NCBI RefSeq assembly: GCF_007483665.1
Contig: NZ_VIQO01000013.1
Span: 186,001 to 250,000, forward strand
Source: Catellatospora sichuanensis
GTDB taxonomy: Bacteria; Actinomycetota; Actinomycetes; Mycobacteriales; Micromonosporaceae
Direction: 5' to 3'
Length of the DNA stretch: 64,000 bases
The notes beneath the pieces were generated by a model, which was not told the origin of the DNA, searched no databases, and saw only the letters and a list, made by a program, of their open reading frames with translations. The position numbers and the translations under genes are program-made. Position 1 is the stretch's first letter. The number at the start of each line of letters is the position of its first letter. This document shows, one piece after another, positions 1 through 64,000 of this stretch.

Positions 1-937
1 TGTACTCCGACTTGTACCGCGGCAGCTCGTCCACGCCCAGCTCGCCGTTGCTGGCGAGGGCGGCGCAGTCACGGCCGGGCAGGTTGTAGATCACGAACTG
101 GACGGTCAGCGGGCCGCTGCCGGCGTTGTACTGCGCCAGTGCCGCGTCCAGGTGGTCGGCCAGGCCCATCGAGCCGTTCGAGCTGCTGCCCGACGTGCCC
201 GCGATCGCCGCGATCCGGTCCAGCCACACGGCGGTCGACGTGTTCGACACCCGGCTGCCGCCGGACACCGACTCCGCCTTCGCCTTCCACTCCGGGTTCA
301 CGTAGCCGCGAGCCCCCGAGTACGGGTTGTCGACCTTCACACCGGGCACGGTCGGGCTGGAGCTCGGGCTCGCCGGCGCACTCGGCGACGCGCTCGGGCT
401 GGCCGGCGCACTCGGGCTGGCGCTCGGGCTGGCCGGGGTGCTCGGCGACGCGCTCGGGCTGGCCGGGGTGCTGGGGCTCGCGGTCGGGGTGACCCCGCCG
501 ACGGTGCACGCGACGTTGTTCAGGGTGAACGCGGTCGGCTTCGGGTTGCTGCCGGTCCACCGGCCGTTGAAGCCGAGGCTGGTCGACGCGCCGGTGCCGA
601 GGGCGCCGTTCCAGGGCAGGTTGGTCGCGGTGACGTTGGCGCCCGAAGCGGTCCAGTTCGCCGACCAGCCCTGGGTGAACGTCTGCCCGCCCGGGAAGGC
701 GAACTTCAGGGTCCAACTGGTGATCGCGTCACCGGTGTTCTTGACGACCACGGTGCCGGTGAAGCCGCCGGTGCCGGCGCCCTCGGTCCAGTCGTTCGTG
801 GTGTACGTGATGTCGCAGCCGGGAGCGGCGTGCGCCATGGTCGCGGGAATCGTGATGAGGCCGGCGACCACGAGGGTGCTCGCGCCGGTCAGCGCAACGA
901 GCTTGCGCCGTCCGGACAGCCGGATCGGGAATTTCAT
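1..937 (-). CDS. Secreted GH6 cellulase (endoglucanase/cellobiohydrolase) with N-terminal CBM2; cut by the window edge
   Basis: About 312 N-terminal residues are visible and the gene runs off the left edge. The start is ATG at 937, with an AAGGAG-type site just upstream on the minus strand. Order: Sec signal peptide (residues 1-37, cleavage after AHA), a CBM2 cellulose-binding module (about 41-143, with a Cys near each end and conserved Trp residues), a linker of repeated (T/A)PASPSASPS units (about 147-195), then the beginning of a domain opening NPYSGARGYVNPEW, which is typical of the N-terminus of GH6 catalytic domains. GH6 enzymes cleave beta-1,4-glucan with inversion. The catalytic Asp residues lie outside the window, so endo- versus exo-action cannot be decided. 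The protein is presumably secreted and binds crystalline cellulose. The nearest upstream regulatory site is the CebR-like palindrome at 1299-1312. Confidence 0.9.
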   Translation of the reverse strand, partial: MKFPIRLSGRRKLVALTGASTLVVAGLITIPATMAHAAPGCDITYTTNDWTEGAGTGGFTGTVVVKNTGDAITSWTLKFAFPGGQTFTQGWSANWTASGANVTATNLPWNGALGTGASTSLGFNGRWTGSNPKPTAFTLNNVACTVGGVTPTASPSTPASPSASPSTPASPSASPSAPASPSASPSAPASPSSSPTVPGVKVDNPYSGARGYVNPEWKAKAESVSGGSRVSNTSTAVWLDRIAAIAGTSGSSSNGSMGLADHLDAALAQYNAGSGPLTVQFVIYNLPGRDCAALASNGELGVDELPRYKSEY

Positions 938-1435
938 ACCATCTCCTTGGGCGGTGACCGTGCCCGGTCAGGGCACGGTGTCGACCCGCGGCCACGGCCG
1001 GAGGGGATGGCCGCGCAGAGGGTCGCAGGTGGTACGTACGCCCGGCCCGGCGGGCGCGACATGATCGACCGGATCGCTCCGGTGGTACCTCCGCCGTCCC
1101 GGTGACCCGGGTGCCCTCGGCGGCAAGATCGCGTGGGCACGCTCCCATATGCGAACGGGCCCCATGTTTGCACAGTCGTAACGTGCACACAACACCCGAT
1201 GTCGATTTGCCTGGCAAACGGCGGTCACGCTCGGTGTTCCCGCGATATCAACGGGCGCAGGGCTTTCCAGAACCGTCGCCGACGTCTACGATCCTGATTG
1301 GAAGCGCTCCCAACATCAGCCCGGCTGAGCATCCGGCGAACCCTGTCGGGACCGCACCGGAGCCACGGCGTGCCGACCGCCGCGGGCCCGGCGCCGGGAC
1401 ATTTCTCCGGCGCGGACCAGCAGCCCGGTCGACCC
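938..1435. other. Intergenic region upstream of the GH6 gene
   Basis: This 498-bp stretch separates the GH6 start from the end of the glycosyltransferase gene. I see no credible coding frame; the frames that stay open are antisense or composition artefacts. It holds two symmetric sites: the perfect palindrome TTTGCCTGGCAAA at 1206-1218 and the CebR-like site at 1299-1312. The promoter of the GH6 gene should lie here, but I cannot place it with confidence. Confidence 0.6.
1299..1312. promoter_or_regulatory. CebR-like operator (TGGAAGCGCTCCCA)
   Basis: The sequence is a near-perfect dyad that differs by one base from TGGGAGCGCTCCCA, the operator of the LacI-family cello-oligosaccharide repressor CebR in Streptomyces and Thermobifida. 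It lies 362 bp upstream of the secreted GH6-CBM2 cellulase start, a plausible target for that repressor. The assignment rests on motif match plus the function of the next gene; cebR itself is not in the window. Confidence 0.65.
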
Positions 1436-2668
1436 CTACCTGCGCGACGCCGCCGGCCGGCGGAGCATCGCGCCGATCAGCTGGCTGTACTGTCCTGCGA
1501 TCAAGGGCCACGTCGTGGCCAGGCCCGTCGCCGCGTTGTGCGCCACCATCGCGTCGCGCAGCTCCGGCTCGGTCAGGATGCGGCTCACCGCCTCCGCCAT
1601 CGCCGACGGATCGGCATGCGGCACCACCCGGCCCGCGCGCCCGTCGCCCAGCATCTCCAGCGCGTGCGGGAAGGCCGTGGCGACTACCGGTCGCCGCGCC
1701 GCGATGCTCTCGGCGAGCACCGCCGACGCGGCACGGTCTTCGTGGTCGCGCGGCAGCAGGATCACGTCCGCGGACTCGACCAACGCGCGCAGCGGCTCAC
1801 CCGCGAGGTGGCCGATCGCGAACTCGACCCGGTCGGCCACACCGAGTTTCGAGGCCAGCCGGGTCAGCGACAGCCGGTACGCGGCGCCGTCGGCCGGGCT
1901 CAGCGCCGGGTCCAGCGGGCCGGCCACGACATATCGGGGGCGCACCTCGTTCATCAGCGCCAGCGCCGCCATACCGAGCTCGATCCCGGTCTTCGGACCG
2001 AGGCGGCCCCAGGTCAGGATCGTGGATCGCGCCGCCGGGACAGCCGGTTGCGCTGCGGCGGCGGTGCCGTGGCGGATCACCATCAGCTTTCGCGGCTCCA
2101 CCCGGTAGTCGTCCAGCAGGACGCGCCGGCCCGTCTCCGACAGGGCCACGACCGCGTCGGCCGAGGAGGTGAGCATCTCCACGATGAAGCGCTGCTGCGG
2201 GTTCGGCTCCAGATGCACGTCGTGCATGACCACGATCACCGGCACGGTGACCCACTGCAGGACGTCGAGCACCTGGCCGCCCTCGTCGCCCCCGTAGGCG
2301 TCCCGGGCGAAGTGGATGATCGCCGCGTCGTAGCCGTTCATGACCACGGCCGCCGTCCGTGCGGCCTCCGCCGCGCCGGACACGCGGTGCACGACCTCGG
2401 CGCGGTCGTCGGGCTCGGCGCCGTCCCCGGTACGCAGGACGTCCACCGTCAGGTCTGGACTCTCGGCGCACAGCGCCGCGCGCAGCGTGTCGGTGTACGT
2501 GGACACACCCGGCTGGTCCGGGCGGTAGGCGCCGATCATGCAGACCCGGGTGACGGTCGACGCGGCTATCCTCGTCGAACGCGGTGCGAACAAGCTGGCC
2601 AAGCGGCGATCGGGGGCGGCGGGTCCCTGATAGGCGGGAGTCCGGGTGGCAGCCTTGCTGGGGGACAT
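1436..2668 (-). CDS. GT4-family glycosyltransferase
   Basis: A 410-residue protein with a GT-B layout. An N-terminal Rossmann half begins around RVCMIGAYRPDQPGVSTYT (about residue 41), typical of the acceptor-side domain. The C-terminal donor-binding half contains ILTWGRLGPKTGIELGMAAL and a DRAASAVLAESIAARRPVVA segment, which corresponds to the E-x7-E region that contacts the sugar nucleotide in GT4 enzymes. The first 35-40 residues are a poorly conserved extension; the ATG at 2668 has a GGAGA site 8 nt upstream, so I keep it, although a later start is possible. The donor and acceptor cannot be deduced. It is monocistronic, between the cellulase promoter region and a tRNA gene. Confidence 0.85.
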   Translation of the reverse strand: MSPSKAATRTPAYQGPAAPDRRLASLFAPRSTRIAASTVTRVCMIGAYRPDQPGVSTYTDTLRAALCAESPDLTVDVLRTGDGAEPDDRAEVVHRVSGAAEAARTAAVVMNGYDAAIIHFARDAYGGDEGGQVLDVLQWVTVPVIVVMHDVHLEPNPQQRFIVEMLTSSADAVVALSETGRRVLLDDYRVEPRKLMVIRHGTAAAAQPAVPAARSTILTWGRLGPKTGIELGMAALALMNEVRPRYVVAGPLDPALSPADGAAYRLSLTRLASKLGVADRVEFAIGHLAGEPLRALVESADVILLPRDHEDRAASAVLAESIAARRPVVATAFPHALEMLGDGRAGRVVPHADPSAMAEAVSRILTEPELRDAMVAHNAATGLATTWPLIAGQYSQLIGAMLRRPAASRR

Positions 2669-3044
2669 GCTCGCATCTCCGATGCATCAGTCAGCGGGTG
2701 CGGAACATGCCCGCTCCGCCGCCTGCTCGGTGGCGGACGATCCGGTGTCGGCTCGGCGCACCGATCGGAAACGGAACGCGGCCGGCTGTCTCGCCGGCCG
2801 ACCTGTCCTTGCCCCTGCCGGGACCGGTTCGCCTGCCGTCTCGAACGGGACGTGCGCCACCGGCGTGAATGACAGTCTACCCGATGAATAGTGACTAAGT
2901 TGATTATGGAATCCGCGAAGCCGGCAGGAGAAGGCCGACCCCGCCGGTCGACGTCGGGCACGTCCGTGTCCCGGCCGCGCTACGCCGAGTCGGGACCTAT
3001 ACCCCACGACCCGAAGCGGACGATCCGGTAGCCTGAGCGGTCGA
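2669..3044. other. Intergenic region between the glycosyltransferase and tRNA-Lys
   Basis: A 376-bp non-coding stretch. An A/T-rich patch at about 2879-2915 stands out against the GC-rich background and is the most likely promoter area for the leftward glycosyltransferase gene. No convincing coding frame or hairpin was found. Confidence 0.5.
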
Positions 3045-3119
3045 GGGCTGCTAGCTCAATGGCAGAGCTGCGGACTTTTAATCCGTAGGTTCAGGGTTCG
3101 AGTCCCTGGCGGCCCACCA
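3045..3119 (+). tRNA. tRNA-Lys (anticodon TTT)
   Basis: The acceptor stem GGGCTGC pairs with GCGGCCC (one G:T wobble), the D arm is TAGCTCAATGGCAGAGCT, the anticodon loop CTTTTAA sits on a 5-bp stem, and the T arm is CAGGG/CCCTG around TTCGAGT. The discriminator A is followed by an encoded CCA. The anticodon UUU reads lysine codons AAA/AAG. Confidence 0.95.
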
Positions 3120-3130
3120 ACGCCCACGTC

Positions 3131-3163
3131 AAAGGCCCTCCCGGAGCACCGGAGAGGGCCTTT
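3131..3163. terminator. Bidirectional rho-independent terminator
   Basis: A 10-bp stem AAAGGCCCTC (3131-3140) / GAGGGCCTTT (3154-3163) with a 13-nt loop and a T/A tract on both sides. It lies between the rightward tRNA-Lys and the leftward phosphatase gene and can serve both. Confidence 0.85.
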
Positions 3164-3190
3164 TGATCTTCGCCCGGTGCCGGGCGGACG

Positions 3191-3913
3191 TCAGAAGGCG
3201 TACGCCGTCACGTCGGCGACGACCACGGTCACGTTGTCGGGTGCGCCCGCCGCGAGCGCCAGCTTGATCAGGCGCTCGGCGATGGCCTCCGCGTCGGTGT
3301 ACCCGCCCAGCACCTCGGCCAGCGCCTCGTCGGTGACGATGTCGGACAGGCCGTCGCTGCACAACAGCAGCCGGTCCCCGATCTCCAGGGTCAGCGTCGT
3401 GACGGTCGGGGTGAACTCGCGACCCTGCACCGCCTGCGTGATGATCGAGCGGTGCGGGTGGTGCCGCACCTCCTCCGGGGCGAGCAGGCCGCGCTCGACC
3501 ATCGCCTGGACCAGCGTGTCGTCCACGGTCAGCTGGCGCAGCCTGCCGCCGCGCACCAGGTAGGCCCGGGAGTCGCCGACGTGCAGCAGCGTCGCGTTGT
3601 CGGGGCCGAGCAGCACGGCGGTCAGCGTCGTGCCCATCCCGTCGATCGCGGGTTCGGCCTCGATGGCCGCACGGATCCGGCGGTTGGCCACCGCGAGCTC
3701 CGCCAGCAGTACGTCCGCCCCGTGCCTGGTGCCGTCCTGCTCCAGCGGCGACAGGGTCTCGATGACGATCCGGCTGGCCACCTCGCCCGACGGGGAGCCG
3801 CCGACGCCGTCGGCCACCGCCACGAAACGCCTGCCCGCGAATGCCGAGTCCTCGTTGTTCTCACGGACGAGTCCGGCATCGGTGCGGGCGACGGCGTGCA
3901 GGCTCAGGGTCAT
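3191..3913 (-). CDS. PP2C-family serine/threonine protein phosphatase (stand-alone catalytic domain)
   Basis: About 240 residues, essentially one PPM/PP2C domain that dephosphorylates Ser/Thr using two Mn/Mg ions. The family motifs appear in order: RTDAGLVRENNEDS, VADGVGG with the first metal-binding Asp, SGEVAS, GMGTTLTAV, HVGDSRAYL, LLLCSDGLSD and GAPDNVTVVV. No transmembrane segment is present, unlike PstP, so it should be cytosolic. I chose the ATG at 3913 because the PP2C fold begins immediately after it (TLSLHAVARTDAG). The reading frame stays open 74 codons further upstream, but that part is Arg/Pro-rich and unlike any PP2C. No partner kinase is in the window. Confidence 0.9.
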   Translation of the reverse strand: MTLSLHAVARTDAGLVRENNEDSAFAGRRFVAVADGVGGSPSGEVASRIVIETLSPLEQDGTRHGADVLLAELAVANRRIRAAIEAEPAIDGMGTTLTAVLLGPDNATLLHVGDSRAYLVRGGRLRQLTVDDTLVQAMVERGLLAPEEVRHHPHRSIITQAVQGREFTPTVTTLTLEIGDRLLLCSDGLSDIVTDEALAEVLGGYTDAEAIAERLIKLALAAGAPDNVTVVVADVTAYAF

Positions 3914-4242
3914 GGTGCATAGCCTGCCTACTGAGACGCGGTTTGTCTTTAAGCAGTAGTACTTATCCCTGCCGGCCGTCGGCCGCCGGGTCCTCCCGGC
4001 AACCCGAGCGATGCCCCGCATATCCGGTCTGAGCTGCTTCTTTCTCGGACGACAGCCGTCGGCCGGCGGTCTGAACCGGCTCGGTTCTGTCCGGGGACGG
4101 CGACCACGGCGTGTCTGCGCATACCGGTCCGGCATACGCGGACACCGCTCGCCGACCGGGATCGGGATGTCCGAGCCGCCCCGGTGGCGAGGGCATGCAG
4201 GTCAGCAGGAGTGCCCGTGACGTTGGTACGTATGGTGAACCG
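3914..4242. other. Divergent intergenic region, phosphatase / LuxR regulator
   Basis: A 329-bp region between two divergent starts. An A/T-rich patch at about 3940-3965, in GC-rich surroundings, is a likely promoter zone for the phosphatase. The -10 element for the rightward gene is given separately. No coding frame looks genuine here. Confidence 0.5.
4231..4236 (+). promoter_or_regulatory. -10 element of a probably leaderless mRNA (TATGGT)
   Basis: TATGGT ends exactly 6 nt before the ATG at 4243, which places the transcription start at or next to the start codon. No ribosome-binding site precedes this ATG. The same TANNNT-N6-start layout recurs at several other genes in the window. Confidence 0.55.
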
Positions 4243-5232
4243 ATGACGCCGGTGCCGATGGTCGGACGCGCGGCCGAGCTGGCGGAGCTCGTCCGGCGGT
4301 GGTCGCACGTCCGCCAGGGCGGCCCCGCACCGGCTGCCGTGGTGTCGATCACAGGCGCGGCCGGCATCGGCAAGTCGCGCCTGATCGCGAGCGCGCTCGC
4401 GGCGTTCGACCCGGCCCCGGACGCGGTGCTGTACGGCGTGGCGCGGCTGCATACGCCGGCCCCGTACGACTGGCTGGCGGCCGTGCTCAGCGGCCGGGAC
4501 ACCCGCGATCTGCCGGTGCCCGCCGACGGCCTGGCCTGGCTGGCGCAGGACCCGCATGCGCCGAGCGAGCGGTATGCGCCCGGCGCGCTGCTGCGGCTCG
4601 CGGTGCGTACCGTGCGGGCGCTGGTCGGCACGGGCCCCGCGGTGCTGGTGGTGGAGGATCTGCACGCGCTGGACCCGGCCAGCCTCAATCTGGTCGGCGA
4701 GCTGGCCGCCGCGCCCGATCTGCCGGTGCTGATCCTGGTGACCAGCCGCCCACCGGACGCGGCGGACTCGCCGGAGCTGGTTGCCCGGACGCTCGCCCGG
4801 CTGTCAGGCGCGCGCGGGGCGATCCGCCAGCACCTGGGCCCGTTGGGACCGGCCGACGTGGCGGAGATCGTCACTCAGGTGCACGGCGTGATCCCCGAGC
4901 ACCTGGCCGGGGCGGTCTGCGAGCGGACCGGCGGCAACCCGTACTGGCTGGTCGAACTGCTCGCGACGACGGCCGGGCGAGGGCCGCAGGCGCTGCTCGA
5001 CGAGCCGATGCCGGGCCACCTGCGGCCGGCCTCCGCACCGGAGGCGGCCGAACTGACCGCGCGCGAGCAGGAGGTGCTCAGTTGCCTGGCGGCCGGCATG
5101 TCCAACAAGCAGATGGCCCGGACCCTGGACATCTCCATCCGGACGGTCGCGGTGCACGTGTCCAACCTGCTGCGCAAGACGGGCTCGGCCTCGCGGACCG
5201 AGGCGGCGCTGTGGGCGGTGCGCCGGGGGTGA
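4243..5232 (+). CDS. AAA-ATPase / LuxR-HTH transcriptional regulator (short LAL-like)
   Basis: A 329-residue protein. The N-terminal ATPase module has Walker A GAAGIGKS (about residue 40) and Walker B VLVVEDLHALD, and an ERTGGNPYW sensor-like segment follows. The C-terminal LuxR-type helix-turn-helix (LTAREQEVLSCLAAGMSNKQ, then RTVAVHVSNLLRKTGSASRT) occupies the last 65 residues. LAL regulators normally have about 900 residues with a TPR-like middle; this one is a compact form with that part missing. The ATG at 4243 was chosen because the ATPase domain starts just after it and a -10 box lies 6 nt upstream. The target is unknown; it probably binds DNA in an ATP-dependent, signal-responsive manner. 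Confidence 0.85.
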   Translation: MTPVPMVGRAAELAELVRRWSHVRQGGPAPAAVVSITGAAGIGKSRLIASALAAFDPAPDAVLYGVARLHTPAPYDWLAAVLSGRDTRDLPVPADGLAWLAQDPHAPSERYAPGALLRLAVRTVRALVGTGPAVLVVEDLHALDPASLNLVGELAAAPDLPVLILVTSRPPDAADSPELVARTLARLSGARGAIRQHLGPLGPADVAEIVTQVHGVIPEHLAGAVCERTGGNPYWLVELLATTAGRGPQALLDEPMPGHLRPASAPEAAELTAREQEVLSCLAAGMSNKQMARTLDISIRTVAVHVSNLLRKTGSASRTEAALWAVRRG

Positions 5233-5325
5233 CGCACCCGGCGGAGACTCCGGCCGCCTTGCGCGATTTGCACCATTCTCTTCGCTAAGCTGACACGCGC
5301 CCGTGCCGTCTAGCCAGGGGGACCA

Positions 5326-5529
5326 GTGCAGCTCACGTTCATCCGCAAGACAGTGCTGTCCGGGGACACCAACTGCCCGTCGCTGTACCGCACCGACCGG
5401 GACACGTTCGTGGTCCAGGGGTGGCGGGTCACCGACCCGGAGGCCCTGCGCCAGCTGGACATCCCGGCGCACGAGACCGTCGTCGAGGTCCCCTCCGACG
5501 TGCTCGCCGAGATCGCCCGCACCCTCTAG
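5326..5529 (+). CDS. Small conserved actinobacterial protein of unknown function
   Basis: A 67-residue protein starting at GTG 5326 after the purine-rich CCAGGGGGACCA. It contains the pattern CPSLYRTDRDTFVVQGWRVTD followed by a hydrophobic-acidic C-terminus (ETVVEVPSDVLAEIARTL). Similar short proteins with a YxTDRDTxVVQGW core are widespread in actinomycetes, often next to helix-turn-helix regulators; I recall no established function. There is no signal peptide or membrane segment, so it is probably cytosolic. A long palindrome directly behind it (5535-5583) can terminate its transcript. Confidence 0.7.
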   Translation: MQLTFIRKTVLSGDTNCPSLYRTDRDTFVVQGWRVTDPEALRQLDIPAHETVVEVPSDVLAEIARTL

Positions 5530-5534
5530 ACGTT

Positions 5535-5583
5535 AAGAAGGGCACCTTCTACAACGCATAGCGTTGTGAAGGTGCCCTTCCTT
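5535..5583. repeat. Intergenic palindrome, family A copy 1
   Basis: The left arm begins GAAGGGCACCTTCTACAACGC (5537-5557) and the right arm 5561-5580 is its complement with one bulged base, giving a 20-bp hairpin with a 3-nt loop. A second copy with the same arm lies at 46559-46610. It sits between convergent genes and probably acts as a bidirectional terminator as well as being a dispersed repeat. Confidence 0.85.
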
Positions 5584-5587
5584 CGGG

Positions 5588-6136
5588 TCAGTCTTCGAGT
5601 TCTTCGACGAGGTCGGCGTCGGAGCGGCGGCTGCGGCGACGGCGGCGGAGCGACGGCATCGCCATCACGAAGCCGACCTCGCGGCGGCGGCGGTAGTAGT
5701 GGCGGCGGCGCGGGCCGGCGATGGCGTACACGATCGACGTGACGACGCCGAAGACGACGTAGACGCCGAGGATGACGATGCCCCCGGCCTCCTTGATGCC
5801 GAAGACGGAACCGTCGCCGAACAGCGGCAGGATCAGCATCGCCAGGACCAGCCAGGTGATCATGCCCCAGACCAGGCCGACACCGACCGCGGGGATGATC
5901 TGGCCGCGGATGAACTTGCCGACGAACGCGCCGAACAGGCCGCCGGCCGCGCCCGCGACCATCAGCACCATGACCCATGCGGTCGAGGCCTCGACCTCGC
6001 CGACGAGCTGGGCGTACGGCTTGATGTGACCGGTGATCTGCAGCGCGAGGGCCAGGAACAGGCCGCCGGCGACACCGCCGACCACGCCGGCGCCGGTACG
6101 GCTGACCAGGTTCACCTGGGGGGTGTATTCACTCAT
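5588..6136 (-). CDS. Four-helix integral membrane protein, unknown function
   Basis: 182 residues. Hydrophobic segments lie at about 17-35, 52-73, 82-105 and 117-139. The first two contain glycine runs (GAGVVGGVAGGLFLALAL and MVLMVAGAAGGLFGAFVG) of the kind that allow tight helix packing. The C-terminal 40 residues are very basic (RRRHYYRRRREVG and RRRRRSRRSD), implying a cytoplasmic tail that could bind acidic lipid or nucleic acid, and end in acidic residues. The ATG at 6136 fits the start of the hydrophobic pattern. I do not recognise the family. Confidence 0.7.
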   Translation of the reverse strand: MSEYTPQVNLVSRTGAGVVGGVAGGLFLALALQITGHIKPYAQLVGEVEASTAWVMVLMVAGAAGGLFGAFVGKFIRGQIIPAVGVGLVWGMITWLVLAMLILPLFGDGSVFGIKEAGGIVILGVYVVFGVVTSIVYAIAGPRRRHYYRRRREVGFVMAMPSLRRRRRSRRSDADLVEELED

Positions 6137-6483
6137 GATCGAGCTCCGGAGAGGTTGAGGGATCGCGGGCAGACCTTACAACGGCCGGGCAAGCCGCACC
6201 TAACCATTGTCTCCTATGTGATCTAAGCGCGGCGGGTCCGCACGCACCCGCCGACCGGGCACATCGGACACTAGTTCGTTGGCACATTAAACTATTGACA
6301 TGCCTGTGACGGCCGTGTGAACCTCTCCACGGGACCGGTGCGCGCAACCGAGGGCAGTCCCGCGCCACGCATTCGCACGTTCTGTCGCCGTTGCCGGCAC
6401 AGGCGGTGCGGCGGTGAACACTGCCCGGGCCCGCCCCCGCTACCTGTGCGCCAGCGGCACCGTCCCCCACTGGAGTGCCACAG
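6137..6483. other. Divergent intergenic region upstream of GH74
   Basis: 347 bp. A consensus-like TTGACA lies at 6295-6300 within the A/T-rich patch 6270-6300, but no good -10 hexamer follows at 17-19 nt, so the promoter is tentative. No CebR-like palindrome was found here, unlike upstream of the GH6 gene. A GGAG ribosome-binding site at 6472-6475 belongs to the GH74 gene. Confidence 0.45.
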
Positions 6484-9219
6484 ATGCAACCCCGTGCCCG
6501 AAGAACCCGTACCCTCGCCGGCACCCTCGCCGCCACGCTGACGGCCGGTGCGCTGGCGGTCGTCACCCAGCTGGCCGGGGGCACCCCGGCCGCAGCGGCC
6601 GCGTCCGAGCCGTACACCTGGAAGAACGTCCGCATCGACGGTGGCGGGTTCGTGCCCGGCATCGTCTTCAACCCGACCGAGCAGAACCTGATCTACGCCC
6701 GCACCGACATCGGCGGCGCCTACCGCTGGAACCAGTCCACGAGCAGCTGGATCCCCCTGCTCGACTTCGCGGGCTGGGACCACTGGAACTACAACGGCGT
6801 GCTCAGCATCGCCACCGACCCGGTGCAGACCAGCAAGGTGTACGCCGCGGTCGGCATGTACCTCAACAGCTGGGACCCGAACAACGGCGCCATCCTGCGC
6901 TCCTCCGACAAGGGCGCCACCTGGGCCGCCACCGCACTGCCGTTCAAGGTCGGCGGCAACATGCCCGGCCGCGGCATGGGCGAGCGGCTCGCGATCGACC
7001 CGAACCGCAACAGCACCCTCTACTTCGGCGCGGAGGCCGGCAACGGCCTGTGGCGCAGCACCGACTCGGGCGTGACCTGGGCGAAGGTCACCAACTTCCC
7101 GAACGCCGGCAACTACGTGCAGGACCCGGCCGACACCAACAACTACCTGAACTTCAGCCAGGGCATCGGCTGGGTCACGTTCGACAAGTCCACCGGCACC
7201 GCCGGCAACACCACGCAGACCATCTACGTCGGTGTCGCGGACCTGCAGAACACCGTGTACCGCAGCCTCAACGGCGGCACCAGCTGGGAGCGCGTCGCGG
7301 GCCAGCCCACCGGCTACCTGGCGCACCAGGGTGAGATCGCCGGCGGCTACCTGTACATCACCACCAGCGACAAGGGCGGCCCGTACGACGGCGGCCACGG
7401 CGACGTGTGGAAGATGCAGCTGTCCACCGGCACCTGGACCCAGATCAGCCCGGTCCCGTCCAGCGACACCAGCAACAACTACTTCGGGTACTCCGGCCTG
7501 TCGGTCGACAGGCAGAACCCGAACACGCTGATGGTCACCGGCTACAGCTCCTGGTATCCGGACACGTTCATCTGGCGCAGCACCGACGGCGGCGCGACCT
7601 GGCGGCAGTTCTACGACTACGCCTGGCCGAACCGGACCAACCGGTACACCCTGAACATCTCCGGTGTGCCGTGGCTGGACTTCAACGAGCAGAAGTCGGC
7701 CCCCGAGCAGTCGCCGAAACTGGGCTGGATGACCGAGGCGCTGGAGATCGACCCGTTCAACGCCAACCGCATGCTGTTCGGCACCGGCGCGACGATCTAC
7801 GGCACCACCAACCTCACCGCCCTGGACACCGGCGGCACGGTGGCGCTGAGCCCGTTCATCAAGGGCCTGGAGGAGACCGCGGTGCTGGACCTGATCAGCC
7901 CGCCGACCGGGACCTCGCCGCTGATCTCCGGCGTCGGCGACATCGGCGGCTTCCGGCACACCAGCCTCGACGTGGTCCCGGACATGTTCGACATGCCGTA
8001 CTTCGGCAGCACGAACAGCCTCGACTACGCCGAGCTGAACCCGAGCTACGTGGTCCGGGTCGGCAAGGGCGCGCGCACGGCCAACGGGCAGACCAACATC
8101 GGCGTCTCCAGCGACGGCGGCGCGAACTGGTGGTCCGGCAGCTCGCCGAGCGGCGCGCAGGGCGGCACCGTCGCGCTGAACGCCAACGGCACCCGCGTGG
8201 TGTGGAGCACCGAGGCCAACGGCGTCTTCTACGCCACCAGCTTCGGCGGCGGCTTCAGCCAGGCCAGCGGCGCGCCCGCCACGGCCAAGGTCGAGTCGGA
8301 CCGGGTCAACCCGAACAAGTTCTACGCCCTCTACAACGGCACGTTCTACGTGAGCACGAACGGCGGGCAGAGCTTCACCAGCACCGCCACCGGGCTGGGC
8401 GCGACCGGCAACTTCAAGGCGATGCCGGGCGTCGAGGGTGAGATCTGGCTGGCCGGGGAGACCGGCGTCTACCGGTCGACGAACTCCGGCACGTCGTTCA
8501 CCAAGTTCGCCGCATCGGCCAGCGGGGTCGGCATCGGCTTCGGCAAGGCGGCGCCGGGCCGCACCAACATGGCGGTCTACACCATGGCCACCATCGACGG
8601 CGTACGCGGCGTCTACCGCTCCAACGACGTCGGCGCGACCTGGGTCCGCATCAACGACGCGCAGCACCAGTACGGCAACGCCGGTGACGCCATCACCGGT
8701 GACCCCCGCACCTACGGCCGCGTCTACCTGGGCACCAACGGCCGCGGCATCATCTACGGCGACGCCACGGTGACGCCGTCGAGCCCGCCGCCGAGCCCGT
8801 CGGCGTCGACCTCCGCGTCGCCGTCGGCCTCGCCGTCCGCGTCGGCCTCGCCCAGCGCATCGGCGTCGCCGTCTCCGTCGGCCTCGCCCAGCCCGTCCTC
8901 GCCGGGCGGCAAGGCGTGCACGGCGACCTACCGGGTCGTCAACTCGTGGCCCGGCGGGTTCACCGGCGAGCTGAAGGTGACCAGCACCGGCACGGTCGCC
9001 ACGACCGGCTGGCGGGTCAACTTCACCTTCACCGCCGGACAGGTGATCTCGCAGATGTGGGGCGGCATCAGGACCCAGACCGGGTCCGCGGTGCAGGCCG
9101 TCAACGAGGGCTACAACGGCGCGCTCGCGCCCACCACCAGCACGACAGCGGGCTTCAACGCCTCCTGGAACAACAGCTCCAACCCGATCCCGTCGCCGGT
9201 GACCTGCACCGCGCTGTGA
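6484..9219 (+). CDS. Secreted GH74 xyloglucanase with C-terminal CBM2
   Basis: About 911 residues. GH74 enzymes hydrolyse the beta-1,4-glucan backbone of xyloglucan with inversion, using two Asp residues on a tandem pair of seven-bladed propellers. Order: signal peptide (about 1-40, ending AAAAA), catalytic domain (about 43-765) with the first catalytic Asp in YARTDIGGAYRW and the second in GVGDIGGFRH, repeated RSTDxGxTW propeller motifs (BNR/Asp-box), an Ser/Pro/Ala linker, and a CBM2 starting at CTATYRVVNSWPGGF and ending PVTCTAL. I chose ATG 6484 because GGAG (6472-6475) sits 8 nt before it; the GTG at 6475 overlaps that site. It is followed by a paralogous GH74. Confidence 0.95.
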   Translation: MQPRARRTRTLAGTLAATLTAGALAVVTQLAGGTPAAAAASEPYTWKNVRIDGGGFVPGIVFNPTEQNLIYARTDIGGAYRWNQSTSSWIPLLDFAGWDHWNYNGVLSIATDPVQTSKVYAAVGMYLNSWDPNNGAILRSSDKGATWAATALPFKVGGNMPGRGMGERLAIDPNRNSTLYFGAEAGNGLWRSTDSGVTWAKVTNFPNAGNYVQDPADTNNYLNFSQGIGWVTFDKSTGTAGNTTQTIYVGVADLQNTVYRSLNGGTSWERVAGQPTGYLAHQGEIAGGYLYITTSDKGGPYDGGHGDVWKMQLSTGTWTQISPVPSSDTSNNYFGYSGLSVDRQNPNTLMVTGYSSWYPDTFIWRSTDGGATWRQFYDYAWPNRTNRYTLNISGVPWLDFNEQKSAPEQSPKLGWMTEALEIDPFNANRMLFGTGATIYGTTNLTALDTGGTVALSPFIKGLEETAVLDLISPPTGTSPLISGVGDIGGFRHTSLDVVPDMFDMPYFGSTNSLDYAELNPSYVVRVGKGARTANGQTNIGVSSDGGANWWSGSSPSGAQGGTVALNANGTRVVWSTEANGVFYATSFGGGFSQASGAPATAKVESDRVNPNKFYALYNGTFYVSTNGGQSFTSTATGLGATGNFKAMPGVEGEIWLAGETGVYRSTNSGTSFTKFAASASGVGIGFGKAAPGRTNMAVYTMATIDGVRGVYRSNDVGATWVRINDAQHQYGNAGDAITGDPRTYGRVYLGTNGRGIIYGDATVTPSSPPPSPSASTSASPSASPSASASPSASASPSPSASPSPSSPGGKACTATYRVVNSWPGGFTGELKVTSTGTVATTGWRVNFTFTAGQVISQMWGGIRTQTGSAVQAVNEGYNGALAPTTSTTAGFNASWNNSSNPIPSPVTCTAL

Positions 9220-9235
9220 TCGCCCACTGAGAACC

Positions 9236-9267
9236 GAGGCGTCCCTCCCCGGCGGGAGGGGCGCCTC
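9236..9267. terminator. GC-rich hairpin between the two GH74 genes
   Basis: A 14-bp stem, GAGGCGTCCCTCCC against GGGAGGGGCGCCTC, with one G:T pair and a 4-nt loop. There is no clear T tract, so it may be an intrinsic-like terminator or a stabiliser and processing site within a two-gene transcript. Confidence 0.6.
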
Positions 9268-9290
9268 ACTCGTGCGCAGAGAGGAAGCAG

Positions 9291-11564
9291 ATGAACGAGG
9301 CACGGATCTCCCGCCGCGGCCTGCTGGGAGCAGCGGGAGCCGTCGGCGCCGCCGCCGGAGCCGGTCTGCTCGGCGTGCCCGCGCTCGCCGGCGAGAAGGG
9401 CTACCGCTGGGACAACGTCGAGATCGTCGGGGGTGGCTTCGTCCCCGGGATCGTGTTCAACCAGTCCGAACCCGGCCTGGTGTACGCCCGCACCGACATC
9501 GGCGGGGCATACCGCTGGCAGCCGTCCACCGGCCGATGGGTGCCACTGCTGGACTGGGTGGGCTGGGAGAAGTGGGGCTGGTCGGGGGTGGCCAGCCTGG
9601 CCACCGACGCCCGCGACCCGGACCGGGTCTACGCCGCCGTCGGGACGTACACCAACGACTGGGATCCGAACAACGGGGCGATCCTGCGCTCGCGCGACCG
9701 GGGCCGCTCCTGGAAGGTCACCGAGCTGCCGTTCAAACTGGGCGGCAACATGCCGGGCCGGGGCATGGGCGAGCGCCTGGCGATCGACCCGAACCGCAAC
9801 GAGGTCCTCTACCTGGGCGCGCCGAGCGGCCACGGGCTGTGGCGCAGCACCGACCACGGCGAGCGCTGGGCGCAGGTCAGCGCGTTCCCGAACCCGGGCA
9901 CCTACCGGGCCGACCCGAACGACACCAGCGGCTACTCGAACGACCTGCAGGGCGTGGTCTGGGTGGTGTTCGACCCGCGCACCGGCGGCCGGCGGCGGCG
10001 CACGCAGACGATCTACGTCGGTGTGGCCGACAAGGAGAACCCGCTCTACCGGTCCGCCGACGGCGGGGCGACCTGGGCCGCGGTGCCGGGCGCGCCGACC
10101 GGGCACGTGCCGCACAAGGGCGTGCTCGACCACGTGGGCGGATTCCTCTACCTGGCCACCAGTGACACCGGCGGCCCGTACGACGGCGGCTCGGGCAAGG
10201 TCTGGAAGCTGGACACCGCCACGGACACCTGGACCGACATCACGCCGGAGAACGGCGGCTGGGGCTACTCCGGCCTGACGATCGACCGGCAGCGGCCGGG
10301 CACGCTGCTGGTGGCCACCCAGATCGCCTGGTGGCCGGACGTGGTGTTCTTCCGTACCACCGATGGCGGCGCGACCTGGACCCGGTCCTGGGACTGGGGC
10401 GCCTGGCCGAACCGGGTCAAGCGCTACGACCTCGACATCACCGACGCCCCTTGGCTGACCTGGAACGCGACCCCGGCACTGCCGGAGGAGGCACCGAAGC
10501 TCGGCTGGATGACGGAGTCCCTGGAGATCGACCCGTTCGACTCCGACCGGCTGCTCTACGGCACCGGGGCGACGATCTACGCGGCGGACAACCTCACCGA
10601 CTGGGACACCGGCGGCACGGTGCACATCGAGGTGCGGGCCCGGGGCCTGGAGGAGACGGCGGTGCTCGACCTGGTCAGCCCGCCGGTGGGCGCACACCTG
10701 ATCTCGGCCGTCGGGGACGTGGGCGGCTTCGTGCACCACGACTTCGCCCACCCCGGGCTGATGTTCGCCAACCCGACCCACGGCAGCACCACCGGGCTGG
10801 ACTTCGCCGCACTCGCGCCGCAGACGGTGGTGCGGGTGGGCAACCCGACGGGCGGGGAGCGCTTCGGCATCTCGTACGACGGCGGCGCGACCTGGTCACC
10901 CGCGGTGTCGCAACCGGACGGGATCTCCGGCGGCGGCCGGGTCGCGGTGAACGCCGACGGCACGCACGTGCTCTGGTCGCCCGACGGCGCGGCGGTGCAC
11001 CACTCCGCCGACGGCGGTGCGACCTGGACGCCCAGCTCCGGCGTGCCGGCCGGGGCGCGGGTCGAGTCCGACCGGGTCGACCCGGCCCGGATGTACGCCT
11101 TCGCCGCCGGGACTCTCCACGTCAGCACCGACGGCGGGGCCACCTTCACGGCCGCGGCGACCGGCCTGCCGGCCGAGGGCGACGTGCGCTTCCAGGCGGT
11201 GCCCGGGGTCGCCGGGGACGTATGGCTGGCGGGCGGCAAGACCGGCGGGGTGTACGGGATGTGGCGCTCCACCGACGGCGGCAGCACGTTCACGCAGCTG
11301 GCGGGCGTGGACGAGGCCGACAACGTGGGCTTCGGAAAGGCGGCTCCGAGGCGCTCCTATCCGGCGGTCTACAGCAGCGCCAAGGTGCGCGGGGTCCGCG
11401 GGATCTTCCGCTCGGACGACGGCGGCCGCCACTGGACGCGGCTGAACGACGACCGCCACCAGTGGGCGTGGACCGGGGCGGTCGTCATCGGCGACCCGAG
11501 GGTCTACGGCCGTGTCTACGTCGGCACCAACGGCCGCGGCATCATCGTCGGCGAACCACGCTGA
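9291..11564 (+). CDS. GH74 xyloglucanase, Tat-exported, no binding module
   Basis: 757 residues. The N-terminus has a twin-arginine signal (SRRGLLGAAGAVGAAAGAGLLG), so this paralogue should be exported folded, in contrast to the upstream copy. Both catalytic Asp motifs are present (YARTDIGGAYRW and AVGDVGGF). Propeller Asp-box repeats (STDGGxT(W/F)) recur through the length. The protein ends at the last blade without linker or CBM, so it probably acts on soluble or released xyloglucan. ATG 9291 follows the AGAGAGGAAGCAG purine stretch. The 71-bp gap from the first GH74 suggests co-transcription, subject to the hairpin at 9236-9267. Confidence 0.93.
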   Translation: MNEARISRRGLLGAAGAVGAAAGAGLLGVPALAGEKGYRWDNVEIVGGGFVPGIVFNQSEPGLVYARTDIGGAYRWQPSTGRWVPLLDWVGWEKWGWSGVASLATDARDPDRVYAAVGTYTNDWDPNNGAILRSRDRGRSWKVTELPFKLGGNMPGRGMGERLAIDPNRNEVLYLGAPSGHGLWRSTDHGERWAQVSAFPNPGTYRADPNDTSGYSNDLQGVVWVVFDPRTGGRRRRTQTIYVGVADKENPLYRSADGGATWAAVPGAPTGHVPHKGVLDHVGGFLYLATSDTGGPYDGGSGKVWKLDTATDTWTDITPENGGWGYSGLTIDRQRPGTLLVATQIAWWPDVVFFRTTDGGATWTRSWDWGAWPNRVKRYDLDITDAPWLTWNATPALPEEAPKLGWMTESLEIDPFDSDRLLYGTGATIYAADNLTDWDTGGTVHIEVRARGLEETAVLDLVSPPVGAHLISAVGDVGGFVHHDFAHPGLMFANPTHGSTTGLDFAALAPQTVVRVGNPTGGERFGISYDGGATWSPAVSQPDGISGGGRVAVNADGTHVLWSPDGAAVHHSADGGATWTPSSGVPAGARVESDRVDPARMYAFAAGTLHVSTDGGATFTAAATGLPAEGDVRFQAVPGVAGDVWLAGGKTGGVYGMWRSTDGGSTFTQLAGVDEADNVGFGKAAPRRSYPAVYSSAKVRGVRGIFRSDDGGRHWTRLNDDRHQWAWTGAVVIGDPRVYGRVYVGTNGRGIIVGEPR

Positions 11565-11744
11565 CCTGCATGAATACCCGCCACCGCGTCCGGATCGCCG
11601 GTCGGTGCGACCGGTATCGCATCGATCCGGGTGCGGTGGCGGGGTTTTGCCGACTTGTCAGATATCGGGCAAACGGCACACATCGCCAGCTGTTTGGCGT
11701 GTCAGTCCGGCCGAACGTGCCACCATGATTTCGTGCGAACCGTA

Positions 11745-13160
11745 ATGGGGCCGACAAATCATGTGATTGTCGTCGGCGCAGGGCTGGGCGGACTCTCCTG
11801 CGCGCTGCACCTCGCCGGGGCAGGCCGCGAAGTGACCGTGATCGAACGCTCCGGCAACCCCGGCGGCCAGGTCGGGGTGCTGGAACTCGACGGGCACCGG
11901 TTCGACACCGGCCCCACGATGATCACCGCACCGGACCTGCTGGCCGAGCCGCTGGCGGCGGTGGGGGAACACCTGCACGACTGGATCGAGCTGATCCGGC
12001 TCGACCCGGCGTACCGCGCCCACTTCCCCGACGGCACCACGCTGGACGTGCATGCCGACACGGACAAGATGGTGGCGGCCATCGCGAAGCTGTGCGGCGG
12101 CAAGGAGGCCGCGGGCTACCTGCGCTTCCTGCGCTGGGCCCGGCGGCTGCAGCAGTTCGAGCGGCGCGACCCGGCGGGCCACTGGCGCACCCTGGCCACC
12201 GAGGGGGCGCGGCGGCGGCTCACCGACTTCTTCGCCGACCCGCGTACGCAGCGGCTGTTCTCCTTCCGCAACCTGTTCACCGGCCGCGACCACCAGGCGG
12301 CGTCCTACCTGGACACCGTCACCGAGGTCTGGTATCCGCGCGGCGGTATGAACGCGGTGCCCCGGGCCCTGGCCGCGGCGGCCGAGAAGCACGGCGTGAA
12401 CTTCCGCTACCACACCCACGTGACCTCGGTGGAGACCCGCGCGGGACGGGCCGTGGCGGTGCACACCGCCGACGGCGAGCGCCTCACCGCCGACACCATC
12501 GTGCTCAACCCCGACCTGCCCGCGGCGTACAGCCTGCTGCCCGGCATGCCACCGGCCCGGCTGCGCCGGCTGACCCCGTCGCCGTCGTGCGTGGTGCTGC
12601 ACCTGGGCACCCGCGACGACCGCGGCGGATACCAGCGCATCGCCCACCACAACCTGCACTTCGGCCGCTCCTGGCGGCAGACCTTCGACGAGGTGGTCAA
12701 CCGCGGCGAGCTGATGAGCGACCCGTCGATCCTGGTCACCAACCCGAGCCGGACCGACCCGACGGCCGCCCCCGCGGGCCGCCAGACCTACCAGGTGGTC
12801 GCGCCCGTGCCGAACCTGCGGACCGCGCCGGTGCGCTGGGACGGGCCGGTCGGCCGCCGCTACGCCGGGGAGCTGATGGCCACCCTGGAGGCCCGGGGCT
12901 ATCTCGACCTCGGCGGCAACCTGGCCCTGTCCTATGTGGTGACGCCCGACGACTGGGCCCGCCAGGGCATGGCCCACGGCACGCCGTTCGCCAGCGCACA
13001 CACGCTGCGTCAGAGCGGCCCGCTGCGACCGGGTAACCTTCATCCAACCCTGAGTAACGTCGTCTTCACAGGGTCCGGCACCCGTCCCGGCGTCGGCGTA
13101 CCGATGGTGCTGATCTCGGGCCGGGCGGCGGCACGTCGAGTGGTCGGAGCACGGGCATGA
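11745..13160 (+). CDS. crtI: Phytoene desaturase-type FAD-dependent oxidoreductase (CrtI-like)
   Basis: 471 residues from ATG 11745; an in-frame GTG at 11733 is an equal candidate, and neither has a clear ribosome-binding site. The N-terminus is a classic FAD-binding Rossmann motif (VIVVGAGLGGLSCALHLAGAG) followed by VIERSGNPGGQVGV. The C-terminal signature TGSGTRPGVGVPMVLISGRA matches the FAD-binding end of bacterial CrtI/CrtN desaturases (GAGTHPGGGVP type). The enzyme desaturates a C40 (or C30) carotenoid precursor at the membrane. The stop overlaps the idi start by 4 nt (ATGA), which supports an isoprenoid/carotenoid role. No phytoene synthase or crtE is adjacent, so the exact substrate is open. 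Confidence 0.85.
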   Translation: MGPTNHVIVVGAGLGGLSCALHLAGAGREVTVIERSGNPGGQVGVLELDGHRFDTGPTMITAPDLLAEPLAAVGEHLHDWIELIRLDPAYRAHFPDGTTLDVHADTDKMVAAIAKLCGGKEAAGYLRFLRWARRLQQFERRDPAGHWRTLATEGARRRLTDFFADPRTQRLFSFRNLFTGRDHQAASYLDTVTEVWYPRGGMNAVPRALAAAAEKHGVNFRYHTHVTSVETRAGRAVAVHTADGERLTADTIVLNPDLPAAYSLLPGMPPARLRRLTPSPSCVVLHLGTRDDRGGYQRIAHHNLHFGRSWRQTFDEVVNRGELMSDPSILVTNPSRTDPTAAPAGRQTYQVVAPVPNLRTAPVRWDGPVGRRYAGELMATLEARGYLDLGGNLALSYVVTPDDWARQGMAHGTPFASAHTLRQSGPLRPGNLHPTLSNVVFTGSGTRPGVGVPMVLISGRAAARRVVGARA

Positions 13161-13708
13161 GGTCTCGCGAAGAAGATCTGGTCGAGCTGGTCGACGAGAA
13201 CGGCGCGCCCTGCGGCAAGGCCACCGTCGCCCACGCGCACACCACCCCCGGCATCCGGCACCGCGCCTTCTCCGTGCACCTGCTCGACCCGCAGGGCCGA
13301 CTGCTGCTGCAGCAGCGGGCCGCCGTGAAGACCCGCTTCGCGCTGCGCTGGGCCAATGCGGCCTGCGGCCACCCCGGCCCGGGCGAGGACCTGGTCACCG
13401 CCGCGTCCCGCCGCCTGGCCGAGGAGATCGGCGTGCGCGGCGTCACCCTCACCGAGATCGGGGTGTACGCCTACCGCGCCGTCGACCCCTCGACCGACCG
13501 GGTCGAGGACGAGTACGACCACGTACTGCTCGGCATCCTCGGCCCCGGCTCGGAGCCCCCGCGCCCCGACCCGGCCGAGGTCGCCGCGCTGCGCTGGGTC
13601 CACCCCGCCGACCTGCTCGGCTGGCTGGACGAGCGGCCCGACGACTTCGCCCCCTGGCTGGCCGGGGTCACCGCGGTGGCGGTACCCGCGCTCGGTGAGG
13701 TGTCCTGA
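13157..13708 (+). CDS. idi: Isopentenyl-diphosphate delta-isomerase, type I
   Basis: 183 residues with a Nudix-like fold. It interconverts IPP and DMAPP, supplying the allylic starter for carotenoids and other isoprenoids in the cytosol. Visible features: LLLQQRAAVKTRF (RaxxKxtf-type substrate loop), the active-site Cys in WANAACGHPGPGE, the metal/proton-relay motif RRLAEEIG, and DEYDHVLLG with the Glu/Tyr pair. The length matches bacterial type I enzymes (about 180). The start ATG overlaps the crtI-like stop by 4 nt, implying translational coupling. Confidence 0.95.
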   Translation: MRSREEDLVELVDENGAPCGKATVAHAHTTPGIRHRAFSVHLLDPQGRLLLQQRAAVKTRFALRWANAACGHPGPGEDLVTAASRRLAEEIGVRGVTLTEIGVYAYRAVDPSTDRVEDEYDHVLLGILGPGSEPPRPDPAEVAALRWVHPADLLGWLDERPDDFAPWLAGVTAVAVPALGEVS

Positions 13709-13794
13709 ACCGGGCCCGCCGCCCCATTTCGCCACGGGCCTGACTGTGGCACCCTGAGGTCTCCACGGGGGTGGACCGACCTGGGGGAGCGGCG

Positions 13795-14616
13795 ATGAAG
13801 CTGCGGCGCGCCCACGGCCTCGTCGCCGTGGTGACCGGTTTCACACTCTTGCTGGCAGCGGGCTGCGGCGGCCGAACACCCACGGCCATGCCGTCGGCGT
13901 CCCCCTCAGCCTCGCCTTCGCCTTCACCCTCGCCGAGTCCGTCGCCGAGCGCCAGCCCGAGCCCGTCGACCAGCCCCGCGCCGAGCAAGTCGCCGACCCC
14001 GCGGCCCACCACCGAGAAGTCGTACGTCCTGCAGCGCACCAGCGGCTCGTCCGGCGTCGCGCTGACCTTCGACGACGGGCCGCACCCCACCTGGACTCCG
14101 CGGGTGCTCGAGGTGCTGCGCGCCAGGGGCGTCAAGGCGACCTTCTGCCTGGTCGGCACCCAGGTCAAGGCACATCCCGCGCTGGTCCGGCAGATCGTCG
14201 CCGAAGGCCACACCCTGTGCAACCACAGCTGGAACCACGAGTTCAAGCTCGGCACCTGGTCCGCAGAGAAGATCAGCTCGAACATGCGGGCGACCAACTA
14301 CGCGATCAACGCCGCCGCGCCCGGCGCCCCGATCCGCTACTTCCGGCACCCGGGCGGAAACTGGACGGCGGCTGCCGTACGCATCGCCCGCAGCCTGGGC
14401 ATGAGCCCACTGCACTGGACCGTCGACCCGCAGGACTGGCGCCGCCCCGCCGCCTCCACCATCTCCAGCCGGGTCGTCAAGGGCACCCGGGCCGGGGGCG
14501 TGGTGCTGCTCCACGACGCCGGCGGAGACCGCACGCAGACCCTGGCCGCACTGCCCGGCATCATCTCCGGCCTGCGCGCGAAGTACCACCTGATCCGCCT
14601 GCCCGACACGTTCTGA
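13795..14616 (+). CDS. Lipoprotein polysaccharide deacetylase (NodB/CE4 domain)
   Basis: 273 residues from ATG 13795, preceded by GGGGGAG. It has a lipoprotein signal (LLLAAGCGG, lipidated Cys about 23), a Ser/Pro-rich spacer of about 45 residues that would hold the enzyme off the membrane, then the NodB domain. Motif 1 is LTFDDGPHP with the catalytic base and metal-binding Asp, motif 2 is NHSWNH with the two metal-binding His, motif 3 is RHPGGNW, and motifs 4-5 are DPQDW and VVLLHD. CE4 enzymes remove N- or O-acetyl groups from peptidoglycan, chitin or xylan. Given the outer-surface location, peptidoglycan or plant/fungal polymers are possible; the sequence alone does not choose. Confidence 0.9.
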   Translation: MKLRRAHGLVAVVTGFTLLLAAGCGGRTPTAMPSASPSASPSPSPSPSPSPSASPSPSTSPAPSKSPTPRPTTEKSYVLQRTSGSSGVALTFDDGPHPTWTPRVLEVLRARGVKATFCLVGTQVKAHPALVRQIVAEGHTLCNHSWNHEFKLGTWSAEKISSNMRATNYAINAAAPGAPIRYFRHPGGNWTAAAVRIARSLGMSPLHWTVDPQDWRRPAASTISSRVVKGTRAGGVVLLHDAGGDRTQTLAALPGIISGLRAKYHLIRLPDTF

Positions 14617-14746
14617 CCCCGATTTGGCGGAACGGTTGCTGGTCACATATGCTTTCCGAGCCTCCGGCGGGGCCGGATGGGAGCAACAGCCACCATCACA
14701 GGCAGCTGCAAGCTTTATCGCAGCCGTGTGCGATGATGGTTCGGCC

Positions 14747-14819
14747 GCCCTCATCGTCTAGCGGCCTAGGACGCCGCCCTTTCAAGGCGGTAGCACGGGT
14801 TCGAATCCCGTTGGGGGCA
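14747..14819 (+). tRNA. tRNA-Glu (anticodon TTC)
   Basis: The acceptor GCCCTCA pairs with TGGGGGC (one wobble), the anticodon stem-loop is CGCCCTTTCAAGGCG with TTC, and the T arm is ACGGG-TTCGAAT-CCCGT. The 3' CCA is not encoded, unlike the next two tRNAs. It is the first gene of a Glu-Asp-Phe cluster typical of actinobacteria. Confidence 0.95.
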
Positions 14820-14873
14820 CGAACCGGGACCTGATAAGGTCTCCGGGAGCAAGAAGAGCAAGTGCAAGTGCAA

Positions 14874-14950
14874 GGTCCTGTGGAGCAGTTGGAGTGCTCG
14901 CCGCCCTGTCAAGGCGGAGGTCGCGGGTTCAAGTCCCGTCAGGACCGCCA
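14874..14950 (+). tRNA. tRNA-Asp (anticodon GTC)
   Basis: The acceptor GGTCCTG pairs with CAGGACC, the anticodon stem CCGCC/GGCGG encloses CTGTCAA (GTC), and the T arm is GCGGG-TTCAAGT-CCCGT. The discriminator G is followed by an encoded CCA. Confidence 0.95.
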
Positions 14951-14977
14951 ATGTTCGGCCACCCCCTGGGTGGTTTC

Positions 14978-15054
14978 GGCCAGGTAGCTCAGTTGGTACG
15001 AGCGTCCGACTGAAAATCGGAAGGTCGGCGGTTCGACCCCGCCCCTGGCCACCA
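14978..15054 (+). tRNA. tRNA-Phe (anticodon GAA)
   Basis: The acceptor GGCCAGG pairs with CCTGGCC, the anticodon loop CTGAAAA (GAA) sits on CCGA/TCGG, the T arm contains GTTCGACCC, and ACCA is encoded at the 3' end. It is the last tRNA of the cluster and precedes a strong terminator. Confidence 0.95.
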
Positions 15055-15075
15055 AAGCTCTTCGCCGGGCTTTGT

Positions 15076-15122
15076 AGCCCCGACCTGCGCCTGAGCAATC
15101 AGGCTGCGGCTCGGGGCTTTTT
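15076..15122 (+). terminator. Rho-independent terminator of the tRNA cluster
   Basis: The outer stem AGCCCCGA (15076-15083) pairs with TCGGGGCT (15111-15118), an inner GCCTG/CAGGC helix extends the structure, and a run of five T follows the stem. It ends the Glu-Asp-Phe tRNA transcript. Confidence 0.85.
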
Positions 15123-15253
15123 CGTATCCGGGCACCGACAGCCACGAACGAGTGAGCGTGATGCACCGCACTCGTCCCTCGATCCGACGGTGGCTAAGCG
15201 CCCCTGGCCTGGTCGGTACCGGCAAATCCGTGGCGACGCGGTCCCGGCCACTT

Positions 15254-15259
15254 TAGGGT
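15254..15259 (+). promoter_or_regulatory. -10 element of a probably leaderless mRNA (TAGGGT)
   Basis: TAGGGT ends 6 nt before the ATG at 15266, and no ribosome-binding site is present. The layout matches that of other start sites in this window and implies that transcription begins at the A of the start codon. Confidence 0.55.
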
Positions 15260-15265
15260 CGTCGC

Positions 15266-15793
15266 ATGGCTGAACTCGTCGCCCCGACCGTCCTGCTGCA
15301 CCGCGCCTGGCTCGACGCGCGCGACGAGTGGGGGCGCGATGTGGTGCAGCACGGCAGCGGGCTGCACCACGCGAAGGACGTGGACAGCCCCGAAGGGTTC
15401 GCCGACTGGGTGCGGCTGCTCGACACGTCGTCGGACGAGTCCGTCCCCATGGCGGACGGGCTGGTGCACGCCACGTACTGGTGGATCGTCGAGAACGGCC
15501 GGGTCCTCGGCTCGATCACGCTGCGGCACCGGCTGACCGAGTCCCTGCTGCACGCGGGCGGGCACATCGGCTACTCGGTACGCCCTTCGGCACGCGGGCG
15601 CGGCCTGGCCGCCAAGGCCGTGGCCGGGGTGCTGGCGCACGCCCGCGAGTTGGGACTACCCCGGGTCCTCATCACCTGCGACGACGCCAACCCCGCCTCG
15701 GCCCGCACCATCGAGCGCAACAGCGGCGTCCTGGAGGACATCCGCGACACCGACCTCGGCCGGACCCGCCGCTACTGGATCGAACTGACGTAG
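15266..15793 (+). CDS. GNAT-family N-acetyltransferase
   Basis: 175 residues. The acetyl-CoA pyrophosphate loop is in GHIGYSVRPSARGRGLAAKA (the RxxGxG/A signature is RGRGLA), preceded by a beta-strand NGRVLGSITLRHRL and followed by RVLITCDDANPASARTIERN, the usual GNAT motif B with the conserved Asn. The organisation resembles GNATs that acetylate small amines or protein N-termini, but the substrate cannot be assigned. It is transcribed alone between a tRNA terminator and an intergenic palindrome. Confidence 0.85.
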   Translation: MAELVAPTVLLHRAWLDARDEWGRDVVQHGSGLHHAKDVDSPEGFADWVRLLDTSSDESVPMADGLVHATYWWIVENGRVLGSITLRHRLTESLLHAGGHIGYSVRPSARGRGLAAKAVAGVLAHARELGLPRVLITCDDANPASARTIERNSGVLEDIRDTDLGRTRRYWIELT

Positions 15794-15805
15794 CCGGTCC
15801 GGGCG

Positions 15806-15870
15806 GAGATCGCCGTCTCGGGTCAGAAAACGGGGTCCGACCTGACGATCTGACCTCAAACAGCGATCTT
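15806..15870. repeat. Intergenic imperfect palindrome, family F
   Basis: The left arm GAGATCGCCGTCTCGGGTCAG begins at 15806 and the right arm at 15849-15870 reads as its complement with four mismatches, around a roughly 20-nt centre. It lies between the convergent GNAT gene and the leftward hypothetical gene, so it can form a hairpin in both transcripts. Confidence 0.65.
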
Positions 15871-15885
15871 GACCCGGTGCAGCGG

Positions 15886-16275
15886 TCAGGATTCGCGGCG
15901 GCGTTTGGTGGCTACGGTGGAGCCGGCCAGCATGAGCAGGCACTGGGGGAGCTGCCCGTCGGCCAGCGCGGCCCCGATGAGGGCCTCGCCGGTGGGCTCG
16001 TCCCGGTTGACGTAGGCGCTGACGAAGCGGGCCACCCAGCGGGTGTCGTACGCCGCCTCGTCAATGCCGGGGAAGTCGAGCGCCCAGGCGCCCGCCCGGA
16101 CGCCGTCGCCGGCCAGTTCGCCGGCCAGGCACCAGGCGACGTTGTAGGCGCCCGAACTGCCGTCGCGTTTCACCACCTCGTCGAGGGTGCCTGCCACCGC
16201 TCTGCCGTCCCCGGCGAGTGCCTGGTCAAGCACGAGAGCGGCGTCCTCGAAGGAGTGGTCTGGATCGACGGTCAC
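15886..16275 (-). CDS. Hypothetical helical protein
   Basis: 129 residues, predicted all-alpha from its Ala/Leu-rich amphipathic pattern (DAALVLDQALAGDGRAVAGT, then YNVAWCLAGELAG and GEALIGAALADGQLPQCLLM), with a basic tail KRRRES. No signal peptide or membrane helix. The GTG at 16275 is supported by TAGGCT ending 6 nt upstream, a leaderless arrangement. I recognise no domain and propose no function. Confidence 0.65.
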   Translation of the reverse strand: MTVDPDHSFEDAALVLDQALAGDGRAVAGTLDEVVKRDGSSGAYNVAWCLAGELAGDGVRAGAWALDFPGIDEAAYDTRWVARFVSAYVNRDEPTGEALIGAALADGQLPQCLLMLAGSTVATKRRRES

Positions 16276-16403
16276 GGTGGGAGCCTAACGGGCGGCGGCA
16301 ACCGTACCGGAGCACTCGCCACCCATCGGACGTATTGGCCCCTCCCCCAAACCAGGGAACAGCGCTAAGGTGCCCGTTGGACCATCGCCATGGAGGCACC
16401 CTC

Positions 16404-17732
16404 ATGCGTTTTTCGCGAGCTGTCATCGCCGCTGCCTGCGTCTCGCTGCTCAGCCTGTCCGCCTGCAGCTCAACGCCGGACGATTCCCAGGACCCGGCGT
16501 ACCAGGGGGCGTACCTCTACGGCACCGACGGCAACATGGCGAACGAGTTCGGCGCGGCCTTCAAGGAGCAGCCCGGCCTGCTCAACGGCATGAAGGGCAC
16601 GCTGCCGCTGACCGAGCTGGACGAGTCGTTCCTGCAGCGGCTCAAATCGATCAAACCCGGCCTGAAGGACCTGCTGTACGCCGGCGAGGCGTACGACGCG
16701 GTCGCGATCAGCGCGCTGGCCGCCCAGCAGGCCGGCAGCACCGAGCCCGCGAAGATTGCCAAGTTCATCAACGCGGTGACCGTGGGCGGCAACATCTGCC
16801 GCAGCATCAAGCAGTGCCTCGCCCTGGCCGAGGACGGCAAGCCGATCTCCTACCGAGGCGTGACCGTGCGGTACGGCTTCGCCGAGGTCGGCGAGCCCGC
16901 GACCACCAGCTACGGCACCATGCACTTCGACTCCGGCAACCAGCTCGACAACGGCAAGACCGAGTACCTCGGCACCGGCAACGAGCGGAACGTGACCGCG
17001 CAGAAGCCGCCGACGCCGGTGAAGAACGGCACCACCGACAAGCAGCTGATCTTCGGCGGCCTGCTGCCGAAGACCGGCTCGCTGGCCTACACCACGCCGC
17101 CGATGGAGGCGGGCGCCCTGCTCGCGGTCGCGGAGGTCAACGCCGCGGGCGGCGTGCTCGGCAAGCCCGTGAAGTGGATCGACGGCGACGACGGCACGTC
17201 GCCGGTGAAGGCCAAGGCCACCATCGAGAGCCACCACGCGGCCGGGGTCCAGGTGCTGATCGGCCCGGGTGCCTCCGGTATCGCGCTCGCCACGCTGCCG
17301 GAATCGATCAAGTACGGCATGGTCATGTTCTCGCCCTGCAACACCTCGGCCGACCTGACCGGCTACGAGGACAAGGGCCTGTACTTCCGCACCGCCCCCT
17401 CGGACGTGCTGCAGGCGCGGGCACTGGCCGACGTGATGCTGCGCGACGGCCTGCAGAAGGTCGCGATCGTCACGCACAGCGACAACTACGGCAAGAAGCT
17501 CGCCGAGGGTGTCACCAAGGAACTGGTCAAGGCCGGCGTCAGCGAGGTCGACGTGCAGACGTACGTCTACGAGATCACCGACGGCGGCGAGGTCAAGGAC
17601 GAGGCCGAGCTCTCGAAGATCGCCAACCAGGTCATCCCGACGAGGCCCGACGGGGTGCTCGTCATCGGCTATGCCGAGTCTGCCGGCGCGATCAAGGCGC
17701 TCGCCGCGGCCGGTGCCAAACTCCGCCACTAA
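16404..17732 (+). CDS. Substrate-binding lipoprotein with circularly permuted type-I periplasmic-binding (LivJ-like) fold
   Basis: 442 residues from ATG 16404, preceded by GGAGG. The lipoprotein signal ends LLSLSAC with lipidated Cys21. Branched-chain amino-acid-type binding proteins normally begin with a segment like GLLPKTGSLA and end with the second lobe carrying YDAV. Here the order is reversed: residues about 33-195 (GAYLYGTDGNMANEF ... EAYDAVAISALAA ... YRGVTVRYGF) match the C-terminal part of such proteins. A linker rich in Lys/Pro/Thr follows, and residues about 214-442 (LIFGGLLPKTGSLAY ... GPGASGIALATLPE ... VAIVTHSDNYG ... DGVLVIGYAESAGAI) match the N-terminal part, ending at the loop where the C-terminal part would normally continue. 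The frame is intact. No permease or ATPase lies nearby. The ligand is unknown. Confidence 0.8.
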   Translation: MRFSRAVIAAACVSLLSLSACSSTPDDSQDPAYQGAYLYGTDGNMANEFGAAFKEQPGLLNGMKGTLPLTELDESFLQRLKSIKPGLKDLLYAGEAYDAVAISALAAQQAGSTEPAKIAKFINAVTVGGNICRSIKQCLALAEDGKPISYRGVTVRYGFAEVGEPATTSYGTMHFDSGNQLDNGKTEYLGTGNERNVTAQKPPTPVKNGTTDKQLIFGGLLPKTGSLAYTTPPMEAGALLAVAEVNAAGGVLGKPVKWIDGDDGTSPVKAKATIESHHAAGVQVLIGPGASGIALATLPESIKYGMVMFSPCNTSADLTGYEDKGLYFRTAPSDVLQARALADVMLRDGLQKVAIVTHSDNYGKKLAEGVTKELVKAGVSEVDVQTYVYEITDGGEVKDEAELSKIANQVIPTRPDGVLVIGYAESAGAIKALAAAGAKLRH

Positions 17733-17766
17733 CGTGTTGCGGTACGACCCCCGTTAAGGAGAAGTC

Positions 17767-18003
17767 ATGAGCGAGTCCGTGGAGACCCGCGGCGACGACC
17801 GCCGCGACCTGATCAAGGGCGACACCGACAACGACGGCCGTACCGACGTGTGGGTGTCCGACACCGACGGCGACGGCAAGGCCGACCTGTTCCAGTTCGA
17901 CACCGACCACGACGGCGAGGTCGACATCACCCTGGTCGACCTCGACCAGGACGGCACGCCGGAGATCACGGTCGACGGCGACGGCGGCCACGCCCCCAAC
18001 TGA
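17767..18003 (+). CDS. Small DxDxDG calcium-repeat protein
   Basis: 78 residues, strongly acidic, with four copies of a 13-residue unit carrying DxDxDGxx(D/E): DTDNDGRTD (19-27), DTDGDGKAD (32-40), DTDHDGEVD (45-53) and DLDQDGTPE (58-66), plus a partial fifth (DGDGG). These are calcium-binding loops of the EF-hand/thrombospondin-3/FG-GAP type and should form a short rod that folds on binding Ca2+. There is no signal peptide, so as written it is cytosolic. The start ATG 17767 has AAGGAG 5-6 nt upstream. It follows the permuted binding protein by 34 bp and is probably co-transcribed with it. Confidence 0.75.
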   Translation: MSESVETRGDDRRDLIKGDTDNDGRTDVWVSDTDGDGKADLFQFDTDHDGEVDITLVDLDQDGTPEITVDGDGGHAPN

Positions 18004-18026
18004 CGCGGCCCGCCGCGTTTTACATT

Positions 18027-18085
18027 GACGCTGGCCTATCACATCGAAAACGATCGCCGTTTTTTCGATGAGATAGGCCAGCGTC
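18027..18085. repeat. Intergenic palindrome, family E
   Basis: The left arm GACGCTGGCCTATCACATCG begins at 18027 and continues AAAACG; the right arm 18058-18085 is its complement with one mismatch and two extra T. The element forms a roughly 26-bp hairpin with a small loop. It follows a short GC stem at 18002-18018 with a TTTA tail that could terminate the calcium-repeat gene. It lies between convergent genes. Confidence 0.75.
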
Positions 18086-18165
18086 GTTGTTTGGCGGGTT
18101 CCGCGCGCCCGCGGGGCGCGACCGTGCGGGGTGGGCGAGGTGCGACCGCGGAGCGTGGTGCGCGC

Positions 18166-18208
18166 GGTGGGGCGGGGGGGTGGGGCGGTGTGGGGTGGGG
18201 CGGGGTGG
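18166..18208 (+). other. G-run tract with G-quadruplex potential
   Basis: The + strand holds several runs of four or more G separated by 1-4 nt, just beyond the end of the leftward PrsW gene. The spacing meets the usual G3+N1-7 pattern for quadruplexes, on the strand that is the 3'-flank RNA of the calcium-repeat transcript. Composition alone could explain it. Confidence 0.5.
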
Positions 18209-18211
18209 CAG

Positions 18212-19537
18212 TCAGGTCGCGCCCATGGTGCGGATGGCCTGCCAGATGAGCAGGAACAGGACGACGGCGAAGAGCGCGCCGAGCACCACCACCCGGGGCA
18301 CGGCGGGGCGCATCGGCGAGACGACCGCCTCGGGGTGGCCGAGGGCGACCAGGCGCTGCCGCTGGGCCAGCACCTCGTCGCGGCAGTGCACCAGCACCAT
18401 GTCGCCGGGCGCGATGTGGTCCACCCGGCTCAGCTCCACCGCGAACCGGGCCTGCGCGGTCTGCAGGCCGCGTACGGCACGCTCACCGGCCCGGCCGCAG
18501 CGGGCCTTGCCGTAGCGGCGGGCGTCGGCCCGCAGGTGGCCATGGCCCATGATCTGCAGCTCGCCGGGGGTGGCGATCTGCGGATCGTGCAGCCGGGCCA
18601 GCTGCGCGACGTAGTAGTGGGCCTCGCGATGCCGGGCCACCCACAGCAGGGCCAGCACCATGGCCAGCGCGGGCAGCCCCTTGCCGAGCATGCCGAGCAG
18701 CACTCCGGCGGCCCCGGAGCCGAGGCCGTCGGCGAACAGGGGCGAGTTCCACACGAAGTGGGTGAGCCAGGCCAGCCCGAGACCCAGGCAGAGACCGCCC
18801 AGGCGCCACCACATCGGCTTGTCGGTGCGCACCACGAACCAGGCGATGCCCGCGCCGGCGAGCGCGGTGAACAGGGTGTGGCTCCACAGGCCGGCGAGGA
18901 AGCCACGCAGGAAGAAGGTGGCCACGACGGGGCCGACGCCGTCGCCCTGGCCGCGCAGCGCGACCGCGTTGACGGCGAAGACGACGTCCTCGACCACCTG
19001 GTAGCCCAGCCCGATGAGCGCGCCGTAGACCATGCCGTCGAGCACGCTGTTGATCTGCTTGCGGGCCACCAGCACGATCATCACCACGCCGAGCGCCTTG
19101 AGCAGCTCCTCGATGGTCGGCCCGGCGATGGCCGAACCCCAGGTCGCAGCGAAGGCGGGCGAGATCAGCTTGGCGATCAGGTCGTGCGCGGCCTGGGTGC
19201 CGGGGATGGCCGCGGTGGTGGCCACCGCGCCGCCCCAGGCGAACGCGGTCGCCATGAGCAGCGGCGGTTCGCGTTCGAGGAAGTCCATGGACGCGATGAA
19301 CAGCCAGAAGGGCACCGCGTACAGGGCGAACAGGAGCACCGCCGAGGTGGTGGCGACGGGGAACCGGGCCAGGTCGGCACGCAGGATCTCCAGCAGGCGC
19401 ACCATCCCGGCCAGCATGATGAGGCCGAGCAGCCAGAACGCAGGCAGCTGGAGCGACTTCAGGGCACGCGCCGCGCGGGGAGTCGGGCGTACGGAGAACC
19501 GCCAGCGCCGCCCGCCGGAGCGGCCCGCGACCGTCAC
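18212..19537 (-). CDS. PrsW-family intramembrane metalloprotease-like protein
   Basis: About 441 residues with 9-10 hydrophobic segments. PrsW proteins are CPBP-related membrane proteases, some of which cut anti-sigma factors. The likely metal/catalytic sites are the Glu pair in AGPTIEELLKALGVV, the Glu in YQVVEDVVFA, the His in LWSHTLFTALAGAG and the His in WLTHFVWNS, matching the E-E / E / H / H pattern of the family. The C-terminal about 120 residues are soluble and basic, then end in one more membrane helix. The GTG start at 19537 overlaps the upstream stop (GTGA), indicating coupled translation with the 19534-20088 gene. The substrate is unknown. Confidence 0.8.
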   Translation of the reverse strand: MTVAGRSGGRRWRFSVRPTPRAARALKSLQLPAFWLLGLIMLAGMVRLLEILRADLARFPVATTSAVLLFALYAVPFWLFIASMDFLEREPPLLMATAFAWGGAVATTAAIPGTQAAHDLIAKLISPAFAATWGSAIAGPTIEELLKALGVVMIVLVARKQINSVLDGMVYGALIGLGYQVVEDVVFAVNAVALRGQGDGVGPVVATFFLRGFLAGLWSHTLFTALAGAGIAWFVVRTDKPMWWRLGGLCLGLGLAWLTHFVWNSPLFADGLGSGAAGVLLGMLGKGLPALAMVLALLWVARHREAHYYVAQLARLHDPQIATPGELQIMGHGHLRADARRYGKARCGRAGERAVRGLQTAQARFAVELSRVDHIAPGDMVLVHCRDEVLAQRQRLVALGHPEAVVSPMRPAVPRVVVLGALFAVVLFLLIWQAIRTMGAT

Positions 19538-20088
19538 CGGCCACCGCCGTACCGGATGGAGCTGATCGAGTCGTCGATGCCGGCGAGTTCCCGCTGCAGT
19601 TCCAGCTGGGCGCCGCTCACGGTGACCTCGATGGAGCGGCCGTCGGCGAGGAACACGGCGTAGCGGCCGCACCGGCCGGGGGCGGTGTACCCGCCGGACA
19701 GGCCGGACAGCCCGCTGGCCGTGTCGACGGCGCCCTCGACGCCGGTGACCTGATAACCCTGCGTCGCCTTGATCTTCGTACGGAGCTTGTCGGCCGCCTC
19801 CGCGATCTGCCCCCCGAACGGCTGTACCACGATCGCGTAGCGCACGTCGCCGACCAGGAACAGCACGGCGGCCCGCTCCTCCCCCGGCCGGGTCTTGCTG
19901 GCGTCGACCCGGGCTCCGGGCGGCGGCTGGACGCTGACCCCCGCGCCCACCTCGTAGAGCCGCCCGGCCAGGGAGCGGTCGGTCGGCACCGCCCGGTTGA
20001 TGGCCGGCAGCCCGAAGACGACCAGCAGCAGGGCAGCGAGCACCGCTGCCCCTCCAAGCAGGTTCCGCACCAGCCGATGGGCGACCAT
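19534..20088 (-). CDS. Membrane-anchored extracytoplasmic protein, unknown
   Basis: 184 residues from ATG 20088, which is supported by TACGGT ending 6 nt upstream (leaderless layout); a longer form from 20109 is less likely. One N-terminal hydrophobic helix (LLGGAAVLAALLLVVFGLP) acts as an anchor, followed by an outside domain rich in beta-strand-like segments (RAAVLFLVGDVRYAIVVQPF). No known motif is recognised. Its stop overlaps the PrsW-like start, so the two proteins are made together and may interact; being a PrsW substrate or partner is inference. Confidence 0.65.
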   Translation of the reverse strand: MVAHRLVRNLLGGAAVLAALLLVVFGLPAINRAVPTDRSLAGRLYEVGAGVSVQPPPGARVDASKTRPGEERAAVLFLVGDVRYAIVVQPFGGQIAEAADKLRTKIKATQGYQVTGVEGAVDTASGLSGLSGGYTAPGRCGRYAVFLADGRSIEVTVSGAQLELQRELAGIDDSISSIRYGGGR

Positions 20089-20192
20089 GGTCCGACCGTA
20101 GCGGTGCATAGAACTTGAATGCTGCTATATCGATCAACCCCGCCCGGCCTTCGGGCTTTGACGGTGCGCGACGACGCCTCCAGGATGAGTGC

Positions 20193-20795
20193 ATGACCGG
20201 ACGGGTGATCAACCGGCGGGAACAGCACAAACAGCACACCCGCACGGCTCTCGAGGACGCGGCGCTGACGCTGTTCGCGCGGCAGGGCTACGAGCAGACC
20301 ACGGTGGAGGAGATCGCCGCCGAGGCCGGCGTCTCGGTGCGCACCTTCTTCCGCTACTACTCGTCCAAGCAGCACGTGCTGTTCGGTGACGTCGGCCACG
20401 AGCGCGTCGACCAGCTGCGCGGCGCGCTGACCGCCCGCCCGGCCGGGGAAGCGCCGCTGGAGTCCGTACGCGTGGTGCTGGACGAGTCCGACATCACCGA
20501 CGAGGCCGAGCTCGCCCAGATCCGGTCCCGGCTGCGCCTGCTCAGCGAGCAGCCGTCGCTGCTCAGCACCTACCTGGTGATCAGTGAGGAGCTGCGCGGG
20601 CTGGTGAGCTCCTTCGTCGCGGCGCGCTGCGGGGTGCCCGAGACCCATCCCTACCCGCTGCTCGTCGCCGGGGCGGCCCAGACCGCGTGGGACAGCGCGC
20701 TCTGGTCCTGGGCCGGCGGGCACAGTCCCGACCTCGCCGGCATGCGCCGTTCGGCGTTCGCGCAGCTCACTGTGGGTATTCGCCCACCGGGGTGA
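20193..20795 (+). CDS. TetR-family transcriptional regulator
   Basis: 200 residues. The N-terminal DNA-binding domain is typical: TRTALEDAALTLFARQGYEQ followed by TVEEIAAEAGVSVRTFFRYY and SSKQHVLFGD. The C-terminal domain (about 70-200) is variable and resembles the MftR-like group, with a conserved-looking SEELRGLVSSF segment. ATG 20193 starts the domain directly; CAGGAT lies 6 nt upstream, but there is no good ribosome-binding site. It is divergent from the membrane-protein pair and 119 bp upstream of the ABC exporter operon, so it could regulate either. Confidence 0.85.
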   Translation: MTGRVINRREQHKQHTRTALEDAALTLFARQGYEQTTVEEIAAEAGVSVRTFFRYYSSKQHVLFGDVGHERVDQLRGALTARPAGEAPLESVRVVLDESDITDEAELAQIRSRLRLLSEQPSLLSTYLVISEELRGLVSSFVAARCGVPETHPYPLLVAGAAQTAWDSALWSWAGGHSPDLAGMRRSAFAQLTVGIRPPG

Positions 20796-20914
20796 AAGGG
20801 GCATACCGCCCTGATGGTCATCACATTCGGGTAACAGCCGCCACAGCCTGCGAACCAGCACCCTGTCGTCTCAACTCATACAGAGGTTGAAGCGCAAACG
20901 ATCAGGGAGGCGAC

Positions 20915-23900
20915 ATGCTGGCACGTCGGCGGGCCTACAGCGCGAAGGGCCTGTTGACCGCTGCCGCGGCGGCAGCGCTGATCTCGACGACCCTGCTGGT
21001 GGGATTGGCGAGCTACAGCGGCGCGGTGATCGAGGCGGGCAGCCGAGCGGCTGTGGCCGCGGCTCCGCCGGACGAGCTCGCCGTGCAGGTGCGCCTGCCC
21101 TCCCGCACCGGCGGCAGCGGCTGGTCCTCGTCCGACCAGGCCGACAAGTCCTTCTCGGCGCAGTCCTGGGCGGAGACCGACGCGAAGCTTCGCGAGTCCT
21201 TCGCGGCCCGGTTCGCCGGCACCGAGGTCACGGTGGCCGCCGCGGGTTATGCCAGCGGCCTGCGGTTCCTGAGCGACACCGGTGACGCGACGGCGGACGC
21301 CCAGGGCGCGGTGTACGCCCGGGTCATGTTCCTCGATGCGCTGGCCGACCACGCCCGGCTGGTCTCCGGCGCCTGGCCGGTGGCGGGCTCGAACCCGGCG
21401 CAGGTCGTCGTGGGCGAGGCCGCCGCCCAGGCGCTCGGGCTGCAGGTCGGTTCCGAGGTCACCTTCGCCAACGGCATCACCAAGAAGAACCAGCGGGTCA
21501 CCGTCAGCGGCGTCTTCGCCGCGAACCGGGCCGAGGACCCCTACTGGCTGCTCGTGCCGGAATTGGCCGAGGGGGTCGAGGCCGGGCGCAGCACCTACGG
21601 ACCCCTCGTGCTGTCCCGCGAGGACTTCTTCGGCGACTGGTCCTACCTCGGCAACAGCGGCTGGGTGGTGGCCCCGGACCTGTCCCGGGCCGAGGTGCCG
21701 CAGCTGATCGCCGCCCGCGAGGCGGTGCGGACCCTGCCTGAGGTGACCGAGGAGCTGGGCTACGGCGACGGGGGCCAGGTCGGCACGCACATGGAGCGGC
21801 TCGTCGAGCGTATCCAGCAGGCCAGCCTCGTCGGCCGGTCGGACCTGCTCACGCCGTTGCTGCTCATCTCCATCCTGGGCGGATACGCGCTGCTGCTGGT
21901 GGCCGCGCTGCTGACCGAGGGCCGCCGTCCCGAGACGGCGCTGCTGCGCGCCCGCGGCGCTTCCCGCGGCCAGCTCGCCGGGCTGGCCGCCCGGGAGGCG
22001 CTGCTGGTCGCCGCGCCCGCCGCCGTGCTCGCCCCGCTGCTGATCGGCCCACTGCTCGGCCTCGTCGAGCGGCTACCCGCGCTGAGCTCCGTCAGCCTGC
22101 GGCTGGAGGCCCGGATCACGCCGACGACCGTCGCGGTCGCCGCGGCCGCCGGGCTGGGCTGCGTGCTGGCGATGCTGCTGCCCGCGATGCGTGGTGGCGG
22201 CACCTACGTCGCGGATCTCGCGGCCCGCTCCCGGCCGAGCCGCGTCGCCGCCGCCCAGCGCACCGGCCTGGACCTCGCCCTCATCGCCTTCGCCCTGCTG
22301 GCCTGGTTCCAGCTGCAGCAGTACGAATCGCCGCTGTCGGGCGTCGCCGGGCAGCTCGGCATCGACCCGCTGCTGGCCGCCGCCGGGCCGCTCGGCGTGC
22401 TGGCGGGCGCGGTGCTCGCGCTGCGCCTGCTGCCGCCGCTGACCCGGCTGCTGGAGCGGCTGGTGGACCGCCGCCCGTGGTTCGCCGCGCAGCTGGGCGT
22501 CTGGCAGGCCGGGCGCCGCCCGCACGCCGGACCGGTGCTGCTGCTGGCGCTGGCCGTGGCGGTCAGCACGCTGGCCTGGACGCTCGCCGCGACCGCCCGG
22601 CAGTCGCAGATCGACCAGGCGGATCACACGGCCGGCACCGACCTGCGCCTGACCGAGACGGCGTATTCCGTGCCACCGCTGCGGGTGGACCAGGTCAACG
22701 CGCTGCCGGGCGTCACCGAGGCGCTGCCCGGCTGGCGGAGCCGGGTGGACACCGGCGAGAAGTCCACTCCGACCTCGATGCTGGCGCTCGACACCACGTC
22801 GGCGGGTGGCGTGCTGCGGCTGCGTGACGACCTCGGTGATGCGACCGCACTGCTCGCCGAGGCCGCCAAGGAGAGCCGGCAGCAGCCGGGCATCGACCTG
22901 CCGGAGGGCACGACCGCGCTGCGCGGCAGCGTCCGGATCACGTTCCCGCTCGGTGAATTCATCAGCAAACCCCGGGAGGCGACGGTGCTCCTGCTCACCG
23001 ACGCGCACGGCGGCGTCTACAAGGTGCCCGCATCGGGCGGCGACAGCACCGACCCGCGCAACTTCGAAGTCCCGGTGCCCCGCAGCACCAAGCTCCGGCT
23101 GACCGGGTTCGCCGTGGACGGCGGCGCGCTGCCGATGGGCGCTCCGGTCACCTGGGAACTGACCGAGCTGGGGGCCGTCGGCGCGAGTGGCACGGCCACG
23201 CCGCTGAGCCTGGACGTGGCCGACAACCCGTGGGGGGTGCCGCCATCCGCAACCGAGCTGAAAACCCAGCCCAACCAGGTCGAGTTGCAGGTGAGGGGAA
23301 ACAGCGTCCGGGTGGAGCTGCTCAGCAAGGGCTTCTTCGGGGAGCTGATCCCGTACACGTTCATCCTGCGGCGTGACGACAAGCCGCCGGTCGTGCCGGC
23401 GCTGGCCACCCCGGAGGCGCTCGCCTCGCTGCACACCGCGGTCGGCGCCACGCTGAGCATGTCCCTGTGGGGCAGCACGGCCTCGGTGCACATCGTCGGT
23501 CAGGTCGCAGCCATGCCAGGCGACGTCGAGCCGGCCGCGCTGCTGTTCGACATGCCCACGCTGAGCACGCACTTCCAGCAGGTCGGCTGGCGGCCCCCGG
23601 CCGTCGGCGAGTGGTGGATGAAGACCGATCCGGCCCGGCACACCGAGGCCGCCGCTGCGGCGGGCCCGCTGCCGAACCTGCTCACCGTGGACCGGCAGGC
23701 GCTGGCCGGACATGCTGCGGACGACCCGTTCGGGGTCGGTGCCCGGATCGCACTGTTCATCGCCGCGCTCGGCGCGATCGGGTTGGCCCTGGTCGGCGTC
23801 GCCGTCGACGTGCGGGCGACCGCCCGGCGCCGCGTCGCCGAACTCGCCGTGCTCAACACGCTCGGGGCCACCCCGCGCCTGCTCGCCCGCGCTCTCATGA

Positions 23901-24166
23901 TCGAGCAGGCGTTCCTGGCCGGGCTGGGCGTGGCGGTCGGCCTGCTGGTGGGTCTCCTGGTCGCCCGGACGACCGGCCCGCTGGTGATCCTTACCCCGAG
24001 TGCGAGCCGCCCGGTGCCGCCCGCGCTCACCACCACGGACTGGCTGCCCGTGCTGGGCACGGCTGCCGGTCTGCTCGCCCTCACCCTGGTGATGGCCGGA
24101 CTGGTGGCCACCACGATGCGGCAGCGGCTGGCCGCGGCCCAGCTGCGGATCGGAGCAGACCGGTGA
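20915..24166 (+). CDS. FtsX-like ABC exporter permease, large form
   Basis: 1083 residues, start ATG 20915 behind a clear GGGAGG. It has the architecture of double MacB/FtsX permeases: an N-terminal helix (about 8-36), a large extracytoplasmic domain, three helices around 310-425 (SILGGYALLLVAALLTEGRR and following, an FtsX domain with RARGASRGQL), further helices around 445-560, a second outside domain, and a C-terminal FtsX domain with three helices (IALFIAALGAIGLALVGVAV ... LNTLGATPRLLARAL). Such permeases export peptides or lipoproteins or transmit force using an ATPase pair. Its stop overlaps the next permease start (GTGA). Confidence 0.85.
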   Translation: MLARRRAYSAKGLLTAAAAAALISTTLLVGLASYSGAVIEAGSRAAVAAAPPDELAVQVRLPSRTGGSGWSSSDQADKSFSAQSWAETDAKLRESFAARFAGTEVTVAAAGYASGLRFLSDTGDATADAQGAVYARVMFLDALADHARLVSGAWPVAGSNPAQVVVGEAAAQALGLQVGSEVTFANGITKKNQRVTVSGVFAANRAEDPYWLLVPELAEGVEAGRSTYGPLVLSREDFFGDWSYLGNSGWVVAPDLSRAEVPQLIAAREAVRTLPEVTEELGYGDGGQVGTHMERLVERIQQASLVGRSDLLTPLLLISILGGYALLLVAALLTEGRRPETALLRARGASRGQLAGLAAREALLVAAPAAVLAPLLIGPLLGLVERLPALSSVSLRLEARITPTTVAVAAAAGLGCVLAMLLPAMRGGGTYVADLAARSRPSRVAAAQRTGLDLALIAFALLAWFQLQQYESPLSGVAGQLGIDPLLAAAGPLGVLAGAVLALRLLPPLTRLLERLVDRRPWFAAQLGVWQAGRRPHAGPVLLLALAVAVSTLAWTLAATARQSQIDQADHTAGTDLRLTETAYSVPPLRVDQVNALPGVTEALPGWRSRVDTGEKSTPTSMLALDTTSAGGVLRLRDDLGDATALLAEAAKESRQQPGIDLPEGTTALRGSVRITFPLGEFISKPREATVLLLTDAHGGVYKVPASGGDSTDPRNFEVPVPRSTKLRLTGFAVDGGALPMGAPVTWELTELGAVGASGTATPLSLDVADNPWGVPPSATELKTQPNQVELQVRGNSVRVELLSKGFFGELIPYTFILRRDDKPPVVPALATPEALASLHTAVGATLSMSLWGSTASVHIVGQVAAMPGDVEPAALLFDMPTLSTHFQQVGWRPPAVGEWWMKTDPARHTEAAAAAGPLPNLLTVDRQALAGHAADDPFGVGARIALFIAALGAIGLALVGVAVDVRATARRRVAELAVLNTLGATPRLLARALMIEQAFLAGLGVAVGLLVGLLVARTTGPLVILTPSASRPVPPALTTTDWLPVLGTAAGLLALTLVMAGLVATTMRQRLAAAQLRIGADR

Positions 24167-26811
24167 AGGGTTGGATCGCCCGGGTACGGGCCACGGCCGG
24201 GCCACTGGCACTGCTGGGCACGCTGACGCTGCTAGCCGGGATCCTGGTCGTCGGCGCGCCCCGGGTGGCGAACCGGCTGACCGACGCGGGCCTGCGCAAC
24301 GACATCTCCCAACTGTCTTACACGGCCCGGGACCTGACCTATCGCGGGATCAAGGACAAGGGCGCCAACTGGCAGCCGGCGGACCGGCTGAAGCAGCAGC
24401 AGGCGGTGTTCTACCCGGCGCTGCGCGAGCGGGTCGAGCGGTCCTGGTGGTCGGCGTCCACCACGCTGGATGAGTCCCGTATCACCGGGACCGGCCTGCC
24501 GGGCAAGGTCCTGTTCAGCGTGCGGGCCGGCAGCGGGCTGGAGGAGCAGGTCGACCTCGTCGAGGGCCGCTTCCCGAAGACCAGGCCGGGCACCGACGGC
24601 CCGATCGAGGTCGTGATCACCGAGTGGAACGCCGAGAAGCTGGAGCAGCACGTCGGTAGCACGTTCCGGTTCCAGGACGGCGTGCCGATGGAGGTGGTCG
24701 GCATAGTCCGGCCGCACGACGAGAACGGCACTTTCTGGGAGCCGATGCCCTACGGGCTGCGGGCGTATCTGCCCAACGAGGACGGCGACCCGTTCCGCGC
24801 GGTCGTCTACTCCGACGAACGCGGCCTGGACCGGGTGAAGGACCTGATCGGGATCGTCTACGAGTGGCGCTACCGGGTCGACACGGCGAAGCTCGACATG
24901 GCCGTGCTGCCCGACGTGGTCGAGGCGGTCGCCGTGGCCCGGCGGCAGGGCCTCGAGAGCACGCTGCTGACCAGCCTCGACTCGCAGCTGGCGGAGTTCG
25001 CCGACAAGGCCCGCGCCGGGGCGGCGCTGCTGGCCGTCGTGCAGGTGGGCATGCTGATCACGCTGGCCGGGCTGGTGCTGCTGGCGGCCCGGGTGGCGGT
25101 CGCCCGGCGGCGGTCCGAGTTCGCGCTGCTGCGGGCGCGCGGCGGGGCGATCGTATCCATCGGCTCGTACACGCTGCTGGAGTCACTGCTGGTGGTGCCC
25201 GCGGCGGTGCTCGGCGGCCTACTCGGCGCGGCGTTGCCGGGGCGGCCCGCGCTCACCTGGCCGCTGCTGGTCGCGTTCACCGCGCTGACAGCGCTGGCCG
25301 TGCCGGTGATGACCATGCGGACGGCGTACGACCCCTCCTTCTCCGGCGAGCGCTCCGACATGGCCGCGGCCAGGGTGGGCGTGAAGCGGCGCACCGCGGA
25401 GCTCAGCCTGCTGGTGCTGGCCGGGCTGGGCGTGTGGCTGCTGCGCAGCCGCGGGCTGAGCGGCGACGACGGCGTGGACGTGTACCTGGCCGCGGTGCCG
25501 GCGCTGCTGGCCGCGGGTGCGGCGGTGGCGATGGTGCGGCTGGTGCCGCCGGTGGTGGGCCGGCTGAGCCGGCTGGCCGCCCGCGGTCGCGGCGCGGTGA
25601 ACTTCCTCGGCCTGTCCCGCGCGGGCCGCACCGCGGGCGCGGTCATCGGGCCGGTCGCGGTGCTGGTCGTCGCGGTCAGCACGGCCGTGTTCAGCGTGGC
25701 CGTGGCGAGCACCATCGACGAGGGCCGCGATCGGGCCACCGACCTGCGCATGGCCGCCGACATGAAGGTGGACGGCTACTACTTCGACGACAAGACCCTG
25801 GCCGAACTGGCCGCGGTGCCCGGCGTCGAGGCGGTCACCCAGTACATGGTCGACGGGGCCAGCGACCTGGTGGTCGATCAGAAGCGGCTCGGCACGGTGT
25901 ACTCGCTGGTGCTCGACGGGCAGGCGTACGCGCGGGTGGTCTCGGCCTCCGGCGTCGACTTCACCCCACCGGAGGTGTTCACCGCCGCCGCGCCCGGCTC
26001 GCCGGTGCCCGCCCTGGTCTCCCCGGGCGTCGCCGAGCAGCTGGGCACCGATCACGGCACCGTCTCGCTGCGCGGCCGGAACTACGACTTCCGCGTCGCC
26101 GCTGTGATCGACGGCTTCCCGCCGATCGCCAACGGCGCGTCGAACTTCGTCATCGTGCCGTGGCAGGCCGTCCCGGCCGAGGCGCAGCAGGCGCTCAACC
26201 CGAACGGGTTCCTGATCGCCGGCGACCCCGACCCGGAGCAGGTGCGCAAGGTCGGTGACGCGGGGCAGGAGCGCTGGGCGAGCGAGGGCTTCCGGCCGCG
26301 CGCGTACGAGGAGGTCACCAACGTGACCACCTGGGAGCAGGCCCGCGGAAAGCTGGACGACGCGAGCATCAACGCCGTGGTCACGTTCGCGTACGGCATC
26401 GGTGCGGGCGCCGGCGTGGCGCTGGCGCTGATGGCCATCGGCTTCGCGGTGGTCGCCGGGGCACGGGGCCGGGGCACGGTGCTGTCCCGGCTGCGCACCA
26501 TGGGCCTGTCCCGGGGTCAGGGCCGCCGCCTGCTGCTGGTGGAGCTGATGCCGGTGGTGACCGTGGCGGTGCTGACCGGCGCGGCGGTCGGCATGGCCGT
26601 GCCGCATCTGATCGGGCCCGCGCTGGGCCTGTCGACGTTCACCGACGGCCTCACGGTGGGCGTCACGTTCGACCCGCTGGTCGTCGGCGCCTCGCTGGTG
26701 CTGGTGCTGGTCGGGATGCTGACCGCGCTTGCGGTGGAGACCCTGTTCAACCGCCGGTTGCGCCTCGGTGAGGTGCTCCGGCTTGGTTCCTTCGACGCGG
26801 GAGAGAGCTGA
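24163..26811 (+). CDS. FtsX-like ABC exporter permease, second subunit
   Basis: 882 residues from GTG 24163, which overlaps the upstream TGA by 4 nt. One N-terminal helix (GPLALLGTLTLLAGILVVGA), a periplasm-facing domain (about 45-285), an FtsX block with helices around 290-380 containing LLRARGGAIVSIGSYTLLES, central helices at about 410-470 and 485-520, a second outside domain, then a C-terminal FtsX block (GIGAGAGVALALMAIGFAVV ... RLRTMGLSRGQGRRLLLVEL). It probably forms a heterodimer with the 20915 product. The stop shares one base with the next start. Confidence 0.85.
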   Translation: MKGWIARVRATAGPLALLGTLTLLAGILVVGAPRVANRLTDAGLRNDISQLSYTARDLTYRGIKDKGANWQPADRLKQQQAVFYPALRERVERSWWSASTTLDESRITGTGLPGKVLFSVRAGSGLEEQVDLVEGRFPKTRPGTDGPIEVVITEWNAEKLEQHVGSTFRFQDGVPMEVVGIVRPHDENGTFWEPMPYGLRAYLPNEDGDPFRAVVYSDERGLDRVKDLIGIVYEWRYRVDTAKLDMAVLPDVVEAVAVARRQGLESTLLTSLDSQLAEFADKARAGAALLAVVQVGMLITLAGLVLLAARVAVARRRSEFALLRARGGAIVSIGSYTLLESLLVVPAAVLGGLLGAALPGRPALTWPLLVAFTALTALAVPVMTMRTAYDPSFSGERSDMAAARVGVKRRTAELSLLVLAGLGVWLLRSRGLSGDDGVDVYLAAVPALLAAGAAVAMVRLVPPVVGRLSRLAARGRGAVNFLGLSRAGRTAGAVIGPVAVLVVAVSTAVFSVAVASTIDEGRDRATDLRMAADMKVDGYYFDDKTLAELAAVPGVEAVTQYMVDGASDLVVDQKRLGTVYSLVLDGQAYARVVSASGVDFTPPEVFTAAAPGSPVPALVSPGVAEQLGTDHGTVSLRGRNYDFRVAAVIDGFPPIANGASNFVIVPWQAVPAEAQQALNPNGFLIAGDPDPEQVRKVGDAGQERWASEGFRPRAYEEVTNVTTWEQARGKLDDASINAVVTFAYGIGAGAGVALALMAIGFAVVAGARGRGTVLSRLRTMGLSRGQGRRLLLVELMPVVTVAVLTGAAVGMAVPHLIGPALGLSTFTDGLTVGVTFDPLVVGASLVLVLVGMLTALAVETLFNRRLRLGEVLRLGSFDAGES

Positions 26812-27770
26812 TGTCGACGACGAATGAGATGGCCCCGCCGGACCTCGCCACGCTGCAGGCACGCGCCGCGCAGCGGGCCGCGGACCGGGCCGGCGGCGCC
26901 GACCGCCTGCGCGGCCACCTGGTCTGTGACGGGTTGGTGCGCATCTACAAGACCGAGGGCGTCGAGGTGGTCGCCCTGCAGGGCCTCGACCTGGTCGTGG
27001 ACCGCGGCGAGCTGCTGGCCATCGTCGGTGCGTCCGGCTCGGGCAAGTCGACCCTGCTGAACATCCTCTCCGGGCTCGACGTGCCGACCGCGGGCATCGC
27101 CCGGGTGGGCGAGTACGACCTGCTCACCATGAAGGCCGGGCGGCGGCTGTCGTACCGGCGGCACATGGTCGGCTTCGTATGGCAGCAGACCGGCCGCAAC
27201 CTGCTGCCGTACCTGACCGCGCTGGAGAACGTGATCACGCCGATGAAGCTGGCGGGCACGCGCTCGGGCCGCAAGGCGAGCCAGCGGGCGATGGAGCTGC
27301 TGGACATGGTCGGCGTCGGCTACTGCGCGGACCGGCGGCCGGACCAGATGTCGGGTGGCGAGCAGCAGCGGGTCGCGGTGGCGCTGGCCGTGGCCAACGA
27401 CCCCGAGGTGCTGTTCGCCGACGAGCCGACCGGTGAGCTGGACGAGTCGACCGCGGGCGATGTGTTCACCGCGCTGCAGACGATCAACGCCGAGCTGGGC
27501 GTGACCGTGGTGGTGGTGACCCACGACGAGAACGTGTCCACCCAGGTGCGGCGTACCGTGGCGATCCGCGACGGGCGGCTGGCCTCGGAGGTGCGCCGCA
27601 GCGCGCGGGCCACCGCCGACGGCGGCACGGAGCTGGTCAGCGAGGAGTACGCGGTGCTGGACCGGGCGGGCCGGATGCAGCTGCCCTCGTCGTTCGTGCA
27701 GGAACTGGAACTCAAGGACCGGGTGAAGCTGAACCTGGAGTCCGATCATGTGGAGGTGCGCCGTGGCTGA
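26811..27770 (+). CDS. ABC exporter ATPase with C-terminal AbrB-like tail
   Basis: 319 residues; the start ATG overlaps the permease stop. Walker A is GASGSGKST (about 73-81), the Q-loop is in VWQQTGRN, the signature is MSGGEQQR, Walker B is EVLFADEPTGELDE and the H-loop His is in VVVTHDE. It belongs to the LolD/MacB type. An N-terminal extension of about 36 residues precedes the domain. Unusually, the last about 40 residues (AVLDRAGRMQLPSSFVQEL then LKDRVKLNLESDHVEV) read like an AbrB/SpoVT swapped-hairpin half, which is normally a DNA-binding or dimerisation unit. The role of that tail is unknown; dimerisation of the ATPase is one option. Confidence 0.9.
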   Translation: MSTTNEMAPPDLATLQARAAQRAADRAGGADRLRGHLVCDGLVRIYKTEGVEVVALQGLDLVVDRGELLAIVGASGSGKSTLLNILSGLDVPTAGIARVGEYDLLTMKAGRRLSYRRHMVGFVWQQTGRNLLPYLTALENVITPMKLAGTRSGRKASQRAMELLDMVGVGYCADRRPDQMSGGEQQRVAVALAVANDPEVLFADEPTGELDESTAGDVFTALQTINAELGVTVVVVTHDENVSTQVRRTVAIRDGRLASEVRRSARATADGGTELVSEEYAVLDRAGRMQLPSSFVQELELKDRVKLNLESDHVEVRRG

Positions 27771-28440
27771 GGAGCTGGTCAGGGTGGAGAACATTTGCCG
27801 TGACTTCGGCCGGGCCGGCAAGGTCGTGCACGCGGTGCGCGACGTGTCGTTCACCGCGGGGCGGGGCGAGCTGGTGGCGGTACGCGGCCGCTCCGGTGCG
27901 GGCAAGACCACGCTGCTCAACATCATCGGCGGGCTGGACCGGCCCACCTCGGGCAAGGTCTTCATCGGCGGGCAGGAGGTCACCTCCGCGGCCGAGCAGC
28001 AGCTGGTGACCCTGCGCCGGGACGTGATCGGCTTCGTGTTCCAGTCGTTCGGGCTGGTGCCGATCCTGTCCGCGGCGGAGAACGTGGGCGTGCCGCTGCG
28101 GCTGGCGAAGGTGCCTCCGGCCGAGCGGGAGCAGCGGGTGTCGGTGCTGCTGGAGCTGGTCGGGGTGGGTGCGCACGCCAACCAGCGGCCGTACGAGCTG
28201 TCCGGCGGCCAGCAGCAGCGGGTCGCCGTGGCCCGGGCACTGGCCAACGACCCGCAGCTGCTCATCGCGGACGAGCCGACGGGTCAGCTGGACTCGGAGA
28301 CCGGCCGACAGATCATGGACCTGCTGCGCGCACTGGTGCACGCCCGTGGCATGACGGCGCTGGTCGCCACGCACGATGCCGCGCTGATGGAGATGGCCGA
28401 CCGGGTCGTCACGCTGCGCGACGGCGCGCTCGTCCCCTGA
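27763..28440 (+). CDS. ABC exporter ATPase, MacB/LolD type
   Basis: 225 residues from GTG 27763, which has GGAGG 6 nt upstream inside the previous gene and overlaps it by 8 nt. Walker A GRSGAGKTT, Q-loop VFQSFGL, signature LSGGQQQRVAVARAL, Walker B LLIADEPTGQLDS, H-loop VATHD. Length and sequence are those of a bare nucleotide-binding domain. It most likely pairs with the 26811 ATPase to drive the two permeases. The transcript ends at the hairpin 28448-28510. Confidence 0.92.
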   Translation: MAEELVRVENICRDFGRAGKVVHAVRDVSFTAGRGELVAVRGRSGAGKTTLLNIIGGLDRPTSGKVFIGGQEVTSAAEQQLVTLRRDVIGFVFQSFGLVPILSAAENVGVPLRLAKVPPAEREQRVSVLLELVGVGAHANQRPYELSGGQQQRVAVARALANDPQLLIADEPTGQLDSETGRQIMDLLRALVHARGMTALVATHDAALMEMADRVVTLRDGALVP

Positions 28441-28447
28441 CCCGAAA

Positions 28448-28510
28448 ATGACCAAAGCTCCGTCCCGCTGCGGGGGCAGCGGTGGCGGAGCTTTGGCCAT
28501 GGGGGTATGT
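28448..28510. terminator. Hairpin ending the ABC operon
   Basis: The stem CCAAAGCTCCG (28452-28462) pairs perfectly with CGGAGCTTTGG (28496-28506); the loop contains a smaller CCCGCTGC/GCAGCGG helix. No T tract follows. It lies between the rightward ABC operon and leftward bldC, so it can serve both. Confidence 0.75.
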
Positions 28511-28540
28511 AGGAGGGCCTCAGCCCTCCGGTTGTACAGC

Positions 28541-28750
28541 TCAGTCGCCCTGACGCTGGTGCGGGATCTGACCCTGGAGCAGAGCACGCACCTCCGACTC
28601 ACGGTAGCGACGGTGGCCGCCCAGCGTGCGAATCGCGCTGAGCTTGCCCGCCTTGGCCCACCGGGTCACCGTCTTCGGGTCGACGCGGAACATCGATGCG
28701 ACCTCTGCCGGGGTGAGCAGGGGTTCTGGTTCGTGCGTACGCGACGCCAT
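28541..28750 (-). CDS. bldC: Developmental regulator BldC (MerR-like DNA-binding protein)
   Basis: 69 residues starting at ATG 28750, with GGAGGAG about 6 nt upstream. The sequence EPLLTPAEVASMFRVDPKTV followed by TRWAKAGKLSAIRTLGGHRR and YRESEVRALL is nearly identical to Streptomyces BldC, a free-standing MerR-type winged helix that binds direct repeats cooperatively to delay sporulation. Its order relative to the next leftward gene and vdh matches the Streptomyces bldC-vdh neighbourhood, as far as I recall. The long A/T-rich upstream region is likely regulatory. Confidence 0.95.
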   Translation of the reverse strand: MASRTHEPEPLLTPAEVASMFRVDPKTVTRWAKAGKLSAIRTLGGHRRYRESEVRALLQGQIPHQRQGD

Positions 28751-28967
28751 GCGGTCTCCTCCACAAGTACCTATAGACGTAGGCCGGGGTCCCGCCGGCC
28801 AACGCGCTACCCATAGTCCGGCTAGTCCCCGATGTCCGACATGGGCCGAACGGGTGAAGGTCCGTGGATGGACGGATGATGAATGAACGACATGTCTGCT
28901 TTTAGCGGATGAAGACAGTAATTTCATAGCTTTCGATCACTGCATGTGACCTGAAAACTACTTACCG

Positions 28968-29795
28968 TCAGTTGCTTCGCTCCATCAGCTGGATCGCCCG
29001 CCACCGCTGTACGAGCTGCTCGTATGCCGCCGTGGCGGCATCCCCGTCCTCGCGCTCGAGCCCGGCCAGACCCGTGGCGACCAGTTCGACGGAGTCGTCG
29101 TCGCGCAGCGCATCCTCGGAGAGCAGCCCGGTGAGGCCGCCGTAGTCCAGCTCCACCACCGCGCCGGGGTGGAACGACTCCAGCCAGCGGGCGGTCTCCC
29201 GCAGCGAGTCGGTGATGGGCACGTCGCCCAGGGTCCGGCGCAGCACGCGCAGCCCCTTGTGGGCCCGCTGGCGGGCCTTGCCGATCTCGGTCCGGTAGCG
29301 CAGCACCCGGCGGGACGGCTCCAGCACCAGGTCCCGTTCGGCGGGGGAGACCAGCACGAACCAGCGCAGCGGCACACCCCAGGTGGCGACCTGCTCGTGC
29401 ATGCGGTCCTCGGCCCGGGTCTGCTCGACCACGGTCTGCGCCAGGTCCACCAGCACCGGCGGCACGAACGCGTCGGCCAGCACCTGCGGCACCCCGTCGC
29501 GCGCCTGCAGCGCCGCCTCGGCCACCCGCACGCGCAGGTTCCAGGGGCAGACCAGGGTCACGTCGGTCTGCCCGGTCAGGCCCTGCATGACGTACGCCTC
29601 ATCGGGCAGGTCCGGCAGCCGCGACCAGCCTGCACCGAGCGCTTCGAGCACGGTGGCGCGCTGGCGGCCGGGCCCGTCGGATACGCCGACGGCGCGCCCC
29701 TCGTCGACATAGCGGCGCCAGAATCGCTCACGTTCCGGCGCGAACGCGGTGAGCGGCTCGTAGACCCTCAGGTACGCGGCGAACTGTGACGGCAC
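28968..29795 (-). CDS. Conserved actinobacterial protein of unknown function next to bldC
   Basis: 275 residues, GTG start at 29795 with GGAGG 8 nt upstream. It is soluble, with no signal or membrane helix. Recognisable stretches are [14 protein letters not shown] at the N-terminus, [20 protein letters not shown] in the middle and [20 protein letters not shown]. The predicted mix of helices and strands shows no motif I can tie to an activity. Homologues of this gene next to bldC and vdh are common in actinomycetes from memory. It is divergent from vdh and reads towards bldC. Confidence 0.75.
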
Positions 29796-29920
29796 CTCGC
29801 GATCCTCCCACGATTAGGCTGTCAGCGGGAGCGTCGCTACCGCGACGTCGCCCAACCCCTCGGAAAGACCGAGAACAGATCGGCCTCACAAGGGCCATCG
29901 ACGTCACCTTGGAGCCAGCA

Positions 29921-30982
<1,062 letters not shown>

Positions 30983-30999
30983 CGCCACGCCCGGATCTA

Positions 31000-31078
31000 G
31001 ATCATTCGAGTTGCCTGGCAATCGTGCGTATCTTGAGCAGTCATTCGCCCGATTGCCAGGCAACTTTTGCGATCAAGG
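31000..31078. repeat. Intergenic palindrome, family C copy 1
   Basis: A 79-bp element starting GATCATTCGAGTTGCCTGGC and ending in the near-complement AGGCAACTTTTGCGATC. The second copy at 63861-63940, on the opposite strand, matches along its whole length including the non-symmetric centre (TCGTGCGTATCT ... CATTCGCCC). It lies 17 bp beyond the vdh stop. Confidence 0.85.
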
Positions 31079-31113
31079 ACAGATCGCCGCGCTGGTCGGG
31101 AGGGTGGGCCGTC

Positions 31114-31147
31114 ATTACTGGGGAGCGATATACTCCTTACCAGTAAT
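31114..31147. promoter_or_regulatory. A/T-rich dyad upstream of the DUF3073 gene
   Basis: The outer arms ATTACTGG (31114-31121) and CCAGTAAT (31140-31147) are perfect complements, and an inner GGAG/CTCC pair encloses CGATATA. The A/T content contrasts with the surroundings. It could be an operator, or a hairpin in the transcript leading to 31302. Confidence 0.5.
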
Positions 31148-31301
31148 AAAACGGACAGGTTCCGATGTGCCGCCAGACACCCGGTAACCCGAGATGCCGA
31201 AGTGGCCCCCTCCCATGTACCGTATGACCCACGAGAGATGTCTGACGTCATCGGGGCCCGCCTTCGGGTAGCCCCGTCATTCATGTGCGAGGGGGTCGGC
31301 C

Positions 31302-31550
31302 ATGGGGCGCGGCCGAGCTAAGGCCAAGCAGACTAAGGTGGCCCGGGAGTTGAAGTACCACTCCCCGAACACCGACCTCGCCGCCTTGCAGCGCGAGCTT
31401 GCCGGTAGCGAGCTCAGCAGCGGCAGCGGCAGTGCTGTTGTCGAGGATCAGCGCGAAGACGACGAGCCGGATCCGTACGACCCGTACGGGAACTACGCCG
31501 TCGACGATGACGATGACGACGACGGTAAGGACTGGACCCCCCGCCGCTGA
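31302..31550 (+). CDS. DUF3073 family protein
   Basis: 82 residues. The N-terminus MGRGRAKAKQTKVARELKYH is the hallmark of DUF3073, a small protein found across actinobacteria. The basic head is followed by a Ser/Gly segment and a strongly acidic tail with seven consecutive Asp (VDDDDDDDG). The ATG at 31302 has GAGGGGG upstream. The charge separation suggests nucleic-acid or protein binding, but no function is established to my knowledge. It is tail-to-tail with the RiPP precursor gene, only 20 bp away. Confidence 0.9.
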   Translation: MGRGRAKAKQTKVARELKYHSPNTDLAALQRELAGSELSSGSGSAVVEDQREDDEPDPYDPYGNYAVDDDDDDDGKDWTPRR

Positions 31551-31570
31551 CTTCCTGAACGACCGTCGCC

Positions 31571-31765
31571 TCAGCGCGGGCGGTTGTTCCAGTTGAAGAA
31601 CGTCGGGATGTTCTCGAAGTGGTTCCAGGCGCAGACGGCACTGCTGTCTGCGCCTGGCACTTCGGAACGGGCCAGTCGCGCGAGCCGAGCCTCCTCCAGC
31701 AGGGGAGCCAGCTCGCCGCGTACGTCACGGATCCGGTCGACAACTCGGTCAAGGGCGTCGGACAT
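31571..31765 (-). CDS. Candidate multiple-cyclophane RiPP precursor (AmcA-like)
   Basis: 64 residues, start ATG 31765 with GGAGGGAG about 8 nt upstream, lying inside the 3' end of the radical SAM gene (17-nt overlap). Residues 1-43 form a charged, probably helical leader (DRVVDRIRDVRGELAPLLEE). The C-terminal core is aromatic and Asn-rich: AWNHFENIPTFFNWNNRPR. It contains F50-E-N52, F56-F-N58 and W59-N-N61, plus W47-N-H49, which match the aromatic-x-Asn three-residue motifs cross-linked into cyclophanes by rSAM/SPASM maturases of triceptide pathways. I recall a family named AmcA with a similar core. The modification pattern is inference. The gene is translationally coupled to the maturase. 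Confidence 0.75.
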   Translation of the reverse strand: MSDALDRVVDRIRDVRGELAPLLEEARLARLARSEVPGADSSAVCAWNHFENIPTFFNWNNRPR

Positions 31766-32837
31766 GGTCGAGCACTCCCTCCAGTAGATGGATCTTGCTG
31801 TTGCGGCAGTGCTCGGTCTCCGTGCCGTCGAACCTTCCGTGCTCGAAGTATCGGTTGGCGGCGTGCCCGCCGCCGCAGAAGCCGAAGTACGGGCAGGTTT
31901 CCCGGCACGCCTCGACCCCGGCGAGGAACTCCGGCACCCAGCTGGTGCGCCGCGGCGCGACCAGCAGCTCCGACAGCGGGGCCTGCAGCACGTTGCCGCT
32001 GCTGAAGTCGCCGTGTACCGGGTCGTGGAAGCCCGCCAGCTCCGGCGAGAGCAGCACCACCGCGCCGTCATGCCCGACGGTCGGGATGGGGTCCAGCTCA
32101 CGCGGCAGCAGGTCGCCGGACGTGCCGTCGAGCACCGCGCCGACGTAGCGCAGACTCCACTCCAGCTCGCGGACGTGGATCCGCGGGTCGGCGCGCCACG
32201 CCGCGACCAGCTCGGACCAGAAGGCCCGCACCGCGGCCGGGTCATGGGCGTTGGCACGCTCGTTGACGCCCTCCCGCTCCTCGATGTTGACGCCGAGCGT
32301 GTCGCAGCCCAGCTCCAGGAAGTATTCGTAGAGCCGGGACGCCACGCCCGGCCGCGGGTCGCCCACCACGCACAGCGCCGCGAAGGACTGGCCGTGCCGG
32401 CGCAGCGCCGCGATCCCCTGCACGATCCGGGCGTACGCGGGCCGCCCCGCACGCGAGACCCGCTGCCCGTTGAGATCCTCGGGCCCGTCCACGCTCACGC
32501 TCACCCGCACTCCGCGCGCGGCGAAGAACTCGCACCAGGCGTCGTCCAGCAGCGTCGCGTTGGTCTGCACGTGCTGCTCCACCGCGGGGCCGAAAGGGGC
32601 CATCAGCGCCCCCAGATGCTCCCTGCCGGCCGCGAGGGGCTCACCCCCGTGCCATACCACCGAGAAGCGGTCCCGGGCCGCCCAGACGTTCGCATCGGCC
32701 GCCACCGCCCGCGCCACCTCCACCGGCATCCGGCGGTCCTGGGCGCGCAGGGGCAGGTAGCAGTAGACGCAGTCCAGGTTGCACAGGGTCGTGGGCTGCA
32801 TCACCACATATGCCGGCACGCGGGACACCCCGCGCAT
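31749..32837 (-). CDS. Radical SAM/SPASM-type peptide maturase (candidate cyclophane synthase, AmcB-like)
   Basis: About 362 residues from ATG 32837 (GTG 32855 is an alternative; longer starts would run into the terminator at 32944). The SAM [4Fe-4S] motif is C19-NLD-C23-VY-C26, followed by VVWHGGEPLAAG (the GGEP motif that binds SAM) and RVSVSVDGPEDLNGQRVSR. The C-terminal region has Cys residues in ACRETCPYFGFCGGGHAANR and a later EHC, a SPASM-like auxiliary cluster domain. Such enzymes abstract hydrogen from peptide side chains; anSME-like and triceptide synthases share this layout. The immediately downstream aromatic-Asn precursor supports cyclophane formation. No protease or transporter gene is adjacent. 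Confidence 0.88.
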   Translation of the reverse strand: MRGVSRVPAYVVMQPTTLCNLDCVYCYLPLRAQDRRMPVEVARAVAADANVWAARDRFSVVWHGGEPLAAGREHLGALMAPFGPAVEQHVQTNATLLDDAWCEFFAARGVRVSVSVDGPEDLNGQRVSRAGRPAYARIVQGIAALRRHGQSFAALCVVGDPRPGVASRLYEYFLELGCDTLGVNIEEREGVNERANAHDPAAVRAFWSELVAAWRADPRIHVRELEWSLRYVGAVLDGTSGDLLPRELDPIPTVGHDGAVVLLSPELAGFHDPVHGDFSSGNVLQAPLSELLVAPRRTSWVPEFLAGVEACRETCPYFGFCGGGHAANRYFEHGRFDGTETEHCRNSKIHLLEGVLDHVRRP

Positions 32838-32943
32838 GCCGTTGACGGTGGCCACCTCACCATTCCAGCAAACCGCGCCGCCTTCTGTCTCCTCTCTCCC
32901 ATCCGGTGCGTGGCGACGCGCCGTGCGACAGGCCCCGCACGCA

Positions 32944-32976
32944 CAGACGCCCCCCGGGAACTCCGGGGGGCGTCTG
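32944..32976. terminator. Strong GC hairpin
   Basis: CAGACGCCCCCCGG (32944-32957) pairs perfectly with CCGGGGGGCGTCTG (32963-32976) around a 5-nt loop. It lies 21 bp beyond the stop of the leftward Gly/Tyr/Gln-rich protein gene and separates its transcript from the RiPP locus. Confidence 0.85.
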
Positions 32977-32996
32977 CTGTTCACAAGTGCTGTGGA

Positions 32997-34973
32997 TCAG
33001 TCGTCGAGCCAGTCGAGACGGCGGTCGTCCCGGTTGCTGCGGCGGTCGTCGCCGTAACCGCTGCCCTGCTGGCCGTAGCCGCCCTGGGTCCCGTACGGGT
33101 CCTGCTGGCCGTAACCGGCGGCCGGCGGGGTGCCGTACGGGTCCTGCTGCTGGCCGTAGCCGCTCTGGGCGCCGTACGGGTCCTGCTGGCCGTAGCCCGG
33201 CTGCTGCTGCTGGCCGTATCCGGCGGCCGGCGGCGTGCCGTACGGGTCCTGCTGGCCGTAGCCACTCTGCTGGCCGTAGGACTCCTGGCCATAGGCCGGC
33301 TGCTGCTGGCCGTACCCGCCCGGCTGCTGGCCGTAGGCGCTGCCGCCGGACGTCGGGCCCGCGTAGTGCGTGGGCTCGTCGTACTGGCCCTGGTAGCCCG
33401 CCTGCTGCCCGTAGCCCGCCTGCTGCCCGTAGTCCGGCTGCTGCTGGCCGTACCCGGCCTGCTGGCCGTAGCCCTGGTCGTAGCTGGGCTGCCCGCCGCT
33501 GTAGCCGGAGGTCGGGGTGGTCGAGCCGTAGGCGTCGGCCGCGGAGCCGCCGTAACCGGACGTCGGCGCGGGGCTGCCGTAGCCGGAGGTGGGAGCCGGG
33601 TTGCCGTAGCCGCTGGTGGGTGCGGCACCGCCGTAGCCGGACGTCGGCGCGGGGCTGCCGTAGCCGCTGGTCGGGGCGACCGGCGAGCCGCCGTAGCCGC
33701 CCGCGGCCGGGGCGTCGTAGCCGCCGTACTGCTGGGTCGGCTGCACGGGCGAGCCGTAGCCGCCGCCGTACTGCTGCGTCGGCTGGGCCGGGGCGCCGTA
33801 GGGCTGCTGCGGGCCGCGCTGCGCGGGCACGCCGCCGTACTCGCCGGGGCGGTGCATCACCGTCGCGTCGGCGCCCGGACGGGCCACCATGGTCGGATCG
33901 GCGGGTCGGCCGTACGCACCGCCGGCGGCGCCGCCGTAGGCACCGGCTCCGGCACCCGCGCGGACGGGCTGCTGGGCCGCGGGGCGCACGCCCGGACGGC
34001 CGCGCACCGGCTCGTCGTCGTCGTCATCGTCGTCATCATCATCGTCATCGTCGTCGTCATCGCCGCCGCGCTTCATCACGAGCAGGACGATCGCGCCGAT
34101 GCCCAGCGCGACCAGCAGGCCGCCCAGGATGATCATGATCCAGGTCATGGTGCCCAGACCCTCGTCCTCGTCGTTCGAGGCCGGTTCGGTGGCCACCGTC
34201 TCGCCGCTGGTGTCGCCCGACTCCTCGGCGAGCGGGCTCTCCGCCGGAGGGGGCGACAACTCGGCGGACGGCGAAGCGCTGGCGTTCGCGTCGACCATCG
34301 AGATGTTGACGTCGGTCTTCGACTGCCCGGCGTTCAGGTTCACCGAGACGGACTTCATCTTGAACGGGTCCTTCTGGACCGTGATGACGATGAGGCCGGG
34401 CTCGATCGGAGCGGAAGCAGTCGGGGTGAAGGTGAACGTGCCCGACGCGTTCGTCGTCTTGGTCGGGAAGGTCCTGCCGCTGTCGTCGGACAGCGCGACG
34501 AGGGCCCCACTGATCGGGTCCCCGGTCTTCTGATCCCGCACGATGCCCGAGATCTTGCCGGTCGACTGCGGCTGCTGAACGACTTCCTTGGCCGTGAAGT
34601 TCCAGCTCTTCTTCTCACTGCCACCGACGGTGATGAAGATGCGCGTGACGCCAGGGCTCTTGGCCTTGATCGACGCAAGGAACTGCGCGGTCTGGCCGTT
34701 GGGGACCGTCTTTGCGCACTCACCGGAACACTCGGCTACGGCAGGGTTCGAGAACCCCACCTGCACCTCGACCGGTGCCGTGTCAGACGGGTTGTCGTTC
34801 TTCACCGTGAACGTGAGCTGCGTCGACTTCCCGACGTCAAGCGTGGTCGAATCTAGGTCAGGATTCACCAGATCGGCCGCGTGCGCGGGAGCTGATACGC
34901 CGATGAGAGTGCCAAGTGACACCATCGCTACCACTCCGACGCGTGCCAACCAGGACCGTCGCTGGGTAGTCAC
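32997..34973 (-). CDS. Single-pass membrane protein with Ig-like/CarboxypepD_reg outside domain, poly-Asp and long Gly/Tyr/Gln-rich tail
   Basis: 658 residues from GTG 34973 with GGAAGG upstream. Order: signal peptide (1-32, ending PAHA); an extracellular beta domain (about 34-140) with a Cys pair ECSGECAK; a carboxypeptidase-regulatory-like beta-sandwich ([20 protein letters not shown], about 143-230); a Pro/Ser/Glu spacer; one membrane helix ([21 protein letters not shown]); sixteen consecutive Asp; and about 320 residues of low complexity. The tail has PTSGYG(S/N/G)PA repeats, then YGQQ(Q/A/D) repeats, and ends with a basic-acidic [15 protein letters not shown]. The composition (Gly, Tyr, Gln, Pro, Ser; almost no Lys or hydrophobic residues) is that of an intrinsically disordered, prion-like segment. 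No function is known; a surface sensor or adhesin with a cytoplasmic scaffold is a guess. Confidence 0.8.
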
Positions 34974-35116
34974 GGCCACCGCCTTCCAAGCTCCTCGATA
35001 ACCCACAGCGATCGGGGTGTGGGGGGCGCTGCGGGAATACACCGACCGCAACTATGCCTTGCGAAGCAAGGGTTGCGCGACCCAGGGCCGCCACAAAGTG
35101 AGCGGAAGTCATCTTG

Positions 35117-35122
35117 TATCGT
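35117..35122 (+). promoter_or_regulatory. -10 element of a probably leaderless mRNA (TATCGT)
   Basis: TATCGT ends 6 nt before ATG 35129 and there is no ribosome-binding site, giving the same start geometry as at 4243, 15266, 40695, 41459 and 63007. Confidence 0.5.
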
Positions 35123-35128
35123 CCGCTT

Positions 35129-35485
35129 ATGTCCCCCTCGCCTGAAATCTCCCCCGCCGTGACCTCGGCTCTGGACTGCCTGGCCAGCGGGCAGACTCCG
35201 GAACGTTTGACGCTCCGCGATGCGGTTAGGGCATTGTTGGCACGTCTCGCGGCCACGGCCCCTGGCCGTTCGGTGGAGGTGCGGGTTCCTCCTTATGGCG
35301 CGATTCAGTGCGTCGAGGGGCCGAGGCATACGAGAGGCACGCCACCGAACCTCGTCGAGACCGATCCGGTCACTTTTCTTCAGCTCGCGGCCGGCCGGGT
35401 GGATTGGGCGGCCGCGGTGGCCGATGGGCGGATTCGAGCCAGCGGCATTCGTTCCGATATCAGCAGTCTTTTCCCTATTGTCTAG
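35129..35485 (+). CDS. SCP2-like (sterol carrier family) protein
   Basis: 118 residues, soluble. An N-terminal helix pair (AVTSALDCLASGQTPERLTLRDAVRALLA) is followed by RSVEVRVPPYGAIQCVEG, then VETDPVTFLQLAAGRVDWAAAVADGRIRASG, the end of an SCP2 fold. This matches the small actinobacterial proteins annotated as sterol carrier family or bacterial SCP orthologue, which often lie next to purF. The ligand is probably a hydrophobic molecule, but this is untested. The ATG at 35129 is supported by the leaderless -10 box; the TTG further upstream is unlikely. Confidence 0.8.
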   Translation: MSPSPEISPAVTSALDCLASGQTPERLTLRDAVRALLARLAATAPGRSVEVRVPPYGAIQCVEGPRHTRGTPPNLVETDPVTFLQLAAGRVDWAAAVADGRIRASGIRSDISSLFPIV

Positions 35486-35676
35486 GCCCGCCGGGCCGGA
35501 GTCCGCATTCAGTCACGTAGCACACAGCCCGGCCACCAGGGTGCCCACCCTGCCGGGTCACGTACACTGAGCTGCGGCGGCGATCGCCGCCGGACGCCGA
35601 CACACACCACCGATGCCGGCTCACTGAGCAGGGCATCTAGGCAGCTACTGAAGCGACAAGCGCAAGGAGCAACAGG

Positions 35677-37197
35677 GTGCCCCGAGGCGACGGCCGGCTG
35701 AGCCACGAACTCGACCCCCACCGGCCAGGACCGCAAGACGCATGCGGCGTCTTCGGTGTCTGGGCCCCTGGTGAAGAGGTTTCCAAGCTCACCTACTTCG
35801 GGCTGTACGCGCTGCAGCACCGCGGGCAGGAGGCCGCCGGCATCGCGGTGAGCGACGGTTCCGGCGTGGTGGTCTACAAGGACGTCGGCCTGGTCGCCCA
35901 GGTCTTCGACGAGCCGACGCTGGCCAGCCTGCGCGGTCATCTCGCCATCGGGCACGCGCGCTACTCGACCACCGGCGACTCGACCTGGGAGAACTCCCAA
36001 CCCACGCTGCAGTCGACCACCGGCGGCACCACGATCGCGCTGGCCCACAACGGCAACCTGGTGAACACCGCCGACCTGGCCCGCCGCGCCGCGGAACTCG
36101 GCATGGACAGCCGCGGTTCCACCAACGACACCAGCCTGGTGACCATGCTGCTGGCCGGCCACCCCGACCTGTCCGTCGAGGCCGCCGCGATGAAGGTGCT
36201 GCCGACCGTCGAGGGCGCGTTCAGCTTCGTCTTCATGGACGAGAACACCCTCTACGCGGCCCGCGACCACCACGGCGTGCGGCCCCTGGTGCTGGGTCGC
36301 CTGGAGCGCGGCTGGGTCGTCGCGAGCGAGCAGGCGGCGCTGGACATCGTCGGCGCGTCCGTGGTCCGCGAGGTCGAGCCCGGCGAGCTGATCGCCATCG
36401 ACGAGCACGGCCTGCGCTCCTCGCGCTTCGCCGCGCCGGACCCCAAGGGCTGCCTGTTCGAGTACGTCTACCTGGCCCGCCCCGACGCGACCATCAACGG
36501 CCGCAACATCTACTCGACCCGGGTGGAGATCGGCCGCAAGCTGGCCGCCGAGCACCCGGTCGACGCCGACCTCGTCATCCCCGTGCCCGAGTCGGGCACG
36601 CCGGGTGCGATCGGCTACGCCGAGGCCTCCGGCATCCCCTACGGCCAGGGCCTGATGAAGAACGCCTACGTCGGGCGCACGTTCATCCAGCCGTCGCAGA
36701 CCATCCGCGCGCTGGGCGTACGCCTCAAACTCAACCCGCTGCGCGACAACGTGCGGGGCAAGCGCCTCGTCGTGGTCGACGACTCCATCGTGCGCGGCAC
36801 CACGCAGCGCGCCATCGTGCGCATGCTGCGCGAGGCGGGCGCGCTGGAGGTGCACGTGCGCATCTCCTCTCCGCCGGTGAAGTGGCCGTGTTTCTACGGC
36901 ATCGACTTCGCGACCGGCGCCGAACTGCTGGCGAACGGCATGGACATGGAGGGCATCCGCCGCTCCATCGGCGCCGACTCGCTCGGCTACGTGTCGCTCG
37001 AGGGGCTGATCGCCGCCTCGGAGCAGCCGAAGAACCGCCTGTGCCGGGCCTGCTTCGACGGCGAATACCCGATCAAGCTGCCGGCCAGCAACCTGATCGG
37101 CAAACACGTGCTCGAAGGGGTCGGCCGCCGGGTCGAGTCCGAAGAGCTCAGCGGCGACCAGGCCGCAGCACCGTCCACGGAGCTGAGCCGGTCTTAG
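35677..37197 (+). CDS. purF: Amidophosphoribosyltransferase (first step of purine synthesis)
   Basis: 506 residues from GTG 35677 with AGGAG 7-8 nt upstream. It converts PRPP and glutamine to phosphoribosylamine. The N-terminal nucleophile is Cys23 in DACGVFGVW, exposed after removal of a 22-residue propeptide, as in the Bacillus-type enzyme. The glutaminase domain shows LQHRGQEAAGIAV and HNGNLVN. The PRPP-binding loop is VVVDDSIVRGTT. C-terminal Cys residues in NRLCRACFDGEYP are consistent with the [4Fe-4S] cluster of this enzyme class. TACACT at 35563-35568 is a possible -10 element. purM follows after 65 bp. Confidence 0.97.
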   Translation: MPRGDGRLSHELDPHRPGPQDACGVFGVWAPGEEVSKLTYFGLYALQHRGQEAAGIAVSDGSGVVVYKDVGLVAQVFDEPTLASLRGHLAIGHARYSTTGDSTWENSQPTLQSTTGGTTIALAHNGNLVNTADLARRAAELGMDSRGSTNDTSLVTMLLAGHPDLSVEAAAMKVLPTVEGAFSFVFMDENTLYAARDHHGVRPLVLGRLERGWVVASEQAALDIVGASVVREVEPGELIAIDEHGLRSSRFAAPDPKGCLFEYVYLARPDATINGRNIYSTRVEIGRKLAAEHPVDADLVIPVPESGTPGAIGYAEASGIPYGQGLMKNAYVGRTFIQPSQTIRALGVRLKLNPLRDNVRGKRLVVVDDSIVRGTTQRAIVRMLREAGALEVHVRISSPPVKWPCFYGIDFATGAELLANGMDMEGIRRSIGADSLGYVSLEGLIAASEQPKNRLCRACFDGEYPIKLPASNLIGKHVLEGVGRRVESEELSGDQAAAPSTELSRS

Positions 37198-37262
37198 TAC
37201 CACTCGTCACGGCACCGCCGACCCTTCCCAGAGCGGTGCCGCGCACAAAGAGGAGAAATACC

Positions 37263-38405
37263 GTGACGCACGTGACCGAGCGCCCCGTCTCCGGGCAACC
37301 GGAAAACGGAGACCGTCAGCTGTGGACGGCGGGTGGCAGCACCAACCGCCGTCGCACCGTCACCTACGCCGACGCGGGCGTGTCGATCCACGCCGGTGAC
37401 AAGGCCGTGGAACTGCTGAAGGGCAAGGTCGCTCGGACGCACCGTCCCGAGGTGCTGGGCGGGCTCGGTGGTTTCTCCGGCCTGTTCAAGCTCGACACCT
37501 CGAAGTACAAGAGCCCGGTGCTGGCGTCCTCCACCGACGGCGTGGGCACCAAGCTGGCCATCGCGCAGCAGATGAACATCCACGACACGGTCGGCATCGA
37601 CCTGGTCGCGATGGTCGTCGACGACCTGGTCGCGTGTGGCGCGGAGCCGCTGTTCCTGCTCGACTACATCGCCTGCGGCGAGGTCGTGCCGGACCGGGTC
37701 GCCGAGATCGGTGCGGGCATCGCCGACGGCTGCCGCTACGCAGGTTGCGCGCTGCTGGGCGGCGAGACCGCCGAGCACCCCGGCCTGATGCGCCCGGACG
37801 AGTACGACCTGTCGGCCAACGGTGTCGGCGTCGTCGAGGAGGACCTGATCCTCGGCGCGGAGCGGGTGCAGCCCGGTGACGTGGTCATCGCGATGCGCTC
37901 GTCCGGCCTGCACTCCAACGGCTACTCGCTGGTCCGCCACGTGCTGCTCGGCCAGGCCCGCCTGAAGCTCGACTCCGTCATCGAGGACCTGGGCGACCAG
38001 CGCACCCTCGGCGAGGAGCTGCTGACCCCCACCAAGATCTACGCCAAGGACTGCCTGAGCCTGATCGCCGAGTGCGACGTGCGGGCGTTCGCCCACGTCA
38101 CCGGCGGCGGCATCCCCGGCAACCTGGTCCGCGTCCTCCCCAAGCACCTGGACGCCACGGTCAACCGCTCCACCTGGGCCCCCCAGCCCATCTTCGACCT
38201 GATCCAGCGCAAGGGCCGCATCGACCAGCACGACCTCGAGTCGACCTTCAACATGGGCGTCGGCATGTTCGCCGTCGTCTCCGCCGCCGACGCCGACCGC
38301 GCCATGGCGCTGCTCACCGGCCGCGGCGTCGAATGCTGGCACGTCGGCGACATCATCGAAGGCACCGGCCAGGTCCACATGCTCGGCTCCCACACCCGCG
38401 GCTAA
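37263..38405 (+). CDS. purM: Phosphoribosylformylglycinamidine cyclo-ligase (AIR synthetase)
   Basis: 380 residues from GTG 37263, preceded by AGAGGAGAAATACC. It closes the imidazole ring of AIR from FGAM with ATP. Family motifs: TYADAGVSIHAGD at the N-terminus, SSTDGVGTKLAIA, MVVDDLVACGAEPLFLLDYI, CALLGGETAEHPG, SSGLHSNGYSLVR and HVTGGGIPGN. The first 30 residues are a poorly conserved Thr/Arg-rich extension. It forms the usual purF-purM operon. Confidence 0.97.
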   Translation: MTHVTERPVSGQPENGDRQLWTAGGSTNRRRTVTYADAGVSIHAGDKAVELLKGKVARTHRPEVLGGLGGFSGLFKLDTSKYKSPVLASSTDGVGTKLAIAQQMNIHDTVGIDLVAMVVDDLVACGAEPLFLLDYIACGEVVPDRVAEIGAGIADGCRYAGCALLGGETAEHPGLMRPDEYDLSANGVGVVEEDLILGAERVQPGDVVIAMRSSGLHSNGYSLVRHVLLGQARLKLDSVIEDLGDQRTLGEELLTPTKIYAKDCLSLIAECDVRAFAHVTGGGIPGNLVRVLPKHLDATVNRSTWAPQPIFDLIQRKGRIDQHDLESTFNMGVGMFAVVSAADADRAMALLTGRGVECWHVGDIIEGTGQVHMLGSHTRG

Positions 38406-38442
38406 CCCCACCCCTCACCCACCACACGCCACACGCCACACC

Positions 38443-38533
38443 CAAGATCGCGACGATCTTGCGCGAGCTGTGGGGATGACACGCCCCGATCGGGCATATC
38501 CCCAACAGTTCACGCAAGATCGTCGCGATCTTG
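38443..38533. repeat. Intergenic palindrome, family B (91 bp)
   Basis: It begins CAAGATCGCGACGATCTTGC, continues CGAGCTGTGGGGA, and the end (TCCCCAACAGTTCACGC then AAGATCGTCGCGATCTTG) is the complement with few mismatches. Each arm also contains its own short palindrome (AAGATCGCGACGATCTT), so the RNA could fold in more than one way. It lies between purM and the leftward transketolase gene. Confidence 0.8.
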
Positions 38534-38605
38534 CTTCGTGGGGGTTCGCCGTGGGCTTGGGCAGGAGCCAGGGGGTACGGAAGGCAGGGGTGCCGGTGCC
38601 GGAGG

Positions 38606-39481
38606 TCAGGGGAGCCAGGGGGTCAGGGAGGTGCGGAGGGTGGCGGGGTCGAGGCCGTGCCAGCGGGCGTGGTCAGCGGGGGTGCCGTAGGCGTGCAGGT
38701 CACGGCGGGTTACGCCGAGGCTGAGGAGGCGGTGCGGGCGGTCGGCGAGGGCCTCGGAGATGACGTGGGCCGAGGTGCCGGCAAGGTAGGGCTCGACCAG
38801 GGCCACGTTGCCCGAGGTGGCGAGTTCGCGCAGGCCGGTGGTGTCGAACGGGCGGGGCGTGTGGGTGTAGGCCACGGTGACGTCGAGGCCCTTCGTCGCT
38901 TCGAGGACCGGGGCGAGCATCGGGCCGACTGCCACGACCAGGGCCTTCGTGCCGTGGCGCACGGGGCGCAGGGAAGACGCGTCGGCGTACGCGATGTCGT
39001 TGGTCTGGGTCGACAGCCGCAGGTAGACCGGGTCGTCGTGGGCGGCGGCCGCCGTGAGCAGCGGCGCGACCTCGCCCGGGTGGCCGGGCACGTGGATGGT
39101 CCAGCCGGGCAGGGTGTCGAGGAGCTGCACATCCATCGGTGACATGTGGGTGTAGCCCTCGGACGAGCCGTCGTAGGACGCGCCCACGCTGACCAGGATC
39201 GCGCCCACACCCTGGTGGGCGAGGTCGAGCTTGATCTGCTCGTACGCCCGGTCGACCAGGAACGTCGCGTAGCTGTGCGCGATGGGCCGCAGCCCCGTCA
39301 GCGCCAGCCCGCCCGCGACGCCGATCATGAGCTGCTCGCGGATGCCGACGTTGAGCACCCGGTCGGCGTGCTTGAGCGCCGCCCGCTCGAACGCCGCGGC
39401 CGAGATGTCGGCCAGCACCAGCGCGGTGCGCGGATCCGCGTCGATCAGCGCGGTGGCCGTGTCGATGAACGCCTGCCTCAT
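38606..39481 (-). CDS. Transketolase, C-terminal subunit (pyrimidine-binding plus C domain)
   Basis: 291 residues. This is the second half of a split transketolase. The Glu that activates the thiamine ring is in RVLNVGIREQLMIGVAGGLA, and the domain continues LRPIAHSYATFLVDRAYEQI. The C-terminal Rossmann-like domain (about 170-291) contains VTVAYTHTPRPFDTTGL. It works with the adjacent N-subunit, whose stop lies just 2 nt upstream. Split transketolases act in the pentose phosphate pathway or in specialised routes making transaldol-type sugars; the physiological substrate is not evident. Confidence 0.87.
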   Translation of the reverse strand: MRQAFIDTATALIDADPRTALVLADISAAAFERAALKHADRVLNVGIREQLMIGVAGGLALTGLRPIAHSYATFLVDRAYEQIKLDLAHQGVGAILVSVGASYDGSSEGYTHMSPMDVQLLDTLPGWTIHVPGHPGEVAPLLTAAAAHDDPVYLRLSTQTNDIAYADASSLRPVRHGTKALVVAVGPMLAPVLEATKGLDVTVAYTHTPRPFDTTGLRELATSGNVALVEPYLAGTSAHVISEALADRPHRLLSLGVTRRDLHAYGTPADHARWHGLDPATLRTSLTPWLP

Positions 39482-39483
39482 GA

Positions 39484-40161
39484 TCAGCTTCCCTTCGTCT
39501 CGACGACCGCCACGACCACGTGCGGCGCGCCTTCCCCGGCCTGCCTCAGCCCGGCCTCGACGGCGTCGTGGTCGCGCCCGTCGACGGTGACCGCGGTCCA
39601 GCCGTGCACCGCGAACCGGGATGCGATCCCGCCCGGCCAGCCGTGCGACGCGCTCCGGTTGTCGATCACCACGGCGGTGACCGAGTCCAGCCCGGTGGCG
39701 CCCGCGTACGCGATGGCCTCGTGGTTGCTGCCCTCGTCGAGTTCCGCGTCGCCGAGCAGCACGTACACCCGCGGCTCCAGCCGCCCCTGGGCGCGCAGGC
39801 CCAGCGCCGTACCTACGCCCAGGCCCAGCCCGTGCCCGAGCGAACCCGAACTGATCTCCACGCCCGGCACCCGCAGCCGGTCCGGGTGGTGCCCGAGCGG
39901 ACTGTCCGCGCCGGCGAGATCGTCGAGCCAGTCGTGCGGGAGGAAGCCCTTCGCCGCCAGCACCGCGTAGTAGGCGGCCGGCCCGTGCCCCTTGGAGAGC
40001 AGGAACCGGTCCCGGTCGGGGTCGTCGAGCCGGCGCGGGTCCACCCGCAGCACCCGGTCGTAGAGCACCCAGAGCACGTCCAGGGTCGAGAACGCGCTCG
40101 GCGCGTGCTTCTCGTCCCCGGTCAGCCGCCGGAGCAGCGGCTCGACATCCATCACCGTCAT
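39484..40161 (-). CDS. Transketolase, N-terminal subunit (TPP diphosphate-binding)
   Basis: 225 residues from ATG 40161. The thiamine-diphosphate and Mg motif is LLGDAELDEGSNHEAIAYAG ... VVIDNRS, preceded by DRFLLSKGHGPAAYYAVLA and ISSGSLGHGLGLGVGTALGL. The length matches N-subunits of split transketolases. It is divergent from a SoxR-type regulator, and the start lies within 15 bp of the regulator's palindromic site, implying that the two genes are under shared control. Confidence 0.87.
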   Translation of the reverse strand: MTVMDVEPLLRRLTGDEKHAPSAFSTLDVLWVLYDRVLRVDPRRLDDPDRDRFLLSKGHGPAAYYAVLAAKGFLPHDWLDDLAGADSPLGHHPDRLRVPGVEISSGSLGHGLGLGVGTALGLRAQGRLEPRVYVLLGDAELDEGSNHEAIAYAGATGLDSVTAVVIDNRSASHGWPGGIASRFAVHGWTAVTVDGRDHDAVEAGLRQAGEGAPHVVVAVVETKGS

Positions 40162-40173
40162 GGGAGTAGCCTG

Positions 40174-40200
40174 CAAGTTAAAGTGCACTTGAACTCAAGT
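40174..40200. promoter_or_regulatory. Candidate SoxR/MerR operator between divergent genes
   Basis: Two overlapping inverted repeats, CAAGT-N8-ACTTG (40174-40191) and ACTTGA-AC-TCAAGT (40187-40200), share the CTTGA/TCAAG half-sites of known SoxR boxes. The site lies between the transketolase N-subunit start (40161) and the SoxR-like gene (40212). Confidence 0.6.
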
Positions 40201-40211
40201 ACGGGGGACGT

Positions 40212-40649
40212 GTGAAACCGGTGACACTCACCATCGGCGAGCTGGCGGCCCGCAGCGGAGTCGCGCCGTCGGCGCTGCGCTTCTACGAGGAACGCGGGCT
40301 GATCCACTCCACGCGCACCAGCGGCAACCAGCGCCGGTACGAGCGCAGCGAGCTGCGCCGGGTCTCCTTCATCCGGATCGCGCAGCAGATCGGGGTGTCC
40401 CTGGAACGGATCAGGGACGCACTGAAGGAGCTGCCCGAGGGGCGCACACCCACCAAAGCCGACTGGACCCGGCTCTCCGCCCACTGGCGGTCCGAACTCG
40501 ACGACCGGATCGCGCTGATGCAGCGCCTGCGCGACACCCTCGACGGGTGCATCGGCTGCGGCTGCCTTTCCCTGCAGTCGTGCCGGCTCTACAACCCGGG
40601 CGACGAGCTCGCCGCGCAGGGCGCCGGCCCACGCAAACTGCTGGGCTGA
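40212..40649 (+). CDS. soxR: SoxR-type MerR-family redox regulator
   Basis: 145 residues from GTG 40212 after GGGGGAC. MerR winged helix: LTIGELAARSGVAPSALRFY then EERGLIHSTRTSGNQRRY. After the dimerisation helix comes CIGCGCLSLQSC, the CX2CXCX5C motif that binds the [2Fe-2S] cluster of SoxR. In actinobacteria SoxR responds mainly to redox-active secondary metabolites rather than superoxide, and switches a few genes through a distorted 19-20-bp spacer promoter. It is divergent from the split transketolase, which is therefore a candidate target. Confidence 0.92.
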   Translation: MKPVTLTIGELAARSGVAPSALRFYEERGLIHSTRTSGNQRRYERSELRRVSFIRIAQQIGVSLERIRDALKELPEGRTPTKADWTRLSAHWRSELDDRIALMQRLRDTLDGCIGCGCLSLQSCRLYNPGDELAAQGAGPRKLLG

Positions 40650-40682
40650 CCAAGCGGGACGGCGCGGTGGCGGCAGCGCGCA

Positions 40683-40688
40683 TAGGGT
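40683..40688 (+). promoter_or_regulatory. -10 element, leaderless layout (TAGGGT)
   Basis: TAGGGT ends 6 nt before ATG 40695, with no ribosome-binding site. Confidence 0.5.
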
Positions 40689-40694
40689 GGGTGC

Positions 40695-41339
40695 ATGACC
40701 CTCGTCGATGCCGATGTCGAGCAGCCGCCGCCCCCGCCGCCCGCCCGGCCCGGCCGCCGCCTGCGCGTGCTCGGCATCGTGGCGGGCGTGCTGATCCTGG
40801 CCGTGGTCGGGGCGGGAGTAGCCGCGACCACGTACTACGACGGTGTCCCTGTTCCCGGCGAGTTCCGGGCCGACCACGCCGTCGTGGACATCGACGAGTT
40901 GCCGATGCCCGTGCTCAATACATTCGTCGCCGCCGTCGACCCCTCCTTCTACGAAGATCCGTTCCGGCCCTGGTCAGGTTCACTGATCACCCGCCGCTAC
41001 GCCGCGTACGCCGCGCAGGACAACGACGCCCGCCGGACCGGCATCATGGCGAACAAGCTGGAAGACCGCTACTCCCACCTGGAAATCCTGGGCTTCTATC
41101 TCAACAGCGCCGACTTCGGCCGCGGCGCGGTCGGCCTCGAACCGGCGGCCCAGGCATACTTCGGCAAGCCCGCGACGCGGCTGACCGTGGCCGAGGCCGC
41201 CGTGCTCGCAGCCCGGCTCGCCCCGGACGCCTCCGCCAACCCGAAGGCGGTATGGGAACAGGTGCTCCGCACCATGGCGGCGCGCGGCTGGCTGGCCCAG
41301 GCGGAGCTGGCCACGCTGGCCTATCCCAACATCCGGTAA
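40695..41339 (+). CDS. GT51-like membrane protein lacking the catalytic Glu (paralogue 1)
   Basis: 214 residues: a Pro-rich cytoplasmic head, one membrane helix (VLGIVAGVLILAVVGAGVAAT) and an outside domain with the skeleton of a GT51 peptidoglycan glycosyltransferase. Motif equivalents: AAVDPSFYEDPFR (normally E-D-x-x-F, here V-D), SLITRRYAAYA (STITQQ-type), NKLEDRYSHLEILGFYLNSA then DFGRGAVGLEPAAQAYFGK, and LTVAEAAVLAARL. The Glu that acts as general base is replaced by Val, so polymerase activity is unlikely. The penicillin-binding half is absent. It could be a regulatory or structural relative of class A PBPs. Confidence 0.75.
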   Translation: MTLVDADVEQPPPPPPARPGRRLRVLGIVAGVLILAVVGAGVAATTYYDGVPVPGEFRADHAVVDIDELPMPVLNTFVAAVDPSFYEDPFRPWSGSLITRRYAAYAAQDNDARRTGIMANKLEDRYSHLEILGFYLNSADFGRGAVGLEPAAQAYFGKPATRLTVAEAAVLAARLAPDASANPKAVWEQVLRTMAARGWLAQAELATLAYPNIR

Positions 41340-41446
41340 CCCGTCGCCGCACCGGCTGAGGGTCGTAGCCGCAGCATCAACGCGGCCTCGCAACCCGATC
41401 GCACAGCAGTGCGGGCGTTCGGGCTGCAAACGATCATCGATGCGTT

Positions 41447-41452
41447 TACCTT
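41447..41452 (+). promoter_or_regulatory. -10 element, leaderless layout (TACCTT)
   Basis: TACCTT ends 6 nt before ATG 41459, with no ribosome-binding site. Confidence 0.5.
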
Positions 41453-41458
41453 GACGGA

Positions 41459-42115
41459 ATGACCCTTGTCGAACTCCCGAAGTCCGCAGCGTCCCCCATA
41501 CCCCCCTCGCGCCGGCGCGGCCTGCGCTGGCTGGTGGCGACTGCGGTGGCGCTCGTGCTCCTCGCGGGCGTCGCCTTCGGCCTGGCCGAGTACTACTACA
41601 CCACGGTGCCCATCCCGCGGGACACGTCGGGCACCCAGCGGGTGCGAGCGGAGAACCTGCGCCCGGGCGTCGCGAACACCATCGTGGCCGCCGTCGACCC
41701 GGACTTCTACCAGCCGTCGAGCGAGATCGTCTGGCCCTCCTCGGAGATCACCAAGCGGTACGCGGTGCTCGCGATGGACGCGCCCTGGGACGAGCTGGAC
41801 AGCTGGCGGGTGCGCGTCGCCGCGCACAAGCTGGAGGGCTGGTTCACGAAGAACCAGCTGCTCGACTTCTACCTCAGCACCGCGCACTACGGCGAGGGCG
41901 TGATCGGACTCGGGCAGGCCGCGTCGCTGTACCTCGGCAAGGACACGCGGGACCTCAGCATCGCCGAGGGAGCGCTGCTCGCGGCGCACCTGGACGCGGT
42001 CCCGGGCGACCTGCAGGCCGCTTGGAACCGGGTGCTCGACACCATGGTCGAACGCGGCTGGCTGAGCACCACCGAGCGCACCGGTCTGGTGTTCCCGAGA
42101 ACGATCCAGCGGTGA
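41459..42115 (+). CDS. GT51-like membrane protein lacking the catalytic Glu (paralogue 2)
   Basis: 218 residues, homologous to the preceding gene. One membrane helix (LVATAVALVLLAGVAFGLAE), then AAVDPDFYQPSSE in place of the E-D-x-x-F motif, SEITKRYAVLA, AAHKLEGWFTKNQLLDFYLS, YGEGVIGLGQAASLYLGK and LSIAEGALLAAHLDAV. The catalytic Glu is again Val and the Q-Q/K of motif 2 is changed. It has its own leaderless-type promoter, so it is not simply a read-through duplicate. The retention of two copies with the same change suggests a conserved non-enzymatic role. Confidence 0.75.
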   Translation: MTLVELPKSAASPIPPSRRRGLRWLVATAVALVLLAGVAFGLAEYYYTTVPIPRDTSGTQRVRAENLRPGVANTIVAAVDPDFYQPSSEIVWPSSEITKRYAVLAMDAPWDELDSWRVRVAAHKLEGWFTKNQLLDFYLSTAHYGEGVIGLGQAASLYLGKDTRDLSIAEGALLAAHLDAVPGDLQAAWNRVLDTMVERGWLSTTERTGLVFPRTIQR

Positions 42116-42121
42116 ATTCGA

Positions 42122-42150
42122 GGCGGCTGCGGCCCCGTGCCGCAGCCGCC
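42122..42150. terminator. Hairpin between convergent genes
   Basis: GGCGGCTGCGG (42122-42132) pairs perfectly with CCGCAGCCGCC (42140-42150) around a 7-nt loop, between the rightward GT51-like gene and leftward purL. No T run follows. Confidence 0.7.
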
Positions 42151-42221
42151 GCCGAAACGACACGGGTGCCGCCCCGCTGCGGACAGCGGAAACGGCACCC
42201 GGATCAGATGTGGTGCGTGGG

Positions 42222-44704
<2,483 letters not shown>

Positions 44705-44708
<4 letters not shown>

Positions 44709-45391
44709 GCTGCCGCCTTAGCGTCGGCCAGGTGCTTCAGCACCGACGAGAAGAATCCGAGACCGTCCAGCGACGGGCCGGTCAGCGCCTCGACCGCGTG
44801 CTCCGGGTGGGGCATGATGCCCAGCACGTTGCCGGCCTCGTTGCGGATCGCCGCGATGTCGCGGGTCGATCCGTTCGGGTTGCCGCGGACGTAGCGCGCG
44901 ACGATCTGGCCGTTGGCCTCGAGCTCGTCCAGGGTGCGCCGGTCGGCGACGTAGCAGCCCTCACCGTTCTTCACCGGGACCAGGATCTCCTGCCCCTCGG
45001 TGAAGTGGTTCGTCCACGCCGTCGAGGAGTTCTCCATCCGCAGCCACTGGTCGCGGTTGCGGAAGTGCAGGTGCTGGTTGCGGGTCAGCGCACCGGGCAG
45101 CAGGTGGGCCTCGCAGAGGATCTGGAAGCCGTTGCAGATGCCCATGACCGGCATGCCCCCGCGGGCGGCGTCGGCGATCGTCTCCATCACCGGCGCGAAC
45201 CGGGCGATCGCGCCGCAGCGCAGGTAGTCACCGTAGGAGAAGCCGCCCGGGAGCACCACGGCGTCGACGCCGTGCAGGTCCGGGTCGGCGTGCCAGAGCC
45301 GTACGACCTCGGCTCCGGAGATGCGCGCGGCACGGGCCGCGTCCCCGTCGTCCAGCGAACCGGGGAAGGTCACCACACCGATCTTGCTCAT
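44705..45391 (-). CDS. purQ: FGAM synthase glutaminase subunit
   Basis: 228 residues, class I glutamine amidotransferase. The nucleophile Cys is in [20 protein letters not shown]; the His-Glu dyad is in MPHPEHAVE. The oxyanion-side sequence [18 protein letters not shown] is also typical. It hydrolyses glutamine and channels ammonia to PurL. It overlaps both purS (ATGA at 45388-45391) and purL (44705-44708), so the three subunits are translationally coupled. Confidence 0.97.
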
Positions 45392-45630
45392 GCTGCTTCG
45401 ACTACCCGGATCTCGTAGTCCTCGATGACCGGGTTGGCGAGGAGCTTGTCCGCGATCTCGCGAGCCCTCTCCAGGTCGGCATCTCCAGCGAAATCGATCT
45501 CGACACGACGACCGATACGCACTGAGGCGACGTCATTGACGCCCAGGCGGGGCAGCGCGTTCGCGACGGCCTGCCCCTGCGGGTCGAGGATCTCGGGCTT
45601 AAGCATGACGTCAACCACGACGCGAGCCAC
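45388..45630 (-). CDS. purS: FGAM synthase subunit PurS
   Basis: 80 residues with the fold-typical pattern [20 protein letters not shown], then [11 protein letters not shown] and [13 protein letters not shown]. PurS is the small structural subunit that holds PurQ and PurL together. It is the first gene of the purSQL operon; I saw no purine riboswitch-like sequence upstream. Confidence 0.96.
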
Positions 45631-45749
45631 GGGGAAACTCCTGACTTTTTTCTATGTCTGCCTGTCCGCCACGGGCACCACCAGATTACCGGTCGGCCAA
45701 CTCGCCCCTTATTCTGGGGAGCGCCAAAACTCCCAGGAGTTGACTGCTT

Positions 45750-46352
45750 TCACAGAGCTGAGAGCAAGGTCACGACCGCGAGGACGGCGCACACCCCGGC
45801 TCCGACGTAACGGATGACTGCCAGTCTCACCCGTTTCAACAGCCATCGACCGAGGAGCACCGCGAGTCCGGAAACCGTCGCCAGACCGAGCCAGCCGCCC
45901 AGAAAAGTCGGCAGCATCGGCCGTCCACTGGCCACCAGACCCGCCAACAGCAGTTGTGACAGATCGCCCCATTCGGCCGTGAACAGCACCGCGAAACTGG
46001 CCGCCGCCGCCCGCCAGCCCTGCTTGGGCTCGACGGCCTTGGCCTCGAACTCGGCCTCCTGCTCCTTCTCCTGCGCGTCCGCCTTCCTTGCGCCCCGGGC
46101 CAGGACGAACGCCCCCACCGCGAACAGCAGCGCGGCCACCAGCTGCACCGGCCGGGTCGGCAGCTTGGTCAGCAGCGCGCCGAAGGCGACAGCGATCACA
46201 CACTGCACGCCGAACGCCGCGACCACGCCGAGCCAGGTGGGCAGCGGGCGGTAGCGGGTGCTGAGCACGAGCGTCGCCACGAACGTCTTGTCCGGCAGCT
46301 CGACCGGAACGATCGCGATATAGGCGACCAACAGTGCGGTGAGGAACTCCAC
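45750..46352 (-). CDS. GDT1/UPF0016 (TMEM165-like) divalent cation transporter
   Basis: 200 residues with six hydrophobic segments in two repeats. The family exports Mn2+ (or Ca2+) using two E-x-G-D-(K/R)-(T/S) motifs. The first copy here reads ELPDKTF (Pro in the Gly position) and the second EWGDLSQ (Leu in the Lys position). Between the repeats lies a charged, soluble-looking loop (ADAQEKEQEAEFEAKAVEP). The GTG at 46352 has GGGAGG 9 nt upstream. It lies between purS and the family A palindrome. The variant motifs leave metal specificity uncertain. Confidence 0.85.
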   Translation of the reverse strand: MEFLTALLVAYIAIVPVELPDKTFVATLVLSTRYRPLPTWLGVVAAFGVQCVIAVAFGALLTKLPTRPVQLVAALLFAVGAFVLARGARKADAQEKEQEAEFEAKAVEPKQGWRAAAASFAVLFTAEWGDLSQLLLAGLVASGRPMLPTFLGGWLGLATVSGLAVLLGRWLLKRVRLAVIRYVGAGVCAVLAVVTLLSAL

Positions 46353-46558
46353 GTGCCGATCCTCCCAGCTCAGGCATGCCTGCGGGCCCGGACCGGCCCG
46401 CAGTCCGCACCCGCCCGGCCGGCCCGCTGGCCGGCGGACCGTCCGCCGTGGCCGCGCCCTGACTCGCGGCGACGCCGCTCCGTGGCACGTCACTCCCCGC
46501 GGACGGAATGTCGTCCCGCCGCGGACTCGTCTCCACACAGCTCGACGGCACCAGCCAG

Positions 46559-46610
46559 TTAGGAAGGGCACCTTCTACAACGCGGAGCGTTAAGAAGGTG
46601 CCCTTCCTTT
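46559..46610. repeat. Intergenic palindrome, family A copy 2
   Basis: The left arm AGGAAGGGCACCTTCTACAA starts at 46561 and the right arm 46587-46608 is its near-complement. It shares the GGGCACCTTCTACAACGC core with the copy at 5535-5583. It follows the purB stop by 8 bp and precedes the start of the leftward transporter gene. Confidence 0.85.
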
Positions 46611-46617
46611 GCTCGGG

Positions 46618-48060
46618 TCAGAGGATGGCGGCGGGGGTGTAGGCGGCTGCGGTGGGGTGGTGGGCGGCGATCTTCTCGACCTGGGCGACGATCGCGGCGA
46701 CCTGGGCCGAGGCCGCGCCGACGAAGGCGGAACGGTCGGTGACCAGGGCGTCGATCTCGGCGCGGGACAGGCCGAGGCGGGTGTCGGCGGCCAGGCGGTC
46801 GAACAGGTCGTTGTCGGCCTGGCCGCGCTCGCGCATGGCCAGCGCCACGCCGACCGCGTGCTCCTTGATCGCCTCGTGTGCGGTCTCCCGGCCGACGCCC
46901 TTCTTCACCGCGCCGACCAGCACCTTCGTGGTGGCCAGGAAGGGCAGGTAGCGGTCCAGCTCGCGGTTGATGACCGCCGGGTACGCGCCGAACTCGTCGA
47001 GCACCGTGAGGAAGGTCTGGAACAGGCCGTCCAGGGCGAAGAAGGCGTCCGGCAGCGCCACCCGGCGCACCACCGAGCAGGACACGTCGCCCTCGTTCCA
47101 CTGGTCGCCGGCCAGCTCGCCGGCCATGCTCGCGTACCCGCGGACGATCACGGCCAGGCCGTTGACCCGCTCGCTGGAGCGCGTGTTCATCTTGTGCGGC
47201 ATCGCCGACGAGCCGACCTGGCCGGGCTTGAAGCCCTCGGTGGCCAGCTCCTGGCCCACCATCAGCCGGATCGTGGTGGCCAGGCTCGACGGCGCGGACG
47301 CGGCCTGGGCCAGCGCGGTGAGCACGTCGAAGTCGAGCGAGCGCGGGTACACCTGGCCGACGCTGTCGAGCACCCGCTGGAAGCCGAGGTGACCGGCGAC
47401 CCGGCGCTCCAGCTCGGCGACCTTCGCGGCGTCGCCGTCGAACAGGTCGAGCTGGTCGGCCGACGTGCCGACCGGGCCCTTGATGCCGCGCAGGGGGTAA
47501 CGGGCGATCAGCTCGTCGAGGCGCTCGTACGCGATGAGCATCTCCTGCGCGGCGCTCGCGAACCGCTTGCCCAGCGTGGTCGCCTGGGCGGGCACGTTGT
47601 GCGAGCGCCCGGCCATGATCAGGTTGTCGTACTCGGCGGCGCGGGCGGCCATCCGGGTCAGCGCGGCGACGATCCGGTCCCGGATCAGCAGCAGCGAGTC
47701 GTGGATCTGCAGCTGCTCGACGTTCTCGGTGAGGTCGCGCGACGTCATGCCCTTGTGGATCTGCTCGTGCCCGGCCAGCGCGCTGAACTCCTCGATGCGC
47801 GCCTTCACGTCATGACGGGTCACCCGCTCGCGCTCGGCGATCGAGTCCAGGTCGACGGTGTCCAGCACCCGCTCGTACGCCTCGATGACGCCGTCCGGGA
47901 GCGCGATGCCCAGATCGCGCTGCGCGCGGAGCACGGCGAGCCAGAGTCGCCGCTCGGCGCGGACCTTCTCCTCGGGTGACCACAGCGTCACCAGTTCGGC
48001 GGAGGCATACCTGGTGGCCAGGACATTCGGAACGTGCGGGCGCTTTGTCACGTGCCTCAT
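46618..48060 (-). CDS. purB: Adenylosuccinate lyase
   Basis: 480 residues from ATG 48060 (GTG 48051 possible). It splits SAICAR to AICAR and adenylosuccinate to AMP in purine synthesis. The superfamily signature is [20 protein letters not shown]. Further conserved segments are [17 protein letters not shown] and [20 protein letters not shown]. The start region is divergent from the vapBC promoter. It is not linked to the other pur genes by co-transcription. Confidence 0.96.
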
Positions 48061-48101
48061 TCTCGCACGCACCGATCGACGACCCTGGCGAGGCCGTGCG
48101 G

Positions 48102-48139
48102 CCGCGTATATACTCGGAAGCCAAAGCATATATACGCGG
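48102..48139. promoter_or_regulatory. VapB-type operator (11-bp inverted repeat)
   Basis: CCGCGTATATA (48102-48112) and TATATACGCGG (48129-48139) are perfect complements separated by 16 bp, 15 bp upstream of the antitoxin ATG. The placement and symmetry fit autoregulation by a toxin-antitoxin complex, and the A/T cores may also contain the -10 region. Confidence 0.75.
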
Positions 48140-48154
48140 GGTGAGGGGGAGTCG

Positions 48155-48370
48155 ATGGCGAAGATGCTGATCGACATCGACGAGGAGCTGCTCGCCGATG
48201 CCGCCGAGGTCTTCGGCACGAAGACCAAGAAGGACACGGTGAACACCGCGCTGCGCGAGAGCGCCGCCCAACGCCGTCGAGCCGAGGCTTTCGACGAGTT
48301 GAGCGCACTGGCAGATACCGGATACTTCGACGAGCTTCTGGACAAGAAGAATTACCGTCCGAAGCCGTGA
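48155..48370 (+). CDS. vapB: VapB-family antitoxin
   Basis: 71 residues from ATG 48155, preceded by GAGGGGGAG. The N-terminal ribbon-helix-helix ([32 protein letters not shown]) binds DNA as a dimer, and the C-terminal tail ([20 protein letters not shown]) inserts into the toxin active site. It overlaps the toxin start by 4 nt, as is usual in type II modules. Confidence 0.92.
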
Positions 48371-48789
48371 CACCGACCTTCCTCATCGACACCAGCGCGC
48401 TGGTGCGTCTGCACCGCGGTCCGGCTCTGCGGGACGTCTGGCGTGACAAGGTCGATGCGGGTCTGGTCGGCATCTGCCCGATCACCGAACTGGAGCTGCT
48501 GTTCTCTGCCCGGTCCATGGCCGACCGAGTCAAGATCGTTAGACTGCTGACGGGCTCCTATATCGCCACCTTCATGCCCGACGGGGTCTACCAGCGCGCC
48601 GCCGAGGTGCAGGACCTGCTGACGCGCAGGGGCCAACATCGCAGCGCCGGGCCGATCGATCTGCTGGTGGCGGCGGCTGCGGAGCTGAACGGGCTGACGG
48701 TGCTGCACTACGACGGGGACTTCGACGTGATCAGGCGAGCCACCGGGCAGCCCGCCCAGTGGCTCGCTCCGCCCGGCACCATCCGCTAA
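48367..48789 (+). CDS. vapC: VapC-family PIN-domain toxin
   Basis: 140 residues from GTG 48367. The PIN-domain acids are present: Asp8 (FLIDTSAL), Glu41 (PITELELL), Asp98 ([11 protein letters not shown]) and Asp116/118 (HYDGDFDVI). PIN toxins cut RNA, often tRNA or rRNA, using Mg/Mn. The module is intact, so it is probably functional. Its 3' end overlaps the end of the next, leftward gene by 4 nt. Confidence 0.93.
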
Positions 48790-49517
48790 ACGATGACCTT
48801 CGCGGCGACGGCCTGCGCGATGGCCTGGAGCTGCGCCACCGTCAGCGGAGGTTCCGCCTGCACCGCGGTGGCGACGGGGCGGCCGTAGATGTTGCTCGCG
48901 TGGACACTGAATGTCCGACCGTCCGCGAGCCGCACCGACACCGTTGTCACCACCTGCTGCAGCTCACCCTCGACGTTCCGGCGATCGGTCTCGACGGGTC
49001 CCCCGGACGGGCCGTACCCGACCGGAGACACCTGCAGATACAGGTTGCCCACGCGCTGCCCGATCGACACGTCGCCGCCACCGGAGAAGAGCAGCTGCGT
49101 GACGTCCGTGATTTCACCCTTGGGTTTGAACCGCACGACCGGCTCGCCGCCCCACACCCAGACCAGATTCGGGGCGACCGCCAGCACTGCCTTGTCGAAC
49201 TCTTCAGCGAGCCGATCCGCGGTGGCCGCGGCCTCCTCCGGCGTGCTGTAGACCAGCCGGAACCCGTTCACCGGCGAGGGCTCAGCGGTTCCGGGCGCGC
49301 CGGTGACGGGCACCGCCACCGGCGTCGACGGGTCCACCTGCCAGGCTCCCGAGCCCAGCGCCACGACACCCGCCGCCAGCAGGGCGAGGGCACCCGTGGT
49401 CACTCCCGCCAGCCGGCGCGCTGCCGTCCCGCGCCGCTCCCGGCGGATGATCCGGTCGACGTCGACGCCAGGTGCGGGAACCTCACCGATGACGTCGTCG
49501 AACAGCTGCTGTGTCAT
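48786..49517 (-). CDS. Membrane protein partner of a SigE-family sigma factor (anti-sigma-like)
   Basis: 243 residues from ATG 49517, with GGGGGG upstream, overlapping the sigma-factor stop by 4 nt. A short cytoplasmic head (about 40 residues, with VDVDRIIRRERRGTAARR) leads to one membrane helix (GVTTGALALLAAGVVALGSG) and an outside domain of about 180 residues. No zinc HxxxCxxC motif is visible, so it is not a classical ZAS-type anti-sigma factor. Coupled translation with the sigma gene and the topology suggest a regulatory partner. Confidence 0.75.
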   Translation of the reverse strand: MTQQLFDDVIGEVPAPGVDVDRIIRRERRGTAARRLAGVTTGALALLAAGVVALGSGAWQVDPSTPVAVPVTGAPGTAEPSPVNGFRLVYSTPEEAAATADRLAEEFDKAVLAVAPNLVWVWGGEPVVRFKPKGEITDVTQLLFSGGGDVSIGQRVGNLYLQVSPVGYGPSGGPVETDRRNVEGELQQVVTTVSVRLADGRTFSVHASNIYGRPVATAVQAEPPLTVAQLQAIAQAVAAKVIV

Positions 49518-50011
49518 GACAAACCCCCCATCGGGACGACCTGGCGCCGCAGCGTCTCCAGGCCTCGTGCGGACTGGCTCTTCACGGTGCCGGCCGAGAT
49601 GCCCAGCACCTCGGCGGTCTCCTCGACCGAGTAGTCGAGGTAGTAACGCAGCACGACCACCGCGCGCTGCCGCGGCCCGAGCGAGCCCAGCAGGGCGTTC
49701 AGGCCGTCGCGGTCCAGGAAGCCGTGCGGCTCGTGCATCGCCCGCTCCGGCAGCTCGGCCGTGGCCCGCTCCCGCCGCCACGGGCGGGCGGTCTCGTCGA
49801 GCCAGGCACGGGCCAGCACCCGCTGGGCGTACGCGTCGGGATTGTCGGCGGCGCGGACCTTGCGCCAGTGCCGGTAGAGCTTGCCGACGGTGACCGACAC
49901 CACGTCGTCGGCCGCATGCCAGTCCCTGCTGAGCAGGTAGGCGGTGCGCCGCCAGCGGTCCATCCGCTCCGCGACGAACACCCGGAAACATTCCTCTTCG
50001 GACTTCGTCAT
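49514..50011 (-). CDS. ECF RNA polymerase sigma factor, SigE family
   Basis: 165 residues. Region 2 is in FVAERMDRWRRTAYLLSRDW and DDVVSVTVGKLYRHWRKVRA; region 4 is LGPRQRAVVVLRYYLDYSVE followed by ETAEVLGISAGTVKSQSARG, a clear helix-turn-helix. The length and the DNPDAYAQRVLARAWLDE segment are characteristic of the actinobacterial SigE-family. It is the first gene of a two-gene unit with a membrane partner. Confidence 0.92.
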   Translation of the reverse strand: MTKSEEECFRVFVAERMDRWRRTAYLLSRDWHAADDVVSVTVGKLYRHWRKVRAADNPDAYAQRVLARAWLDETARPWRRERATAELPERAMHEPHGFLDRDGLNALLGSLGPRQRAVVVLRYYLDYSVEETAEVLGISAGTVKSQSARGLETLRRQVVPMGGLS

Positions 50012-50138
50012 CCCTCACCTCCACCCGCCCGACCGGCCTTCCGCGGCGTGGGGTTGCACGTCCGGCGGTTTCCGGCAGAACTGCGCACCCACCCGGCGCC
50101 GGACCCGCAGGTTCCCCGAAGCCGCTCGTCGACCACGG

Positions 50139-50552
50139 TCACGGGCGCAGCCGGGGCGGGATCTGGCCGGCCACCTTCGCCTGGAAGTCGGGGCAGGTGG
50201 TGAAGTCCTCGGCGGGGCACTCCAGGGCGTGCTCGACGATCGCCAGCGAGGCCTGCACCGCCACGACGCGCTCGCGGAGCTCGGCATGGTGCTGCCGGTA
50301 GAGCGCCAGCCGCCGGTCCCGGTCGGCGTCCTCGCCGAGCAGCTCCCGGATCTGGTCCAGGCTCAGCCCGGCCTTCTTGCCGAGCAGGATCAGCGCCACG
50401 CGCGCCACGTCGGACGGGCCGTAGACCCGGTGACCGGCCCCGGTCCGGCCCGGTGTCAGCACCCCCATCTGCTCCCAGTGCCGCAGCACGTGCGTGCCCA
50501 GCCCGTAGGCCGCGGCGACGTCGCCGATCTCCATCCGCTCGCTTGACTTCAT
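50139..50552 (-). CDS. MerR-family transcriptional regulator
   Basis: 137 residues. The winged helix is MEIGDVAAAYGLGTHVLRHW then GAGHRVYGPSDVARVALI, followed by a coiled-coil dimerisation helix and CPAEDFTTCPDFQAK, with two Cys (about 117 and 125) that could sense a metal or thiol. I take ATG 50552, but ATG 50534, at the start of the domain, is possible. It is divergent from an aldo-keto reductase, which is the probable target. Confidence 0.85.
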   Translation of the reverse strand: MKSSERMEIGDVAAAYGLGTHVLRHWEQMGVLTPGRTGAGHRVYGPSDVARVALILLGKKAGLSLDQIRELLGEDADRDRRLALYRQHHAELRERVVAVQASLAIVEHALECPAEDFTTCPDFQAKVAGQIPPRLRP

Positions 50553-50563
50553 GTCGACATGAA
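50548..50563. promoter_or_regulatory. Perfect 16-bp palindrome over the merR start (TTCATGTCGACATGAA)
   Basis: A perfect dyad that covers the assumed ATG of the MerR gene and lies 46 bp upstream of the aldo-keto reductase start. It is a good candidate operator for the MerR protein. A consensus TTGACA reads leftward at 50588-50583. Confidence 0.6.
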
Positions 50564-50609
50564 CCTGCACGCTCGCCACCGGTGTCAAGTCACCTGACGA
50601 AGGAGAGTC

Positions 50610-51596
50610 ATGACCGAGTACGCGAGCAGGCAGCTCGGCCGCGGCGGGCCCGCGGTGTCGCCTGTCGGGCTGGGCTGCATGGGGCTGAACGGGGGCTACG
50701 GCGCGGTCGACCGCCGGCAGGCGGCGTCCGTCCTGCATCAGGCCCTGGACCTGGGCGTCGACATGTTCGACACGGCGGACGCCTACGCCGAGGGCGGCAA
50801 CGAGGAACTGGTCGGCGAGGTCGTCCGGCAGCGTCGCGACGAGGTGGTGCTGGCCACGAAGTTCGGCATGCGCGGGCGGCTCGGCACCCCCGGAGCGGCC
50901 GTGGACACGTCACCCGCCTGGGTGGCCGAGGCCTGCGAGGCGTCGCTGCGGCGGCTCGGCGTCGACACGATCGATCTCTACTACGTGCACCGGCGCGATC
51001 CGCGGGTGCCCGTCGAGGAGACCGTCGGCGCGATGGCGAAGCTGGTGGTGGCGGGCAAGGTGCGCTGGATCGGCCTGTGCGAGGTGAGCCCCGAGACGCT
51101 GCGCGCGGCGCACGCGGTGCACCCCGTCGCGGCGGTGCAGGTCGAATATTCGCTGTTCACCCGGGAGGTGGCGGAGGGCGGGCTGCTGGCGACGTGCCGG
51201 GAGCTCGGGATCGGACTGGTCGCGTACTCACCGGTCGGGCGCGGCCTGCTGGCGGGTCTGCCCGGGCTGGCCGAGCAGGACCAGAGGCGGATGCTCCCCA
51301 GGTTCAGCCCGCTGCACCTGCCGCACAACCAGGCGCTGGCCGCCGCCGTCGCCGCCGTCGCCGCGGAACTCGGCTGCACGCCGGCTCAGGCCGCCCTGGC
51401 CTGGGTGCTGGGCGAGGGCGAGGACATCGTGGCGATCCCCGGCACGAGCGACCCCGGCCACCTCGCCGAGAACGCCGCCGCCCGCACGGTGCGGCTCACG
51501 TCGCAGCAGCGGGCCGGGCTGCGCGCGGCGGTGCCGGACGGCGCGGTCGCCGGGGAGCGCTACCCGGCCGCCGCCGCCGCACTGCTGGGCCGGTGA
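50610..51596 (+). CDS. Aldo/keto reductase
   Basis: 328 residues from ATG 50610, after GAAGGAG. The (alpha/beta)8 barrel with the catalytic tetrad: Asp in DMFDTADAYAEGGNEELVGE with Tyr, Lys in VLATKFGM, His in YYVHRRDPRVPVEETVGAMA. The NADPH-binding end is in IPGTSDPGHLAENAAA. It reduces aldehydes or ketones; the substrate is unknown. The gene is next to a MerR regulator and overlaps a methyltransferase, suggesting stress- or xenobiotic-linked expression. Confidence 0.9.
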   Translation: MTEYASRQLGRGGPAVSPVGLGCMGLNGGYGAVDRRQAASVLHQALDLGVDMFDTADAYAEGGNEELVGEVVRQRRDEVVLATKFGMRGRLGTPGAAVDTSPAWVAEACEASLRRLGVDTIDLYYVHRRDPRVPVEETVGAMAKLVVAGKVRWIGLCEVSPETLRAAHAVHPVAAVQVEYSLFTREVAEGGLLATCRELGIGLVAYSPVGRGLLAGLPGLAEQDQRRMLPRFSPLHLPHNQALAAAVAAVAAELGCTPAQAALAWVLGEGEDIVAIPGTSDPGHLAENAAARTVRLTSQQRAGLRAAVPDGAVAGERYPAAAAALLGR

Positions 51597-51601
51597 CCGC
51601 G

Positions 51602-52213
51602 ATGGACGGGCAGCATCACCCCGATCGGCGGCGCAGGTCCGAGCACCAGGGCGGACATGCCTTCGACCGCGACCGCAGCGAGTCCTATGACCGCCGCGCC
51701 GCGGCGCTGCTGCGGCCGTTCTACCGGCAGGTGGCGGCGGAGATCGCGGCGACGGCACCGGCGGGCGGCCATGTCGCCGACATCGGCACCGGACCCGGCC
51801 GCATGCTGCACGAACTGGCGCGGCGGCGCGGCGACCTGCGGCTCAGCGGAGTGGACAGTTCGCCGGACATGGTCGCGGTGGCCGCGACGGCGGCGGACCG
51901 GGCCGGGCTGGCACAGCGGATCAGCCTGCATACCGCCGACGTCGCCGCGCTGCCGTTTCCCGACGGCGGCCTCGACGTGGCCAGCTCCACGTTGAGCCAG
52001 CACGAGTGGCCCCGCCTGGAGGCGGCAGCCGTGGAACTGGCGCGGGTGCTGCGACCTGGCGGGCTGCTGCTGGTGTACGACTTCCGCTTCCTGCCGGTCC
52101 GGCCGGCGCTGGCCGCCTACGGCCGGGCTCCGTTCACGGTGCAGCGGTCACGGCTGCGGCTGCCCTGGCACCCGGCCGCCCTCTTCACCCGCCTCACGCT
52201 GCGCAGGCGCTGA
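51602..52213 (+). CDS. SAM-dependent class I methyltransferase
   Basis: 203 residues from ATG 51602; the GTG at 51593, which overlaps the reductase stop (GTGA), would add three residues and suggests coupling. Rossmann motifs: HVADIGTGPGRMLHELARRR (SAM-binding loop), LSGVDSSPDMVAVAA (acidic residue binding ribose), TADVAALPFPDGGLDV and ELARVLRPGGLLLVYDF. It belongs to the UbiE/Methyltransf_11 type; the acceptor is unknown. It ends at the terminator 52279-52307. Confidence 0.87.
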   Translation: MDGQHHPDRRRRSEHQGGHAFDRDRSESYDRRAAALLRPFYRQVAAEIAATAPAGGHVADIGTGPGRMLHELARRRGDLRLSGVDSSPDMVAVAATAADRAGLAQRISLHTADVAALPFPDGGLDVASSTLSQHEWPRLEAAAVELARVLRPGGLLLVYDFRFLPVRPALAAYGRAPFTVQRSRLRLPWHPAALFTRLTLRRR

Positions 52214-52278
52214 ACCGGTTCCCTGACGCGCGTTGCCCTCGAGCAGGTCTGCCGCTTGGCTGCGAGGACTGAGCAGAA

Positions 52279-52307
52279 CCCGCCCGTGCCACTGCGGCAC
52301 GGGCGGG
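52279..52307. terminator. Hairpin between convergent methyltransferase and thiolase
   Basis: CCCGCCCGTGCC (52279-52290) and GGCACGGGCGGG (52296-52307) are perfect complements with a 5-nt loop. It serves both convergent transcripts. Confidence 0.8.
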
Positions 52308-52320
52308 GTGGTCGCCGGGC

Positions 52321-53583
52321 TCAGCGCTCCAGGACCGCGACGACGCCCTGGCCGCCGGCGGCGCAGATGGAGACGAGGGCGCGGCCCTTGCCCTTCTGCG
52401 CCAGGAGTTTCGCGGCGGTGGCGACGATGCGGCCGCCGGTCGCGGCGAACGGGTGGCCGGCGGCGAGCGAGGAGCCGTTGACGTTGAGACGCGAGCGGTC
52501 GATCGCGCCCAGCCCGTTGGACTCCCACGCGGCCAGGGTCGCCAGCACCTGCGACGCGAACGCCTCGTGGATCTCGTAGAAGTCGAAGTCCTGCAGTTTC
52601 AGGTCGAGCCGGGACAGCAGCTGCGGCACCGCGTACACCGGGGCCATGAGCAGGCCCTCGGGCTCCGGGTCGCCGTGCACGAAGTCGACGGCGGCGGTCT
52701 GCGCGGTGACGAAGTGCGCGAGCACCGGCAGTTTGCGATCGGCGGCCCACTCGTCGGTGCCGAGCAGCACGACCGCGGCCCCGTCGGTCAGCGGGGTGGA
52801 GTTGCCCGCGGTCATGGTGGGGTTCTTGCCACGCAGGCCGTAGACGGGCTTGAGCGCGCCGAGCTTCTCCAGCGAACTGTCCGGGCGCAGGTTCTGGTCG
52901 CGGGTGAGGCCCAGATACGGCGTGAGCAGATCGTCGAAGAAGCCCGCGTCGTACGCGGCGGCCAGTTTGCGGTGCGAGTCCAGGGCCAGCTCGTCCTGAT
53001 CGGCGCGGGTGACGGCCCAGCGCTCGGCGGTGATCGCGGCGTGCTCGCCCATGGACAGGCCGGTGCGCGGCTCGGCGTTGCGGGGCAGCTCGGGTTTGAA
53101 CGGCTGCAGCGGGCGCAGCGCCATCGCGGCCTTGATCCGTTCGCCCGTGGTGCGAGCGTTGTTGAGGCGCAGCAGGATGCGGCGGAACTGCTCGTTGAGG
53201 GCGAGCGGCGCGTCGGAGGTGGTGTCGACACCACCGGCGATACCGGACTCCAGCTGGCCGAGCGCGATCTTGTTGGCCAGGTAGGTGATCGCCTGGAGGC
53301 CGGTGCCGCAGGCCTGCTGCAGGTCGACGGCGGGGGTGGCCGGGTCGAGGCCGGTGCCGAGCACGGATTCGCGGGTGAGGTTGAAGTCGCGGGAGTGTTT
53401 GAGCACCGCGCCCGCGGCCACCTCACCGAGGCGCTGCCCGGCCAGGCCGTGGCGGGCGACGAGGCCGTCCAGCGCGGCCGTGAGCATGTCCTGGTTGGAG
53501 GCCCGGGCGTACCGGCTGTTGGAGCGGGCGAACGGGATGCGGTTGCCGCCGATCACAGCCACCTTGCGCACTCTGTCAGTCAC
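52321..53583 (-). CDS. fadA: Acetyl-CoA acyltransferase / thiolase, FadA2-like
   Basis: 420 residues, GTG start at 53583 with AGGAGG 5 nt upstream. Catalytic residues: Cys in VDLQQACGTGLQAITYLANK, His in YEIHEAFASQVLA, and the C-terminal SICAAGGQG with the second Cys; the NVNGSSLAAGHPFAATGGRI loop is also typical. It cleaves 3-ketoacyl-CoA to acetyl-CoA, or runs in reverse. The neighbour order (divergent fabG4-htdX) equals that around Mycobacterium tuberculosis fadA2, from memory. Confidence 0.92.
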   Translation of the reverse strand: MTDRVRKVAVIGGNRIPFARSNSRYARASNQDMLTAALDGLVARHGLAGQRLGEVAAGAVLKHSRDFNLTRESVLGTGLDPATPAVDLQQACGTGLQAITYLANKIALGQLESGIAGGVDTTSDAPLALNEQFRRILLRLNNARTTGERIKAAMALRPLQPFKPELPRNAEPRTGLSMGEHAAITAERWAVTRADQDELALDSHRKLAAAYDAGFFDDLLTPYLGLTRDQNLRPDSSLEKLGALKPVYGLRGKNPTMTAGNSTPLTDGAAVVLLGTDEWAADRKLPVLAHFVTAQTAAVDFVHGDPEPEGLLMAPVYAVPQLLSRLDLKLQDFDFYEIHEAFASQVLATLAAWESNGLGAIDRSRLNVNGSSLAAGHPFAATGGRIVATAAKLLAQKGKGRALVSICAAGGQGVVAVLER

Positions 53584-53600
53584 AACAGCCTCCTGGTGTC

Positions 53601-53624
53601 AGACCTTACTCGCGAGTAAGGTCT
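53601..53624. promoter_or_regulatory. Perfect 24-bp palindrome between thiolase and fabG4 (half-site AGACCTTACTCG)
   Basis: Positions 53601-53612 read AGACCTTACTCG and 53613-53624 are the exact complement, centred between the divergent thiolase and fabG4. TAAGGT (53617-53622), inside the palindrome, is a -10-like hexamer placed 7 nt before the fabG4 ATG, so a bound repressor would block both promoters. The TTACTCGCGAGTAA core resembles actinobacterial TetR-type operators of fatty-acid genes, but I cannot name the regulator. Confidence 0.8.
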
Positions 53625-53629
53625 ACCGC

Positions 53630-54931
53630 ATGAGCGACCGTTACACAAGTTTCGCAAGGTCCGGGCCGGGGCGGGCGATAGTCAAGCGGCTCGGGCTGCC
53701 CGATCCGCCGCGGCTGCCGCGATACCGGTCAGGCGATGCGCTCATCCCCGGGCCGGTGCTCGTCGGGCCGTCCGACGGCCCGCGCTACGAGGAGCTGGCC
53801 AAGCTGCTCGGCTCGAACGAGGAGGGCGAGAAGCACCACGCGCTGGTCTTCGACGCCACGGGCATCACCACGCCCGCCGGGCTGCGGGCGCTCTACGACT
53901 TCTTCCACCCGGTGGCGCGGGCGCTCACCCCGGCCGGCCGCGTGATCGTGCTGGGCCTGCCGCTGAGCAGCGCCGCCGACCCCGGCCAGGCCGCGGCCCA
54001 GCAGGCGCTCGACGGATTCGTGCGCAGCATCGGCAAGGAGTTCGGCCGGGGCACCACGGCCCAGCTGGTCCGGGTGCACCCGGAGGCCGACGTCGCCGCG
54101 CTGCGCTCGACGCTGGAGTTCCTGATCTCGACGAAGTCGGCGTACGTCAGCGGGCAGACGATCACGGTGGACGCGACGCCGGCGCCCGACACGAAGGACC
54201 TGACCGGCAAGGTCGCGCTGGTGACCGGGGCGGCGCGGGGCATCGGCGCGGCCATGGCCCGGGTGCTGGCCCGCGACGGGGCGCACGTGATCTGCCTGGA
54301 CGTGCCGGCGGCCGGGGACGACCTGGCCAAGGTCGCCAACGAGGTGCGCGGCGAGGCGTACCAGCTGGACCTGACCGGCACCGACGCCGCGCAGCGGCTG
54401 GTCGACCACGTCCGGGAGCGGCACGGCCGGCTCGACGTGCTGGTCCACAACGCGGGCATCACCCGCGACAAGACGCTCGCGAACATGGATCAGACCCGCT
54501 GGGACAGCGTGCTCAAAGTCAACCTGATCGCCCCGGCGCACGTCACCGAGGCGCTGCTCGACGCGGGCCTGATCCCGGCGGGCGGCCGTGTCATCGGGGT
54601 CGCCTCGATCGCGGGCATCGCCGGCAACCGCGGGCAGACCAACTACGCCGCCAGCAAGGCCGGCGTGATCGGCTGGGTGCGCGCGCTCGCGCCGGTGCTC
54701 GCCGCGCAGGGCGTCACCGTCAACGCGGTCGCGCCGGGCTTCATCGAAACCGCGATGACCGCGAAGATGCCGGTGCTCATCCGCGAGGTGGGGCGGCGGA
54801 TGAACAGCCTGTCCCAGGGCGGCCTGCCGGTCGACGTCGCCGAGACGGTGGCCTGGTTCGCCGCGCCCGGCTCGGCCGCGGTGACCGGCAACGTGGTCCG
54901 GGTCTGCGGCCAGTCGCTGCTGGGGGCCTGA
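53630..54931 (+). CDS. fabG4: 3-oxoacyl-ACP reductase, FabG4-like (two Rossmann domains)
   Basis: 433 residues, longer than ordinary FabG (about 245). The N-terminal about 170 residues are a flavodoxin/Rossmann-like domain without the reductase motifs, as in M. tuberculosis FabG4 (HMwFabG), and the C-terminal SDR domain carries VALVTGAARGIGAAMARVLA, LVHNAGITRDKT, the catalytic Ser-Tyr-Lys in GVASIAGIAGNRGQTNYAASK and VAPGFIETAMT. It reduces 3-oxoacyl thioesters, usually with NADH. The ATG 53630 lies 5 bp after the palindrome with no ribosome-binding site, so the mRNA is probably leaderless. It overlaps htdX by 1 nt. Confidence 0.92.
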   Translation: MSDRYTSFARSGPGRAIVKRLGLPDPPRLPRYRSGDALIPGPVLVGPSDGPRYEELAKLLGSNEEGEKHHALVFDATGITTPAGLRALYDFFHPVARALTPAGRVIVLGLPLSSAADPGQAAAQQALDGFVRSIGKEFGRGTTAQLVRVHPEADVAALRSTLEFLISTKSAYVSGQTITVDATPAPDTKDLTGKVALVTGAARGIGAAMARVLARDGAHVICLDVPAAGDDLAKVANEVRGEAYQLDLTGTDAAQRLVDHVRERHGRLDVLVHNAGITRDKTLANMDQTRWDSVLKVNLIAPAHVTEALLDAGLIPAGGRVIGVASIAGIAGNRGQTNYAASKAGVIGWVRALAPVLAAQGVTVNAVAPGFIETAMTAKMPVLIREVGRRMNSLSQGGLPVDVAETVAWFAAPGSAAVTGNVVRVCGQSLLGA

Positions 54932-55731
54932 TGCCGAGCATGCTGCGCGCCGCGCTGTCCGTGCTGCCCTTTCCCCGGCCGAGCACGCTGCCCGAGGACA
55001 CGATGACCGGCACGGTCACCGTCGACCCCGAACACCTGGCCCGCTACCAGCGGGTATGCGGGTTCCGGCTGAGCGACCGGCTGCCGGTCACGTATCCGCA
55101 CGTGCTGGGCTTCGGCTTGCAGCTCGACCTGATGACCCGGCGCGACTTCCCGTTCCCGGTCGTCGGCGGGGTGCACGTGGCCAACCGGATCGAGCAGCAC
55201 CGGCAGCTCACCGCGGACGACGTGCTCGAACTCGCGGTGCACGCGCAGGACCTGCGCGACCACCCGCGCGGCCGGCAGTACGACGTGATCACGACGGCGT
55301 CGGTAGGCGGCGAGGTGGTGTGGCGGGACGTGTCGACCTACCTGCGCAAGGGACCGAGCGTCGAGCCGAAGGGCGAGCGCCCCGCCCGCGAGCCCGCCCC
55401 GGCGACGCCGCCGCACGCGACGTGGCGGGTGCCGACGTCGACCGGCACCGCGTACGCCGACGCGTCCGGCGACCACAACCCGATCCACACCTCGTGGGCG
55501 GGCGCGCGACTGTTCGGCTTCCCCAGACCCATCGCGCACGGCATGTGGAGCAAGGCCCGCTGCCTGGCCGCGCTCGAAGGGCGACTGCCTGCGGCGTACG
55601 CCGTGGAGGTGTCCTTCAAGCTGCCCATCCTGCTCCCGGCCACGATCGGATTCACCTTCACCGGCCGCGACTTCGCCCTGCGCGACGCCCGCACCGCCAA
55701 GCCCCACCTCTCCGGCACGATCACCTCCTGA
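54931..55731 (+). CDS. htdX: MaoC-family (R)-hydroxyacyl thioester dehydratase, HtdX-like
   Basis: 266 residues from ATG 54931, sharing one base with the fabG4 stop. A double hot-dog architecture is expected. The catalytic segment is YADASGDHNPIHTSWAGARL with Asp and His of hydratase 2 (D-x4-NPIH), followed by FGFPRPIAHGMWSKA. The N-terminal half (about 1-130) is a degenerate hot-dog. It dehydrates 3-hydroxyacyl-CoA/ACP. It works with FabG4 and the thiolase. Confidence 0.9.
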   Translation: MPSMLRAALSVLPFPRPSTLPEDTMTGTVTVDPEHLARYQRVCGFRLSDRLPVTYPHVLGFGLQLDLMTRRDFPFPVVGGVHVANRIEQHRQLTADDVLELAVHAQDLRDHPRGRQYDVITTASVGGEVVWRDVSTYLRKGPSVEPKGERPAREPAPATPPHATWRVPTSTGTAYADASGDHNPIHTSWAGARLFGFPRPIAHGMWSKARCLAALEGRLPAAYAVEVSFKLPILLPATIGFTFTGRDFALRDARTAKPHLSGTITS

Positions 55732-55756
55732 CCCGCGCCGCGCTCCGACTGGACTC

Positions 55757-55818
55757 GCCAGTTTCGGGGAAACTGCGGTTATCGGCGGCCTGATTCGCGC
55801 ACTTTCCCCGAAACTGCA
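55757..55818. repeat. Intergenic palindrome, family D
   Basis: The left arm GCCAGTTTCGGGGAAACTGC (from 55757) and right arm CACTTTCCCCGAAACTGCAG (to 55818) are near-complements around a 25-nt centre. It lies between htdX and the leftward tadA gene and can form a hairpin in both RNAs. Confidence 0.7.
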
Positions 55819-55874
55819 GCCGCGCCACGGCCGCGGGGCGGGGTGGCGCGGGGCGGGGTGGCGCGGAGCGGGGG

Positions 55875-56330
55875 TCAGCGGTCGAAGAAGGCGCGGAGCA
55901 GGGTGGCGGACTCGTCGGCCAGCACGCCGGAGTAGACCTCGGGGCGGTGGTTGAGACGGCGGTCGCGCAGCACGTCCCAGAGTGAGCCGGCCGCGCCGGT
56001 CTTCGGCTCCCAGGCGCCGAAGACCACCGTGCCGATGCGAGCCAGCACGATCGCGCCCGCGCACATGGTGCACGGTTCGAGGGTCACCACCAGGGTGCAG
56101 CCCTCGAGCCGCCACGCGCCGAGCCGGGCGGCGGCGGCGCGCAGCGCGAGGATCTCGGCATGCGCGGTCGGGTCGTGGGCGGCTTCCCGCTCGTTGCGGC
56201 CGACCGCCAGCTCCGTGCCGTCGGGGGCGTACACCACCGCGCCGACCGGCACGTCCGCGCTGTCGTCGCAGCCCGCGGCGACGTCGAGGGCGCGGCGCAT
56301 CCACTCCTCGTGCCGCGGCCGGGGTCTCAA
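55875..56330 (-). CDS. tadA: tRNA-specific adenosine deaminase
   Basis: 151 residues, TTG start at 56330 overlapping the upstream stop (TTGA). It deaminates the wobble adenosine of tRNA-Arg(ACG) to inosine. Zinc ligands: His in TAHAEILALRAAA (with catalytic Glu) and the two Cys in TLEPCTMCAGAIVLARI. The N-terminus RPRHEEWMRRALDVA is that of TadA. The TTG start is inferred from the overlap and the domain start; an ATG at 56300 would cut off the first helix. Confidence 0.9.
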   Translation of the reverse strand: MRPRPRHEEWMRRALDVAAGCDDSADVPVGAVVYAPDGTELAVGRNEREAAHDPTAHAEILALRAAAARLGAWRLEGCTLVVTLEPCTMCAGAIVLARIGTVVFGAWEPKTGAAGSLWDVLRDRRLNHRPEVYSGVLADESATLLRAFFDR

Positions 56331-56836
56331 GACTCCCGCAGCTCCTCGACCTCGTCGCCGCAGCCGATCGCCTGGCACACCTCGGCGGTGACGTCGGCGG
56401 GCAGCAGGCCGTCGGTGGCGCAGAGGGTCAGCAGCTTGTGTGCGGAGACGCCGAGGTCGGCCAGCAGGTCGGCGTCGCCGACCGGGTCGGCGGTCGGGTC
56501 GGCGGCGGGGCGGTCCTCGTCGTCGTCGGCCGCCTCGACCTCGTCGATCTCCACGACCGGGACCTCGACGTCGACGAGAAGCAGCTTGCCGAGGCGGGAC
56601 TCGTCGGCGAAGGCCGAGTCGGAACCGAAGATCCGCAGGTCCTCGCCCTCGTCGAGGCGCATGACGACCAGGTAGGCGTCGTCGGACTCGACGAACATCA
56701 AGGAGACGTCGGCACCCGGGTCGGCCTCACGCAGCAGGTCGGCCACCTCGTCCACGTCTGCCGCGTCATGCAGGTTCAGTTCGCTGGCGGCCCAGCCGGA
56801 CCGGCTCCGGACCACCGCGGCGGCGAAGTACGACAC
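56327..56836 (-). CDS. tRNA adenosine deaminase-associated protein
   Basis: 169 residues, GTG start at 56836 after GGGGGGACC. It is an actinobacterial family found upstream of tadA. Features: YFAAAVVRSRSGWAASELNL at the N-terminus, a strongly acidic middle (VVEIDEVEAADDDEDRP), and a helical C-terminal domain with three Cys (LLTLCATDGLLPADVTAEVC and AIGCGDEVEEL). It is presumed to assist TadA; no enzymatic motif is visible. Confidence 0.88.
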   Translation of the reverse strand: MSYFAAAVVRSRSGWAASELNLHDAADVDEVADLLREADPGADVSLMFVESDDAYLVVMRLDEGEDLRIFGSDSAFADESRLGKLLLVDVEVPVVEIDEVEAADDDEDRPAADPTADPVGDADLLADLGVSAHKLLTLCATDGLLPADVTAEVCQAIGCGDEVEELRES

Positions 56837-56946
56837 GGTCCCCCCAAATGGTGTCGATATGGGCTACGAGCGATCCATGATTCGCCCGCGAGACGGCCCT
56901 CAGGCGGCGGTCGGCCGACTGATGACCCTGATCTGACAACGACCCG

Positions 56947-57156
56947 TCAGCCCGCCAGTCGCCGACGCATCGCGATCAGCTCGCGGAGTTTGTCGGCGGC
57001 GACGCCCTTGCCGGCCCCCCGGACGGCACGCGTCATGTTGGAGGCGCCGCCCACGACAGGCAGCAGCCGCTCCCGGCCGGTGCCTCCCGACAGCTCGGCG
57101 AGCAGCTGCAGGCGCCGGCGACAACGGTCCGGATCTGGCTGCTGCGGCGTCCACAT
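56947..57156 (-). CDS. Small hypothetical protein
   Basis: 69 residues. GC at third positions is high along the frame, which supports coding, but no ribosome-binding site precedes ATG 57156. The C-terminal half is helical and basic (TRAVRGAGKGVAADKLRELI, then AMRRRLAG). No family is recognised. A longer alternative frame through the same DNA (56900-57193) looks less coding-like. Confidence 0.5.
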   Translation of the reverse strand: MWTPQQPDPDRCRRRLQLLAELSGGTGRERLLPVVGGASNMTRAVRGAGKGVAADKLRELIAMRRRLAG

Positions 57157-57289
57157 ACAGCCGAGAGTGCCGCGCGAGTGTGAGCTTCGTCAAGTCCGGT
57201 AATGCGGTTGTTTGGTGACGCTTCGTGACCGCCGCTCCTCAGCACGGTACCGGCGGCGCGCTCGTCTCGGGGGTTTAACGCAAGGTCAC

Positions 57290-57598
57290 TCACAGTGGCC
57301 AGGCTCCTCGGCGGATCCACTCCGCGATTACGGAGAGTGCTGCCGCGGTCCAGGCGACGCCGGTCGCCGCGGAGACTCCCGTCGCGACCCCGCGGTCGCC
57401 GTACCGGATCAGGGCCAACGCGGCGGCCCAGGCGAGCAGACCCGCCAGCAGGGTCCAGCCGACGTATCCCCCCAGGGTCACCCCGAACATCCCGAACGAC
57501 AGCAGCCACACCCCCGCCGCCAGCGCGCCGGCGACCACCGCCCAGGGTCGCACCGGATGGGGTTCACGCAGGGTGGGACGCGTTCGAGGCTGGGTCAT
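57290..57598 (-). CDS. Small three-helix membrane protein
   Basis: 102 residues from ATG 57598 with GAGGAG 6 nt upstream. Hydrophobic segments: VVAGALAAGVWLLSFGMFGV, WTLLAGLLAWAAALALI and VSAATGVAWTAAALSVIAEW. The N-terminus is basic and Pro/Thr-rich. No motif is recognised. It lies downstream of the prephenate dehydrogenase gene in the same orientation, 73 bp away, and may be co-transcribed. Confidence 0.7.
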   Translation of the reverse strand: MTQPRTRPTLREPHPVRPWAVVAGALAAGVWLLSFGMFGVTLGGYVGWTLLAGLLAWAAALALIRYGDRGVATGVSAATGVAWTAAALSVIAEWIRRGAWPL

Positions 57599-57671
57599 GC
57601 CTGCTCCTCGCTGCGCTCGTCGACGGCATGACCGGGACTGAGCCACCCGGTTCGCGTGCTCCGCTCGCTCA

Positions 57672-58664
57672 CTACCCTTCAACCGGCAGGAAAGCCGTCA
57701 CGGTACGGCGATCCGCCGCGACCTCGGTGATCCAGCCCCCGGCGCGGCCCAGCCGCAGCAGCGTCTCCGCCCGGACCGGGACCTGCTCGGGGCGGCCCGG
57801 AGCGGGCGGCCAGGCCTGCCGGGCGGCATGGCCGTCCTTCGCCCAGTCGCGCACCGCGCGCAGCGGGTCACGGCCCTCCAGCGCCTTGGCCGCCTCGTCC
57901 AGCCGGTCCTGCACGTCGCCGAGCGCGGTCAGCACCGCCGCCGCGTTGCCGCCGCACATCGCGGCCACCAGCTCGGGCCGGCTGCCCGCGACCCGGGTGC
58001 CGTCCCGGAACGAGCCCGCGGCCAGGGTCAGCGCCAGCGGGTCGCCCGCGGCCGTCGCCGCCAGGGCCAGCGCCAGCAGGTGCGGCACGTGGCTGATGAC
58101 CGCCACCGCGCGGTCGTGCTCGGCGCTGGTCGACGGCACCACCCGAGCGCCCAGCGAGGTGACCAGGCCGGCCACGGTGAGCCAGTCGTCCAGGCCGGTC
58201 GGCTCGTCCAGGCACAGCACCCAGGCGCAGCCCGTGAACAGGGCCGGATCGGCGGACGCGAAGCCGGAGGCGGACTTGCCCGCCATCGGGTGCCCGCCGA
58301 CGAACCCGGCGAGCGGGTTGGCCGCCCGGCGCAACCGGGCCGCGACCGCCTCGCGTACCGGCCCCTTCACCGAAGTCACGTCGGTGATCAGGCCGTGGTA
58401 GCCGCTGGCCACCAGCGCGTCGAGCACGTCGTCCAGGGCCGGCAGCGGCACCGCCAGCACCACCAGTTCGGCGTCGGCCGCGGCGTCGCGGATGGTCGCG
58501 GTGAGCTGCCAGCGCTGCGCCGCGGGCACCCGGGCCGCCGCGCTGCGGGCCGTGGCCCGGGTCTCCGGGTCGGCGTCGAACCCGAGCACGCGGTGCCCGG
58601 CAGCGGACAGGGCGCGCATGAGTGAGCCGCCGATGAGTCCGAGTCCGATCACCGCGATGTTCAC
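57672..58664 (-). CDS. tyrA: Prephenate dehydrogenase
   Basis: 330 residues from GTG 58664. The NAD(P)-binding motif is at the very N-terminus (NIAVIGLGLIGGSLMRALSA). Next come LVVLAVPLPALDDVLDALVA, DVTSVKGPV, FVGGHPMAGKSASGF with the active-site His, and HDRAVAVISHVPHLLALAL. It oxidatively decarboxylates prephenate to 4-hydroxyphenylpyruvate for tyrosine synthesis (an arogenate-specific activity is also possible). No aroH/pheA-type chorismate mutase is fused or adjacent. Confidence 0.92.
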   Translation of the reverse strand: MNIAVIGLGLIGGSLMRALSAAGHRVLGFDADPETRATARSAAARVPAAQRWQLTATIRDAAADAELVVLAVPLPALDDVLDALVASGYHGLITDVTSVKGPVREAVAARLRRAANPLAGFVGGHPMAGKSASGFASADPALFTGCAWVLCLDEPTGLDDWLTVAGLVTSLGARVVPSTSAEHDRAVAVISHVPHLLALALAATAAGDPLALTLAAGSFRDGTRVAGSRPELVAAMCGGNAAAVLTALGDVQDRLDEAAKALEGRDPLRAVRDWAKDGHAARQAWPPAPGRPEQVPVRAETLLRLGRAGGWITEVAADRRTVTAFLPVEG

Positions 58665-58729
58665 ACGCGCAGCCTGCCACACCGTGAGCGTGGGAGCGTC
58701 GGCCCGGTGGGTGCCTCGTTGGGTATGAC

Positions 58730-59914
58730 GTGCTGAAATGTTCGACATTGCGCAATATGACGGTGACCGCGGCACTCGGCGTGCTGATCTCACCGCTGGC
58801 CTTCACGGCCGTCCTCGCCGCACCGGTGAACCCGGCTCCGGCTCCTTCAGTGACCTTCAACGGGGAGGTGCTCGCCACCACGTACTGGGGCGGCACCATC
58901 TACGTCGGCGGCGACTTCACCTCGGTCACCAGCAACGGCAAGTCGGTCGGACGGTCGCGGCTGGCGGCCGTGGACGCACGGACCGGCGCGCTGCTGCCGT
59001 GGAACCCCGGCGCGGACGCCCGGGTCACCGCGCTGACCGCGGACGGCGGAGGTGTCTACGCCGCCGGCTCGTTCCACAAGGTGAACGGCGTCAACCGCGA
59101 CAACCTGGCGAAGATCAGCGCCTCGGGCGCCGTGGAGAGCACCTTCAAGCACTCGATCTCCGGCACGCCGTACGCCATCGCCGTCGGGCACGGCCGGGTC
59201 TACCTGGGCGGCTCCATCACCAGCGTGGACGGGCAGGAGCGCACCCGGGCCGCCGCGTTCGACGCGCGCTCCGGCGCGCTGGACCCGAACTGGCGGCCGC
59301 ACGTCAACGACATCGTGCGCGCCCTGCTGGTCTCGTCCGACCGCGTCTACCTCGGCGGACGCTTCAATGCGGTGAACTGGCTCAGGGGCACCGGCAAGGT
59401 GGCCGCGGTCGATCCGGCGCAGGGCGAGGTCGATCTGGGCTTCTGGTCCCACGTGACGGCGATGGTGCACGACCTGGCCCTGGACGGCGGCACGCTGTAC
59501 GCCGGGATCGACGGCGGCGGCGGGCGGGCCACCGCGATGGACCTGGCCGGCACCGCGAAGTGGACCATCACCACCGACGGCGACGTACAGGCCGTGGCCG
59601 TGCTCGACGGCACGGTCTACCTCGGCGGGCACTTCGACAACGTGTGCAAGAGCGCCAACGTCGGCAACAAGGGCGTCTGCCTCGACGGCTCGACCCGCCG
59701 CGTCAAGCTGGCCGCGGTGACCACGTCCGGCGAGCTGCTGCCGTGGACCGCGAACGGCAACGGTTCGGTCGGCGTGAACACCCTCAGCGCCAGCCGGGAA
59801 CTGGGGCAGCTTGTCGCCGGGGGCGCGTACACCGCGATCAACGGCAATCAGCAGCGCCGCTTCGCGCTGTTCAACCTGGTCAACCGCCCGGGTTTCCTGG
59901 ACAGCGGCTGGTGA
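58730..59914 (+). CDS. Secreted beta-propeller protein of unknown function
   Basis: 394 residues from GTG 58730 (ATG 58757 also possible). A signal peptide (TVTAALGVLISPLAFTAVLA) precedes repeated units of the form (V/I)YxGGxF(T/N)xV ... RxxLAAVDxxTGALxPWxP, for example TIYVGGDFTSV, GVYAAGSFHKVNGVNR, RVYLGGSITSVDGQER, RVYLGGRFNAV and TVYLGGHFDNV. These are delta-60/DUF5122-type propeller blades. Residues VCKSANVGNKGVC could form a disulfide loop. No catalytic motif is visible; binding of carbohydrate or protein is a guess. Confidence 0.75.
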   Translation: MLKCSTLRNMTVTAALGVLISPLAFTAVLAAPVNPAPAPSVTFNGEVLATTYWGGTIYVGGDFTSVTSNGKSVGRSRLAAVDARTGALLPWNPGADARVTALTADGGGVYAAGSFHKVNGVNRDNLAKISASGAVESTFKHSISGTPYAIAVGHGRVYLGGSITSVDGQERTRAAAFDARSGALDPNWRPHVNDIVRALLVSSDRVYLGGRFNAVNWLRGTGKVAAVDPAQGEVDLGFWSHVTAMVHDLALDGGTLYAGIDGGGGRATAMDLAGTAKWTITTDGDVQAVAVLDGTVYLGGHFDNVCKSANVGNKGVCLDGSTRRVKLAAVTTSGELLPWTANGNGSVGVNTLSASRELGQLVAGGAYTAINGNQQRRFALFNLVNRPGFLDSGW

Positions 59915-59926
59915 TCCGGCCTTGAT

Positions 59927-59969
59927 CACGAGAATGGGCTCCCGCCGACCGCGGGAGCCCATTCTCGTG
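59927..59969. terminator. Strong bidirectional terminator hairpin
   Basis: CACGAGAATGGGCTCCCGC (59927-59945) and GCGGGAGCCCATTCTCGTG (59951-59969) are perfect 19-bp complements with a 5-nt loop, between convergent genes. No T run. Confidence 0.85.
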
Positions 59970-59976
59970 TCACGGG

Positions 59977-61002
59977 TTACTTGATGTTCTGGATCATTAC
60001 CGCGATCAGACCGGCGACCACCGGGGAGAGCACGACCAGACCGGCCTTCAGCTCGCCGAACGTGGTCTGGTCGAGCCCGAGCAGCTTCTCCAGTTTCGCC
60101 TTGTTCTCCGCCGCCTCGATCAGCTCGCCGGTCGGCACCTCGCCCAGGGAGAAATGCCGCTCCAGGTAGAGCTGCCCACGCCTGCGCAGCGTCGCCGCGG
60201 TCGGGGCGAACATGGTGCCGACGACGAACGAGGCGACTACGCCGGAGTAGAGCACCACGCCCTTGTCCAGCTTCGGACCGAAGCCGATCGCGGTCGCGTT
60301 GACCGCCATCACCAGCAACACGAGGATGCCGAGCTGGCTCAGCATGCGCGAGCACATCCGGCGCAGCCGCAGCAGCGCGTCCAGTTGCTGGCCAGGCGTG
60401 CCCGGCAGTGGATCCGCGACCACCTGCTTCACCGCTGCGAGGGTCGCCGCGCTGGTGAGCCCGCCGAAGATGGCCAGGGCCGACAGCGCGACCCCGCGGC
60501 TGGTCAGGTTGTCCGCGCCGCTGTCGCTGCGCAGCACGAACGGCGTCGCATAGACCAGCGCACCGGCGACCACGAGCACGGTTCCCACGGAGAACCACAC
60601 CCGCCACTTCACGATGGTGTGCAACCGGCGCACCTCGGCCCACCGCGACAGGCCGAACCCGAACGCCTCCCCGGCCGCGGCGCCCAGCAGCGCGGCGACC
60701 ACGACGAACGTCATCGGGTGCTTCTCGCTGGACCAGGCGATGCCCGCCCCGATCAGCGCCCCGACGAGCATCGTGAGCAGACGGAAGTCGCCGATCGACC
60801 AGCCGCGGGCCTCACGCGCGTCGGCCTGGTGCGCGGCAGCGACGACACCCGCCTGCCCGGCGGGCCGCTCGTGCTCGGCGTAGTCGAAGGCCCCGATCAG
60901 CCCGCCGGACGGCGGCACCGGCTCGGCGCCGGGGTGGTGCGGGTCGGACTGGCGTTGCTGGATCACGCGAAACTCTCCCGTCGGCATCGGCTCCACCGGC
61001 AT
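59977..61002 (-). CDS. Polytopic membrane protein, unknown; operon partner of the M48 protease
   Basis: 341 residues from ATG 61002, whose GGGGAG lies in the end of the upstream gene. A soluble head of about 60 residues is followed by seven hydrophobic segments (for example LTMLVGALIGAGIAWSS, VWFSVGTVLVVAGALVYATP and GILVLLVMAVNATAIGFG), with a soluble loop of charged helix (ENKAKLEKLLGLDQTTFGEL) before the last helix. I do not recognise the family. Translation is coupled to the M48 peptidase, suggesting a membrane complex. Confidence 0.7.
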   Translation of the reverse strand: MPVEPMPTGEFRVIQQRQSDPHHPGAEPVPPSGGLIGAFDYAEHERPAGQAGVVAAAHQADAREARGWSIGDFRLLTMLVGALIGAGIAWSSEKHPMTFVVVAALLGAAAGEAFGFGLSRWAEVRRLHTIVKWRVWFSVGTVLVVAGALVYATPFVLRSDSGADNLTSRGVALSALAIFGGLTSAATLAAVKQVVADPLPGTPGQQLDALLRLRRMCSRMLSQLGILVLLVMAVNATAIGFGPKLDKGVVLYSGVVASFVVGTMFAPTAATLRRRGQLYLERHFSLGEVPTGELIEAAENKAKLEKLLGLDQTTFGELKAGLVVLSPVVAGLIAVMIQNIK

Positions 61003-61006
61003 GCGC

Positions 61007-62857
61007 TCACTCCCCGGCGTACTGTGCGAACACCTGGTGCAGCACCTCACGGCTCTTCTTGTGCAGCTCCTCGCCGGTCCACGATTCCTTGAGCTCGATG
61101 CTGCGTCCATCGTGGAGCTCGATCGTGGCGCGGATCGGCACCTGCTTGACGATGGTCACCTCGCGGACCTCCTCGTACGGCAGGAAGCGATGCATCTCGG
61201 CGAGCTTCGTCACCGAAGTCGTGGAGATCATGGCGGTCATCCGCTTGGTGCCTCCGTTCTTGTCGCCCTTGGTCGGCACGACGATCAGGCCGTTGTCGAG
61301 CACCAGCAGGTCGGCCTCGCCACCGTCGAAGGTGACGTTGCCCAGCCCGGCGATGACCTCGCCGCCGCGGGCGGTGGCCGTGGCCTCCACGACGACCGCC
61401 GCGGTGATCTCGACGCCGAGCTCGCGCAGCCTGGTCACCGCCTGCGCGGTGGTCGCCGGATCGACCGCGAGCCGGGCGATCGGCGCGAGGTCCAGCAGCT
61501 TGCCGTCGCGGTCGACCAGGTCGGCGGAACCGGTCCACGACGCCTGCCAGCCGGCCCGGTCCGAGCGCACCGCGGCCAGCATCAGCAGCACCTCCAGCGG
61601 CTCGGCGAAGCGGGCCGCGGCCTCCTCGCGGGTCACGTCGGTGAAGAACGCCTCACCCAGTTCGGCCGCCCGGCCCGCCGCCAGCGCGTCCAGCACCTCG
61701 GCCAGGCCCACCAGCGGCCGGTTCATGCGCCGGGCCAGCTCGCGGAAGATGTTGTCGGCGGTCGCCTGCAGCCGCCGGGTCGCGGTCTGCGCGGTGAACT
61801 GCGGCCAGGGCAGCACCTCGCGCCCGTCGACCCGCACCGCGAGCTGGTGCAGGCGGGCGCTGACCGCGGGCAGGTCGGGGATCAGGTCGGTGGCGCGGCG
61901 GCGGTCGTTGCTGGGCATACCCTCCGGCTGCGCGTTGATGGCGGCGATGCGCACCGGCAGCGGCGGGTGGGTGTCCCACAGCGAGCCGGTCTCGCGCTCC
62001 GCCGCCTCCTTGCGCAGGCCTGCGATCTCCTCTTCGCGCGCCGCCAGCAGGTCGCCGAATCCGGCGAACACGTTGTCCGGCAGCAGGCCCAGCTCGGCTC
62101 CGGGCGCGACATAACGGCCCAGGTAGAAGTCGTACGCCATGTCGATGACGGTGACCTCGGTCAGCGCCGCCACCGCGGCCTGCTTGCCCGCCAGCCGCAC
62201 CGCGGCGGCGTCGGCCTCCAGCTCCTGGCGGCGCGACACCGCGTTGTCGATCAGCAGGTAGACCCGCGCGTAGCCCCGGATCGGCCAGCCCGCCACGTTC
62301 CACTTGCCGATCCGGCCGACCGCGCCCGCGATGGCGATGCGCCCCCGGTAGGCCACCGCACCCAGCCGGGTGTGCGCGCCCGAGTAGTGGCCCAGCTCGT
62401 GCGCGAGCACCGCGCGCAGCTGGTCGACGCTCATCGCCTGCAGCAGCGGGAGTCCCAGGTAGAGGTAGCGGCGTCCGGGGATGAGGCCCAGCAGCTTGGC
62501 GTGCTCGGACACGGCCGCGTTGACCTCGGGCACGATGCGCAGCTCGTCCGGGGCGCGGGTGCCCACACCCTCGGCCAGCCGGCGCACCTCGGCCCACAGG
62601 TGCGGGGCCTGCTCGGGCGACACGACCACGCCGGGCATGGGCTCGTTCTTCACCCGGATCGCCTGCCACAGCGCCCAGCCGACACCGCCGACGATCGCGA
62701 TGAACAGCGGCGCGGTCACCTTCACCGCGATCGCCGCGGGCGCCACGCTGATCAGCCAGATCCCGAGCACCGCCGTCGCGGCCAGCTCCACCAGGATCAT
62801 CACGAAGAAGCCGATCAGCATCAGCACGCTGAGCAGCGCACGCATACCTGCGGTCAT
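61007..62857 (-). CDS. M48-family membrane metallopeptidase
   Basis: 616 residues from ATG 62857, after GGAGGGAC. Two N-terminal membrane helices (LLSVLMLIGFFVMILVELAA and LGIWLISVAPAAIAV, then IAIVGGVGWALWQAI) are followed by the peptidase domain with HELGH (in VLAHELGHYSGAHTRLG) and the third zinc ligand Glu in RRQELEADAAAVRLAGKQA. This is the HtpX/Ste24-type fold facing the cytoplasm. The C-terminal half (about 370-616) is a soluble domain ending in beta-rich repeats (GGEADLLVLDNGLIVVPTKG), not part of HtpX, resembling a PH-like or sensing module. HtpX-type enzymes degrade misfolded membrane proteins; this substrate is unknown. Confidence 0.87.
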   Translation of the reverse strand: MTAGMRALLSVLMLIGFFVMILVELAATAVLGIWLISVAPAAIAVKVTAPLFIAIVGGVGWALWQAIRVKNEPMPGVVVSPEQAPHLWAEVRRLAEGVGTRAPDELRIVPEVNAAVSEHAKLLGLIPGRRYLYLGLPLLQAMSVDQLRAVLAHELGHYSGAHTRLGAVAYRGRIAIAGAVGRIGKWNVAGWPIRGYARVYLLIDNAVSRRQELEADAAAVRLAGKQAAVAALTEVTVIDMAYDFYLGRYVAPGAELGLLPDNVFAGFGDLLAAREEEIAGLRKEAAERETGSLWDTHPPLPVRIAAINAQPEGMPSNDRRRATDLIPDLPAVSARLHQLAVRVDGREVLPWPQFTAQTATRRLQATADNIFRELARRMNRPLVGLAEVLDALAAGRAAELGEAFFTDVTREEAAARFAEPLEVLLMLAAVRSDRAGWQASWTGSADLVDRDGKLLDLAPIARLAVDPATTAQAVTRLRELGVEITAAVVVEATATARGGEVIAGLGNVTFDGGEADLLVLDNGLIVVPTKGDKNGGTKRMTAMISTTSVTKLAEMHRFLPYEEVREVTIVKQVPIRATIELHDGRSIELKESWTGEELHKKSREVLHQVFAQYAGE

Positions 62858-62994
62858 GACACGTCCCTCCCCGTACGCCCGGAAGCCCGAACCGGCGCCG
62901 GACCTTGCACCGCGCGACGCGGCGTGCCGGACCTTATCGCGGCCCTCCGACGGCGACAATCCCCTTCCCCGCCTGGGGTTTGCGGGCCGACGGA

Positions 62995-63000
62995 TAGCCT
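62995..63000 (+). promoter_or_regulatory. -10 element, leaderless layout (TAGCCT)
   Basis: TAGCCT ends 6 nt before ATG 63007, with no ribosome-binding site. Confidence 0.5.
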
Positions 63001-63006
63001 TGCGGG

Positions 63007-63807
63007 ATGACCGGATCGGGTGGGCTGCGGGAGCTGCTGCGCGGGGACTGCCATGTCCACACCGACTGGTCCGACGGCGGCGACACCCTGGAGGCGATGG
63101 TCGCCGCGGCGGCCGCGCAGGGCCACGACTACCTGGTGCTGACCGATCACTCGCCCCGGCTGGCCATCGCGAACGGGCTGTCCGCGCAACGGCTGCGCCG
63201 CCAGCTCGACGCCGTGGCGACGGTGAACGAGGCGCTGGCGGGCACCGGTTTCCGGGTGCTGACCGGCATCGAGGTCGACATCGCCCCCGACGGCAGCCTC
63301 GACCAGGACCCGGAACTGCTGGCGCTGCTCGACGTCGTGGTCGGCTCGGTGCACAGCGAGCTGCGGATGGAGCGGGCCAAGATGACCCGGCGCCTGCTCA
63401 CCGCGCTGGCCGACCCGCACCTGGACATCCTGGGCCACTGCACCGGCCGCAAGCTCCCCGTCGCCACCGACGCCCGGCACGCCTCCCGTGGCGGCGCACC
63501 GCGCCGGCGCGCGCCGAGCAGCTTCGACGTGGACGCGGTGTTCGCCGCGGCGGCCCGCCACGACAAGGCCATCGAGATCAACTCTCGGCCGGACCGCCTG
63601 GACCCGCCCTCGAACCTGCTGCGCAAGGCGGCGAAGGTGGACGGCCTGCGGTTCGCGATCAACTCCGACGCCCATGCGGTCGCGCAGCTCGGCTGGCTGC
63701 CCAACGGCTGTGCCCGCGCCGAGGCCGCCGGCATCACCGCCGACCGCATCGTCAACACCCTGCCCGCCGACGACCTGCTGGCCTGGACCCGTACCCACGC
63801 GCCCTGA
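63007..63807 (+). CDS. PHP-domain phosphoesterase
   Basis: 266 residues. Metal-binding motifs of the PHP family: GDCHVHTDWSDGGDTLEAMV (motif I), VLTDHSP (II), GIEVDI (III), DILGHCTGRK (His), and AINSDAHAVAQLGWL (IV). PHP domains hydrolyse phosphoesters, for example histidinol phosphate or nucleotides; this stand-alone actinobacterial form resembles the PHP half of PolX-type enzymes. The substrate cannot be predicted. A leaderless -10 box lies 6 nt before the ATG. Confidence 0.88.
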   Translation: MTGSGGLRELLRGDCHVHTDWSDGGDTLEAMVAAAAAQGHDYLVLTDHSPRLAIANGLSAQRLRRQLDAVATVNEALAGTGFRVLTGIEVDIAPDGSLDQDPELLALLDVVVGSVHSELRMERAKMTRRLLTALADPHLDILGHCTGRKLPVATDARHASRGGAPRRRAPSSFDVDAVFAAAARHDKAIEINSRPDRLDPPSNLLRKAAKVDGLRFAINSDAHAVAQLGWLPNGCARAEAAGITADRIVNTLPADDLLAWTRTHAP

Positions 63808-63860
63808 CCGCGCCCGTCCTCTGGGCGGCCCGCGGCCCGTGCGCGGTCCGGTCCGCGGCC

Positions 63861-63940
63861 TTGATCGTTCGACTTGCCAGGCAGGTGGGCGAATGCGGGG
63901 TCGAGATACGCACGACTGCCAGGCAAGTCGAACGATCTTG
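63861..63940. repeat. Intergenic palindrome, family C copy 2
   Basis: TTGATCGTTCGACTTGCCAG starts the left arm at 63861 and CTGCCAGGCAAGTCGAACGATC ends at about 63938. Its reverse complement aligns with the copy at 31000-31078 throughout, including the centre. It lies past the PHP gene end; nothing recognisable follows up to the window edge. Confidence 0.85.
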
Positions 63941-64000
63941 GCGGGCGCCGCGCCGCATGGTCGGAGGCTGTGGGGCGGCGGGTCAGGTGAGGCGGCGGCG

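Follow-up and report, generated by a model that had tools for sequence, protein, structure and literature searches.

The window, a stretch of 64,000 nucleotides from Catellatospora sichuanensis (the genus Catellatospora belongs to Micromonosporaceae, Actinomycetota), contains on its forward strand an open reading frame (16404-17732) whose translation is a protein of 442 amino acids with a lipobox cysteine at residue 21. Two small conserved genes flank it. The divergent one, on the reverse strand (15886-16275), encodes 129 amino acids, has no Pfam match at E 0.01 and recurs in 44 of the 50 loci from the window's family (43 of the 49 distinct ones). The downstream one, on the forward strand (17767-18003), encodes an acidic protein of 78 amino acids with DxDxDG repeats and a weak, below cut-off similarity to FG-GAP_3, and recurs in 43 of 50 loci (42 of 49 distinct). 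A cluster of tRNA-Glu, tRNA-Asp and tRNA-Phe genes lies upstream of the locus (14747-15054, forward strand).

Order of parts in the window protein

The protein begins with a predicted lipoprotein signal peptide (residues 1-20) and the putative lipid-carrying Cys21 (16404-16466; all features of the protein are on the forward strand), the cysteine being invariant in an alignment of 27 permuted rows and its lipobox predicting lipidation. A short spacer (residues 22-34, 16467-16505) separates the lipid anchor from the fold; the median length up to the profile match is 14 amino acids in 54 family members. The former C-terminal part now comes first (residues 35-190, 16506-16973) and contains the DGN motif and two cysteines, Cys132 and Cys138, both present in 58 of 58 permuted sequences. 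A linker (residues 191-213, 16974-17042) connects the former C- and N-termini; between the two profile matches 84 permuted sequences have 7-36 amino acids, with a median of 22.5. The former N-terminal part is now last (residues 214-442, 17043-17729) and ends at a cut site, here called site A, which corresponds to residue ~222 of the leucine-binding protein.

The Pfam profile Peripla_BP_6 matches the window protein at residues 218-440 with its positions 5-217 of 343 only (E 6e-31, 108.7 bits against a curated cut-off of 31.7), which means that the N-terminal two thirds of this family sits C-terminally in the window protein. In conventional-order relatives, the C-terminal third corresponds to window residues ~36-183 and comes straight after the other part. 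Phmmer comparison with open reading frames of the fetched loci aligned permuted relatives in one full-length stretch, and the conventional relatives L045-L058 in two stretches in reverse order, with 32-42% identity in each half among the matches listed. Both halves were found in 14 of 15 fetched conventional loci, the fifteenth, outgroup L059, giving a match to the N-part only. The N-part thus does not precede the C-part in the window protein: the order is reversed. The sequence-only reading had proposed such a swap of the halves, and both the Peripla_BP_6 match and the two-stretch alignment bear it out; the borders it gave, 33-195 and 214-442, are correct to within a few residues, and the intact frame with a signal peptide at the new N-terminus agrees with the 442-residue open frame and its lipobox.

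The conventional relatives in Actinomycetota (L045-L058, L149-L154 and others) share with the permuted proteins the two-cysteine insertion and the DGN motif, but differ from the window protein in having the N-part first. The LivJ/LivK branched-chain amino acid binding proteins (1z15, 2lbp, 1usg, 4gnr; Peripla_BP_6) also have the conventional order, unlike the window protein, and these solved Liv-type chains are matched in one stretch by a conventional profile. As judged from these alignments, the window protein is a permuted relative of the Peripla_BP_6, or Liv-type, binding proteins and no standard member of that family.

The ligand pocket appears to have been kept. Equivalents of LivK Ser79, Thr102, Tyr150 and Glu226, which we take to be the ligand-contacting residues, occur in 58 of 58 permuted sequences. 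In the window protein they are Ser291 (17274-17276), Thr314 (17343-17345) and Tyr362 (17487-17489), assigned by alignment, and Asp42 (16527-16529), an Asp in all 58 sequences, equated with Glu226 by motif since the profile alignment is off by two at this place. Because these residues are kept, closure of the permuted protein around a ligand resembling an amino acid is still to be expected. A structure model was built from 8 sequences and has pLDDT below 50 at residues 1-8, 10-14 and 42-49. The VIA-align comparison of this model gave no row over residues 1-181; this search is sequential, so it is silent on the fold of the C-part.

Conservation and neighbourhood in the window's family

The same order in other genomes, a check named in the sequence-only reading, was found at several depths. 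All ten other Catellatospora genomes have the permuted order at 61-92% identity, one of them a single-contig assembly, and among the matches listed it occurs in 52 of 73 genomes of the family, the window's included, and in 4 of the 48 remaining genomes of the same search. In one of the 52 (G067) the match is cut by the contig end at query residue 37. The relatives that bear names are Catellatospora, Micromonospora and one Micromonosporaceae metagenome-assembled genome. An assembly or annotation artefact, for which we found no supporting point, is ruled out by the agreement of the ten same-genus genomes, by the open frame and by pairwise dN/dS of 0.23-0.56 in all five comparisons within Catellatospora; such an artefact retains practically no probability, and chance and assembly error are excluded as causes of the permuted order. 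The aligned sequences and their substitution ratios mark the order as a genuine circular permutation that is conserved and maintained by purifying selection.

Gene neighbourhoods were surveyed with query proteins from a small number of loci, and a match of at least 60 bits was required for a neighbour to be counted. The labels PdtaR, PolA, pyruvate-kinase-like, thioesterase-like, LivF and LivG are ones that we presume to fit the respective query proteins; the LivM and LivH queries were checked against Pfam and are branched-chain amino acid permease components. The permuted loci of the window's family number 50, or 49 distinct ones (L044 and L089 are the same locus); most have flanks of ~5-6 kb, L043 has ~1-5 kb and L010 1.5 kb, and the window spans 64 kb. 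No LivM or LivH match was found in any of these 50 loci within flanks of ~1-6 kb or, for the window, the whole stretch, and the gene has no adjacent LivHMGF permease in these loci; weak similarity to the LivF/LivG ATPases occurs in five loci, the window among them. Both small neighbours are present together in 43 of the 50 permuted family loci, and neither was matched in the conventional and f16 loci surveyed.

We also searched 26 genomes for a cognate LivM. Of these, 15 have one with at least 57% identity, and each also carries either a conventional gene or the permuted gene of f16; it is absent from the other 11, the window's included, where the best LivM has at most 39% identity; among the matches listed, these 11 genomes have the permuted gene and lack a conventional member of the subfamily. 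The window family's protein is most likely an orphan ligand-binding lipoprotein of the cell surface, a putative sensor or scavenger acting with the two conserved small neighbours. Alternatively, it could feed a non-adjacent branched-chain amino acid permease of the same genome and be no orphan sensor. The retained ligand residues and the LivM-like permeases of the window genome, at 31-35% identity, are in agreement with this possibility, which is plausible though somewhat doubtful given that a LivM or LivH match is missing from all 50 family loci (49 distinct, with flanks of ~1-6 kb apart from the window) and a cognate LivM from the 11 tested genomes without a conventional gene (among the matches listed). 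An orphan lipoprotein thus remains our preferred reading, and the long branch to the clade of the window's family (0.57 in the second 82-row tree described below) fits a changed constraint in this family.

Permuted lineages, cut sites and transporter loci

Profile searches for relatives were extended through the order, class and phylum, to 1,569 genomes in total. Among the matches listed, full-length permuted proteins were found beyond the window's family in at least f16, one f13 genome (G124), f39, f49 and f41. In f39, all four genomes of its order have the permuted protein. In f41, 245 genomes were searched and 70 gave a match, of which five are permuted; in the other 65 the N-part was matched in its own single stretch, like that of conventional proteins. 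One f41 genus contains permuted as well as conventional genes. Permuted proteins were also detected in six genomes from the order of G1155 (148 genomes, 32 with a match) and in two genomes of genus g348 in f69 (36 genomes, 23 with a match).

The cuts fall at two places. Site A lies between a helix and the following strand, at residue ~222 of the leucine-binding protein, and is used by three lineages; site B lies ~20 residues further, just after the DGN loop, and is used by two, the group from the order of G1155 and the g348 pair (sequences L175, L176, L211-L215 and L228). Altogether five permuted lineages were distinguished: one comprising the window's family, f16 and L142 (permA), f39 with f49, f41, and the two site-B groups.

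Outside the window's family, LivF/LivG/LivM-like genes adjoin the permuted gene in 22 of 24 loci examined, and the Liv-type neighbourhood of the conventional relatives in Actinomycetota is like this one: such genes adjoin 29 of 30 conventional loci, not counting outgroup L059, which is also in a Liv context. The two permuted loci without Liv genes, L143 and L144 (13.5-14 kb), are second permuted copies in two f16 genomes and perhaps represent a second loss of the link to the transporter. A PdtaR-like gene lies directly upstream of the permuted gene in f16, f41, f49 and L142, as it does beside many conventional genes, and was not seen in the f39 or site-B loci; in L195 the Liv operon is on the other side of the permuted gene. 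The LivH-type permease of L048 (11738-13000, reverse strand) has an N-terminal secreted domain ahead of the permease domain, with similarity to CarboxypepD_reg just below its cut-off (E 1.4e-6), and by eye the LivH genes compared have similar N-terminal stretches whether the binding protein of the locus is conventional or permuted.

For phylogenetic analysis, sequences were reordered to the conventional order. An earlier step used 55 sequences of a set of 94 (39 permuted rows were left out), and an earlier tree 54, outgroup L059 also being removed. The first 82-row tree was chosen from the 94-sequence set and the sequences of the site-B search; in the second, 23 of these 82, including conventional L116, were replaced by 23 newer ones. 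The first tree needs six changes of order, of which strongly supported branches force four; the second needs five, all forced by such branches, with bootstrap replicates giving 5-5. In approximately unbiased (AU) tests, a single clade of all permuted sequences is rejected (p-AU 3.5e-42). The three pairings tested, of groups named after the trees were seen, are rejected as well: f39/f49 with f41 (p 0.00023, and 0.00039 on the second tree), f39/f49 with permA (p 0.0013) and the two site-B groups with each other (p 0.004, an eight-row test). On the 54-row tree, without site-B rows, the values were 2e-69 for all permuted sequences together and 0.04 for f39/f49 with f41. Trees of the N-part and of the C-part alone need six changes each, strong branches forcing only three and two, respectively; permA is split in the former and f39/f49 in the latter.

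In Actinomycetota, the gene for the binding protein that accompanies one livFGMH-type operon is thus conventional in many genomes and permuted in at least five lineages of the gene tree. The conventional order is probably ancestral, because it is the general order of the fold; the tree itself is unrooted and displays the changes, their direction being our interpretation. We are less sure of permA as a single event: in the second tree it forms one clade (99/90), from which L116 had been dropped, and in the first tree the conventional f8 sequences L149 and L116 fall among its lines. The latter observation, together with the tree being unrooted for order, so that the five changes could mix gains and losses, would suit a different history, in which permutation occurred once and later back-permutation, or gene conversion involving conventional paralogues, produced the conventional members within the tree (whether the halves conflict was judged by grouping in the half trees only). 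We consider this history quite improbable, as the conventional order is general (the solved Liv chains are matched in one stretch, and L059 is in a Liv context), two distinct cut sites are present, and the permuted f41 clade is nested within conventional f41 sequences in both 82-row trees. Several separate permutations remain the favored explanation.

Proposed route of permutation and known systems

In the likely route, the gene would first have been duplicated in tandem, in place; the permuted chain would then remain once the first N-part, the stop codon with the second signal peptide, and the final C-part had been lost. Tandem pairs of conventional genes exist (L150, where two copies lie between the PdtaR-like and Liv genes, and L221/L222), and some permuted proteins (f41, f49) retain the full native C-terminus before the linker; together with the shared neighbourhood, this agrees with a gene duplicated in place and later trimmed. 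Tandem duplication and trimming had been the proposal of the sequence-only reading as well, and its overall reading holds, the conventional pairs being consistent with it; the route itself is deduced, and neither an intermediate nor a remnant was seen. One N-part and one C-part query revealed no remnants of the lost halves beside the permuted genes in the permuted loci. A candidate fused intermediate of double length, a 940-codon open frame in L221 and L222, proved to consist of a tandem pair of distinct conventional genes, each read in its own frame. The upstream tandem copy in L222 is strongly diverged (branch 1.9 in the second 82-row tree).

Taken as a whole, we consider it highly probable that the window gene encodes a membrane-anchored permuted Liv-type protein, that such proteins arose by at least five permutations beside livFGMH genes, probably through duplication in place, with the ligand residues kept, and that in the window's family the permuted copy lies away from its transporter and is most likely an orphan surface lipoprotein.

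The cause of the recurrence is another matter. The signal peptides of the permuted proteins resemble those of their conventional relatives, and since both orders come with lipoprotein signals, tethering by itself cannot explain the order. Permutation may have been neutral, close termini and a duplication-prone locus having supplied permuted forms that drifted to fixation with no gain from the moved lipid anchor. We give this about an even chance: the lipoprotein signals and the same kind of transporter beside both orders are in line with it, as is the occurrence of tandem copies, but recurrence confined to two neighbouring loops suggests a structural or selective focus, which a folding constraint alone could also produce. 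A bolder proposal, and one that we hold rather unlikely, is that one transporter locus in Actinomycetota is a natural laboratory for circular permutation, where at least five in-place permutations of the binding protein occurred at two adjacent loops because shifting the anchor away from the N-lobe and towards the hinge was repeatedly useful, and that one of the forms was then released from its transporter as a novel Micromonosporaceae surface sensor.

A natural circular permutation generally presents itself as one ancient event that left no record of its stages, and repeated permutation is known in DNA methyltransferases. In the present case, several apparently independent permutations fall at two cut sites, share one kind of transporter neighbourhood and can be set against conventional sisters in closely related genomes, which makes both the route and its consequence testable; a single protein family thus offers a means of studying how, and for what reason, evolution rearranges a chain. 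As Pfam matched one part only of the two permuted proteins scanned, further proteins of this kind may be overlooked.

In our literature search, no report of recurrent permutation in the Liv-type family was found in the portions of the sources available, and the portions of PMC3597751, PMC10318531 and PMC9815098 that we obtained describe no natural permuted binding protein. The sole such protein found was MglB-2 (Tp0684) of Treponema pallidum, of Type Ic or Cluster Bc, described in the available part of PMC4990184 as a naturally circularly permuted type I binding protein whose topology also occurs in other treponemes and Gram-positive bacteria, with tethering put forward as a possible reason for the permutation. 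As far as that part of the account goes, Tp0684 and the window protein are alike in having a permuted type I fold and a lipid tether, which in the window protein is predicted. They differ in that Tp0684 binds sugar and carries the initial three strands of the N-lobe at its C-terminus, whereas in the window protein the whole first two thirds has moved, so that it does not conform to Type Ic; the present proteins are cut at residue ~222 of the leucine-binding protein or ~20 residues further on, and Tp0684 is cut elsewhere.
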